Below, one piece after another: positions 1 through 44,932 of a stretch of DNA of 44,932 nt (the stretch's first letter is position 1; the number at the start of each line of letters is the position of its first letter). Under the pieces are notes generated by a model. It did no database searches. It worked only from the letters and a program-made list of their open reading frames with translations, and was not told the DNA's origin. The translations under genes and the position numbers were made by a program. The stretch is taken from the NCBI GenBank assembly GCA_035529935.1, contig DATKVT010000187.1:1-44932 (forward strand). Direction: 5' to 3'. Origin of the DNA: Williamwhitmania sp. GTDB taxonomy: Bacteria; Bacteroidota; Bacteroidia; Bacteroidales; Williamwhitmaniaceae.

Positions 1-31
1 GAGGTCGCGGGTTCGAGTCCCGTCCGGACCG
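1..31 (+). tRNA. tRNA-Asp, 3' part only
   Basis: The window opens inside a tRNA. Positions 12-16 and 19-23 flank the T loop TTCGAGT in a T stem of gcggg/cccgt (nt 7-11/19-23 with one G-T pair). Bases 24-30 (ccggacc) are the 3' acceptor strand and G31 is the discriminator. G as discriminator and the variable-loop/T-arm sequence closely resemble bacterial tRNA-Asp; the implied 5' acceptor strand would be GGTCCGG. No CCA is encoded, which is common in Bacteroidota. The anticodon lies upstream of the window, so the isotype is inferred. Confidence 0.8.
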
Positions 32-32
32 C

Positions 33-60
33 AAAGCCCTCTTTTTGAGGGCTTTGTTGT
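33..60 (+). terminator. rho-independent terminator of the tRNA
   Basis: A perfect 9-bp stem, aaagccctc (33-41) and gagggcttt (47-55), with a TTTTT loop, is followed by a T-rich tract. It starts 2 nt after the tRNA discriminator base, so it should end the tRNA transcript. Confidence 0.85.
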
Positions 61-208
61 TTTAATACATTGGTTGACTGTTCTTTTTATGTTACCAGTA
101 TGGTAGGAAAATCAATGGCATAATGATTCATTCTTTGTCAATCGCTGAAGGATCAACAATGGCAAGCCTTTAGAACGAATGGCAAAAAGGTTGCCAAACA
201 CTGGTTAA

Positions 209-751
209 TTAGTGGGCTTTTACAGCAAAAATCGAAAAGTTAACCTTGCCGTACTTTCGTGTTTCCAGAAAATTTTGTTGGAGGTTAAAGCTGTATTTTT
301 CAGAGTGCTCAATGATCAACCATCCATCACCAGCTAAAAGATTATTTTCGAACACCAGCTGTGGAATAAGGTCAACCCCAGCAATGTCGTAAGGTGGATC
401 AGCAAAGATGAGGTTGTACTGCTTATTGCAAAATTTTAGAAACTGAAATGCATTGTGCTTCACTGGATTAATTTGGCTAAACCCCAATTCTTTGGCTGTT
501 TTGGAAATAAAGGCATAGTGAACTGGGTTGAGTTCCACAAGGTCAATATCGGGGCACCCTCTGGAGGCAAATTCAAAGCTGATGCTGCCGGAGCCGCTAA
601 AAAGGTCAAGAACGGTTATCTCTTCAAAATCAAAATTGTTGGCAAGAATATTAAATAATCCTTCCTTTGCCATATCGGTGGTAGGTCTGGCCGTAAAATT
701 TTTTGGAGGATTAATGGTTCTTCCTCTGTAGCTTCCGCTTATTATTCGCAT
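209..751 (-). CDS. rsmD: 16S rRNA (guanine(966)-N(2))-methyltransferase RsmD
   Basis: This 180-residue protein should methylate N2 of G966 in 16S rRNA of the small ribosomal subunit, using S-adenosylmethionine. The N-terminus MRIISGSYRGR is typical of RsmD. The SAM-binding motif DLFSGSGS is at residues 49-56, the acidic ribose-binding ELNP loop is near 73-76, and the catalytic DPPY motif of N-methyltransferases is at 118-121. Length is normal for the family. Its start overlaps the 3' end of the DUF3822 gene by 10 nt, so the two are translationally coupled and transcribed toward position 209. This pairing is common in Bacteroidota. No terminator is obvious in the 148 nt between its stop and the tRNA terminator region. 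Confidence 0.95.
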   Translation of the reverse strand: MRIISGSYRGRTINPPKNFTARPTTDMAKEGLFNILANNFDFEEITVLDLFSGSGSISFEFASRGCPDIDLVELNPVHYAFISKTAKELGFSQINPVKHNAFQFLKFCNKQYNLIFADPPYDIAGVDLIPQLVFENNLLAGDGWLIIEHSEKYSFNLQQNFLETRKYGKVNFSIFAVKAH

Positions 752-1587
752 GTGGCGCTGAAGAACAGGTTAGAAAATCGAGCTTTTACATGGTCTCGAA
801 TCTTATAGCTTAGCGTAAAGTTTCCTGAAAACGGATCGTTGAAGGTTTGTGGGTAAAACTTTTTAAGTGCTGGAATAATGGCCATACCCTCCTCAGTTGC
901 ACCGGCAACGGAAATGGTTGCTGACTCTAGTCCAACAGCACTAAGTGCATTAGCAAGAAAAAACAGAACGTCGCTTGGGGATTTGTAAGTGTAGGAATTG
1001 AGGAGCTGAAGGTTCTTCTTACTATAAATTGCAAGGTCGAAAAAGTTCTCATTAACGTGAATCCCTACAAAAGGCATTTCGATGAATTTTTCTTCACGAA
1101 GCCGTTTTAAAAATGGAAAGACTTGGGGTATTAGCAATGCTGTAGGGAATAATGACTTAAGCTTACTGGCCAATGTGGATGGAAATGTATAGATGAGCAT
1201 TGCCTTTGGCTCTTCTATTTTAATGAAATGCACTTCGTCAAGTTCGTCGAGGTGGTGGGTTACTGAAAGCAATTCTTTTGCCTTAGTCTCCACAAAAAGT
1301 TCTTCAGGAACGAGGGTGTAATTGGGTGATACATATAGAATGGTTACCTTGATAGGATGTTTTGGCAGGGATAGCTCATCTTGCAGTAACTTATTTACAA
1401 CTATTGCTAAGTCTTCGCTGTCAACGGCACTACTGATTTGGTAATGCTTAAAGGCCACAATTTTCTCTTGTTGCTTGTCGGCAATACAAAATGAAAGTCC
1501 ATCCAAGCTAACCCGGATGGACAAACAGTATGTGTTTATGGTATTGATGTCGTATGTTTCGTCGACTAAATCAATAGTTTGTATCAT
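742..1587 (-). CDS. DUF3822 family protein
   Basis: This is a protein of about 281 residues resembling the Bacteroidota DUF3822 family, regularly encoded next to rsmD. DUF3822 proteins are predicted to have an actin-like ATPase fold of the FtsA/PilM type, but their role is unknown. A strand-rich N-terminal half (residues about 15-110) is followed by a second half with glycine-rich segments near the C-terminus (ISVAGATEEG), consistent with a two-lobed nucleotide-binding fold. An ATG at 1620 is in frame but overlaps the upstream gene; the ATG at 1587 lies 13 nt after the upstream stop (1601) and gives the natural N-terminus MIQTIDLVDE. The product may partner with the pseudopilin-like protein encoded just upstream, since PilM-like proteins act with pilus machinery. 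That link is inference. Confidence 0.75.
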   Translation of the reverse strand: MIQTIDLVDETYDINTINTYCLSIRVSLDGLSFCIADKQQEKIVAFKHYQISSAVDSEDLAIVVNKLLQDELSLPKHPIKVTILYVSPNYTLVPEELFVETKAKELLSVTHHLDELDEVHFIKIEEPKAMLIYTFPSTLASKLKSLFPTALLIPQVFPFLKRLREEKFIEMPFVGIHVNENFFDLAIYSKKNLQLLNSYTYKSPSDVLFFLANALSAVGLESATISVAGATEEGMAIIPALKKFYPQTFNDPFSGNFTLSYKIRDHVKARFSNLFFSATCE

Positions 1588-1600
1588 TGTATTATTATTC

Positions 1601-2203
1601 CTATTCCCAATTACCTGCATTGTTGGTTGCGGCCTTTAGCGAACCCACCATCAAGCCAGGATACTGATCAAGATCTTTTTTGTCGTTAGTCAAGTTTACT
1701 ACCTGTTGGTGATCCATACCCCAGTAAAGAATGTCATAAGGCACCTTGCACTCAAAAACTTTTACCTTAACCTTGGATGCCGTTTCTAGAACGCCAGCAG
1801 CCAACTCAAATTGATTGCGTCCTCCAGTGTAGGGAACAAACCGTAGAGAATCAACGTCAATTTTTTTGAATAGAGAATCCCTTACGCTGATTTTAATTTT
1901 TTCGCGAACGATCTGCTTTCTTGCAACGGCAATGGAGTCTTCCTCAGAACCAATTTGCTTAACAACGACGAATGAGTCGCGCTTTGCAAAGTTGATTAAC
2001 GTGTCGAAACTACCAGTATAGCGATCGTACTTTGACTTAAACGCAACTTCTGCAGTTCTGATGTCTTTGAGACGTTGGATTGTTTTATTGTCCCTTCTTT
2101 CCTTTTCATTCTTAAACTTAATAGGCTGATTGATGCTCACAGTAATAAGATAACCAAGGAACACTATTAGTAAAAGCAGGAAGATTTGAACAGCTTTTTT
2201 CAT
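1601..2203 (-). CDS. membrane-anchored pseudopilin-like hypothetical protein
   Basis: This 200-residue protein has one N-terminal hydrophobic helix (about residues 4-24, after MKK) followed by a charged amphipathic helix (about 30-60) and a mostly polar domain. A long N-terminal helix followed by a segment rich in K, R and E, then a compact domain with KYDRYTGSFDTL, resembles type II secretion pseudopilins in outline. No prepilin peptidase cleavage site (G followed by F-T-x-x-E) is present, so it is not a classical prepilin. It is the first gene of a three-gene operon with DUF3822 and rsmD. The domain probably lies in the periplasm. The function is not known. Confidence 0.6.
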   Translation of the reverse strand: MKKAVQIFLLLLIVFLGYLITVSINQPIKFKNEKERRDNKTIQRLKDIRTAEVAFKSKYDRYTGSFDTLINFAKRDSFVVVKQIGSEEDSIAVARKQIVREKIKISVRDSLFKKIDVDSLRFVPYTGGRNQFELAAGVLETASKVKVKVFECKVPYDILYWGMDHQQVVNLTNDKKDLDQYPGLMVGSLKAATNNAGNWE

Positions 2204-2231
2204 TTCTCTAGAATTAAGTTATGTTTGCTTG

Positions 2232-2239
2232 CAAATTTA
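2232..2239 (-). promoter_or_regulatory. candidate Bacteroidota -7 element for the rsmD operon
   Basis: Read on the minus strand this is TAAATTTG, matching the Bacteroidota primary sigma -7 consensus TAnnTTTG. It lies 28 nt before the ATG at 2203. A convincing -33 TTTG is not seen at the usual distance, so the call rests on the -7 box and position alone. Confidence 0.4.
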
Positions 2240-2266
2240 AAAAAAAAATTATTCCCTCTTCCTTTA

Positions 2267-2274
2267 TATATTTG
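2267..2274 (+). promoter_or_regulatory. candidate -7 element for the helicase gene
   Basis: TATATTTG matches TAnnTTTG and ends 13 nt before the ATG at 2288, implying a very short leader. The divergent gap between the two start codons is only 84 nt, so both promoters must fit here. No clear -33 box accompanies it. Confidence 0.35.
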
Positions 2275-2287
2275 ATTTCTGAAGAAT

Positions 2288-3715
2288 ATGCTAAAAAATC
2301 ATCTTACTAGCCTGTTTATTGCAGAGTTGCTTTTCACACCAACCGCAAGTCAGCATGAAATGTTTGAAACGTTGGGCTTGTTTATTTCAGGGGAAGAGGG
2401 TTGCGATATAATGGTTGTGAATGGGTATGCAGGTACTGGTAAAACCTCTGCAATTAGTGCGGCGGTGAGGGTCCTCGAATTGTATGGTCAACGAGTTGTA
2501 CTGCTTGCGCCAACTGGTCGTGCTGCAAAAGTATTTTCCATCTATTCTGGCAAACCAGCCTTTACTGTTCACAAGCAGATTTATCGTCAAAAAGTGGCAG
2601 CTGATGTGCAGAGCGTTTTCACGCTGAGCTATAATACCTATAGCGATGCTCTCTTTGTTGTTGATGAGGCCTCCATGATCTCTGACCAAAATGTGGAGCA
2701 ATCACTTTTTGGTTCTGGTAACCTATTGCGTGATTTGGTTGAGTATGTTCAGCAGGGGAAAAATTGTAAGCTGCTGCTTGTGGGTGACGATGCCCAGCTG
2801 CCACCGGTGGGAATGGATAAAAGTCCGGCCTTAAGCAAAATTACGATGATCACCTTTGGCAAAGTTCTATACGCTAGGCTCACCGAGGTGGTTCGACAAG
2901 AAGCAAATTCCGGAATCTTATCCAATGCCACTGCCATTCGGCAGCTGGTAACGACTGACAGCTCTGCGATGCCAAGTTTCAATATGGATTTTGATGATGT
3001 TAGTTCTGTATCGGGTGGGGACCTTATTGAATTGCTGGAATCCAGCTATGGAAAGTATGGGCGGGACCAGGTGGTGGTTATTACACGATCGAACAAGCGA
3101 GCCAATGTATATAACAGTGGTATTCGCCAACGGATTCTTTATAGGGAGGAGCAACTTTCGATTGGTGATTCTTTGATGGTTGTGAAAAATAACTACTTCT
3201 GGACAATAGCACTAAAGGAATTGGATTTTATAGCCAATGGGGATATTGCTGTAGTAGAAAACATAGGGCGTTATGAAGAGCGCTATGGGCTAACGTTTGT
3301 AGATGTTCGGTTACGTTTTCCCGATTATAATGACCTTGAATTAGATGCCAAGATTATTATCGATACGCTTACCTCAGAGTCTGCCTCATTGTCGACTGAG
3401 CAAAGCAGGATACTCTACACTGGTGTTAATGAAGATTATGGAACCGCTACTTCTCGGCAAAAACATTGGCTACAGGTTAAGGAGGATCCTTTCTTCAATG
3501 CGCTGCAGGTAAAGTTTGCCTATGCCATTACCTGCCATAAGGCGCAAGGAGGCCAGTGGCCAGTGGTATTTATTGACCATGGGTACTTTACGAAGGAGAT
3601 GTTATCAATCGATTTTCTGCGATGGCTATATACGGCTTTTACAAGGGCAACAACCAAGCTTTATCTGGTAAACTTTAGTAAGGAATTTTTCGATCTGTCT
3701 GGAGATTTAAATTAA
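2288..3715 (+). CDS. superfamily 1 DNA helicase, RecD/Dda-like
   Basis: This 475-residue ATP-dependent 5'-3' type DNA helicase of superfamily 1B probably acts in DNA repair or recombination. The Walker A motif GYAGTGKTS is at residues 46-54, Walker B/motif II VVDEAS at about 125-130, motif III GDDAQLPP at 167-174, and the UvrD-like C-terminal motifs V and VI appear as THKAQG-like CHKAQGGQW and LYTAFTRA near the C-terminus. It is much shorter than RecD2 (about 700-800 residues) and lacks the N-terminal extension, so it fits the short 'AAA family ATPase/RecD-like' group common in Bacteroidota and similar to phage Dda. It is monocistronic, divergent from the rsmD operon, and followed by 162 nt before the protease gene. 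No RecB or RecC partner is nearby. Confidence 0.85.
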   Translation: MLKNHLTSLFIAELLFTPTASQHEMFETLGLFISGEEGCDIMVVNGYAGTGKTSAISAAVRVLELYGQRVVLLAPTGRAAKVFSIYSGKPAFTVHKQIYRQKVAADVQSVFTLSYNTYSDALFVVDEASMISDQNVEQSLFGSGNLLRDLVEYVQQGKNCKLLLVGDDAQLPPVGMDKSPALSKITMITFGKVLYARLTEVVRQEANSGILSNATAIRQLVTTDSSAMPSFNMDFDDVSSVSGGDLIELLESSYGKYGRDQVVVITRSNKRANVYNSGIRQRILYREEQLSIGDSLMVVKNNYFWTIALKELDFIANGDIAVVENIGRYEERYGLTFVDVRLRFPDYNDLELDAKIIIDTLTSESASLSTEQSRILYTGVNEDYGTATSRQKHWLQVKEDPFFNALQVKFAYAITCHKAQGGQWPVVFIDHGYFTKEMLSIDFLRWLYTAFTRATTKLYLVNFSKEFFDLSGDLN

Positions 3716-3877
3716 CAGTTAAATTTAAGATGAGGTAAATAACGTTTTTGATGACTCGATCAACTTAAGCAACTAATATCGGAATAGGTATAAAATGCTT
3801 ATTATTGTCAACAAATTGTTCTGATTTTGAGTTTATCCTCTTTCTACTAGATCAATCAACCTACAAATTGAACCGTT

Positions 3878-6538
3878 ATGAAAAGAATTATTTTAATTTT
3901 CTCCATAATTCTGTTTGGAGTAAATAATTGTTTGAAGGCTAATCCAGTTAGCATAGAATCTGCCCAAGATGTGGCATTAAAGTTTGTTCAGCATTTTTCT
4001 TCCCGAAGTGTAAATACTGTTTCCGATGTTATAGTATACAAGGGTAGCACTGCACCAGCCTTTTACGTGTTTACTTTTCAAGGAGGAGGATTCGTAATGG
4101 TAGCTGCCGATGATGCAGTTACCCCAATCTTAGGCTACTCTACCACCTCCACTTTTGGCAAGAATAATGTGCCGGTTAACGCACAGGATTGGTTAAATAG
4201 CTATAAAAGCCAGATTTCTGATATTGTAGCAAAGCGCGTTGATAACACTCAGACCTTGAATGAATGGAATAGGATAAGGAATGGACAATTTTCAGCAACT
4301 AGAGGTGCTGTTGCCCCTTTAGTTACTACCACGTGGGATCAAGGGTGTTACTATAACCAGCTATGCCCTTCAGATGCAAGTGCAACAACAATTTGTGAAC
4401 ATGCTTACACGGGTTGCGTTGCCACAGCAATGGCACAAATTATGAAATATTGGAACTATCCAAATCAAGGCAATGGATCACATACATATACTGATCCAAC
4501 GTATGGAAGTTTGTCCGCTGATTTTGGCTCAACTACTTATAATTGGGCAAATATGCCAAACTCCATTGCTGATACTAATAATGATGTAGCAACGCTTATG
4601 TATCATTGCGGTGTTTCTGTTGATATGACTTATGGAGCTGATGGTTCTGGTGCCTTTTCAGGGGTGGTTCCTGCAGCTTTAATAAACTATTTTTCTTATT
4701 CACCAACGGCGGAAATTAAGTACTTAAGTAGCTTTACAACCGACAATTGGATTTTGATGATTAAGAGTGAACTTGATGCACAACGCCCTGTGTATTATGC
4801 TGGGGATAACGGTACTGAAGGCCATGCCTTTGTTTGCGATGGTTATGATAGCTATAACGATTTCCATTTTAACTGGGGTTGGTCAGGATATGCAAATGGA
4901 TATTATGCAATAGGGGCTTTGAATCCAACATCATCATACAAGTTTAACTATAATAATGAAGTAATTGTAAGGATAAAGCCTCCGTCAAATGCTCCAATAG
5001 CTAGTTTTACGGCAAGTACAACAATTCCTGACGTGAATACACCTGTAACATTTACCGATAAGTCAACCAATAGTCCTACCTCGTGGAAGTGGTATTTTGA
5101 GGGAGGAACCCCTTCTACATCAAGCGATCAGAATCCACATGTTACCTATGACACTACTGGTTCATATCTTGTTTCGCTCACAGTTTCTAATACGGATGGC
5201 AGTGATACTAAGACCATGTCAGGGTATATTAGTGCAGGAGGAGCTTCTGCCGCTTGGATAAAACAAAATACTGGTTTCGTTACACCAGATAGATATATTA
5301 GCCAGATTACGATTGTCAATCCGATGGTTGTATGGGCAAAAGCTGAAGATGGATCCGGTTCAAATAATTATATCCGTGAGTTTACCCGAACAACTGATGG
5401 AGGGATTACTTGGACTCCAGGTGAAATATCGTTTACAAACTCTTCAAGTTATGGTGTTTCCAATATTTTCCCGATGAATGATACCGTATGCTATGCATGC
5501 ATGTTCCCCATTACGGATAGCTATGGAGGATACATTGTCAAAACGGAAGATGGTGGCAATACTTGGGTAATTCAATCCTCTGCAACCTTTGCCACCGATC
5601 AAGGTTGGGCCGACATTGTCCACTTCTTTAACGAAAATGATGGTGTGGCAATGGGCGATCCTAATAGCCATGGGTTTGTAATATATACTACCTCTAATGG
5701 TGGAAATAACTGGACGTTGGTGCCCTATTCCAACATTCCTGCTAATCTTAGCGGCGAAACTGGTGTGACAAACTTGTACGATGCCGTTGGAAATACGCTT
5801 TGGTTTACAACATCCAAAGGAAGAATTTACAAGACCACCGATAAGGGTGCCTCTTGGACCGTTGCAAATACTGGATTGTCGAGCACTTGTACTCCAACTT
5901 TTAAGGATGCAAATATTGGAATCGTTGCCCTAAATGCATCACCATATACCTTGAAAAAAACTACCGATGGTGGGGCAACATGGACAACACTTACTCCTAC
6001 TGGGACATTCCTTGTAACACCAAATCTATCCTATGTAAAGGGAACACAGTCTATGTGGGTTGATGTAAGTGCGACTCAAGGCTCTACAGGCTCTGCCTAT
6101 AGTATAGACGATTGTGCTTCTTTCAAAAATATCGATATGGGTGCTGCTCAGTATACCGCTGTTGCATTTCTTGATTCCCTAACCGGCTGGGCTGGCGGAT
6201 ATAACATAGATTCTACTAATGGAGGTATTTACAAGTGGAATCCTACCTATAATTTAACAACTGGGGTTAATCCTATTCCTTCGGTAAACCAGAATATTAA
6301 GATGTATCCAAACCCCTCAAGCGATTTGGTTACGGTGGAGTTTTCTGCCCCATTGGAGGCATCTGCTACCGTTACTGTTTATAACCTGCTTGGCGAAAAG
6401 GTTCGAATATTAAATGCTGCATCGGGCGATAATTCTGCGCGCGTGAGCGTTTCTGGCTTGAGTTCAGGTATGTATATTCTTACCGTGCAAAGCGGTGGAA
6501 GGTTAATCACCACAGAACGACTGTCGGTTGTTCATTAG
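3878..6538 (+). CDS. secreted C10 (streptopain-like) cysteine protease with PKD, beta-propeller repeats and T9SS sorting domain
   Basis: This 886-residue secreted protease has a signal peptide at about residues 1-21. An autoinhibitory propeptide-like region of the Spi/streptopain type occupies about 25-140 (GGGFVMVAADD at 69-79). The C10 catalytic domain spans about 145-365, with nucleophile Cys180 in GCVATAMAQIM, catalytic His316 in GHAFVCDGY, and the downstream NWGWSG motif at 332-337. A PKD domain (about 371-455) follows. Next is a YCF48/BNR-like propeller region with five Asp-box-like repeats (TTDGG/TEDGG-x-TW, near 505, 556, 604, 653 and 695). The end (about 808-886, MYPNPSSD to the last V) is a type A T9SS sorting domain. 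It should cross the outer membrane and be surface-bound or released, probably for peptide foraging. The gene is monocistronic and ends at a bidirectional terminator. Confidence 0.92.
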   Translation: MKRIILIFSIILFGVNNCLKANPVSIESAQDVALKFVQHFSSRSVNTVSDVIVYKGSTAPAFYVFTFQGGGFVMVAADDAVTPILGYSTTSTFGKNNVPVNAQDWLNSYKSQISDIVAKRVDNTQTLNEWNRIRNGQFSATRGAVAPLVTTTWDQGCYYNQLCPSDASATTICEHAYTGCVATAMAQIMKYWNYPNQGNGSHTYTDPTYGSLSADFGSTTYNWANMPNSIADTNNDVATLMYHCGVSVDMTYGADGSGAFSGVVPAALINYFSYSPTAEIKYLSSFTTDNWILMIKSELDAQRPVYYAGDNGTEGHAFVCDGYDSYNDFHFNWGWSGYANGYYAIGALNPTSSYKFNYNNEVIVRIKPPSNAPIASFTASTTIPDVNTPVTFTDKSTNSPTSWKWYFEGGTPSTSSDQNPHVTYDTTGSYLVSLTVSNTDGSDTKTMSGYISAGGASAAWIKQNTGFVTPDRYISQITIVNPMVVWAKAEDGSGSNNYIREFTRTTDGGITWTPGEISFTNSSSYGVSNIFPMNDTVCYACMFPITDSYGGYIVKTEDGGNTWVIQSSATFATDQGWADIVHFFNENDGVAMGDPNSHGFVIYTTSNGGNNWTLVPYSNIPANLSGETGVTNLYDAVGNTLWFTTSKGRIYKTTDKGASWTVANTGLSSTCTPTFKDANIGIVALNASPYTLKKTTDGGATWTTLTPTGTFLVTPNLSYVKGTQSMWVDVSATQGSTGSAYSIDDCASFKNIDMGAAQYTAVAFLDSLTGWAGGYNIDSTNGGIYKWNPTYNLTTGVNPIPSVNQNIKMYPNPSSDLVTVEFSAPLEASATVTVYNLLGEKVRILNAASGDNSARVSVSGLSSGMYILTVQSGGRLITTERLSVVH

Positions 6539-6555
6539 GGCATAACGCCAGTTTT

Positions 6556-6600
6556 TATCAAAAGAAAAAAGGGGCTTAAGTCCCTTTTTCTCTTTTGATA
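6556..6600. terminator. bidirectional terminator between convergent genes
   Basis: A long inverted repeat runs from tatcaaaag (6556) to cttttgata (6600), with an inner stem of aaaaaaggg/tccctttttt around the centre cttaag. A-rich and T-rich flanks make it usable in both directions, for the protease gene (plus) and yjbQ (minus). Confidence 0.8.
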
Positions 6601-6618
6601 AATATAGTAGTGAGAGTA

Positions 6619-7035
6619 TTATTCTCCAATTATTTTTACCAGAACTCGCTTCTTTCGTTTTCCGTCGAACTCCCCATAGAAGATTTGCTCCCAAGGTCCG
6701 AAATCAAGGCGACCATCGGTAATGGCCACCACGACTTCTCTTCCCATGATCGTTCTTTTTAGGTGGGCATCGGCGTTGTCTTCAAAACCGTTATGCTTGT
6801 ATTGGGCATATGGTTTTTCCGGGGCTAACTTTTCGAGCCAAGCTTCATAATCATGGTGGAGGCCACTTTCGTCGTCGTTGATAAACACGCTGGCGGTTAT
6901 GTGCATGGCGTTACACAGTAGAAAGCCCTCTTGTATTCCACTCTCCTCTAAACACTGTTGAATATCGGGAGTAATATTGATCAGCTCTCTGCGAGTTTTT
7001 GTTTCAAACCACAGCTCTTTTCTATAGCTTTTCAT
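6619..7035 (-). CDS. YjbQ family protein (UPF0047)
   Basis: This 138-residue protein of the YjbQ/UPF0047 family is a small beta-sandwich protein that forms trimers; some members have weak thiamine-phosphate synthase activity, but the true role is unclear. The conserved features are present: the [10 protein letters not shown] segment with a metal-binding His (about 43-52), [13 protein letters not shown] (about 60-72), DNADAHLKR with a second conserved His, and the closing region [15 protein letters not shown] (about 111-125). Length is usual. It begins 18 nt after the phosphohexomutase stop, so it is probably the last gene of the sugar-nucleotide operon by position, though no functional link is known. 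Confidence 0.9.
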
Positions 7036-7053
7036 AGTGTAATTGGGGTTACG

Positions 7054-8793
7054 TTATAGCTTCAGCTCCTGTATAATGGAAGCGACTTTATCGTCCAACT
7101 TGTGCCAGTTGGCTTCAAATTCACTCTCATTGGAAATTGTGGATTTTACACCAAAATAGAGCTTTATTTTTGGCTCGGTTCCCGATGGTCTTATGGAAAC
7201 CTTGGTACCATCCTGCATAATTATTTGGAGAACGTCCGATTTTGGAAGCGAAATGGCATATCGAAGGTGGGAAATCATGTCGTAGGAGGATTGCTTCTCG
7301 TAGTCGTGGATAATCATCACCTGACTTCCCAAGATGGTTTCTGGTGGCGATTGCCGAAATTTTTCCATCATTCGTATAATCTCCTCCTTGCCCTCTTTCC
7401 CCTTTTTGGTTATGGAAACCAACTTTTCACGATAAAGACCAAATTCCGTGTAAATTTTTAACAACAGCTTGTAAAGGGTTAATCCTTCACTCTTTGCCCA
7501 TGCCGCAGCTTCGCAAATCATGGCACAGGATATTACAGCGTCCTTGTCCCGAACAAGGTCGCCAACTAGGTAACCGTAGCTCTCCTCGCCACCCACAATG
7601 AACTGTTTTTTGCCCTCGTTGCGACGAATTGCATCGGCAATGTATTTGAAACCAGTAAGAACCTCAAGGCATTCAACGCCAAACTTTTCGGCAATTGAAG
7701 AGAGCAAGTCGGAGGTAACAATGGTTTTAACGGTAAATTCTTCTCCTACGAGCTTGCCTTTTGCCTTCAGCTGAGAAAGTATGTAGTAAAAAAGAATTGA
7801 CCCAGTTTGGTTACCATTTAAAAGGATCATCTTTCCGTCATTATCTCTAACGGCAATGCCAACTCTATCTCCATCGGGGTCGGTGCCCAAAACAATGTCG
7901 GCGCCAACTTCCTCTGCTCGTTTGAGCGCCAAGCTGAGTGCAGCAGCTTCCTCTGGATTTGGTGAGGCTACTGTTGGAAAGTTCCCATCGAAAAAGTCCT
8001 GCTCGCTCACCCTAAACACATTGGTAAAACCGAAGGATTTTAGTGCATGAGGCACCAAGTCTTTCCCCGTACCGTGAATGGGAGTGTAAACAATTTTAAT
8101 ATCACCATGCTTCTTTATAACCTCAGGAGATATGGAGAGTTCCTTGATGGCATTGATATAAATGTTGTCGAACTTCTCGTCAAGTGAACTAATTTTTTTG
8201 GGATTTGCCTTCCAGTTTATTTGATCGATGGAGGTTATTTTGGCAACCTCGGCAATAATGTTGTCGTCGTGAGGTGCAATAATCTGCCCTCCATCTTCCC
8301 AGTAAACCTTATAGCCATTGTATTCCTTTGGATTATGTGAAGCAGTTACAACAACTCCACTTTGGCAGCCAAGTTTTCTGATTGCATAGCTGAGTTCAGG
8401 GGTAGGGCGTGGGCCTGCAAAGAGGTACACACTAAAACCATTTGCGGAGAAAATATTGGCAGTTGTTTCTGCAAAGAGGCGGCTGTTGTTTCTTGGGTCA
8501 TGCGCAATGGCAACCTTTATTTCCTTGAGGTGCGAAAATTGTTTCTTTATATAATTGGCTAAGCCTTGTGTGGCCATGCCAAGGGTGTAAATGTTCATTC
8601 GGTTGGTGCCAACGCCCATGATTCCTCGAAGCCCTCCGGTGCCAAACTCCAGCTGAGTATAGAACGCTTCAATCAGCTCTGCTTGATCATGCTCCAGCAA
8701 ATGCTGAACTTTATCACGCGTTTCTTGGTCGAACGATTTGTTTAGCCAGCCTTGGGCTTTTTCCGTTACCAATTGAAGTAGTTGGGTATCCAT
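7054..8793 (-). CDS. phosphohexomutase (phosphoglucomutase/phosphomannomutase, PgcA-like)
   Basis: This 579-residue alpha-D-phosphohexomutase interconverts hexose 1- and 6-phosphates. The active-site phosphoserine loop TASHNPKEYNG has Ser152, the metal-binding loop DPDGDR is near residue 305, the sugar-binding loop GGEESYG is near 403-409, and the phosphate-binding loop RPSGTEPK is near the C-terminus. Length and order match the long 'phospho-sugar mutase' group of Firmicutes and Bacteroidota. In this operon it would supply glucose 1-phosphate for RfbA (dTDP-glucose) and, through UDP-glucose, for Ugd. It starts 11 nt after the rfbD stop. Glucose or mannose specificity cannot be read from the sequence. 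Confidence 0.93.
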   Translation of the reverse strand: MDTQLLQLVTEKAQGWLNKSFDQETRDKVQHLLEHDQAELIEAFYTQLEFGTGGLRGIMGVGTNRMNIYTLGMATQGLANYIKKQFSHLKEIKVAIAHDPRNNSRLFAETTANIFSANGFSVYLFAGPRPTPELSYAIRKLGCQSGVVVTASHNPKEYNGYKVYWEDGGQIIAPHDDNIIAEVAKITSIDQINWKANPKKISSLDEKFDNIYINAIKELSISPEVIKKHGDIKIVYTPIHGTGKDLVPHALKSFGFTNVFRVSEQDFFDGNFPTVASPNPEEAAALSLALKRAEEVGADIVLGTDPDGDRVGIAVRDNDGKMILLNGNQTGSILFYYILSQLKAKGKLVGEEFTVKTIVTSDLLSSIAEKFGVECLEVLTGFKYIADAIRRNEGKKQFIVGGEESYGYLVGDLVRDKDAVISCAMICEAAAWAKSEGLTLYKLLLKIYTEFGLYREKLVSITKKGKEGKEEIIRMMEKFRQSPPETILGSQVMIIHDYEKQSSYDMISHLRYAISLPKSDVLQIIMQDGTKVSIRPSGTEPKIKLYFGVKSTISNESEFEANWHKLDDKVASIIQELKL

Positions 8794-8804
8794 AGCTTGC
8801 AGTT

Positions 8805-9665
8805 TTATTGTGACAGCAATTTAACGCATTTTTTTAAGCTCTCCTTCCAATGTGGTATTTCAATCTGAAAGGTATCCTTGATTTTTCTTTTGTTTAGAAC
8901 GCTGTATGCAGGGCGAGGAGCTGGTACAGGATATTCCTTTGTCTCGATTGGGCTAACCTTGCATGGGGAGTTCGTGAGTGCCATTATTTCAATGGCAAAA
9001 TCGTACCAGCTGCATACACCTTCGTTGGAGTAATGGTAAATTCCCGAGAAGCGTTTGAAGTCGTGAGTTGATTTTTTTGCTATAGTTATCAAAACTTCAG
9101 CGAGGTTATAGGCCCAAGTTGGGGTGCCCACTTGGTCGAAAACAACACCAATGGATTCCTTTTCTTTTCCGAGACGCATCATGGTTTTCACAAAATTATT
9201 TCCATGGCTCGAGTATAGCCACGATGTTCTAACCACAATTCCACCAGCATTTAGAACCGCACGTTCGCCATCGAGTTTGCTCTTTCCATACACCGAGGTG
9301 GGGTTAACATCACTCTCCTCGTTGTATGGGAGATGAGCAGTTCCGTCGAAAACGTAGTCAGTAGAGATATGAATGAGCCCAATATCCGACTTCAGGCATG
9401 CCTTGGACAAAATGGTTGGGGCAACAAAATTAACCAGCTCTGCTGAGCGTATATCCGTTTCGGCTTTATCCACTGCGGTGTAGGCAGCACAGTTAATGAT
9501 AATATCTGGTTTTGACTCGGCTAAGAAGCTAGCAACTGCAACATCACTAGTAATATCGAGCTCTTGAATATCAGTAAAAACATAGCTGCTGCTATTATCG
9601 TGTTGAGCAATTAGCTGTAGCTCACTACCTAGCTGTCCATTACTTCCGGTGACAAGAATTTTCAT
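8805..9665 (-). CDS. rfbD: dTDP-4-dehydrorhamnose reductase
   Basis: This 286-residue short-chain dehydrogenase catalyses the last step to dTDP-L-rhamnose, the NAD(P)H-dependent reduction of dTDP-4-dehydro-rhamnose. The nucleotide-binding motif GSNGQLGSEL (about 7-16) is characteristic of RfbD rather than of epimerases. The ISTDYVFDG motif (about 100-108) and the catalytic YGKSK (Tyr and Lys, about 130-134) are present. Length is normal. It lies 48 nt downstream of rfbC and directly before the phosphohexomutase gene. The product is probably a cytoplasmic step of surface polysaccharide synthesis. Confidence 0.93.
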   Translation of the reverse strand: MKILVTGSNGQLGSELQLIAQHDNSSSYVFTDIQELDITSDVAVASFLAESKPDIIINCAAYTAVDKAETDIRSAELVNFVAPTILSKACLKSDIGLIHISTDYVFDGTAHLPYNEESDVNPTSVYGKSKLDGERAVLNAGGIVVRTSWLYSSHGNNFVKTMMRLGKEKESIGVVFDQVGTPTWAYNLAEVLITIAKKSTHDFKRFSGIYHYSNEGVCSWYDFAIEIMALTNSPCKVSPIETKEYPVPAPRPAYSVLNKRKIKDTFQIEIPHWKESLKKCVKLLSQ

Positions 9666-9713
9666 TTGATTGTATTGTTTTGATTATTTTGCTTAGGCGC
9701 AAAAAAAGATGAT

Positions 9714-10271
9714 TTAAGGAAATAGGAAATTCATTTCTGCGTGAGCAAACGAAGGATGAACCTTGTCTTTTGCCGAGATAATTTCTTTCTCGGCTGAGAT
9801 ACGCCAATCTATATTAAGATCTGGATCATTAAAGATGATTCCTCGTTCAGCCTCGGGTTTGTAAAGGTTATCGCATTTATACAAAACTGTTGCCGTCTCG
9901 GAGAGCACCGAAAATCCATGCGCAAACCCATGAGGAATAAGTAGTTGTTTCTTGTTGGTTTCCGACAATTCAACGGCGTAGTGCTGCCCAAAAGTTGGAC
10001 TTCCCCTACGAATATCAAGTGCAACATCGAGTATACTCCCAGAGAGCACTCTCACCAACTTTGATTGGGCAAAAGGAGCTAGCTGAAAGTGCAATCCTCT
10101 GATTACGCCATAGCTCGATTTTGATTGGTTATCCTGGACCCAGCTCGTGTTGATTCCCACCGCCTCAAATTGTGCTAAGTTGAAAGATTCAAAGAAATAA
10201 CCTCTTGAATCCTCAAAAACACGAGGGGTGATAACCATTAAGCCGGAAAAGTTCGTTGCAGCGATATCCAT
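9714..10271 (-). CDS. rfbC: dTDP-4-dehydrorhamnose 3,5-epimerase
   Basis: This 185-residue cupin-fold epimerase inverts C3 and C5 of dTDP-4-dehydro-6-deoxyglucose. It shows the family motifs: RGYFFES (about 22-28), GVIRGLHFQ with the catalytic-site His (about 53-61), GSILDVALDIR (about 78-88), and the IPHGFAHGFSVLSE segment (about 112-125). Length matches RfbC. It is 10 nt downstream of rfbA and upstream of rfbD, the usual order in Bacteroidota rhamnose loci. Its substrate must come from a 4,6-dehydratase (RfbB) that is not encoded in this window. Confidence 0.94.
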   Translation of the reverse strand: MDIAATNFSGLMVITPRVFEDSRGYFFESFNLAQFEAVGINTSWVQDNQSKSSYGVIRGLHFQLAPFAQSKLVRVLSGSILDVALDIRRGSPTFGQHYAVELSETNKKQLLIPHGFAHGFSVLSETATVLYKCDNLYKPEAERGIIFNDPDLNIDWRISAEKEIISAKDKVHPSFAHAEMNFLFP

Positions 10272-10281
10272 TAGTTCAATT

Positions 10282-11148
10282 TTATTCGTTTGCTAGTGCC
10301 ATAAGGTATTGTCCATACTGATTCTTTGCCATTGGCTCCGCTAATTTCAAAAGTTGTGCCTTATCAATGAATCCGTTCTTAAATGCGATTTCCTCGATAC
10401 ACGCAATTTTAAGTCCTTGTCGCGACTCGATAGTTTGAACAAAGTTTGAGGCTTGTAGTAAGCTCTCATGGGTTCCTGTATCAAGCCATGCCATACCTCT
10501 ACCCAGCAACTTTACACCGAGTTTTCCTTCGTTAAGGTATAGCCTATTAAGATCGGTTATCTCCAACTCCCCTCGCTTCGATGGTTTGAGACTTTTAGCC
10601 TTAGCAACCACATCGTTTCCATAGAAGTAAAGGCCAGTAACTGCATAGTTCGATTTTGGCTTGTCCGGTTTCTCCTCAAGGCTAATTACCTTGCCATCTT
10701 TGTTGAACTCGGCAACTCCATAACGCTGAGGGTCGTTTACCCAATATCCAAAAACGGTGGCGCCGTCTTTTTGATTTGCACTTTCTCGCAGTATACCACT
10801 AAAGCCTTGTCCGTAAAAGATATTGTCACCTAATACGAGGCAGGCCGAGTCGTTTCCAATGAACTCTTCACCAAGAATAAATGCCTGTGCAAGTCCGTCG
10901 GGAGATGGTTGAACTACATATTGAATGTTGAGCCCAAGCTGTTTTCCATCACCAAATAGCCTTTGATATAAAGGAATATCGGAAGGAGTGGAGATGATTA
11001 ATATATCCCTGAGTCCGGCCAGCATCAGTACCGAAAGGGGATAGTAAATCATTGGCTTATCGTAGACGGGAAGAATTTGTTTTGAAATGGCTTGGGTTAT
11101 GGGGTATAACCTTGTGCCCGCTCCACCAGCCAGTATTATTCCTTTCAT
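10282..11148 (-). CDS. rfbA: glucose-1-phosphate thymidylyltransferase
   Basis: This 288-residue nucleotidyltransferase joins glucose 1-phosphate and dTTP into dTDP-glucose. The N-terminal signature [11 protein letters not shown] with the following [15 protein letters not shown] (about 8-35) is diagnostic of RfbA/Rml[12 protein letters not shown] (about 106-116) carries the metal-binding Asp, and [19 protein letters not shown] (about 157-175) and [10 protein letters not shown] follow. The gene starts 2 nt after the UDP-xylose synthase stop, indicating tight co-transcription. It is the committed step of the rhamnose branch. Confidence 0.95.
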
Positions 11149-11150
11149 GG

Positions 11151-12092
11151 CTATTTATTTAGCAATGTTTTAAAGAAGAAAATAGTTTTTTCAAGGCCAT
11201 CGTGAAGATTAACCGAGGGTTCCCAGCCATTGAGCTCTTTTCGGGCAAGTGAAATTTCTGGTTTCCTCTGCGTTGGGTCATCCTGTGGCAGTGGTTTAAA
11301 GGACAATTTTGATTTCGATTTTGTCAACTTTATTACCTGTTCAGCCAGCTCAAGCATTGAAAATTCTACGGGATTACCAATATTTACTGGGCCAATGAAT
11401 TCATCACGTGTATTCATCATACGAATCATTCCCTCAACAAGGTCGTCCACATACTGAAAACTTCTGGTTTGGTTTCCGTTTCCGTAAACCGTAATATCCT
11501 CACCATTTAGTGCCTGGACAATAAAATTGGAAACCACTCTACCGTCATTTGGATTCATTCTGGGACCATAGGTATTGAAAATCCGAATGATCTTTATTTT
11601 AACGCTATTTTGGTAGTAGTAGTTCATAAAGAGGGTTTCAGCACATCGCTTTCCCTCATCGTAACAGGAGCGGGGACCAATTGGGTTTACGTTTCCCCAG
11701 TAGGTTTCCGGTTGAGGATGGACGGTTGGGTCACCATAAACTTCGCTGGTTGAGGCTTGCAGAATTTTTGCTTTAAGCCGCTTTGCTAAACCTAGCATAT
11801 TAATAGCACCTTGCACCGATGTCTTTACCGTTTTAATAGGATTGTACTGGTAATGAATTGGTGAGGCGGGGCAGGCAAGGTTGTATATTTCATCAACCTC
11901 AGCAAAGTAGGGTGCAGTTACGTCATGCCTAACAAGTTCAAAGTAAGGATTGTCCAGCAGGTGAACAATATTCTGCTTCGATCCGGTAAAGAAGTTGTCG
12001 AGGCAGATTACCTCGTTGCTCTCATTCAGCAGTCGCTCGCAAAGATGTGACCCAATAAAACCAGCACCACCCGTAACTAATATTCTTTTCAT
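11151..12092 (-). CDS. UDP-glucuronate decarboxylase (UDP-xylose synthase), extended SDR
   Basis: This NAD-dependent enzyme of about 313 residues should convert UDP-glucuronate, made by the upstream Ugd, into UDP-xylose or the UDP-4-keto-pentose. The Rossmann motif [10 protein letters not shown] follows the start. [11 protein letters not shown], the RHDVTAP segment, the [12 protein letters not shown] motif and the TSEVYGDP plus YDEGKR (Tyr and Lys of the SDR triad) agree with UXS rather than RfbB, which has a different N-terminal loop and a YSASKA motif. An in-frame ATG at 12134 would add 14 residues, but ATG 12092 gives the canonical MKRILVTGG start. It sits between ugd and rfbA. Specific decarboxylase activity is inferred from motif pattern and context. 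Confidence 0.87.
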
Positions 12093-12165
12093 CCTCTTTA
12101 ACTTAGTAGTTAGAGCACAAACCAGTTCATTCAAATCGTGGGAATGTGCTTTAATGTAATATTCT

Positions 12166-13491
12166 TTATTCGAGCGGTCTTTTTCCTATGCTATAGTATT
12201 TAAAACCGTGTTCCAGCATCTCCTGTGGATCGTATATATTCCTTCCGTCTACCACTACCTTGCTCCGCATTAACTTGTTTAGCATGGAGAAGTTTAGAAT
12301 TCTAAACTCTGACCATTCGGTTACAAGGATTAGTGCATCGGCATCAGTGGTTGCATCGTAGGCTTCCTTGGCGTATTCAACAATATTTCCAATTCGGCGC
12401 ATCGATTCATCCATTGCAACTGGGTCGTATACTCGCACAGTTGCCCCTGCATCAACCAAATTTTTAATGATGACCAAGGAGGGAGCTTCGCGCATGTCGT
12501 CGGTGTTGGGCTTAAACGATAAACCCCAAATAGCAATTCTTTTGCCCTTGAGGTTTCCATTGAAATGCTTACTTAGCTTCTTGAATAGCACCTCTTTTTG
12601 ACGATCGTTAACGTCTTCCACTGCCTTTAAAATTTCAAGGGAGTGTCCGTTTTCATCGGATGTTCTGATGAGCGCTTTTACATCTTTTGGAAAGCAGCTT
12701 CCACCATATCCTGCCCCTGGATAAATAAACTTATTTCCAATTCGCGAGTCGGAGCCAATTCCTTTTCGAACCCAATTTACATCGGCACCAACCAGTTCAC
12801 AAAGCGAAGCAATATCGTTCATAAAGCTGATTTTAGTAGCCAGCATTGCGTTGGCGGCATACTTGGTTAGCTCCGATGAGGCAATATCCATAAATAGGAT
12901 TGGATGGCCATTGAGCACAAATGGCTTATAGAGCTTTTCCATGATGGCCTTGGCCTGTTCTGATTCTACTCCACAAACAATTCTATCGGGCTTTAAAAAG
13001 TCTTCAATGGCATTACCTTCTTTCAAAAATTCTGGGTTTGAGGCAACATCAAAGGTTATGGATACCTTGCGTTTGGAGAGTTCATCCTGAACGGCCTTCT
13101 TTACCTTGTGGCTGGTACCTACAGGAACGGTGCTCTTTGTAACAACCACGGTATATTGGTTTATGCAGGCTCCAACCTCTTGTGCCACGCCAGTAACATA
13201 CTTTAAGTCAGCACTTCCGTCTTCGTCGGGTGGTGTACCCACTGCAATAAAAACAACCTCTGCATCAACAAGGCTTTCCTTTAGGCTAGTAGTAAAAAAT
13301 AGGCGACCTTTGTCAACATTCCGTTTTACCATATCATCTAGCCCCGGCTCGTATATGGGGATTATTCCATTTTTTAATTCATCAATCTTTTTCTTGTCAA
13401 TATCGACACAGGTAACGGTTACTCCTGTTTCGGCAAAACATGTGCCTGTAACCAATCCAACATATCCACTGCCAACGACTGAAATTTTCAT
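12166..13491 (-). CDS. ugd: UDP-glucose 6-dehydrogenase
   Basis: This 441-residue enzyme oxidises UDP-glucose to UDP-glucuronate with two NAD+. The N-terminal Rossmann motif [10 protein letters not shown] is at residues 7-16, the [13 protein letters not shown] loop at 84-96, STVPVGT at 120-126, and the catalytic Cys266 lies in [10 protein letters not shown] (261-270). The C-terminal UDP-binding half has [16 protein letters not shown]. Length is normal. It is the first gene of the minus-strand operon and would supply UDP-glucuronate to the next gene. The 274-nt divergent gap to rpsA should hold its promoter; no clear TAnnTTTG box was found on this strand. Confidence 0.95.
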
Positions 13492-13702
13492 AAACTGTTG
13501 ATTTAAGGTTGTCTAAGATATTGATCTCAACTTTTGTAAATGTTGTAAATTTACTTTTTATAATGAAACTATCGAAAAAATGGTTGCTGCATTTTTTCGT
13601 TTTTGTTGCCTTTGCGAGAGGATAATGGCATAACAAACAAAAAATCAACACCCCCAAAGTGATTTTTTTGTCGTTTTATTTTTTCGGGTGTCCAAGTTTG
13701 AT

Positions 13703-13710
13703 TAATTTTG
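13703..13710 (+). promoter_or_regulatory. candidate -7 element for rpsA
   Basis: TAATTTTG matches TAnnTTTG and lies 56 nt before the rpsA ATG. The -33 region about 19 nt upstream is T-rich but lacks a clean TTTG. It is the best match in the 274-nt divergent region between ugd and rpsA (13492-13765), which otherwise holds AT-rich sequence without an ORF. Confidence 0.4.
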
Positions 13711-13765
13711 CCGTCTGAGAGTTTCTACAAATAATGTCCAACTACAAACTGATTTACATTAATTA

Positions 13766-15700
13766 ATGACAAACGAAAACGAAATCCTTCCAGAGGATGA
13801 AATTGCGGCAGTAGCTGCACCAGTAATGCAACCCAACCTCGAAAACTTCGATTGGGAAGCCTATGAAAAAGATGAGATCTATTCTAAGAATGATCGTGAA
13901 ACCTATTTAGAGAAGTACAACGAAACCCTATCTTCGGTTGCTGAAAACGAGGTTGTTGATGGTACTGTAATCGCCATGAACAAGCGTGAAGTTGTTATCA
14001 ACATTGGCTACAAATCGGAAGGTGTTGTGGGATTAAGCGAATTCCGGTACGATCCAGAGCTTAAGATTGGCGACAAGGTTGAGGTTTACGTTGAGAGCCA
14101 GGAAGACAAGAAGGGTCAGCTGGTCCTATCACACAAAAAAGCTCGTGCTCTACGTTCTTGGGATCGCGTTAACGCTGCTCTCGAGAAAGATGAAGTTATT
14201 AAGGGTTACATCAAGTGCCGCACAAAGGGTGGTATGATCGTGGATGTATTCGGTATTGAGGCCTTCCTCCCCGGATCACAAATCGACGTTAAGCCAATCC
14301 GTGACTACGATGTATTTGTTGGAAAAACCATGGAGTTCAAGGTTGTTAAAATCAACCAAGAGTTCAAAAATGTGGTTGTTTCTCACAAGGCACTTATTGA
14401 GGCTGAGCTCGAGCAGCAGAAGAAAGACATTATTGCTAAGCTTGAAAAGGGTCAGGTTCTTGAAGGAACCGTTAAGAATATCACCTCCTATGGTGTATTT
14501 ATCGACCTCGGTGGCGTAGATGGTTTAATCCACATTACCGACCTTTCATGGGGCCGCGTAAATCACCCAGAAGAAATTGTTCAGCTTGACCAAAAGCTCA
14601 ATGTTGTTATTCTTGACTTTGATGATGCCAAGAAGCGTATTGCATTGGGATTAAAGCAACTTACTCCTCATCCGTGGGATTCTCTTGATGAGAACCTGAA
14701 GATTGGTGATAAAGTTACTGGCAAGGTAGTGGTTATGGCTGATTACGGTGCATTTGTTGAGATTGCCACCGGAGTTGAAGGACTTATCCACGTTTCAGAA
14801 ATGTCATGGAGTCAGCACCTACGCAGCGCTCAGGAGTTCCTAAAGGTTGGTGATTCCGTTGAAGCAGTTATTCTCACCCTTGACCGTCAGGACAGGAAAA
14901 TGTCACTTGGCATTAAGCAGCTTAAGGCTGATCCATGGGAGAATATTGAAACCAAATACCCTGTTGGTTCACGTCATAACGCAAAGGTTCGCAATTTCAC
15001 CAATTTTGGTGTATTTGTTGAGATTGAAGAGGGTGTTGATGGGCTTATCCACATTTCAGATCTATCCTGGACCAAGAAGATTAAGCATCCTTCTGAATTT
15101 ACCCAGATTAGTGCAGATATCGAAGTGGTTGTTCTTGAAATCGACAAGGAAAACCGTCGCCTTAGCTTAGGTCACAAGCAACTTGAGGAAAACCCATGGG
15201 ATGTTTTTGAAACCATTTTCACGGTTGATTCCGTCCATGAAGGTACCATCATTGAGCTTATGGACAAGGGTGCAGTAGTAGCCCTCCAATATGGTGTTGA
15301 AGGATTTGTAACGCCAAAGCACCTTGTAAAGGAAGATGGAACTACTGCCAAAGTTGAGGAGAAACTTCAGTTTAAGGTAATTGAATTTAATAAAGCTTCT
15401 AAGAGAATAATTCTTTCACATAGTCGTATCTTTGAGGATGCAAAGAAGACCGACGACAAGGTTGAGAAGAAGGTAAAGACCCAAGCAACTCAAACTACCC
15501 AAAAGGCAGTTAAAAAGTTGAAGTCTAACCTTGAAAAGACTACCTTAGGCGATATTTCTGAGTTGGCAGCTTTGAAGGAAGAACTTGAAAACAAGGAAAT
15601 AAAGGAAAACAAAAAACTCAAGGAAAGTAAAGAGTTGAAGGAAAGCAAGCTCAAGGAAAGCGAAGAACTCAACGAAAGCAAAGAGAATTCAAACGAGTAA
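13766..15700 (+). CDS. rpsA: 30S ribosomal protein S1
   Basis: This 644-residue RNA-binding protein of the small subunit contains six S1 (OB-fold) repeats, from about residue 60 to 560. The repeats carry the typical GxVxxxxxxGxxVxxxxGxxGLIHxSDLSW pattern; the GLIHITDLSWG and GLIHVSEMSWS copies are especially clear. Length is above the E. coli protein (557) because of a charged C-terminal tail of about 80 residues rich in Lys, Glu, Leu and Ser. The start MTNENEILPED matches Bacteroidota S1. Upstream is divergent ugd; downstream, 38 nt away, is a STAS protein. In Bacteroidota, S1 may matter more for start selection because Shine-Dalgarno sites are weak. Confidence 0.96.
   Translation: MTNENEILPEDEIAAVAAPVMQPNLENFDWEAYEKDEIYSKNDRETYLEKYNETLSSVAENEVVDGTVIAMNKREVVINIGYKSEGVVGLSEFRYDPELKIGDKVEVYVESQEDKKGQLVLSHKKARALRSWDRVNAALEKDEVIKGYIKCRTKGGMIVDVFGIEAFLPGSQIDVKPIRDYDVFVGKTMEFKVVKINQEFKNVVVSHKALIEAELEQQKKDIIAKLEKGQVLEGTVKNITSYGVFIDLGGVDGLIHITDLSWGRVNHPEEIVQLDQKLNVVILDFDDAKKRIALGLKQLTPHPWDSLDENLKIGDKVTGKVVVMADYGAFVEIATGVEGLIHVSEMSWSQHLRSAQEFLKVGDSVEAVILTLDRQDRKMSLGIKQLKADPWENIETKYPVGSRHNAKVRNFTNFGVFVEIEEGVDGLIHISDLSWTKKIKHPSEFTQISADIEVVVLEIDKENRRLSLGHKQLEENPWDVFETIFTVDSVHEGTIIELMDKGAVVALQYGVEGFVTPKHLVKEDGTTAKVEEKLQFKVIEFNKASKRIILSHSRIFEDAKKTDDKVEKKVKTQATQTTQKAVKKLKSNLEKTTLGDISELAALKEELENKEIKENKKLKESKELKESKLKESEELNESKENSNE
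15595..15692 (+). repeat. imperfect tandem repeat encoding the K/E-rich tail of S1
   Basis: The 3' end of rpsA is built of degenerate copies of an 18-21 nt unit around CTCAAGGAAAG, giving repeated KxxKES, KELKES and EELNES peptides. It probably varies in copy number by slippage in multiples of three and forms a charged helix. Confidence 0.7.
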
Positions 15701-15738
15701 GCACTTTCGGGTAACAAGTATAACAAACTTCTACTATT

Positions 15739-16098
15739 ATGGATTTTAAAATCGATAAGCTGGATAACTACACTATCGTTGAAGTGCTTGAAGAGAAGTT
15801 GGATACCAACGTAGCGCCCAGCCTTAAATCGGAACTTGTTCTTATTTCCGGAAATGGAGAAAAAAACATTGTTCTGGATTTGAGAAACTGTCGCTATTGC
15901 GATTCCTCTGGCTTAAGCTCTATACTTGTTGCCAATCGTTTGTGTAAAAATGCCAACGGAACTTTTGTGCTTACTGGTTTAACCGATGCCGTGGAGCGAT
16001 TGATTACCATTTCGCAACTCGATACGGTTTTAAACATAGCCTTTTCGAGAGAAGAAGTGACTGAGATTATTAACAAGGCTGAGAACGAGAAGAAGTAG
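15739..16098 (+). CDS. STAS-domain protein, anti-anti-sigma factor type
   Basis: This 119-residue single STAS domain is like SpoIIAA/RsbV antagonists, which bind anti-sigma kinases and are switched off by phosphorylation of a serine. The signature LDLRNCRYCDSSGLSSIL (about 46-63) is present, and Ser56 aligns with the phospho-accepting serine of SpoIIAA (DSSGL). No partner kinase or phosphatase is adjacent; the nearest GHKL-type kinase is SiaB at 22269, which belongs to a different pair. Its stop overlaps the RNase Z start by one base (TAGTG), so the two are coupled. Its target is unknown. Confidence 0.85.
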   Translation: MDFKIDKLDNYTIVEVLEEKLDTNVAPSLKSELVLISGNGEKNIVLDLRNCRYCDSSGLSSILVANRLCKNANGTFVLTGLTDAVERLITISQLDTVLNIAFSREEVTEIINKAENEKK

Positions 16099-17024
16099 TG
16101 CAGTTTACATTAACCATACTCGGTACCAGCTCAGCACTTCCAACCTCATCAAAATTTCCAACCGCTCATGTGCTTAATATACATGAGCGGTTTTTTTTGA
16201 TTGATTGTGGTGAAGGCACCCAAATACAGCTAAGGCGTTTGGGTATTAACCTTTCACGTATTAACCATATATTTATTTCTCACCTTCACGGTGATCATGT
16301 TTTTGGTCTCTTTGGTTTAATTTCTACGTTGAGTTTACTTGGACGCAAGGAGGATCTTCATATATATTCGTTTTACCTACTCGATAATATTCTGAAAGAT
16401 CACCTCAAATACTTTGAGCCAAACTTGCCCTTCAATGTTGTTGTTCATTCGGTGGACACCCGGTTGTTTCAGCAGGTGTACTCCGATAAAAATCTTGAGG
16501 TGTTTACCATTCCACTTGAGCATCGAGTTCCGGCATGCGGTTTTCTATTTAAAGAGAAGGAGCCAGGGCTCAATATCCACAAGGAGTTGATTGGGTATTA
16601 TAAAATTCCTCTATCTCAAATTCACAGGATAAAGGATGGTGAAAATTTTACTTGTGAAGATGGAAGCGTTGTAGAAAATAGGATTTTGACCTATCGACCC
16701 TACGTTCCGCGTTCATATGCATTCTGCTCCGATACTTCCTTCTCACCTGCAATTGCCAAATACGTGAAAGGCGTTGACTTGCTATACCATGAGGCAACTT
16801 TCGGAAATGAATTGGTCGAAATGGCAAAAAAAACTGGCCATTCAACGGCCGCTCAGGCGGCAGAAATTGCAAGACTAGCTGAAGTAAAAAAACTTTTAAT
16901 TGGACATTTTTCATCAAGGTATAAGAATACAGATGCACTATTACAGCAGGCTCAGCAGGTTTTTCCCCATACTATTGCAGTTAGGGAAGGTGATGAGTTT
17001 TCAATTCCTCTGCGAAGGGAGTAG
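16098..17024 (+). CDS. rnz: ribonuclease Z
   Basis: This 308-residue tRNA 3'-processing endonuclease belongs to the metallo-beta-lactamase fold. The zinc ligands of motif II are at HLHGDH (His62, His64, Asp66, His67). GEGTQIQLRR (about 38-47) is typical of RNase Z, the FCSDTSFS motif near 209-216 carries the bridging Asp, and KTGHSTAAQAA with GHFSSRY supply the later His ligands and exosite-adjacent elements. The start is GTG at 16098, sharing a base with the TAG of the STAS gene. Because tRNA genes here lack encoded CCA, RNase Z would cut directly after the discriminator base. Confidence 0.95.
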   Translation: MQFTLTILGTSSALPTSSKFPTAHVLNIHERFFLIDCGEGTQIQLRRLGINLSRINHIFISHLHGDHVFGLFGLISTLSLLGRKEDLHIYSFYLLDNILKDHLKYFEPNLPFNVVVHSVDTRLFQQVYSDKNLEVFTIPLEHRVPACGFLFKEKEPGLNIHKELIGYYKIPLSQIHRIKDGENFTCEDGSVVENRILTYRPYVPRSYAFCSDTSFSPAIAKYVKGVDLLYHEATFGNELVEMAKKTGHSTAAQAAEIARLAEVKKLLIGHFSSRYKNTDALLQQAQQVFPHTIAVREGDEFSIPLRRE

Positions 17025-17086
17025 TGTTGGGGACTAGCCCCTAATTCGCTGAATTTGATTATTTTTACAAAATATTTTGCCTTATC

Positions 17087-18619
17087 ATGCAGGAGAAAAT
17101 ACTCATTCTTGATTTTGGATCTCAATACACACAGCTAATTGCCCGTCGTGTAAGAGAACTTAACGTGTATTGTGAAATTGTACCCTTTACCCATACATAT
17201 GTCCCCGATTCAAATGTAAAGGGAATAATTCTATCTGGTAGCCCTTTCTCGGTAAGAGATGCTTACGCTCCAAAGCCGGATTTAGCTTCCTACAACAGCT
17301 CGAATCTACCAATTCTTGGTGTATGCTATGGCGCGCAGCTAATGGCTCAAGTCAATGGCGGTGAAGTTTTGCCATCTATTTCTCGGGAGTATGGTCGGGC
17401 CATGTTATCGGTCCATGAAACTACTTCCGCATTATTTAGTGGTGTCAATCAGAATTCGCAGGTTTGGATGTCGCATGGTGATACCATCGCAAGACTTCCG
17501 AAAAACTTCAAGATACTCGCTGGAACAGAGGATGTTAAAGTTGGCGCCTATGTTGTTGAAGGTACGCAAACGTATGGAATTCAGTTTCATCCAGAAGTTT
17601 ACCACACTGTTGAAGGGGCTACAATACTTCGAAACTTTGTGGTTGAAATTTGTGGCTGCAGCCAAAATTGGACGCCCGATTCTTTTATTGAGACCACCGT
17701 TAAAGAGCTTCAGAAAAGAGTTGGGGACGAGAAGGTAGTGCTGGGACTATCTGGCGGAGTGGATAGCTCAGTGGCTGCTGTGCTGCTTCATAAGGCAATC
17801 GGTAAAAACTTAACCTGTATTTTTGTTGATAATGGGCTGCTTCGCAAAAACGAATTTGCTGATGTTCTACAAAGCTACCATGGCATGGGGCTGAACGTGA
17901 TTGGTGTTGATGCAAAGCAGCAGTTCTATACCGCGTTGCGCGGGCTTGATGATCCAGAGGCAAAACGGAAAGCCATTGGAAAAACATTCATTGAGATTTT
18001 TGATCAGGAGGCCCACAAGATACAGAATGTGAATTGGCTTGCTCAGGGAACAATTTACCCAGATGTCATTGAATCAGTTTCGGTAAACGGACCCTCGGTA
18101 ACCATAAAATCGCACCATAATGTTGGTGGATTACCTGCCGCCATGAAAATGAAGGTGGTGGAACCACTTCGACTTCTGTTTAAGGATGAGGTTCGACGAG
18201 TGGGGAAGGCATTGGGTATTGGTGATCATCTTTTAAGCCGCCACCCATTTCCAGGCCCCGGACTCGGAATCCGTATTTTGGGCGATATTACCGAAGAAAA
18301 GGTGCTGCTACTGCAGGAGGCCGACCATATATTCATTCAGTCGCTGCATCGCGAGGGGCTGTACGATAAGATTTGGCAGGCTGGTGTAATCTTGCTGCCC
18401 ATTAAGTCGGTTGGGGTTATGGGTGATGAGCGAACCTACGAGAATGTTATTGCTCTTCGAGCGGTGGTTTCTACCGATGGTATGACAGCCGACTGGTATC
18501 ATCTGCCATACGATTTTCTCTCAAAGGTGTCAAATGATATTATTAACAAGGTGAAAGGTATTAATAGGGTAGTTTACGATATCAGTTCAAAACCACCAGC
18601 CACCATTGAGTGGGAATAA
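17087..18619 (+). CDS. guaA: GMP synthase (glutamine-hydrolysing)
   Basis: This 510-residue two-domain enzyme converts XMP, ATP and glutamine to GMP. The class I amidotransferase domain (about 1-190) has nucleophile Cys80 in GVCYGAQ, and HPE in the FHPEVYH segment completes the triad. The ATP pyrophosphatase domain begins with the P-loop [10 protein letters not shown] (about 219-228), followed by FVDNGLLR, and the C-terminal dimerisation domain ends in PPATIEWE, the usual GuaA terminus. Length is typical. It follows rnz after 62 nt. No guanine riboswitch or G-box is visible upstream. Confidence 0.97.
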
Positions 18620-18741
18620 AGCTGGAGAGCAAGGTTGGTCGTGCGCTATCGGTTGTTAAATTATGTTTATTCTATACAACCAATTGGAAAAGACCGTAAC
18701 TTGTGAAATTAGTAACTATTTAAGTTTTAACAACATTACAT

Positions 18742-20352
18742 ATGAATAGCTCTTTCAAAAAAGGTACACTACTTCTTTGGATTTTTCTATTTTTCTCCAG
18801 CCTTGCTTCTGCACAAGGAGTAGATGATCAGGTATTTAAATTTAGCAGGTTTCTTCGGATGCTTTCGGGCATGTACATTGAACCGGTTAACGATTCGAAG
18901 TTGGTAGAAAATGCCATTGTTGACATACTTGGACAGCTTGATCCCCATAGCGCATACATCTCTAAGGATGACGTTGCGGCAATGAATGAGCCACTTGAGG
19001 GAAATTTTGACGGTATAGGTATAGAGTTTAATATTTTCCAAGACACCTTAATTGTAGTGAATCCTGTTCCGGGAGGTCCTTCTGAGAAGGTTGGACTGGT
19101 TGCTGGCGATCGGATTATTTCCGTTGATGGTAAAAATATTGCAGGAATAGGGCTTAAGAATAGCGATGTTTTCAAGCTCCTGCGTGGACCTAAGGGCACT
19201 AAAGTTCAGCTGGTAGTGGCTCGAAAAGGCAGTAAGGATAGGCTCGATTTTTTAATTACCCGCGATAAAATTCCCATCTACAGCATTGATGCAGCCTATA
19301 TGGCCGCACCGAAGGTTGCTTATATCAAAATAAGCCGATTTGCACTCTCAACTGTACATGAGTTTTTGGATGCTTGGAAAAAGCTTAAACCCTACAACCC
19401 ACAGGCACTAATTTTAGACTTGCGTGGTAATGGTGGTGGTTATTTAAACACCGCTATTGGCTTGAGCGACCAGTTTCTGCCTGCCGGAAAACTAATTCTC
19501 TACACGGAGGGTGCTAATTCTCCTCGCTTCGATTATACCAGTACCAGCCAGGGCTGTTTTGAAAAAGGAGCACTTGTGGTATTAATAGACGAAGGATCTG
19601 CTTCGGCAAGCGAGATTACATCTGGAGCAATTCAGGACTGGGATAGAGGCATTATTATTGGACGACGTTCCTTTGGAAAGGGGTTAGTGCAAACTCAGCT
19701 TCCCTTGCCCGATGGATCAATGGTGCGACTCACCGTTGCTAGGTACCATACTCCAACAGGACGAGTAATACAGCGTCCCTATAAGGATGGAAATATCGAA
19801 AAATACTATCAAGATTTTTACAAGCGATATACCGACGGAGAGATGAATACCCCCGACAGTATACACTTCCCCGATTCACTTAAATATTATACGCTGGAGA
19901 AAAAACGTCCGGTATATGGCGGAGGGGGCATAATGCCCGATATCTTCGTTCCGGTTGATACCACTTTCTATTCCGACTTTTATGGTAAGTTGGTTCGAAA
20001 AGGGCTTTTTTACCAGTTTGTTATTTCATATATGGATCAAAACCGCAAAGCGTTGGCTGAGAAGTATCCTACGTTTGCGAGCTTTAAGAAAGGCTTCTCC
20101 GTTGATGGAGAGGTTATGTCCGGATTGCTGAAAATGGCCAAGGACAATGAAGTCACATGGAATGATGAGGACCTGGCAAAGTCCGGAAATGTGATTAAGC
20201 TCATTGTTAAGGGGCTAATTGCGCAGCAACTATTTACCACTTCCGAGTATTTTGAGATAGTAAATGAGGGAAACGATCCCACCTATGCCAAAGCCTTGGA
20301 CGTAATTGCTAACTGGAAGAACTATAAAAACCTTGTTGGCAAAGACTACTGA
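18742..20352 (+). CDS. S41 family C-terminal processing peptidase with PDZ domain
   Basis: This 536-residue periplasmic serine/lysine protease is of the Ctp/Prc group. A signal peptide (about 1-24, ending ASA) is followed by an N-terminal helical region, a PDZ domain (about 85-165, with GIGIEFN and the GGPSEKVGLVAGDRI loop), and the S41 catalytic core. The LDLRGNGGG motif is at about 225-233, the catalytic serine lies in the GSASASE segment (285-291), and general base Lys313 is in SFGKGLVQ. The C-terminal portion (about 360-536) is a Bacteroidota-type extension of unknown role. It probably trims or degrades periplasmic proteins. It is followed after 34 nt by a DEAD-box helicase. Confidence 0.92.
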   Translation: MNSSFKKGTLLLWIFLFFSSLASAQGVDDQVFKFSRFLRMLSGMYIEPVNDSKLVENAIVDILGQLDPHSAYISKDDVAAMNEPLEGNFDGIGIEFNIFQDTLIVVNPVPGGPSEKVGLVAGDRIISVDGKNIAGIGLKNSDVFKLLRGPKGTKVQLVVARKGSKDRLDFLITRDKIPIYSIDAAYMAAPKVAYIKISRFALSTVHEFLDAWKKLKPYNPQALILDLRGNGGGYLNTAIGLSDQFLPAGKLILYTEGANSPRFDYTSTSQGCFEKGALVVLIDEGSASASEITSGAIQDWDRGIIIGRRSFGKGLVQTQLPLPDGSMVRLTVARYHTPTGRVIQRPYKDGNIEKYYQDFYKRYTDGEMNTPDSIHFPDSLKYYTLEKKRPVYGGGGIMPDIFVPVDTTFYSDFYGKLVRKGLFYQFVISYMDQNRKALAEKYPTFASFKKGFSVDGEVMSGLLKMAKDNEVTWNDEDLAKSGNVIKLIVKGLIAQQLFTTSEYFEIVNEGNDPTYAKALDVIANWKNYKNLVGKDY

Positions 20353-20386
20353 GAATTTTAATAAGACAAACAGAAATTAGTTTTTA

Positions 20387-22123
20387 ATGGAGAATTACAA
20401 CGAATTTACTTCGCTGGGCTTGTCAGAAAAGACCAATGCGGTAATCAGAAAAAAAGGATTTGAAAAGCCTACGCCTATTCAAGCGTTAGCCATTCCGGTA
20501 TTATTAAATTCGGAATCAGACGTTATAGGTATAGCGCAAACTGGAACGGGAAAAACTGCTGCATATGGCCTGCCAATTGTTGATAAAATTGAGGAGGGAG
20601 CAGGCTATGTTCAGGCAATTATTTTAGTTCCTACTCGTGAACTTGCACTCCAGGTTACTGAGGAGATGAACTCTTTTAAGGGAAGTCATAGATTGCAGAT
20701 AATTTCAGTGTATGGAGGTCAATCCATTAGTGAGCAGCTGCGTCGTCTCAAGCAAGGTGTTGATATTGTTGTTGGGACACCAGGAAGAATTCTTGACCAC
20801 CTTTCGAGAGGTAGTCTGAATCTGGACAAGGTTAGCTGGGTTGTGCTCGACGAGGCAGATGAAATGCTCAATATGGGATTTGTTGAAGATATTGAGTCTA
20901 TCCTATCTCATGCACCAGAAGAGCGTCGCACTCTGCTCTTCTCTGCTACCATGCCCGACAGAATTGCTCGACTCTCTAAAAAGTATATGAAGAGTCCGAA
21001 GCGCCTTGAGATTGAGCGGCAGCAAATGACAACCGACCTTACTGACCAGATCTATTTTGAGGTACATGAATCAAACAGGTTTGATGCGCTTACCCGCATT
21101 ATTGATATTGAACCGGAATTTTATGGCTTGGTATTTTGTCGAACCCGTGTTGCTGTTGACGAGCTGGTAATGAGGTTGCTTGAGCATGGATACGCTGCCG
21201 ACGGATTGCACGGTGAGGTGTCTCAAGCTATGCGTGAAAAAATACTTAAGAAGTTTAAGGTTCACCAAATTAATATTTTAGTGGCTACCGATGTGGCCGC
21301 TAGGGGTATCGATATTGTTGACCTTTCTCACGTTATCAACTACTCCCTACCACAGGATTCCGAAAGCTATGTGCATCGTATTGGTCGTACAGGCCGAGCT
21401 GGTAAGGAGGGCACAGCAATTACCTTTATCTCTGCCAATGAATATCGCAGCTTTGTTACGCTTCAGAAGATAACTAAAAACACCATTCGCAAGGAGAAAC
21501 TACCTCACGGTCGTGACGTGGTTGCGGTGAAAAAGGCACGTATATTAGGTGAACTTTCCGAGATAATTGAACTAGGCACCTTTGGCGATTACTTGGGAAT
21601 GGCTGAAGATATGCTTTCTTCTACTAGCCCCGAAGTTACCTTGGCGGCACTGCTCAAGATGGCGTTTAAAAATGAGCTTTCTGAGGCAAATTATCCTGAA
21701 TTCCGGACGTTTAATGTTGACCGGAGAGGTAAGGCTCGTGTTTTCATTGCTCTGGGTAAGCGCGATGGATACGATCCTGCCACCATGGTGAATATGATCA
21801 AGCAGAAAGTAAAACTCCCCGATTCCAACATTGATGAGGTTCAGATTATGGAGAACTTTTCTTTTGTAACTGTTCCCTTTAATGACGCTGAAACGCTACT
21901 TAATGCCTTGAATAAGGAGGGTAGAGGTGGTCGTCCCCTTGCTGAGCTAGCTAGCGAATCCAAGGGTGGTGGTGGAGGAAGAGATCGAGATCGTGGTCGC
22001 GAGGGCGGCGGTCGAGATAGAGGTAGAGACGGTAGTAGAAGTAGAGAAGGAAGCAGAGGAAGAGACGGGGGTCGAGAAAGAGGAAGTTCCTCACGACCAC
22101 CTAGAAGATCTCGTGATCGATAG
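20387..22123 (+). CDS. DEAD-box ATP-dependent RNA helicase with DbpA-like C-terminal domain
   Basis: This 578-residue RNA helicase is similar to CsdA/DeaD. The Q motif is PTPIQ (28-32), motif I AQTGTGKT 50-57, motif Ia PTREL 82-86, motif II DEAD 155-158, motif III SAT 186-188, and motif VI HRIGRTGR near 331-338. A DbpA RNA-binding-like domain lies at about 450-525. The end (about 532-578) is a low-complexity Arg/Gly/Asp tail with many RGRDGG-type repeats that probably binds RNA nonspecifically and may promote condensation. A roughly 35-codon purine-rich DNA repeat encodes it. A strong terminator follows. The role is ribosome assembly or mRNA remodelling, possibly cold-related. Confidence 0.94.
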   Translation: MENYNEFTSLGLSEKTNAVIRKKGFEKPTPIQALAIPVLLNSESDVIGIAQTGTGKTAAYGLPIVDKIEEGAGYVQAIILVPTRELALQVTEEMNSFKGSHRLQIISVYGGQSISEQLRRLKQGVDIVVGTPGRILDHLSRGSLNLDKVSWVVLDEADEMLNMGFVEDIESILSHAPEERRTLLFSATMPDRIARLSKKYMKSPKRLEIERQQMTTDLTDQIYFEVHESNRFDALTRIIDIEPEFYGLVFCRTRVAVDELVMRLLEHGYAADGLHGEVSQAMREKILKKFKVHQINILVATDVAARGIDIVDLSHVINYSLPQDSESYVHRIGRTGRAGKEGTAITFISANEYRSFVTLQKITKNTIRKEKLPHGRDVVAVKKARILGELSEIIELGTFGDYLGMAEDMLSSTSPEVTLAALLKMAFKNELSEANYPEFRTFNVDRRGKARVFIALGKRDGYDPATMVNMIKQKVKLPDSNIDEVQIMENFSFVTVPFNDAETLLNALNKEGRGGRPLAELASESKGGGGGRDRDRGREGGGRDRGRDGSRSREGSRGRDGGRERGSSSRPPRRSRDR

Positions 22124-22134
22124 AATTCTCAATG

Positions 22135-22168
22135 AAGCCCCGAGCATTAATAAATGATCGGGGCTTTT
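22135..22168 (+). terminator. rho-independent terminator after the DEAD-box helicase
   Basis: Nine-bp stem aagccccga (22135-22143) with tcggggctt (22158-22166), 14-nt loop, then TTTT. It isolates the helicase gene from siaB. Confidence 0.88.
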
Positions 22169-22233
22169 AATCAAAAATATGCGATTGTTGTTTTATTCTT
22201 TGGTCAAATATTTTAAACTGTTCTTTTTTTTCC

Positions 22234-22241
22234 TAAATTTG
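22234..22241 (+). promoter_or_regulatory. candidate -7 element for siaBC
   Basis: TAAATTTG matches TAnnTTTG and lies 27 nt before the predicted siaB start. The -33 position is not clear, so it is tentative. Confidence 0.35.
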
Positions 22242-22268
22242 TTTAGGTTAGAAGTTGTGGATTAATTA

Positions 22269-22853
22269 TTGAACTGGGCAATTGTGAGTAAGCCAACCTT
22301 ATTTGACCTAGATAGGCACTTTTCTCAAATCCATAGTGAGGGAGAGGCTATCTTTGCATATAGGGGAGCTATCAGCACCGATTTTATTAACAATACACTT
22401 TTCCTAGTTGAGGCAAAGCTCGACGAGATTATTCAGAAGGGATCGGTGCGGAAAAAGGTATATAATGTGTTGGTTGAGAGTTTGCAGAATCTTTTTCACC
22501 ATGTTGATTGCCCTCCTGGACTATTGAATGGGAAGAACGATAGCTACGGATTGTTCTTGCTTTCAAAAACCAGCGAGGGATTTAAAATCATCACGGGGAA
22601 TTTTATTCGAAACGAAAGAATACCCCTTCTTCGCGAAAAATTGGAAAAGATAAACTCGCTTACAAGAGATGAATTAAAGGATTTTTATAAATTTGTCTTG
22701 AACAATCAGGAGTTTTCTGCAAAGGGCGGAGGAGGACTTGGATTAATTGATATTGCTAGGAAAACTGGAAGTAAGTTAATCTACATCTTTGAACCCTACG
22801 ATGAGAACTACCATTTCTTTGACTTTTCTGTTGTAATTCCTGATGAAGAATAA
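22269..22853 (+). CDS. SiaB family protein kinase (DUF6272)
   Basis: This 194-residue GHKL-fold protein resembles SiaB, the kinase that phosphorylates SiaC in the Pseudomonas aeruginosa SiaABCD pathway. The N-box-like helix contains VYNVLVESLQNLFHHV (about 64-79) with Glu70 and Asn74 in ExxxN spacing. The glycine-rich ATP lid/G-box is AKGGGGLGLIDIARKTG (about 151-167). No TM or sensor domain is seen, so it is cytoplasmic. The start is TTG at 22269; a GTG at 22284 is an alternative and would shorten it by five residues. It lies 17 nt upstream of siaC, consistent with a kinase-substrate operon. Confidence 0.82.
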   Translation: MNWAIVSKPTLFDLDRHFSQIHSEGEAIFAYRGAISTDFINNTLFLVEAKLDEIIQKGSVRKKVYNVLVESLQNLFHHVDCPPGLLNGKNDSYGLFLLSKTSEGFKIITGNFIRNERIPLLREKLEKINSLTRDELKDFYKFVLNNQEFSAKGGGGLGLIDIARKTGSKLIYIFEPYDENYHFFDFSVVIPDEE

Positions 22854-22870
22854 TAATAAATAAGATAGCC

Positions 22871-23251
22871 ATGGAATTCATGAACATAGAGGGAACCCCA
22901 AAAACGCCATCTATCACTCTTAACCCCGAGAGTGGCATTATCGAAATTAAGGGAAGATCCATCCCAGAGAACTCCATCGAGTTTTACAAACCAATTGTAG
23001 ATTGGCTAGAGGATTATGCTAAAGCACCGAAAGAGAAAACGGTGGTAAATATCCAGCTGGAATATTTCAATACAAGCTCGTCGAAGTGCATTCTTGATGT
23101 TTTCAAGAAGCTTGAAAATTTAAAAAAAGGTAAAAACGATATTGTGGTAAATTGGTACTACGAAGAGGATGATGAGGATATGCTAGAAGCTGGTGAAGAC
23201 TATGAATCCATTATCAAGGTACCCTTTAAGATGATTGAAATTGTGGACTAA
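22871..23251 (+). CDS. SiaC family regulatory phosphoprotein (DUF1987)
   Basis: This 126-residue small acidic protein belongs to the SiaC/DUF1987 family. In P. aeruginosa SiaC is phosphorylated by SiaB on Thr68 and, when dephosphorylated by SiaA, stimulates the diguanylate cyclase SiaD. Here the matching segment LEYFNTSSSKCILDVF has threonine at residue 68, so the phosphosite is retained at the same position. It follows siaB directly. No SiaA-like phosphatase or GGDEF protein is in this window, so the downstream partner in this organism is not known. The N-terminus MEFMNIEGTPKTPSI and central helix match the family. Confidence 0.85.
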   Translation: MEFMNIEGTPKTPSITLNPESGIIEIKGRSIPENSIEFYKPIVDWLEDYAKAPKEKTVVNIQLEYFNTSSSKCILDVFKKLENLKKGKNDIVVNWYYEEDDEDMLEAGEDYESIIKVPFKMIEIVD

Positions 23252-23263
23252 TTAATATCTTTG
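23235..23263 (+). promoter_or_regulatory. candidate promoter inside and just after the siaC 3' end
   Basis: TTG at 23235-23237 and TATCTTTG at 23256-23263 are separated by 18 nt, a good match to the Bacteroidota TTTG-N17-23-TAnnTTTG promoter. It points into the convergent gap toward the terminator at 23290, so a transcript from here would be only about 50 nt if it stops there. Confidence 0.4.
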
Positions 23264-23289
23264 CATTCGTGTTTGAAATAACATACGAT

Positions 23290-23321
23290 AAAAAAAGAGG
23301 AGCATACGCTCCTCTTTTTTT
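23290..23321. terminator. bidirectional terminator between siaC and the ABC transporter operon
   Basis: A-tract, stem gaggagc (23297-23303) with gctcctc (23308-23314), loop ATAC, then a T-tract. The stem extends through A/T pairing on both sides and serves both convergent operons. Confidence 0.88.
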
Positions 23322-23323
23322 AT

Positions 23324-26300
23324 TTATTCGCCTCTCTTTTTGCGGTGCATTACCTCGGATATCTCTAACAGCTTTCTTAGCAATCTGAAATAGAGGATAA
23401 GATAAAGCATACCGGACATTATCCAAATCACCACCACGTTTATCCAGAACGTGCTGTAGAAATGGCCAAAAATGGGTTTTACGGGCGAGTAGAAGTGTGC
23501 TCTTATAAATGAGCCTTCTGGATATTCAAAGATGGGATCAACCTTCTGTATAAGATGGTTGTCATACTCTATTATCCTGTCTACCTCGTCACTATTTCTT
23601 ACAAAGTCGTCGAGGCTTTCGTTAAAGTAATTTTGCTTAAGTCGTAGAAAGGAATCCCTACCATTCTCACCACTTTGCAGCTCCGAAATCATCTCATCTT
23701 TTTTGGCGCTGGCAGCATTATACAGGCGAACGTAATACTTCCTAACCCATTCTAGGTAATTTCTTAAATCGGTAATAACCTCAGGGTTGAGAATCCTTGA
23801 GTTCAGCTTACTAAGGAGTATGGCTGGCGGCGCAAGTTGCGGTGAAATTGCGGCATGGCGTTTCAGTTCGTTAGTGATGAGGGTTATGGCATTAAATATT
23901 TTCTCTTTATCCCCATTATTTAATTCGCGTTCAACTTGATCCAACTTGTTGCTCAACGATTTAATCCAGTAGTTTCTTCGATAGTCAGCTATGCTCATGG
24001 CCCTATCGAGTTGGTAGAACTGTTTTTCGTAGTTATTCTCCATAAACTGGTAAACCGCAAGTCCTTCGTATGCCCAGCGGGAGGTGATCATTTCCCCATA
24101 AAAGGGAATTTGATCGGGTGAGGAAATATTGGGGTTGAGCTTTTCAAACTTCACAATTACGCCGCTGAGGATAATTTGGGGGATAACCAGAAAGGGAATT
24201 AAGATATAGATGGTAACCACTGTTTTAAAGCTATCGGAAATGACAAGCCCCAGCATATTTGCCGAAAACCAAGCGCTAAATAATATTAACCAGTAGGCAA
24301 AATACATCCCCTTGATCTCCATAATTGTATTTCCAACAATCACGAATAAGAAGGCTTGAAGGGCTGATATCCCAATTAGTATGGCAACTTTTGACAAGAG
24401 GTAACTCGCTCTTGAAAGATTGAGGAACGACTCTCGCTTGAGAATTTTCTGATCTTTGATGATCTCTTCTGCGCTGACAGTAAGTCCCACAAAAATGGCT
24501 ACTATTACCGACATAAAGATGTATACCGGTAGGTTGCTATTGTTCGAAAAGGTATAGCCAAATTGATTGCTTGCATCAACGTTATAGAACTTAATAATGT
24601 AGGAGAGAATAAAGGCCAACAGAGGAGGTTCCACTAGGTTTATCACCCAGTATTGCTTGTTTGCGAATTTGGATATCAGATCTCGGCTGATAAACACCCA
24701 CAGTTGCTTAAGTTTGTTTGGAATTTTAAAGAGGTTTTCAGGAACGTCGGAGTATACCATGGCCGAAAGATTTTCCTTAGCGGAAAATTCGTGGTAGTAG
24801 TAGTTCCACTCCTTCGGGCTGGTTTTTCTAACTCGCGTAGAGTTTCCATATTCGTCAAGAACGTTGGCCTCAACGATGTTGAAAATTTGCTCGGGATTTA
24901 CGTTGCCACATGCGGCACACTCGCTTTCATTCCAGTTCGCATGCTGAACTCTCGACTTGAAATAAATGATGGATTCAATCGGATCCCCATTGTATATCAG
25001 GTAGCCTCCGGTATCCAAGATGAGCAGCTTGTCGAACATCTTAAAAATATCGGACGATGGCTGGTGAATTACCACAAACACCAGCTTACCTTTTAGGGTT
25101 AATTCTTTCAGGAGGTCCATTATGTTTTCGGAGTCCCGAGAGGAGAGTCCTGAAGTGGGTTCATCGAGAAAGAGAATGGTAGGCTCTCTAATGAGCTCTA
25201 GGGCAATGTTAAGCCTTTTTCGCTGCCCCCCGCTGATTTTCTTGTTGAGTGGCGATCCCACCCGCATTTCCTTGATATCGTATAGCCCCAAATTAATCAG
25301 GGTTTGATCTACAGTAACAGCAATTTGCTCCTCCGAATAGTTGCTGAAGCATAGCTTCGCATTATAGTAAAGGTTTTGGTAGACTGTTAGGTCCTCCATG
25401 AGTAGATCATCCTGAGAAACAAACCCAATCAATCCCTTGGTTTGTTCCTTGTTGGTATGAATGCTTGTCCCATTAATTAGCACCTCTCCCGAGGTGGGGC
25501 GATCGCTACCGTTGAGCACGTTGAGGAGGGTTGATTTGCCCGCCCCTGAGGCTCCCATTATACCAACCAACTTTCCTGACTCTTCCCTAAAGCGCATGGC
25601 GTGAATGCCATACAGGCCCCCTCTAAACCTATATTCTAGGTCCTTCACCTCAAAAATAATGGGCTCCTTAATCTTGTCGAGCGTGAAGCGAGAGAGGATA
25701 TCGCTATAGTATATCGGTTTAATCTTCGCGTTTCGGATGGAGGCACCTGCATTGAGCACAAAAATTCTGTTTGGAACAAGCAGATGTCCATTCAGATAAA
25801 GCTCATGCTCGCCAAAGTAGCGGATGAAAAACATATTTGCAGAAAAAATCCGCAATATTTTCACCTCACCGCGAAACCCCTCAGAGTAGATATGCTTTAC
25901 CCCAATGGGAGTATTCTCATCAGAAGTATTATTTATGGTAAGAATTTCATTGCCCGAGTATATGGAGTTGGAGAAGGGTAGAACGTAGCTAAGTATCGTT
26001 TCAAACTCTTGGTTGGAAATATGAAAAGTTTCGGCAACGGTTGAAATAAATGCCATTTCTTGGCTTGATACATTGCCTGCCGCACTTCTGGCAAATTCAA
26101 GAAGTCGAACAAGAACAACTAACTTTTGCTGCTGGGTAAGCTGGTTGTTTATTTCCGTACATATTTTTAAAAGGCGCACGGAGCTACTGGAGGCTCTCTT
26201 AACTGATTTACTCTTTTCGCTTAGCTTTTCTTGGTATAGATTGTAGTAAGAGTCGAAGACCCTAAGGTAGGCGTCTACTAATTCCTGATTAATTTGAAGT

Positions 26301-26413
26301 TTAAGGAATGATTCAACGATGGATCGACGGTCGCCAACACTCCTGCCTTTCTCCTCCGGCCAAGCAATGATGGCAAAAAGCTGCATTAGGGCTTTGAGTA
26401 TCGACTCGCTCAT
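23324..26413 (-). CDS. TerB-like domain fused to an ABCG-type ABC transporter (ATPase plus permease)
   Basis: This is a 1029-residue fusion. Residues about 1-150 form an all-helical TerB-like domain. A small linking beta region (about 175-250) may be FHA-like. The ABC ATPase spans about 253-480, with Walker A GASGAGKS at 287-294, Q-loop FVSQDD near 331-336, signature ISGGQ at 393-397 and Walker B LFLDE at 414-418. A conserved ECAACGNVNPEQ motif follows near 497-508. The ABC2-type permease half has about six membrane helices between 590 and 1015, interrupted by a long extracytoplasmic charged segment (about 770-960). ABCG-like order (ATPase first) suggests export, but the substrate is unknown. 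It is the last gene of a three-gene operon with two exported proteins. Confidence 0.85.
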   Translation of the reverse strand: MSESILKALMQLFAIIAWPEEKGRSVGDRRSIVESFLKLQINQELVDAYLRVFDSYYNLYQEKLSEKSKSVKRASSSSVRLLKICTEINNQLTQQQKLVVLVRLLEFARSAAGNVSSQEMAFISTVAETFHISNQEFETILSYVLPFSNSIYSGNEILTINNTSDENTPIGVKHIYSEGFRGEVKILRIFSANMFFIRYFGEHELYLNGHLLVPNRIFVLNAGASIRNAKIKPIYYSDILSRFTLDKIKEPIIFEVKDLEYRFRGGLYGIHAMRFREESGKLVGIMGASGAGKSTLLNVLNGSDRPTSGEVLINGTSIHTNKEQTKGLIGFVSQDDLLMEDLTVYQNLYYNAKLCFSNYSEEQIAVTVDQTLINLGLYDIKEMRVGSPLNKKISGGQRKRLNIALELIREPTILFLDEPTSGLSSRDSENIMDLLKELTLKGKLVFVVIHQPSSDIFKMFDKLLILDTGGYLIYNGDPIESIIYFKSRVQHANWNESECAACGNVNPEQIFNIVEANVLDEYGNSTRVRKTSPKEWNYYYHEFSAKENLSAMVYSDVPENLFKIPNKLKQLWVFISRDLISKFANKQYWVINLVEPPLLAFILSYIIKFYNVDASNQFGYTFSNNSNLPVYIFMSVIVAIFVGLTVSAEEIIKDQKILKRESFLNLSRASYLLSKVAILIGISALQAFLFVIVGNTIMEIKGMYFAYWLILFSAWFSANMLGLVISDSFKTVVTIYILIPFLVIPQIILSGVIVKFEKLNPNISSPDQIPFYGEMITSRWAYEGLAVYQFMENNYEKQFYQLDRAMSIADYRRNYWIKSLSNKLDQVERELNNGDKEKIFNAITLITNELKRHAAISPQLAPPAILLSKLNSRILNPEVITDLRNYLEWVRKYYVRLYNAASAKKDEMISELQSGENGRDSFLRLKQNYFNESLDDFVRNSDEVDRIIEYDNHLIQKVDPIFEYPEGSFIRAHFYSPVKPIFGHFYSTFWINVVVIWIMSGMLYLILYFRLLRKLLEISEVMHRKKRGE

Positions 26414-26421
26414 TTTTTAGG

Positions 26422-26850
26422 TCATAGTTTAGGTTGCTGAAATCCAATTAACAGCATAATATATCCCGGCTGGAACCTTTCAGAATTAACCTTTAGTCGA
26501 ATAATACAGCTAACAGTCGACTTGAACTTAAAATTCCAGTAGGGCGAATAGTCATATTTCTCATTGGAGAAGAGGAGATTTTTCTCCGTATCGTAGACCG
26601 AAAAGCTAAGTTGCCCTTTTTTAACGTTAGTGCAGGCCACTATACGGTAGACGTTCTCTCCATAAAAGGTAGTTCTGAACTCCACTACTTCGTCTTGTTT
26701 TAGTGGTGCATAGTATTGCTGACCGTCAGAAATAAAATCAGGAGGAAAGTATAGCGAACAAATATTTTGAAGTTGCTCCAGCTGGGGGAAAGCCTTAATG
26801 GTGGCTCCCAGTAGAATCAGTGTGAAGACAAAAATCGTTTTCTTGACCAT
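26422..26850 (-). CDS. small secreted hypothetical protein
   Basis: This protein of about 142 residues has an N-terminal signal peptide (MVKKTIFVFTLILLGATIKA) and no further membrane helix. The mature part is a predicted beta-rich domain with YYAPLKQDEVVEFRTTFYG and FSVYDTEKNLLFSN, reminiscent of a small jelly-roll or galactose-binding fold, but no family is recognised with confidence. An in-frame GTG at 26859 is possible, but the ATG at 26850 gives the better signal peptide and lies 11 nt after the upstream stop. It is only 8 nt before the ABC transporter start, so it is probably an accessory periplasmic component. Confidence 0.65.
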   Translation of the reverse strand: MVKKTIFVFTLILLGATIKAFPQLEQLQNICSLYFPPDFISDGQQYYAPLKQDEVVEFRTTFYGENVYRIVACTNVKKGQLSFSVYDTEKNLLFSNEKYDYSPYWNFKFKSTVSCIIRLKVNSERFQPGYIMLLIGFQQPKL

Positions 26851-26861
26851 GGCAAACACAA

Positions 26862-27776
26862 TTATTGAACAGCCTTGTTTCTTATGGCTGCAATCTTGTT
26901 GGTTATTACCTCTAAATGGTATCCGCTTAGCACCACTTGTGATTCACTGTTGATGGTGATGAGTTTATTGTCCACATCAATTTTAGGCGGTTTATAGTAG
27001 TAATTATAAATGATTCCGTCGAATTCGTAAGCTAAATCAACTAGGTCATCTACCAGTTTGGAGTATTCCGGTGATACATAGTAATGGGGGCTAAGAATAT
27101 CGATAAGGTTATCGAGTGGATGTTTCTGCTCCCCTATTCGGTTGATAATGTCCCTGTTTTGAGTTTTCGAGGCTATTTGCGTAAGTATGTATAAACTCTC
27201 TATCCAGCCTCCAGCAAGGACAAGGGCGCCCACATCACTTCGGTCATCTTGTTTGAGGTAGAGGTCTGCATTTCGGTAGGTATAGCTCATCAGGTATTGA
27301 AGAGAATCTTTGATAGATATATTTTTCTCCACTTTAGCAAAAAAATTGGTATCGAAAGAGGAGGATATGCCCAACTCGTCACATAGTTTTTTAACTGACC
27401 CAAAGTAGGTTACACACTCCTGAGATCGATCGTATATGTTGTAGTAGCTTAAATCGGTTCCATAGATGCCTAGGTTAATGCCTCGCTTAAAGGATGAGTT
27501 ATATCCTTGCACTTTGTTGGCTGGGTTGCTGAGCTCATCGTTAAATGGAATGTTATTCTTTTTAAGAATGGTACTTGCTTGATAGGGTGAGGGAACGGCA
27601 AAGAGGGTATTGTCGTATTTTAAAATGAGTGAGGAGGTATCCGCATCAGCATCTTTGCTCTTCTGCTGTTCTTTGGAACCGTTTCCACTGCATGACGCCA
27701 ACAGTAAAGTAACTAACATCCCTTCAAGGATGCGTAGTGTTAGAGAAGTTTTTCGGACACAATTTACTAGCTCCAT
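26862..27776 (-). CDS. lipoprotein of unknown function, first gene of the ABC transporter operon
   Basis: This lipoprotein of about 304 residues has a lipobox LASC within LVTLLLASCSGNG, preceded by a charged N-terminus. Ser at +2 suits outer-membrane sorting in many bacteria. The mature protein is mainly helical with conserved-looking segments IYGTDLSYYNIYDRSQE and GGWIESLYILTQ. The ATG at 27776 was chosen because earlier starts add 17 residues of low signal quality. No enzymatic motif is recognised. Such lipoproteins recur with the TerB-ABC fusion in Bacteroidota, so a joint role in envelope export or maintenance is plausible (inference). Confidence 0.65.
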   Translation of the reverse strand: MELVNCVRKTSLTLRILEGMLVTLLLASCSGNGSKEQQKSKDADADTSSLILKYDNTLFAVPSPYQASTILKKNNIPFNDELSNPANKVQGYNSSFKRGINLGIYGTDLSYYNIYDRSQECVTYFGSVKKLCDELGISSSFDTNFFAKVEKNISIKDSLQYLMSYTYRNADLYLKQDDRSDVGALVLAGGWIESLYILTQIASKTQNRDIINRIGEQKHPLDNLIDILSPHYYVSPEYSKLVDDLVDLAYEFDGIIYNYYYKPPKIDVDNKLITINSESQVVLSGYHLEVITNKIAAIRNKAVQ

Positions 27777-28361
27777 TAAACGAATAATTTTTGCACAATA
27801 TATGGCAAGTAAACAATTAAAAAGCAATTATCAAAGGCTGGTTGGCTGTATTTCAAGGCATTTCTTACCCTATTTTGACCTCTTTTATTCAAATTGTTGT
27901 GATAAAAGTATAAAAAACTCACAATTGCTAGGATTGCCTTGCTACCAACAAAGTAAAATATTTTAGTTCTCTTGATCATTATGGAGCTGAATTTGGAACC
28001 AACTTATCTGGATTCAGATTGAATAGTAGTATTTTAAGGGCACAACTGAAGATTAATATGCTCGGCAATTTTGTTTTTATCCAATTAATTGTTTTTTTTC
28101 GAGAACCGCAGCAAACCTTTTTTTGTGAACCTTATCTTATGGTATGTATTTGCATAAATGATTTTTTCAGGTTAGCACTCTAGCCTAGATTTTATCTTTG
28201 CATACCATCCAATACTAGGGTGAAAAATTACGGGGTAATGATTTAATGAAAAGTAATACTCTGGCACAATTTCATAATATGGCTGTAATGGCGTGTTTGA
28301 TGTGCCGGCTGTTCTATCGAGAATAACATTCGTATGCCTTAATAAAAACTTATCGTACCTA
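27777..28361. other. 585-bp AT-rich intergenic region with one candidate promoter
   Basis: This divergent region separates the lipoprotein gene (minus) from the dipeptidyl peptidase gene (plus). It is rich in A/T and has no ORF with credible coding features on either strand. The only recognisable element is TATCTTTG at 28193-28200 (plus). No tRNA, repeat or riboswitch-like element was recognised. Confidence 0.6.
28193..28200 (+). promoter_or_regulatory. candidate -7 element for the dipeptidyl peptidase gene
   Basis: TATCTTTG followed by CA is the canonical Bacteroidota -7 form. A partial -33 (TTAG at 28172) is 17 nt upstream. This implies an unusually long leader of about 155 nt before the ATG at 28362. 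Confidence 0.45.
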
Positions 28362-30509
28362 ATGAAAAAGATTCTTCTATTATTAAGCTTATTTGCCTTT
28401 ACTATTGGCGGATTTGCGCAGCAAAAGCTCTTATCGATAGATGAGGCTGTTGTTGGACAGTGGTTCCAGCTGGCACCAAATAACCTAGCCGCATTGCAGT
28501 GGAGAGGGCAGAGTGCTGAATTTACTTTTATGCGTAAGGATACCTTGTTTGTCCAAGGCGTAAAGGATGAAAATCCGCACATACTCTTTACTCTTCAGGA
28601 TTTAAATGGATGGATGAAGGAAGATGGTCGACCAGAGTTGAAGCGACTTCCCGCTATTGGATGGCTTTCTGCCAATGACTTTTTGTTCACAGATGGTAGT
28701 GCATCTATCACATTTGATATAGCAACGCATAGGATCATTAACACTTTAAAGGTTGACGAAGACGCGGCAAACCTTGATTACAGGCCTGACCATAAAGCCG
28801 TTGCCTTTACCGTTAAAAACAACCTCTACATCTCCATTGAGGGAAAGGAGATTCAAACCGTGGCCAAGGACTCAAATATAAATATTATTTATGGTCAGGC
28901 AGTTCACCGCAACGAGTTTGGCATTGAGAAGGGAACATTTTGGTCACCAAATGGTAGCAAGTTGGCATTCTATCGGATGGATCAAACCATGGTGACCGAT
29001 TATCCGCTGGTGGACATCACCACTCGAATTGCGACGGTAGTTCCTATAAAGTATCCCATGGCAGGTATGACGAGCCATCAGGTGAAGGTTGGTGTTTATG
29101 ATCCAGCCACAAAGAGCACTGTATATCTCAAAACTGGGGAGCCGCTCGATCACTACTTGACAAACATTGCCTGGACACCCGACGAAAAGTATATTCTTAT
29201 CGCGGAGGTTAACCGTGAACAGGATCACATGAAGATGAACCTCTATGATGCAACAACGGGCGATTTGGTGAGAACCCTTTTTGAAGAGACTAACCCTCGG
29301 TATGTTGAACCGCTGCATCCAGCTATATTTTTACCCAACGATCCACAAAAGTTTCTTTATCGCAGTCAGCGTGATGGTTATGACCACTTCTATCTCTATG
29401 ATATTACCGGCAAGCTCTATGGTGAGGTAGGTAAGGGTCCGTGGGTAGTTCTCGATTTCCTAGGTTTTACGAAGGATGGGAAGAATATTCTCTATACCTC
29501 CACCCAAGACAGCCCTATTGAGGTGAATGTGTATAAGCAAAACTTGAAGACTCGAAAGGTTGAACGCTTAACCAAGTTGGATGGCACGCATAGGCCATTG
29601 GTAAACTTTGGCCAAGGGCTCATCCTCGACAGGTGTAGTAGCACTACTACTCCCAATAGGATAAGCATTATAGACCTTAACGGTCAGGAAAAAAAGTTGT
29701 TGCTGAATGCTCCAAATCCGCTGGCAGCATACAAAATGCCTGAAATGAAGATATTCAAGATAAAGGCTGCTGACGATTCTACCGATCTCTACTGTAGAAT
29801 AATTAAGCCCATCGATTTTGACTCTACCAAGAAATATCCGGTGATAGTGTACGTGTATGGTGGCCCCCATTTACAGCTGGTGACCAACGAGTGGCTTGCC
29901 GGGGCAAGGCTTTGGGAATATTACATGGCCCAAAAGGGATATATTATGTTTACGGTTGATAACCGTGGTTCTTCGAACCGTGGCTTTGCTTTCGAAAGTG
30001 TAATCCATAGACATCTTGGGGTGAACGAGCTGGCGGATCAGATGCGGGGAGTCGATTATCTTTCAAAGTTGCCCTACGTGGATACATCTCGAATTGGTGT
30101 TCAAGGCTGGAGTTTTGGTGGATTTATGACTACAACCATGATGGTAAAGGAGAATAAAATCTTCAAAGTTGGAGTTGCCGGTGGACCAGTTATCGATTGG
30201 AAACTTTACGAGGTGATGTATGGCGAGCGATACATGGATACTCCTGAGGAAAATCCTGAAGGTTACAAGAACGCTGACTTGATCAATTTTGCAGGGGATC
30301 TTAAGGGTAAACTTTTGATTATCCATGGTGCCATCGACAATACGGTGGTTTGGCAGAATAGTCTTTTGTTTATTAATGAATGTATCAACAAAGGTGTTCA
30401 GGTTGACTATTTTGTTTACCCACGCGATGAGCATAATGTTAGAGGATACAGGCGCATTCATCTTATGCGTAAGATTACCGACTACTTCGACCAAAATCTA
30501 ATGAAGTAG
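28362..30509 (+). CDS. S9 family dipeptidyl peptidase IV-like protease
   Basis: This protein of about 715 residues has a signal peptide (about 1-20, ending FAQQ). An N-terminal eight-bladed DPP4-type propeller (about 50-450) has a short motif NEFGIEKGTFWSPNGSKLA resembling the DPP4 double-Glu/YxxE-adjacent region. An alpha/beta hydrolase domain (about 470-715) follows. The catalytic triad is Ser584 in GWSFGGF, Asp659 in GAIDNTV and His691 in DEHNVRG. It should release N-terminal dipeptides (often Xaa-Pro) from peptides in the periplasm. The ATG at 28362 (MKKILLLLSL) is preferred over one 23 codons upstream because it begins the signal peptide. It is monocistronic with a strong terminator. Confidence 0.92.
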   Translation: MKKILLLLSLFAFTIGGFAQQKLLSIDEAVVGQWFQLAPNNLAALQWRGQSAEFTFMRKDTLFVQGVKDENPHILFTLQDLNGWMKEDGRPELKRLPAIGWLSANDFLFTDGSASITFDIATHRIINTLKVDEDAANLDYRPDHKAVAFTVKNNLYISIEGKEIQTVAKDSNINIIYGQAVHRNEFGIEKGTFWSPNGSKLAFYRMDQTMVTDYPLVDITTRIATVVPIKYPMAGMTSHQVKVGVYDPATKSTVYLKTGEPLDHYLTNIAWTPDEKYILIAEVNREQDHMKMNLYDATTGDLVRTLFEETNPRYVEPLHPAIFLPNDPQKFLYRSQRDGYDHFYLYDITGKLYGEVGKGPWVVLDFLGFTKDGKNILYTSTQDSPIEVNVYKQNLKTRKVERLTKLDGTHRPLVNFGQGLILDRCSSTTTPNRISIIDLNGQEKKLLLNAPNPLAAYKMPEMKIFKIKAADDSTDLYCRIIKPIDFDSTKKYPVIVYVYGGPHLQLVTNEWLAGARLWEYYMAQKGYIMFTVDNRGSSNRGFAFESVIHRHLGVNELADQMRGVDYLSKLPYVDTSRIGVQGWSFGGFMTTTMMVKENKIFKVGVAGGPVIDWKLYEVMYGERYMDTPEENPEGYKNADLINFAGDLKGKLLIIHGAIDNTVVWQNSLLFINECINKGVQVDYFVYPRDEHNVRGYRRIHLMRKITDYFDQNLMK

Positions 30510-30524
30510 CGATGGTTTAATATT

Positions 30525-30554
30525 ACCCCGAAGGCATTGCTTTCGGGGTTTTTT
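30525..30554 (+). terminator. rho-independent terminator after the dipeptidyl peptidase gene
   Basis: Stem accccgaa (30525-30532) with ttcggggt (30542-30549) and a run of T to 30554. Confidence 0.9.
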
Positions 30555-30716
30555 GTGCAATGAATAGGACTGTATATTCCCACATTGGGATTAAATGACG
30601 AATTTTACACTCGATTGAGAAGGACAATTATTCTTTGGTAAGCCTTGTTATTAGGGAGCTAAAAAATCTCGTAGTCAGGCTGCTTGTTGGTGATGTAGAA
30701 TGGAGATTTGAGTAGA

Positions 30717-32078
30717 ATGGATGTACGTAAATATTTTAAGGATAGCGTAAATGCTGATGTAGGTTATCGGCGAATTTGGCACATAGCCTTCCCAATTATT
30801 ATTGGGAGCTTGGTGCAGAATCTTCTAAATATTACCGACACCATTTTCTTAGGACGACTGGGGGTGGTTGCTCTTGGTGCAGGTGCCATTGGTGGTTTGC
30901 TACACCTTGCTGCCGTAATGGTTGCTTATGGTTTTACCATTGGAACTCAAATTGTGGTGGCTCGCCGCTTTGGTCAAAAAAAGTATGGAAGCATTGGCAT
31001 TACGCTTACACATTCCTTCTACTTTTTGCTCACCCTCTCGTTGCTGCTCTTTTGGGTGCTTTGGCAAATGGCTCCTACCATTTTAAGTGCAACGCTAAAG
31101 TCGCCACGGGTTATGGTGGCGGCGGTAGAGTTTATATCGTGGCGTAAATGGGGACTTTTTTTTGTCATAATCAGCTTGCTTTTTCAGTCTTTCTTCATTG
31201 GGATTGGACGCACAAAGATAATTTCGGTGGCAAACATAGTGGTAGTAATCACCAATATCATTCTGGACTACTGCATGATTTTTGGAAATTTTGGCTTCCC
31301 GGCCATGGGAATTGCCGGCGCTGCTTTAGCCTCTGTTTTGGCTGAGTTGCTAGGTGCCGTTTTCTACGTTGTTTACACCATGGTTGCCATCGATAGCGTA
31401 AAGTATAACCTCTTTGCGTTTACCCGCTTTAGCTCCAATTTTTTAAGGCCACTGCTGAGGGTTTCGTTGCCCACGATGCTTCAAAACCTACTCTCCTTTT
31501 CTTGCTGGTTGCTGTTCTTTTTATTTATTGAGAATATGGGTGAACGTGTGCTCGCCGCATCAAATATTGTTCGCAGCCTTTACGTGCTACTGTTAATTCC
31601 AGTATGGGGGTTTGCATCGGCCACCAGTAGCCTCACTAGCTATCTAATTGGAAGCGGTAGAAAGGAGGAGGTAATAAGGCTCGTAATGCGATCGGAAATG
31701 CTATCGCTGGTATCTGTTTTGGTGGTGTTGGCTGTGTCTGCCTTTTTTTCGCACGATTTGCTGATGCTCTTTACTACCGACTTGACGCTAGTGAAGTTTA
31801 CGAGTCCAATTCTGTTGGTTGTGGCAGTTGCTGGTCCAATGCTTTCGATTGGTATGATTGCTTTTCAGGCAGTTGCGGGAACGGGTAAAACCAATATTAC
31901 GCTACTGTTTGAAACCTCTGATTTGTTGCTCTACCTCTTTTTTGCTTTTCTATTCTCAATGGTGTTGCACTTTTCGATCTCTGCTGTTTGGACCGTGGAG
32001 ATTCTCTATGGCGCTTTTCTGGCAGTGTCATCACTACTTTACCTAAAGTATGGAAAGTGGCGCAATGCCTCAATTTAA
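30717..32078 (+). CDS. MATE family efflux transporter
   Basis: This inner-membrane protein of about 453 residues has about 12 hydrophobic helices in two homologous halves. It is a MATE/MOP antiporter that would export cationic compounds, using Na+ or H+. The N-terminal segment IWHIAFPIIIGSLVQNLLN followed by DTIFLGRLG is the typical MATE helix 1/2 pattern. Helices alternate with short loops to the end, with no fused domain. An in-frame TTG at 30708 is possible, but ATG 30717 has a GGAG about 11 nt upstream. It ends at a bidirectional terminator shared with the TPR gene. The substrate cannot be predicted. Confidence 0.9.
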   Translation: MDVRKYFKDSVNADVGYRRIWHIAFPIIIGSLVQNLLNITDTIFLGRLGVVALGAGAIGGLLHLAAVMVAYGFTIGTQIVVARRFGQKKYGSIGITLTHSFYFLLTLSLLLFWVLWQMAPTILSATLKSPRVMVAAVEFISWRKWGLFFVIISLLFQSFFIGIGRTKIISVANIVVVITNIILDYCMIFGNFGFPAMGIAGAALASVLAELLGAVFYVVYTMVAIDSVKYNLFAFTRFSSNFLRPLLRVSLPTMLQNLLSFSCWLLFFLFIENMGERVLAASNIVRSLYVLLLIPVWGFASATSSLTSYLIGSGRKEEVIRLVMRSEMLSLVSVLVVLAVSAFFSHDLLMLFTTDLTLVKFTSPILLVVAVAGPMLSIGMIAFQAVAGTGKTNITLLFETSDLLLYLFFAFLFSMVLHFSISAVWTVEILYGAFLAVSSLLYLKYGKWRNASI

Positions 32079-32098
32079 TCTCTTTGTTTAAAGAAATA

Positions 32099-32130
32099 GA
32101 GAAGGGCACCCAACGCGTGCCCTTCTTTTG
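32099..32130. terminator. bidirectional terminator between the MATE and TPR genes
   Basis: Stem gaagggcac (32101-32109) with gtgcccttc (32117-32125), 7-nt loop, TTTT after it and an A-rich stretch before it. Confidence 0.88.
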
Positions 32131-34125
32131 TTATTTATCGTCGTCCTTAACACAGTATCGCTTAATAACGTTGTAGGCATCTTTTACCCCCAGCTCGCCC
32201 GATTTGCTGATGTCTAAGCAACCTTTCTCGGTTTCCTGAAGGTAGAGCTGCACCAAACCTCTGTTGTAGTATGCCTCACCCAAGTTGGGGTAAAGATCAA
32301 TTGCTTTGGTGTAGTCGGCAATGGATTTGGTAAACTCACCTGACAAGCAATCTAAATTTCCCCGATTGTAGTAAATGTAAGGGAAATCGGGCATGAGCCT
32401 TGCGGCTTCATTGAGATCCTCTATAGCCTCCTTATAGTTATAAATCACTACGTTTTGCTGCCTTTTAACCGATGGCTTTCCCGACTCGTTGAGTGTGACC
32501 GCCTGAAATGAGTTGTCAACGGAGTTGATGAACTCAATCATTTCGCCTTGAACGCTGCTGCGGTTGATAAGCGCAAATGGGTCGGTCTTGTCCTGTGCAT
32601 AGAGCGTGCTATAGGCTTCAAGTGCACTGGTGTACCGCTTGAGATCACCCAGTAAAATGGCTTGTTCATAAAGTAGTGTTCGTGATGAGGTTCTCTCTAT
32701 CAGGCTGTCCACCTTCTCAAGTTTTTCTTTCAATGTGTCTGGCGAGAGTGAACTGCGGTTTGCTGAGATGGCTGTAGGCACAAGGTCAAGACTTTTTCTA
32801 AAGTTTTCAAATTTCTGCGAATAGAAATTGGACGTTGTAGGTGGCTCGTAGGCTTCTACAGCAGTAATTCGGTAAAGCGGTTGCAGGGTAATATCCACCT
32901 TTTTGTTTTGAACCATATTGTTGCCTTCTGTGCCACGACCAAAATCAGCATCGAACGCAAGAAGCTTGTTGAACTTCTTACTGGTATCGGCAAATTCCGA
33001 AAAGTTTTTATCCCCCAGCTTAGATTTATATTCCTGAATTTTCTTCTGAGCAGTTTCGTAGTCAAGGTATGCCCCCTTTTCGTCATTAAGCTGGCGCTTA
33101 GCAACCGATCGGTTGAGGTAGGCTGTCGCAAAATCGGGGTATAGCTCAATAGCCTTGGTGTAGTCTTTTACCGACTCTTTGTATTTCCCTAGTTCGTAAT
33201 ACACGCCCCCCCGATTATAGTAAATGAGAACATTATTTGGGTTGAGTGCAGCAACTTGATTGTAGTCGTTCAAAGCATTATTATAGTCCCCAATGGATGA
33301 TCGGATAAGTGCCCGATTGTAGAGCGTTAAGGCATTTTCGGGCTCTATGGTGAGAACCTTGTTGAAATCACTAAGTGCACCCTTAATATCTCCTTTGCTG
33401 TTCCTTACAAGCGCACGGCTAAAGTATGCGAGGGTGACGGTTGAGTCGAGCTGTATTGTTTTATTCAAGTCGATTAATGCAGAATCCAACTTCTCCATTT
33501 TGAGGTAAAGCATTCCGCGCTTAAGGTAGGGCTCTGGATTTAGGTTGTTAAGCGTAAGTGCTTTGTTGTAATCGGAAAGGGCACCAGCTGTGTCTTTTAG
33601 ATAAATTTTTGCTGTTCCGCGGTTGATGTATGCATCTGCAAACTTAGGGTCGAGCTTGATAGCTGTCCCAAAATCCTTGAGCGCATCTTCAAAGTCCTGC
33701 CTTAGGAAATTGGTAATACCTCTGTTAAAATATACTCCTGGAATATCAACCCGAAGGTCAAGCGTTTTATCGAAATCGGCAAGGGCTTTATCGTATTCAC
33801 CCATTCGGGTAAGCGTAATGGCCCTAAAGTGGTAGGCTTGGGTATAAATGGGGTTAAACTTAATAGTCTTGGTGAAGTCCTCACGTGCCCCAATATAATC
33901 GCCCAGGTTATACTTGGCAATCCCTCTGAAAAAGTAAGCTTCGGCAAGGGTAGTATCAGCCTTGAGTATGGTGTTGAAAGAGGAGATAGCGTCAATATAT
34001 TGGCTGTCGAACAGTCGCTGTCTACCCTGAAACAGAAAATGTTCCTTGTTGAGCTGCGAAAATGCTGAAACTGATGACAAAAGAAATCCAGTAAGTATAA
34101 GGATTATCGTTAGTTGTTTTCTCAC
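32131..34125 (-). CDS. secreted tetratricopeptide repeat protein
   Basis: This 664-residue protein has a signal peptide (about 1-24, ending AFSQ), so it is periplasmic or outer-membrane associated. A first array of about ten TPR units covers residues about 27-375. Each has the A/Y pattern AxxxxNRGxxxxxLGDYxxAxxDFxKAIxLxP, and the units are strikingly regular with 34-residue spacing. A linker without repeats (about 385-480) is followed by a second array (about 490-655). No enzymatic domain is present. It probably scaffolds a protein complex. It is monocistronic; the neighbour mtgA is divergent, which hints at an envelope function but does not prove one. Confidence 0.9.
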   Translation of the reverse strand: MRKQLTIILILTGFLLSSVSAFSQLNKEHFLFQGRQRLFDSQYIDAISSFNTILKADTTLAEAYFFRGIAKYNLGDYIGAREDFTKTIKFNPIYTQAYHFRAITLTRMGEYDKALADFDKTLDLRVDIPGVYFNRGITNFLRQDFEDALKDFGTAIKLDPKFADAYINRGTAKIYLKDTAGALSDYNKALTLNNLNPEPYLKRGMLYLKMEKLDSALIDLNKTIQLDSTVTLAYFSRALVRNSKGDIKGALSDFNKVLTIEPENALTLYNRALIRSSIGDYNNALNDYNQVAALNPNNVLIYYNRGGVYYELGKYKESVKDYTKAIELYPDFATAYLNRSVAKRQLNDEKGAYLDYETAQKKIQEYKSKLGDKNFSEFADTSKKFNKLLAFDADFGRGTEGNNMVQNKKVDITLQPLYRITAVEAYEPPTTSNFYSQKFENFRKSLDLVPTAISANRSSLSPDTLKEKLEKVDSLIERTSSRTLLYEQAILLGDLKRYTSALEAYSTLYAQDKTDPFALINRSSVQGEMIEFINSVDNSFQAVTLNESGKPSVKRQQNVVIYNYKEAIEDLNEAARLMPDFPYIYYNRGNLDCLSGEFTKSIADYTKAIDLYPNLGEAYYNRGLVQLYLQETEKGCLDISKSGELGVKDAYNVIKRYCVKDDDK

Positions 34126-34307
34126 GGATGGATTGCTTTAATTAAGAAACAAATATGGCAAGATTTTGTCGAAACATGGCAAAATCAAAATATAATTTGG
34201 TGTTTGTAGCATTTCTCACTTCAACTTGTATCAATTGCTATTTTGCTGTAGGTAGATTCGTCGTGATATATTAAATTGCTGAACTTTTATTAGGAGAGAA
34301 TTGGTTT

Positions 34308-35006
34308 ATGGACTTGAAAAAGTATAGTTGGAAACGGATATGGAGGCTGGTTAGGTATGCCATGGCAGCTTTTTTTATTTTGTCTATTGGATCTGTTATT
34401 CTATTTCGCTTTGTACCTATACCAGTAACCCCTTTAATGCTAATACGATGTAGCGAGCAGCTATCAAAAGGAAAAACTTTAAAACTTCAAAAGGATTGGG
34501 TTTCCTTGCGCAACATTTCGCCAAACATGGTTCAGGCTGCTGTGGCCTCTGAAGACAATCGTTTTCCTGACCATTTTGGCTTCGACTTTGAGGCTATTCG
34601 TAAGGCTTTGCGCCACAATGAGCACAGCAAGAGGTTGCGTGGGGCAAGTACTATTTCTCAGCAAACGGCCAAAAATGTGTTCTTATGGCCAAGCCGCTCC
34701 TATTTACGCAAAGGCATTGAGGCTTACTTTACCCTCCTAATTGAGGTTTTCTGGACCAAGGAGAGAATAATGGCGGTTTATCTCAATATTGTGGAGATGG
34801 GGGATGGCGTGTATGGTGTGGAGGCAGCTTCGCAGAAGTACTTTCATAAACCTGCTTCAAAGTTATCGCAGTCGGAGGCAGCCATGTTGGCGGCTATCCT
34901 ACCGAGTCCAATAAAACGTAATCCGGCCAGACCGTCCCGATTCCTACTCAATAGCCAATATCAGATCATGGTAGCTATGCGGCAGCTCGGCCCTGTAGAA
35001 CTTTAA
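34308..35006 (+). CDS. mtgA: monofunctional biosynthetic peptidoglycan transglycosylase
   Basis: This 232-residue GT51 enzyme polymerises lipid II into glycan chains. One N-terminal membrane helix (about 17-33) is followed by the GT51 domain. The catalytic Glu lies in SEDNRFPDHFGFD (about 78-92), the GASTISQQTAKN motif is near 112-123, and the second Glu region appears in LNIVEMGDGVYGVEAAS (about 158-175). The C-terminal segment AAMLAAILPSP is typical. No transpeptidase domain is present, so it is a stand-alone MtgA rather than a bifunctional PBP. An AGGAGA Shine-Dalgarno-like site stands close before the ATG, unusual in this phylum. It is convergent with the next gene, with only 10 nt between. 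Confidence 0.94.
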   Translation: MDLKKYSWKRIWRLVRYAMAAFFILSIGSVILFRFVPIPVTPLMLIRCSEQLSKGKTLKLQKDWVSLRNISPNMVQAAVASEDNRFPDHFGFDFEAIRKALRHNEHSKRLRGASTISQQTAKNVFLWPSRSYLRKGIEAYFTLLIEVFWTKERIMAVYLNIVEMGDGVYGVEAASQKYFHKPASKLSQSEAAMLAAILPSPIKRNPARPSRFLLNSQYQIMVAMRQLGPVEL

Positions 35007-35016
35007 CTTCCAAAAA

Positions 35017-35424
35017 TTAGGGTTGCTTACACTTGGCAATGGCTTCCACCGTTTTAGCATCCCGTTTTGCCGCATCGGTAGCAAAAATGCCCGTGGAAAC
35101 GATCTTCCCATCTTTGTCGCGGTAGGCGTACTCATAAGGTCCATCGTTACGCTGTAGCAACAGGTATCCATCAATGGTTTCGGCCCAGTGGTGATGTTCG
35201 TCGCCGTAGAGCTTAATAGTAAGTGTATCGCCATTTGGTTGGGCATACTTTATGGGGTAGGGAGTGGCGGGAACCCTACTTGGACGCTGCTGCGATGTTT
35301 GTGCGGTTGGAGTTGCAGCTTTAGATTCAGAAGTTTTTGCTTTGGTGGTGGCACAGGCAGTAATAATTGCTAGTGAAATACCAGCAACAATTAGCGCCCC
35401 AGTTGTATGTCCAATATTTTTCAT
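35017..35424 (-). CDS. small lipoprotein with a domain resembling the propeptide of M6 metalloproteases
   Basis: This 135-residue lipoprotein has an N-terminal signal and lipobox ITAC with Cys24, followed by a low-complexity linker of Thr, Ser and Ala (about 25-48). The remaining domain (about 50-130) carries PYPIKYAQPNGDTLTI, the GDEHHHWAETIDGYLL segment and RNDGPYEYAYRDKDG. This pattern is found at the N-terminus of M6 (immune inhibitor A-like) metalloproteases of Bacteroidota, just before their catalytic domain. Here no protease domain follows (no HExxH). It may be a stand-alone propeptide-like domain acting as a protease inhibitor or chaperone, or the relic of a truncated protease. The function is unproven. 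Confidence 0.65.
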   Translation of the reverse strand: MKNIGHTTGALIVAGISLAIITACATTKAKTSESKAATPTAQTSQQRPSRVPATPYPIKYAQPNGDTLTIKLYGDEHHHWAETIDGYLLLQRNDGPYEYAYRDKDGKIVSTGIFATDAAKRDAKTVEAIAKCKQP

Positions 35425-35502
35425 ATTTTCTTGCCCTAAGTATTAATTCTCATTCCGATTTTTAGTTGACCTATACAAATATAGCACTTCCTACGAATAG
35501 AA

Positions 35503-37344
35503 CTAGTGTAGCACCAGGCTCTTTTCAACCACTGGCTTCACCACTTTTTTCTTTAGCTTTTCAGGTTTTTGAACATCAACAACCGCTTCTAGTAGTATCT
35601 CTGCTATGTCGGCTACCCTTGTGGTGGATTGGGCTGCAAATGTTTTTTTGCAGAGTGGGCAGGCGGTGGCTATAGTGTCAGGCTTGTTTATGGTGAGCGA
35701 TGCCAATGTTTTTTGCGTGATAACTGCTCGGCTTTCTGCTCCAATTACGGTAATGCCTAAGCTTCCGCCACAGCAAAGCGAATTACTCTTTTCGTTATTG
35801 GTTTTCACCAAGGTGCCCGTTCGACTGAGAAGCACGCGGGGCTGCTTATAGATATTGCTTCCTCGTCCTAGGTCGCAGGGGTCGTGGTAGGCTACCGTTG
35901 AGGTTCCCTTTTTAACTTGCAGTTTTTCTTCAACTATCAGCTGCAGCAAATATTCGCTGTGATGATATACTGGAATGGATAGTCGGTAATCTTCCTTAAA
36001 TGTCTTGTAGCAAATGGGGCAGGAGGTTACCAAATACTTTGCTCCAGACTTTGCAATAATTTCAGAGTTTTTGGATGCAAGGGCTGCCGCAGCCTCGCTG
36101 TTGCCTGCCAGTTTTAGGGGACGACCACAGCAGATGCTGCCATCGGAATCTATGAACGTAAAGTTAACATCGGCTTTGTGGAAAAGTTCCTTCATTGCGC
36201 CAATAGTGCTAGGGTTGAGGTGCCCCATGCATCCGGCGAAGTAAGCAACTTCTGCTTTTTTCACGGCAGGTGATTGCCCAACGTAGCAATAAGACGTTGC
36301 AGAAAACAGAGGACTTTCTTTGCGTTGGTTGAGCCTAATGGTTGTGTTTTCGATACCAACCGGACAAAGGTCGTTGCAACGACCACACATCATGCAGGTC
36401 TTTGTAATATCGGCCTGTGGATTATTGTCACGCAGCAGCTGGTTGAAGTATGCTGGTTGTATATTGCTAATGTTTAGGTCGCTGCTTAGCTGACATTTGT
36501 CGATGCAAATACCACATCGTGAGCAGGAGTTTATCTCAACCTGAGTGTAGGATGTATGCCGGTACTTCTCCTTGATTCCAAAACTCCGAAGGTATATAAG
36601 AAATACCTCGGTAAGGATGTGCATGTATCGGGTAAAGGGAACGGCTACAAAAAATAGCCCTAATGAGATGGAGTAGGCCCACCAGGTTGGGTAGCAGAGG
36701 TATTCGAGCGGGAGAAACTTGGCAAAAAAGTGACCGAGCGTGTTGGTAAGAAATCCACCTGTATCGTAAAGCCCAGCGTTGAAACTTTCGGCAAAAAGGC
36801 GAAGTGGAAAAATGAGCCACAGCGAAATTAAAGCAACCTTATCGATGGTTTTAAGGCGGGTAGTCTTCTTCATTCCAACTACCTTGCTCCTAAACCGTTT
36901 TATAACGGCTATGGCTACCCCCGAAAGAACAAAGAGTAGGAGAAAGTCCATGGCAAAGATAAAGAACTTCCGGTAGGGAAGCTGGCGAAGGTCGTGGACA
37001 AAGAACTCAAAAAAGATGGGGTAGTATGGTGCGTTAAGGTGCCCATGGCTATGCCAGCGAGCTTCAAGATTTCCGGCTACAATGAGTAGAAACCATCCAA
37101 AAGCCAAGCTCATGTGCATGTAGCCCAACCATGGGTTAATCCGGAATACTTTCCGGTGCAAAAGACTTTCAGAAAACACCTCACCAGTTGCGGTGACGGT
37201 TTTGTGGCTAAATAGTGCCCTCGAAAATATTCTTCGTTCCTGCTTTGTGAGCGCTTTGAACCAAATAGTCCACTTCGCAAATACGGTAAAGAGAACAAAT
37301 ACCATACCTCCTAAAAACGGCAGCACAAATGGGTCAAACTTCAT
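35503..37344 (-). CDS. membrane-bound cytochrome b / HdrD-like Fe-S oxidoreductase fusion
   Basis: This 613-residue protein has an N-terminal NarI/HdrE-type membrane part (about 1-250, five hydrophobic segments near 6-28, 74-91, 127-149, 168-186 and 222-240). Candidate haem-ligand His residues lie at 77 (GYMH) and 242 (RYMH). A dicluster 4Fe-4S segment has Cys274, 277, 280, 284 and Cys317, 320, 323, 327. Two CCG domains are present: Cys372, 405-406, 442 and 445; and Cys490, 524-525, 562 and 565. This combines DsrM-like and DsrK/HdrD-like modules in one chain. It should pass electrons between menaquinone and the soluble Hdr proteins. Its start overlaps the previous gene by 4 nt. Confidence 0.88.
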   Translation of the reverse strand: MKFDPFVLPFLGGMVFVLFTVFAKWTIWFKALTKQERRIFSRALFSHKTVTATGEVFSESLLHRKVFRINPWLGYMHMSLAFGWFLLIVAGNLEARWHSHGHLNAPYYPIFFEFFVHDLRQLPYRKFFIFAMDFLLLFVLSGVAIAVIKRFRSKVVGMKKTTRLKTIDKVALISLWLIFPLRLFAESFNAGLYDTGGFLTNTLGHFFAKFLPLEYLCYPTWWAYSISLGLFFVAVPFTRYMHILTEVFLIYLRSFGIKEKYRHTSYTQVEINSCSRCGICIDKCQLSSDLNISNIQPAYFNQLLRDNNPQADITKTCMMCGRCNDLCPVGIENTTIRLNQRKESPLFSATSYCYVGQSPAVKKAEVAYFAGCMGHLNPSTIGAMKELFHKADVNFTFIDSDGSICCGRPLKLAGNSEAAAALASKNSEIIAKSGAKYLVTSCPICYKTFKEDYRLSIPVYHHSEYLLQLIVEEKLQVKKGTSTVAYHDPCDLGRGSNIYKQPRVLLSRTGTLVKTNNEKSNSLCCGGSLGITVIGAESRAVITQKTLASLTINKPDTIATACPLCKKTFAAQSTTRVADIAEILLEAVVDVQKPEKLKKKVVKPVVEKSLVLH

Positions 37345-37688
37345 CGATGTATGGTTTGAACGTTTTCACGGATCAGCACAATAATATTCCGAGTGTTTAC
37401 ATTTCTCGGGCAAACGAGGGTGCACTTTCCACAGAGCATGCACTTGGCAGCCTCTTTAATGGAACTCTCTTCCTCGCCGCGACGAATTTGGTGTGTAAGG
37501 CTTCTGAAGCTGAAGTTGGTGAATTTGGCAGCGGTGCAGGTTGCTGCACAGGCACCACAAGCTATGCAAAGGTTAAAGGAGGGCTCATGCGCTGCAAGGT
37601 AGGAGGCAAGCTCCGTTTTTGCAGTGTCGAGGTCGAAGTTATTCGCCTTTACCGTTCCATAGCCAAAGTCCACCATGCTACTTCCCAT
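37341..37688 (-). CDS. small HdrC-like 4Fe-4S dicluster protein
   Basis: This 115-residue protein has two cubane motifs: CIACGACAATC (Cys41, 44, 47, 51) and CMLCGKCTLVCP (Cys83, 86, 89, 93). It lacks a membrane anchor and any flavin domain, so it is an electron-transfer linker. It overlaps the HdrA-like gene by 11 nt at the 5' end and the membrane subunit by 4 nt at the 3' end, so it is translationally coupled to both and probably sits between them in the complex. An internal ATG four codons on (37676) would remove the 5' overlap. Confidence 0.88.
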   Translation of the reverse strand: MGSSMVDFGYGTVKANNFDLDTAKTELASYLAAHEPSFNLCIACGACAATCTAAKFTNFSFRSLTHQIRRGEEESSIKEAAKCMLCGKCTLVCPRNVNTRNIIVLIRENVQTIHR

Positions 37689-38697
37689 TTAGGTAACCAT
37701 GAACCTGAAGCGCGGCCGAGCGAGCTTCGGTAATTGAATCGGTTATGTTGTTGGGGCCAGTGCAGGCACCGGCCACAAAAACGCCTTCAGTAGTCATTTG
37801 GGTAGAGGCCATATGAACGTCCTTCACCGGGGCAAAGCCATCCTCATTGGTTTTTAATCCAAGGCTATTAAGAATCTTGTCAGTTCCAACAGCAGGAGTC
37901 ATGCCAACCATGAGTACCACCATATCGGTGGAGAGTCGCATGGGCTTGGAGGCCAAGGTGTCCTCCACCTTTACGTTAACTCTGCCGTCTGGAGCTTCGC
38001 TGGTTTCGGACAGTCTACCCCTCACAAAGTTTATTCCCATTACCTGCGCCTCCTTGTAGAGCTGCTCGTAGCCGTGACCAAACATGCGCAAATCCATGTA
38101 GAAGCAAAAAACTTCGGCGGATGGAATGGCCTCCTTTACCTCAATTGCCTGCTTCACGGCAGTAACGCAGCATACTTTGGAACAGTAGGGCCGATTTACC
38201 TTTTCGTCGCGGGAGCCAACGCAGTGTATAAATGCTACCCGGTGAGGTGTCTTTCCGTTGGTCATGCGTGGTTTACCATAATCGGCAAACATCTTCTCCA
38301 GCTCGCCGGAGGTGATAACGTTCTCAAAAATCCTGTAGCCATACTCCTCCTTTTTCTCGGCCGGGAAGAGTTCAAACCCGGTAGTTAGCACCACTGCCCC
38401 TGCTTGGAATTGCTTGCTGTCGGCTGACTGAATAGTGAACGCGCCATTCTCCTTTTTGACGGAGGAGATGGAGGTGGAGGTGTAAACCGATACCTCGCCA
38501 TTCAGGGAGGATAACGCATTCTCAATTACCTCTTTTGCCGGGCGACGGGAGGGGAAGAGCCTATCCCAGTTTCGAACGTTGCCCCCCAATTCTGCGGCTC
38601 GTTCGAAAAGCATCACCTTGTAGCCCAACTTGCCCAGCTCCGCCGCGGTTTCAATTCCCGCAACGCCGCCACCGATTACTGCAACTGATTTGTCCAT
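37678..38697 (-). CDS. HdrA-like FAD oxidoreductase
   Basis: This 339-residue flavoprotein is homologous to the core of heterodisulfide reductase subunit A. The FAD-binding motif is GGGVAGIETA (9-18). The hallmark HdrA cluster motif HCVGSRD with YCSKVCC (Cys159, 172, 176, 177) is intact, and the second FAD-binding segment GVFVAGACTGP is near 305-314. Compared with archaeal HdrA (about 650 residues) it lacks the N-terminal and C-terminal ferredoxin domains, so it is the short form, similar in outline to QmoA. It has no visible extra electron input domain. It lies between hdrB and the small hdrC-like gene and should be the flavin centre of the complex. Confidence 0.9.
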   Translation of the reverse strand: MDKSVAVIGGGVAGIETAAELGKLGYKVMLFERAAELGGNVRNWDRLFPSRRPAKEVIENALSSLNGEVSVYTSTSISSVKKENGAFTIQSADSKQFQAGAVVLTTGFELFPAEKKEEYGYRIFENVITSGELEKMFADYGKPRMTNGKTPHRVAFIHCVGSRDEKVNRPYCSKVCCVTAVKQAIEVKEAIPSAEVFCFYMDLRMFGHGYEQLYKEAQVMGINFVRGRLSETSEAPDGRVNVKVEDTLASKPMRLSTDMVVLMVGMTPAVGTDKILNSLGLKTNEDGFAPVKDVHMASTQMTTEGVFVAGACTGPNNITDSITEARSAALQVHGYLNGK

Positions 38698-38709
38698 GTA
38701 TATGGGCTT

Positions 38710-39783
38710 CTACTTGTAAAACCTTAAATTCTTTGGAGATTCGGGTCTTCCCAAATCCTCATTATTTATGCCTTTAAACTTATCGTCGGGGTTGTATGCA
38801 ATACCCATTTTGTCGAGCAATGGGTCTACGGTTACCTGATGCATTTGCAGTCCCAGCTCCCAAGGGTCGAAGCCTAGAACCAGGCCGGCAACCTCCTCGT
38901 AGGTGAGGGATGGAATGCCGTAGCCATCTTGCCCGTAGGTTTTGCCCTCCATTTCTGCCAAGGCATATTGCCACCTATCGAGAAAGTATCCACATCCTGG
39001 GCAGTTGGAGATGATGAAGTCGGGCTTGAACGGCTCCATGGAGTCAAACTTCTTCTTGGAGGCCGAGAGGGAGTAACCTCGGTTGGCCTTTACCATGTAT
39101 TGCCGGAATCCGAAACCGCAGCAGTGTCTTCGCTCGGGATAGTCGATAACCTCGCCGCCCCAAGCCTCCACCATGCCTGCAAGCACATAAGGATATTCCG
39201 CGCCACCAACGCCCTTTGCTGGGAACATCTTGGCGTAGTGGCAGCCAATGTGATCCACCACCTTAAGGGGCTGGCCCGTGGCCTTGTTTATGAGCTTATA
39301 CTTTGCCTTTTGGGCTATCTCTTCTCTAAACTTAAAAATGATATCGCTGGTGTGGGCGAGGTTGTTGGGAGCCTTGAAATTTCTACCCGTGGCCCGCTTC
39401 AAGTTGTCATGAACTCGCTCTTCAACCTCTGGATGGTGCTCCCAGGTGTCGAGTATCTCCGTATAGAGCCCAAAAGAGGTAACGCACGATGGAACAAAGT
39501 TTCGGAAACCAGACTCCTTCATCAAGGCAAAATTTCTTCCTACTACGGTCATAATGGTTTCGAACGGAACCACCTCGCAGTGGTAAGCTATGCCGGTGCA
39601 GGTTGTGTGGTGCTGGTCGTCGTGCACGTTCTTCTTCAGCACCTCCCTCAGAATGCGTAGGAATGTTGATTCAGAGCCCGGAAAGAAATTTTGCCGGATG
39701 CAGCTACGAACGTAGTAGTAGTCATCCTCTGCGATCTCCTTCTGGTAGTCCTTCCAAATATTGCGCTTGCCCTCTATCTTCAT
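38710..39783 (-). CDS. HdrB-like heterodisulfide reductase subunit with altered N-terminal CCG motif
   Basis: This 357-residue HdrB-family protein has an intact second CCG domain: Cys181, then CCGFG at 221-222, then CPGC at 261 and 264, expected to hold one noncubane 4Fe-4S cluster. The first CCG domain is altered: it has single cysteines at 28, 62 (TCTG instead of CCG), 69 and 100 (CVTS instead of CxxC). In methanogen HdrB both domains bind noncubane clusters at the heterodisulfide site, so the proximal site here must differ. The start ATG overlaps hdrC by 4 nt (ATGA). Its likely substrate is not CoM-CoB, because bacteria of this type lack those thiols. Confidence 0.88.
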   Translation of the reverse strand: MKIEGKRNIWKDYQKEIAEDDYYYVRSCIRQNFFPGSESTFLRILREVLKKNVHDDQHHTTCTGIAYHCEVVPFETIMTVVGRNFALMKESGFRNFVPSCVTSFGLYTEILDTWEHHPEVEERVHDNLKRATGRNFKAPNNLAHTSDIIFKFREEIAQKAKYKLINKATGQPLKVVDHIGCHYAKMFPAKGVGGAEYPYVLAGMVEAWGGEVIDYPERRHCCGFGFRQYMVKANRGYSLSASKKKFDSMEPFKPDFIISNCPGCGYFLDRWQYALAEMEGKTYGQDGYGIPSLTYEEVAGLVLGFDPWELGLQMHQVTVDPLLDKMGIAYNPDDKFKGINNEDLGRPESPKNLRFYK

Positions 39784-40493
39784 TGCTTTGAATGCTTTTC
39801 CTGATTGTTGGTGTTGTAAACCTCCTTGAAGTATTCGCTATCCTTGCCCGTTCCAATTTCGAGCCCCATCTCCTTGGCCTTTTGCGCTGAGTAATCCTCA
39901 ATCTTGTTAAACCAATCGATGCCGCCGGTAACCTCAAAAATGCGGCGTAGCTCATCAAGGTCCTCCTGGGGAATGTTGCGCAACGCTCCAGGGCCGTCAC
40001 CCTTGTAGTTAGCACCTACTTTGGGTAGTATCTGTTCGGCATTTGCTCTTATCCAATCCCAGATAGGGCCTTGTTCTGGGTGCATATCGGTGTCGATATG
40101 GTCCATATAAACGCAGTAACCTGTTTCCAGAATAGACTCACCCACAGTGCGCTTAAGAGCCAGCTGCTGCCTTCCCTTTTCACTCTCCACAAAGTGGCCC
40201 AGCTCAATGGAGAGGCCGCGCAACGCCTGAATAATTAGTCCGGGTGCATTGTTTCGGGGGCAGCGTGTTTTACAGCTCATGCATTCACCGCAGTACCAAA
40301 TGGTTTCGCTCTTTAGCAGTGCCTCAATGGCCTTGTCGTCGCGCGACTGAACGGTGTCGGCAATAATGCGTGGCTGGTAGTCGTAAACCTCGGCTGCCGG
40401 ACAAATGGCTGTGCAGGTGCCACAGTTTATGCACGCTATAATGCCTTCGGTGAAGCGGACGTCCTCAATGAGCCTATCGTATAGTTGTCCCAT
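39780..40493 (-). CDS. HdrC-like 4Fe-4S dicluster protein
   Basis: This 237-residue soluble ferredoxin-type subunit has Cys21, 24, 27, 31 (CINCGTCTAIC) and Cys68, 71, 74, 78 (CGECMSCKTRC). These two cubane clusters would wire the HdrA-like flavin to HdrB. Length is like archaeal HdrC plus a helical C-terminal extension (about 90-235). It is the first gene of the five-gene operon, and its 249-nt upstream region (40494-40742) is divergent from the NA37 gene. A clear Bacteroidota -7 box was not found in that gap on this strand. Confidence 0.9.
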   Translation of the reverse strand: MGQLYDRLIEDVRFTEGIIACINCGTCTAICPAAEVYDYQPRIIADTVQSRDDKAIEALLKSETIWYCGECMSCKTRCPRNNAPGLIIQALRGLSIELGHFVESEKGRQQLALKRTVGESILETGYCVYMDHIDTDMHPEQGPIWDWIRANAEQILPKVGANYKGDGPGALRNIPQEDLDELRRIFEVTGGIDWFNKIEDYSAQKAKEMGLEIGTGKDSEYFKEVYNTNNQEKHSKQ

Positions 40494-40742
40494 TTTTTAT
40501 TTCAATTTTGGAAAAGAGTATGGGCTACCTTGCCTTCTTATTATGAATTGTATGTTAAAACTTCCTAATATGAAAGGTGTTGTAACTGTTAAAAATGATC
40601 GCAATTGCCTGAATGTATTAACTTTTCCGTTATGCAAATATAATTTCCCTAGTCCAATAGTTATCCTTTTGTTCTCTTTATTTTAATATTTATATTCTTT
40701 CCAAAGAAGAAATAGTGCAATTTTGAGGTAGATAAATGTACT

Positions 40743-41795
40743 ATGGCTATACTCGATTTTTCAGAAGCCCGCTTGGAGGAGGTGATGGTTCACCTGGTGG
40801 GTAGCAGGGGACAGGATGAGGAGCTGGTTCTTTCCAACTCCATGCTCGACCTTAGTGGCGATTTGCTGCGAACGCTCCTTCAGGGCTATTTCCTCTCACA
40901 CTTTAAGCCTGGTGAGTTCTACTCATTTACCCACGATAGCGACGTAAAGCTCAACGATGTTTACTCCTTTGTCTCCTCATTTTTTGTGGAGCAGAAAAAC
41001 CTCATCGACGTGTCGCAGGAGATTGCCAAGCACCTCTTCTACGTGAGCAGCCATCCCAACATCAAGAATGGCGAGCTGTATGTTGCCTCCATCCGCGGCT
41101 GTGTGGTGGAGGGTGAGCAGGTGGATGCGCTGGGCATATTTAAGTCGGAGGTGAAGGAGAATTTTTTGAAGGTTCGCTCCAACGATAAATCCGTTGTGGT
41201 GGAACCGGAGATGGGAACCAGCATTAACCGGCTCGACAAGGGCTGCCTTATTTTTAACACCGAGCAGGAGGATGGCTTCAAGATTATGGTGGTGGACTCC
41301 ACCAACAAGAGCAACGACGCCCTCTACTGGAAGGAGGCCTTTTTGCGGGTTGCTCCCCGTAGCGATAGTTTTTACCAGACCAAGAACTACCTAAACCTTT
41401 GCAAGGACTTTGCCCGTGAGGTTTTTTCACCCCAGAACGAGGTGGAGAAAACCGACCAGCTGCTACTGCTCAACCGCACGGAGGAGTTTTTCACCAAGGC
41501 CGAAAACTTCGACGAGAAGGTGTTTCAGGAGGTGGTGCTGGAGCAGCCCGAGGTGGTGGAGGCGTTCAACGACTACAAGCACGCCTATGCCGAGATGAAC
41601 CAGGTGGTGTTTGAGCCAAAGTTTGAGATATCTACAGAGGCCACCAAGAAGGCGAAGAAGTTTTTTAAGAGCGTTATAAAGCTCGACAAGCGCTTCCACG
41701 TGTATGTGCACGGCGGGCACGAGTTCATGGAGAAGGGATCCGACCCCGACAAGGGCATGCACTTCTACAAGCTATACTTCGAGAATGAGGAGTAG
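40743..41795 (+). CDS. nucleoid-associated protein (NA37 family)
   Basis: This 350-residue protein of the NdpA/YejK-like NA37 family binds DNA and localises to the nucleoid in some bacteria. The N-terminal segment MAILDFSEARLEEVMVHLVG and the region EIAKHLFYVSSHPNIKNGELYVA (about 95-117) agree with the family. The C-terminal part is a charged helical stretch. The gene's codon usage is noticeably more G/C-rich at third positions than neighbouring genes, suggesting strong expression or a different origin. It is followed by an AATTTGAG tandem repeat instead of a normal terminator. It is divergent from the Hdr operon. Confidence 0.82.
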   Translation: MAILDFSEARLEEVMVHLVGSRGQDEELVLSNSMLDLSGDLLRTLLQGYFLSHFKPGEFYSFTHDSDVKLNDVYSFVSSFFVEQKNLIDVSQEIAKHLFYVSSHPNIKNGELYVASIRGCVVEGEQVDALGIFKSEVKENFLKVRSNDKSVVVEPEMGTSINRLDKGCLIFNTEQEDGFKIMVVDSTNKSNDALYWKEAFLRVAPRSDSFYQTKNYLNLCKDFAREVFSPQNEVEKTDQLLLLNRTEEFFTKAENFDEKVFQEVVLEQPEVVEAFNDYKHAYAEMNQVVFEPKFEISTEATKKAKKFFKSVIKLDKRFHVYVHGGHEFMEKGSDPDKGMHFYKLYFENEE

Positions 41796-41800
41796 AGGTT

Positions 41801-41844
41801 AATTTGAGAATTTGAGAATTTGAAAATTTGAGGATTTGAAGATT
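41801..41844 (+). repeat. tandem 8-bp repeat, AATTTGAG
   Basis: About 5.5 head-to-tail copies of an 8-nt unit begin 6 nt after the NA37 stop. Copies 1, 2 and 4 are AATTTGAG exactly; copy 3 ends GAA and copy 5 begins with G. Simple repeats of this type are frequent in Bacteroidota intergenic DNA. Confidence 0.85.
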
Positions 41845-41937
41845 AGGCGATGGAGGTAATTATCGTTAAGGTGAGGACCACGCAAATTCAAAAATAAATG
41901 ATGAAGTTTGAGTTGCCTGCTACATACAGTGGTGTGA

Positions 41938-41998
41938 GTCCCGCCTGGCTGGCGGGACAGGGGTTATCCCCGTCAGCTTAGCTGAGGTGAGGCTCCTC
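41938..41998. repeat. cluster of four small consecutive hairpins
   Basis: Within 61 nt: GTCCCGCC/GGCGGGAC (41938-41945/41951-41958, 8 bp), GGGG/CCCC (41960-41963/41968-41971), CAGC/GCTG around TTA (41974-41984), and GAGG/CCTC (41989-41992/41995-41998). The segment is much richer in GC than its surroundings. It could be a folded RNA or the remnant of a small repeat element; no protein is encoded. Confidence 0.6.
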
Positions 41999-42066
41999 GA
42001 CTATGGGTTTGTGTTCATTGTTTTGTCAATTTGCTATTTTGTTTTTGTATGCTGCTCATTGGCATT

Positions 42067-42146
42067 GGTGGCTCTTTTGCAATTTTGGCTTTAGCGATGG
42101 CTTATATGAAACGAAGTTCAGCGAGGCCAATTGCAAATGTGCAACC
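42067..42146. repeat. long imperfect inverted repeat (stem-loop)
   Basis: The arm 42067-42089 pairs with 42126-42146: about 18 of 21 positions match, including TTTGCAATT opposite AATTGCAAA and GGC opposite GCC, with a 2-nt bulge. The loop is about 36 nt. The 427-bp gap between NA37 and the SWIM gene (41796-42222) holds this, the hairpin cluster and the tandem repeat, and no credible gene. Confidence 0.55.
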
Positions 42147-42222
42147 GCATATTAGGGTATTCACGAACTCCAAGTAAAAATATTATTCCGCGCGTAAGTG
42201 CGTGAGCAAAAGTTTTAGCTAT

Positions 42223-43914
42223 TTATACTTTGTTCAGTTCATCCATTAATGCTTTTCTTTTAGGGTATTCAGTTCTCAAGTAGGAAATAATTCCATTTGC
42301 TTTGTCCCGTGCACCAAGTTTAATAATCTTTCGAATATATCTGCATGCATTTTGGTAATGGTCTCGCCCCATGTTGTTTTTCATGTATTTTATAATGCCT
42401 TTTGCATACAATTCAACTATCTCGTTTGCATAATTCTTTGAAAGATGTTTTTCGTAATGGTCAATTGTGTTTAAATCGGGTGATTTATTAACCAATTCTA
42501 AAAGCCTGTCCCACCACTCTTCTTTTATGAATATACTTGCAATTAATCCTGAGTCAAACCATTGCTTTTTAGTTGTAATATCCTGAATAACCGCTTCAAT
42601 AAATGCATTCCATTTTTCAGGTTTTACATGCTGTTTAAGTATATGGTAGTAATCTTGTTCATGCCTGAAATTGTCAATAAACAGCAGACGAGCGTATTCA
42701 ATAATTTTTTCAGAATTGTTTTGGGCTTGTGCTATTTTTAGCAACCAATCGTACCATTCTACTACCAATCCCGGCTTGTCCTTCAAATTATAATTTACTC
42801 CGTCTTTGGCTAATGAAATGGCTTTCTCAAAGTTTTTCTTTTTTAATGCTTTTTGAATAGCTTCCCGTCTTAGGTTTGAATTTGTAATGTTTTGCTCCAG
42901 GTATTTTTCTGCAGCATTTTCACCTTTGGTTTTTAGCAATATATCGTACTTTATGCTTTGTGCTTCTTCTCTCTCGTAATCTGACCTTTGTGCTTCATCA
43001 ATTTGTTTAAAGATATGCTCTGTTTCTTCTTCTGTTTTTAAAAGTAGGGCAGCAAGTCGCAAAACACCAATATGCCAATCCCAACCCGAATATATTTGCT
43101 TATCGAAAGCCGCGAAACAATATTCAATGATTAGCTTCCTGATTTCTTCGGATGATTGTTCCTGTGCAATAGTAAAAAGCATTTCGTATGCAGCATCTAC
43201 ACATCCGCCAATATCGCCATTGCTGTCGTCGGCATATTGCAGAGCTTCGGTCATTTGTTCCATAATAGCAGTACAGATAAAAACCGCGCTTTTATAATTG
43301 TGGTTGTTAATCTGTTTTTGAGCCGTCTCCAAAAGGTTGTCAACCGCATTGCCTACAATCCTTGAAGCCGACCAGTCGATAAAACCGTGTCTGTCGGAAG
43401 CGGTTTTAAGGATTGATTTTACCTGCTTTACATAAAGTTCCTTCGATTCATCGGAATTATGCTGGGCAAACGACGATAAAAACAAGTTTCGGAAAGGTGG
43501 GTTTGCTGCTGTTTTTTCGCGCACAAATTGTTTCAGCTCTTCGTGAGTAGCTTTTTCAAGCAGCTCGTTTACCTGTTCGACAACTGTTTTGCGTTTTGCT
43601 GCTTGCCCAGTTTTTGCCCTTTTAGTTTTCTTGTTTAGCTCCAACTCATCCTGTTGCAGGTAGAAAATTACGGCAGCCACATGCTTACACACCGGACCAA
43701 AGTCGTAGGGGCAATCGCACACATACTCGGTAATTACACCGTTTTTAAGGGTCAGTTGCACAGTGTAGTCTTCTGTGCCTTCCACAATGGCTTCGTACTG
43801 GCCCGGGTTTATCTCTTCGGGTTCGTGCACATGCCCGTTTTTAAAGTAAGACAAACCGCGTTTCAGTATGGTTTCGTCTATATACTGCTCAAACTGGTTC
43901 AGTGGAATTTGCAT
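42223..43914 (-). CDS. SWIM zinc-finger protein
   Basis: This 563-residue protein has an N-terminal SWIM zinc finger: CDC at 66-68, then CKH with Cys76 and His78 (CxCxnCxH), inside a beta-rich domain (about 1-90). SWIM domains bind DNA or protein. The rest (about 100-563) is helical, with many short repeat-like helices similar to TPR-type solenoids (LKKKNFEKAISLAKDG near 355-370). No helicase or nuclease domain is fused to it. It lies 3 nt downstream of a truncated reading frame, so it was probably the second gene of an operon whose first gene is now lost. Function is unknown; related proteins sometimes sit beside MoxR or SNF2 genes. Confidence 0.85.
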   Translation of the reverse strand: MQIPLNQFEQYIDETILKRGLSYFKNGHVHEPEEINPGQYEAIVEGTEDYTVQLTLKNGVITEYVCDCPYDFGPVCKHVAAVIFYLQQDELELNKKTKRAKTGQAAKRKTVVEQVNELLEKATHEELKQFVREKTAANPPFRNLFLSSFAQHNSDESKELYVKQVKSILKTASDRHGFIDWSASRIVGNAVDNLLETAQKQINNHNYKSAVFICTAIMEQMTEALQYADDSNGDIGGCVDAAYEMLFTIAQEQSSEEIRKLIIEYCFAAFDKQIYSGWDWHIGVLRLAALLLKTEEETEHIFKQIDEAQRSDYEREEAQSIKYDILLKTKGENAAEKYLEQNITNSNLRREAIQKALKKKNFEKAISLAKDGVNYNLKDKPGLVVEWYDWLLKIAQAQNNSEKIIEYARLLFIDNFRHEQDYYHILKQHVKPEKWNAFIEAVIQDITTKKQWFDSGLIASIFIKEEWWDRLLELVNKSPDLNTIDHYEKHLSKNYANEIVELYAKGIIKYMKNNMGRDHYQNACRYIRKIIKLGARDKANGIISYLRTEYPKRKALMDELNKV

Positions 43915-43917
43915 ATT

Positions 43918-44025
43918 TTATCCCATTAATATTTTTTCAATTTCCTCACTCGCTTTTTTCAAAGCTTCTTTAGTTTTGTCTTTCAGTTTTTGGGCTTGTT
44001 GTCTTATGCCTGTGATATGGGTGGT
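43918..44025 (-). pseudogene. 3' remnant of a gene that preceded the SWIM gene
   Basis: On the minus strand an open frame of about 35 codons, without a start, reads a highly charged helix (IRQQAQKLKDKTKEALKKAS and onward), ending in a TAA at 43918-43920, 3 nt before the SWIM ATG. An in-frame stop is met at 44026-44028, just past the toxin gene end. The spacing to the SWIM gene is that of an operon, so this looks like the C-terminus of a lost gene whose upstream part was replaced by the ParDE segment. The parent protein cannot be identified. Confidence 0.45.
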
Positions 44026-44049
44026 CTATTCGATTGTGTGTAGTTTTAT

Positions 44050-44346
44050 TTATTCGTCCATTCGGTTTTCAATGTCCATTTTCTGGTGTAAAACTCTTAT
44101 TATTTCAACAATATTTCTTCTGGATTTCTTATAGAAGATAATATGCGACTTCACAATTGATGCTCTATATCCTTTTTTAATGTAGTCAACGGATTTTCCA
44201 CTTTCAAAGTTCTCAGATATAAATTCGATTTCGTCTAAAATTAGATTGTAGTATCTATCAGCTTGCTCAAGCGACCAATTTTCAAACGTGTACAACCATA
44301 TCTTTTCGATATCTTGATTTGCTTTCTCGCTAATTAAGTATTTCAT
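44050..44346 (-). CDS. parE: RelE/ParE family toxin
   Basis: This 98-residue small toxin has the RelE/ParE fold. The N-terminus KYLISEKANQDIEKIWLYTFENW is typical, followed by the helical hairpin with EQADRYYNLI, GYRASIVKSHIIFYKK (central beta-strands) and the VEIIRVLHQKMD end. ParE-type toxins usually poison DNA gyrase; RelE-type members cut mRNA. The sequence favours ParE (IIRVLHxxMD ending), but the target cannot be proven. It is the second gene of the pair and overlaps parD by 4 nt (ATGA-type). Confidence 0.9.
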   Translation of the reverse strand: MKYLISEKANQDIEKIWLYTFENWSLEQADRYYNLILDEIEFISENFESGKSVDYIKKGYRASIVKSHIIFYKKSRRNIVEIIRVLHQKMDIENRMDE

Positions 44347-44591
44347 TTCTTCACGTGTTTAGCATGAAGATTTTTAAGATTTTCTTTTCGGTCAAAGTCT
44401 TTAACAAACCCACTCTTCTCTCCAATTTCGAGTTCCTTAATCAACGCTTTATACCTATTTTCCTCATTCTCCAAAAGACGAAGAGCGGTTCTAATAACCT
44501 CACTAACCGATGAAAATTTTCCAGAAGAGATTTTCTCACTAACAAAGTTCTCGAAATATTCTCCTAGTAGTATTGATGTATTCTTTGCCAT
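44343..44591 (-). CDS. parD: ParD-like antitoxin
   Basis: This 82-residue protein has an N-terminal ribbon-helix-helix DNA-binding domain (TSILLGEYFENFVSEKI to SVSEVIRTALRLLEN, about 5-50) and a charged C-terminal tail (EIGEKSGFVKDFDRKENLK) that would wrap the toxin. It comes first on the minus strand, before the toxin, so the antidote is made first. It should repress its own promoter through the palindrome at 44613-44629. Confidence 0.9.
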   Translation of the reverse strand: MAKNTSILLGEYFENFVSEKISSGKFSSVSEVIRTALRLLENEENRYKALIKELEIGEKSGFVKDFDRKENLKNLHAKHVKK

Positions 44592-44607
44592 GGCAGATAA
44601 TTTTTCT

Positions 44608-44638
44608 CAAAAATACCAATTCTTGGTATAGTTTCAAA
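44608..44638 (-). promoter_or_regulatory. parDE promoter overlapped by a palindromic operator
   Basis: On the minus strand TTTG (44638-44635) is followed 19 nt later by TATTTTTG (44615-44608), a full Bacteroidota TTTG-N19-TAnnTTTG promoter. The -7 box overlaps the perfect palindrome ATACCAA-TTC-TTGGTAT (44613-44629), 21 nt before the parD ATG. This is the expected layout for repression by the ParD or ParDE complex. Confidence 0.75.
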
Positions 44639-44666
44639 ATCTCGGAACGGCTTTTTGATAAAATTA

Positions 44667-44799
44667 CACACAACGGTTTTCGGCTTGGCGATGTGGCGGA
44701 TTATTAGCATAAAAGTTCAATAAAATTCCTGCTGTTGAACGTTGAACCAATGTTTCAAAGAAGCACTTCAGCCGCCATATTGCCAAACCGATGTGTGTG
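44667..44799. repeat. long bulged stem-loop beside the ParDE pair
   Basis: The arm 44667-44699 (from CACACAACGG to GATGTGGCGG) pairs with 44772-44799 (from CCGCCATATTGCC to GATGTGTGTG), about 25 of 28 positions, with a 6-nt bulge on the left arm. The loop is about 72 nt and has a direct repeat GTTGAACGTTGAAC plus a possible inner GTTCAA/TTGAAC pair. Long stems with bulged bases recall integron attC sites, but the GTTRRRY core is not seen. Confidence 0.6.
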
Positions 44800-44932
44800 C
44801 CTTGAATGGTAAATATAGTAAAAGTTCTTTTAAACGATGCGTTTTAGGAGCCAGTCCAGAGGGTGCAAGTCCCTTGTGCGCGGAGTCGTGTCCGAACGGC
44901 GAGGCCCTCACGAGCATTTGCGAGTAACCACT
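44795..44932 (+). ncRNA. possible 5' end of a group II intron (truncated by window end)
   Basis: GTGTGCC at 44795 fits the group II 5' consensus GUGYG. Downstream, GGAGCCAGTCC followed by GAGGGTGCAAGTCCCTT (hairpin gaggg/ccctt with loop TGCAAGT) and a GC-rich multi-helix stretch resemble domain I of bacterial group II introns. No coding frame of quality covers it. Domains V/VI and the reverse transcriptase would lie beyond the window, so this cannot be confirmed here. A cobalamin riboswitch was considered and fits less well. Confidence 0.4.

Follow-up and report, generated by a model that had tools for sequence, protein, structure and literature searches.

A probably quinone-linked, Hdr-like complex of Bacteroidales with a proposed role in sulfite supply for sulfonolipid synthesis

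Gut bacteria such as Alistipes, Odoribacter, and their relatives contain bioactive sulfonolipids. The enzymes that make these lipids are known from phosphoserine onward, and published work covers the function of SulA (PMC9304779) and the steps catalyzed by cysteate synthase and ketocapnine reductase (PMC11211663). The source of sulfite in sulfonolipid-forming members without sulfate reduction is not discussed in the open-access literature that we found, in which no single paper joined heterodisulfide reductase (Hdr) and sulfonolipid. Sulfite is already a documented product of one Hdr-like system, sHdr (PMC6067878, PMC11582611), which makes it from sulfane sulfur. EtfD carries electrons to menaquinone through Fe-S clusters and heme b, with His78 and His241 as heme b ligands and with T539, replacing D1's second Cys, and His583, within the CXXC of its first CCG domain, rendering its CCG clusters non-catalytic (PMC13083937).

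The window (the whole stretch of 44,932 nucleotides analyzed here) contains a five-gene minus-strand operon that runs from 40493 to 35503. All five subunits are related to Hdr proteins by Pfam and NCBIfam profiles, and none of the five reached a curated equivalog cut-off. A sequence-only reading had given the order as hdrC, hdrB, a short hdrA-like gene, a second small hdrC-like gene, and a membrane subunit, which was borne out by the domains identified. It had also described the genes as overlapping or almost touching (4, 12, 11, and 4 nt), in exact agreement with the ORF coordinates (C1/B, -4; B/A, +12; A/C2, -11; C2/DE, -4 nt, where negative values are overlaps). The features are as follows:

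39780..40493, minus strand: C1, HdrC-like, 237 aa; two CX2CX2CX3C [4Fe-4S] motifs and an invariant C127 (NF041779, E 1.5e-26)
38710..39783, minus strand: B, HdrB-like, 357 aa (NF041780, E 7e-40)
39475..39702, minus strand: B residues 28-103, degenerate N-terminal CCG site; C28, C62, and C100 kept
38992..39243, minus strand: B residues 181-264, complete C-terminal CCG site (C181, C221-C222, C261-x2-C264)
37678..38697, minus strand: A, HdrA FAD (TrxR-like) core only, 339 aa (NF040770, E 3e-86)
38152..38223, minus strand: A residues 159-182, invariant CX12CX3CC cluster motif and K182
37341..37688, minus strand: C2, small HdrC-like dicluster protein, 115 aa
35503..37344, minus strand: DE, 613 aa; cytochrome b-type transmembrane (TM) domain, dicluster, and two CCG domains; HdrE/HdrD-like fusion with the EtfD fold
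36583..37344, minus strand: DE residues 1-254, five TM helices; invariant H63, H77, and H242
36364..36525, minus strand: DE residues 274-327, two [4Fe-4S] motifs
35650..36231, minus strand: DE residues 372-565, two complete five-Cys CCG sites

A first contig scan for relatives of the complex gave 80 loci, and 120 further regions were then added. The 80 loci were nearly all titled Bacteroidales or Bacteroidota (one was titled 'uncultured bacterium'), and nearly all had the order C1-B-A-C2-DE. This order was exact in 145 of the fetched loci and rearranged to C1-C2-DE-B-A in four; the others were mostly cut by contig ends or contained only a C1-B paralogue. The same gene order in 145 loci indicates that the operon is more than a chance arrangement, and its constancy supports the conclusion that the HdrA- and HdrB-type subunits belong together. 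The nearest named relatives of the complex are Bacteroidales. B was present in 111 of 344 genomes sampled from this order, to which the window belongs, and the complex was essentially absent outside Bacteroidales in a class-wide sample of 295 genomes, where only three had a strong match.

Residue conservation was computed across about 125-150 non-redundant sequences. All eight cluster cysteines are retained in both C1 and C2. The C-terminal CCG site of B is complete; the CCG signature of the N-terminal half proved to be degenerate, with T63 and S103 in place of HdrB Cys42 and Cys81 and with H68 in 98% of the family. An AlphaFold model of B fits HdrB (5odc_B) with a TM-score of 0.86 by target length. 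Subunit A has none of the N-terminal and ferredoxin domains of HdrA by profile and PDB alignments and is homologous to sHdrA (6tjr) over its full length (E 2e-89). Its C159, C172, C176, C177, and K182 are invariant; K182 aligns with HdrA K409, a position occupied by Asn in sHdrA 6tjr.

The DE profiles place a TM domain before Fer4_8 and two CCG domains, and the family keeps H63, H77, H242, eight dicluster cysteines, and ten CCG cysteines. Residues 1-592 of the DE model (pLDDT 90) superpose on EtfD (Z 26.3, with 549 residues aligned), and the TM part superposes on NarI (Z 9.2). The match to a protein that wires electrons to menaquinone (PMC13083937) supports the initial proposal of a menaquinone-linked membrane electron-transfer complex. 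Both Hdr-type CCG sites of DE look intact, since Cys and Ile stand at the positions of EtfD T539 and His583 (C405-C406; CPIC 442-445).

The flanks of the operon in the window are unrelated to it (a monofunctional transglycosylase, a small putative lipoprotein gene, and an NA37-family gene by Pfam/NCBIfam), and no sulfonolipid or other sulfur gene adjoins the complex there. The statement of the sequence-only reading that no sulfur enzyme lies nearby stands for the window. It fails for the relatives, where the search for a shared gene order and conserved neighbors returned sulfur genes as the recurrent co-directional neighbors: cysteate synthase, CFAT, a ketocapnine-reductase-like SDR, SulP, and methionine-gamma-lyase (MGL)-like enzymes. 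The partner, first described as unknown, now has candidates in the cysteate synthase and sulfonolipid genes of these operons and clusters. In some two dozen loci, the gene immediately after DE encodes cysteate synthase (TIGR03844, 476 bits; cut-off 325), often with MarR upstream of C1 and SulP downstream. MGL-like PLP enzymes follow DE in the closest relatives of the window (L022, L025, L026, L027, and L028). Neighbors such as BirA, PurL, RsfS, FtsH, CarAB, and RecQ were judged by eye to be housekeeping genes and left out of account. Genes for YeeE, TusA, and rhodanese occur near one C1-B paralogue (L167).

In other families, the complex occurs in at least four arrangements with CFAT, a divergent cysteate-synthase-like (CS-like) PLP enzyme, a putative 3-ketocapnine reductase of the SDR type (KCR), and a glyoxalase-fold protein (VOC). 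The gene orders are CFAT-CS-like-C1BAC2DE (L106), the same followed by KCR-VOC (L105), CFAT-CS-like-KCR-VOC-C1C2DEBA (L107), and C1BAC2DE-CFAT (L240). CFAT matches the crystallized A. finegoldii SulA (7u7h, E 3e-190, 636 bits; 28eh, 596 bits), and the CS-like enzyme scores about 108 bits with TIGR03844. Cysteate synthase or CFAT-cluster genes lie within about 5 kb of the complex in 15 of 135 non-redundant loci, where 1.2 were expected (p 3e-12); most loci have no sulfonolipid neighbor. On the B tree, linkage to cysteate synthase requires eight changes, at least six of which are forced by well-supported branches.

This co-localization with CFAT and cysteate synthase genes is a feature of the relatives only. 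The genome of the window (G000) contains CFAT, a CysH-like gene (152 bits, below the cut-off of 165), an MGL-like enzyme in the form of a homologue with only ~40% identity, and no match to TIGR03844; its CFAT and CysH-like loci have no link to the complex. Given the CysH-like gene and the missing TIGR03844 match, the complex may be redundant or different in this genome.

CysH is a sulfite-forming PAPS/APS reductase. The co-occurrence of the complex with CFAT and CysH was analyzed in the 344 Bacteroidales genomes, a phylogenetically structured sample of non-independent genomes in which relatedness was handled by family collapse alone. CFAT was present in 242 genomes, including 103 of the 111 with the complex (eight had the complex alone, 139 CFAT alone, and 94 neither; OR 8.7, p 2e-11). 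CFAT and CysH were also associated (OR 12, p 4e-22), which would follow from a requirement for sulfite in sulfonolipid producers. Among the 242 genomes with CFAT, the complex and CysH were complementary: 67 had both, 36 only the complex, 120 only CysH, and 19, some of them incomplete, neither (OR 0.29, p 1.6e-4). The result was similar when genomes with only the C1-B paralogue were removed (OR 0.31, p 2.8e-4), in a family-level permutation (p 5e-5), and with a single genome per family (median OR 0.30, median p 0.024). The complex was found in nine of the 10 CFAT-containing families that never had CysH and in 26 of the 63 that always had it. Co-occurrence with TIGR03844 alone was weak (OR 1.8, p 0.025), partly because the divergent CS-like enzyme adjoins CFAT in other clades.

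The same complementarity was seen within the gene clusters. CysH was missing from eight of nine sampled genomes in which the complex lies beside sulfonolipid-cluster genes, compared with 28 of 94 others (p 8e-4). Three genomes without the complex have the order CS-like-CysH-CFAT (G434, G361, and G527), another has CFAT-CysH-transporter-CS-like (G376), and a fifth has CysH-CysD-CysN-anion symporter-CysQ-CS-like beside CFAT (G354). This last module also lies beside CFAT in G455, where the complex is elsewhere in the genome; gene families were confirmed by profile for G455 and for CysH of G434. In these gene orders, the sulfonolipid cluster includes one or the other of a CysH module and the Hdr complex; G430 departs from this, with the complex beside CFAT and CysH elsewhere. 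The siroheme-type sulfite reductase NIR_SIR (PF01077) had no match in any of 12 genomes, including that of the window, so that sulfite is no cysteine precursor by that route in these genomes.

We infer from genomic context, with about even confidence, that the complex is quinone linked and, by an oxidative mechanism, provides anaerobic Bacteroidales with the sulfite used to make cysteate and, from it, sulfonolipids. Sulfite would be the product, menaquinone the acceptor, and the complex in the window would act like its orthologues. In the path from phosphoserine and sulfite through cysteate to 3-ketocapnine, sulfite is the sole redox-dependent input, and ketocapnine is reduced by a pyridine-nucleotide SDR. 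The linked genes flank the proposed step, as MGL-like neighbors give sulfide or thiols and cysteate synthase consumes sulfite. The substrate oxidized is probably sulfide or sulfane sulfur. Sulfide would be released by Met/Cys lyases, or sulfane sulfur would enter on a thiol or carrier, and the noncubane Fe-S clusters in the CCG sites of B, DE, or both would oxidize this reduced sulfur. Electrons could then pass from C1 to the FAD of A, to C2, and to DE, where 4Fe-4S clusters and heme b would relay them to menaquinone. Cysteate synthase would convert sulfite and O-phosphoserine to cysteate, and CFAT/SulA would begin the lipid. Potentials of about -116 mV for sulfite/sulfide and about -74 mV for menaquinone are close enough for menaquinone-coupled oxidation to sulfite, and cysteate synthase and fumarate respiration may pull sulfur oxidation forward. 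More tentatively, and at somewhat less than even confidence, we propose an oxygen- and sulfate-independent sulfite route in strict anaerobes, by a quinone-linked Hdr complex free of a lipoate carrier and interchangeable with CysH in sulfonolipid-forming Bacteroidales of the gut and rumen. The complex trading places with CysH offers a testable answer to the question of the sulfite source. It would also assign a function to an operon that is widespread but unannotated, and it would extend Hdr-like Fe-S enzymes to a biosynthetic role that is new for them.

K182 counts against the oxidative reading, since its counterpart K409 belongs to bifurcating HdrA and is missing from the sulfite-forming sHdrA. 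Also against the favored reading are the 67 CFAT-containing genomes with both the complex and CysH, the 19 with neither, the eight genomes with the complex and no CFAT, and the weak co-occurrence with TIGR03844. Within sulfite supply, the chief alternative is a complex that works in the reductive direction. Here the CCG sites would split the S-S bond of thiosulfate or an S-sulfothiol (R-S-SO3-) into sulfite and a thiol or sulfide, with menaquinol and/or ferredoxin as donors through the HdrA-like flavin. Disulfide reduction is Hdr chemistry, both CCG sites with a bridging Cys are kept in DE, unlike in EtfD, and the K409 lysine and the YeeE/TusA/rhodanese genes near the C1-B paralogue fit this route as well. 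We nevertheless regard it as distinctly unlikely, as menaquinol is a weak donor to thiosulfate by textbook potentials, the sulfide given by the MGL-like neighbors is its product and not its substrate, and a thiosulfate transporter is missing beside the five-gene complex. A flavin-bifurcating HdrABC-like enzyme that couples ferredoxin, a thiol/disulfide couple, and menaquinone, with no role in sulfite formation, would also account for the conserved CX12CX3CC motif and K182. It is very unlikely, since every ferredoxin domain of HdrA is missing from A and Mvh, Fdh, FrhB, or FlpD donors are absent among the recurrent neighbors.

A general menaquinone-linked electron hub as in the sequence-only reading, for example for ferredoxin or thiol oxidation, whose correlation with sulfonolipid genes comes from lineage or lifestyle, is in our estimate unlikely. 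The EtfD-like membrane subunit, the lack of a sulfonolipid neighbor in most loci, and the many genomes with both the complex and CysH agree with such a hub; repeated linkage in differing arrangements, the exchange with CysH in the same cluster, and a complementarity that persists after family collapse are not expected from it. There is only a very slight probability that the complex is a genuine sHdr, oxidizing sulfur by way of LbpA and carrying a B3-type subunit anchored in the membrane. The order C1-B-A-C2-(Fer4-CCG-CCG) does parallel hdrC1B1A-hyp-C2B2/B3 (PMC6067878, PMC11582611), and A is a full-length homologue of sHdrA. Against it, only one GcvH occurs per genome in a set of 12, on another contig or at a distance from the complex, which leaves no spare LbpA, and A has Lys where sHdrA has Asn.

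Compared with known systems, the complex shares with sHdr a short sHdrA-type A core, the C1-B-A-C2 order, and CCG subunits. It differs from sHdr, membership of which was rejected on LbpA, in its membrane-anchored cytochrome b fusion, its K409-equivalent lysine, its anaerobic Bacteroidales hosts, and its biosynthetic context. With methanogen HdrABC (5odc) it shares the HdrA FAD core with CX12CX3CC and K409, the HdrB fold, and HdrC; it differs in an A without the N-terminal domain and the ferredoxin domains around the FAD core, in a B with one degenerate noncubane site (T63, S103) where HdrB has two complete ones, in the additional C2 and DE, and in having no hydrogenase or formate dehydrogenase. 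DE shares its whole-length fold, conserved heme b His (H77 and H242), dicluster, and two CCG domains with EtfD (9ojn), HdrDE, and DsrMK. Unlike EtfD, it keeps CC and the bridging Cys in both CCG sites, and no ETF (EtfAB) or Dsr partner was recognized among the recurrent neighbors of the complex. QmoABC has HdrA-like flavoproteins and a quinone-linked cytochrome b in common with the complex, but has two HdrA-like proteins (QmoA and QmoB) and QmoC where the complex has one A and a separate HdrB. The complex is neither a standard Qmo, as its own genome holds a separate QmoABC-like cluster (G000:C112), nor a DsrMK partner in dissimilatory sulfite reduction, as DsrAB-type NIR_SIR is absent from all 12 genomes. 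CysH, a protein unrelated to the complex, forms sulfite from activated sulfate, and the two appear to share the same place within the CFAT/cysteate synthase cluster.

Clusters carrying CFAT (SulA) and cysteate-synthase-like genes of the sulfonolipid pathway enclose CysH, a sulfite-forming PAPS/APS reductase, in six loci (L229, L230, L231, L232, L233, and L234), with CysDNQ and an anion symporter accompanying it in some. Because CysH is embedded in these clusters, sulfate reduction there is suggested to serve sulfonolipid rather than cysteine. A glyoxalase/VOC-fold protein of ~355 aa is kept in sulfonolipid clusters both with and without the five-gene complex, and is encoded at:
L107:10169-11239
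L105:10402-11466
L230:8207-9262
L233:4153-5268
L239:8564-9631

Paralogues comprising only the C1 and B genes of the complex are present in L104, L123, L129, L141, L145, L165, L167, L171, and other loci. Genes close to them encode MGL-like (methionine-gamma-lyase-like), CoA-disulfide-reductase-like, Mrp, NifX, DUF134, and OsmC-like proteins, and the L167 pair has sulfur-trafficking genes nearby (TusA, YeeE-like, and rhodanese-like).

Other small genes in the window are:
35017-35424, minus strand, putative lipoprotein of 135 aa, 78 bp downstream of the membrane subunit gene (DE)
44050-44591, minus strand, two small overlapping ORFs of 98 and 82 aa

The putative lipoprotein has no Pfam match and keeps the same position in a congeneric genome (L122). 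The ORF pair looks like a ParE/RelE-type toxin and a ParD-type antitoxin.

No NIR_SIR sulfite reductase was found in the window's genome despite a Qmo-like cluster, which lies apart from the five-gene complex on contig G000:C112 (L006:10251-16465). This cluster encodes two DsrE-like proteins, FlpD, a small HTH protein, two HdrA-like (QmoA/QmoB-like) flavoproteins, and a QmoC-like cytochrome b subunit.
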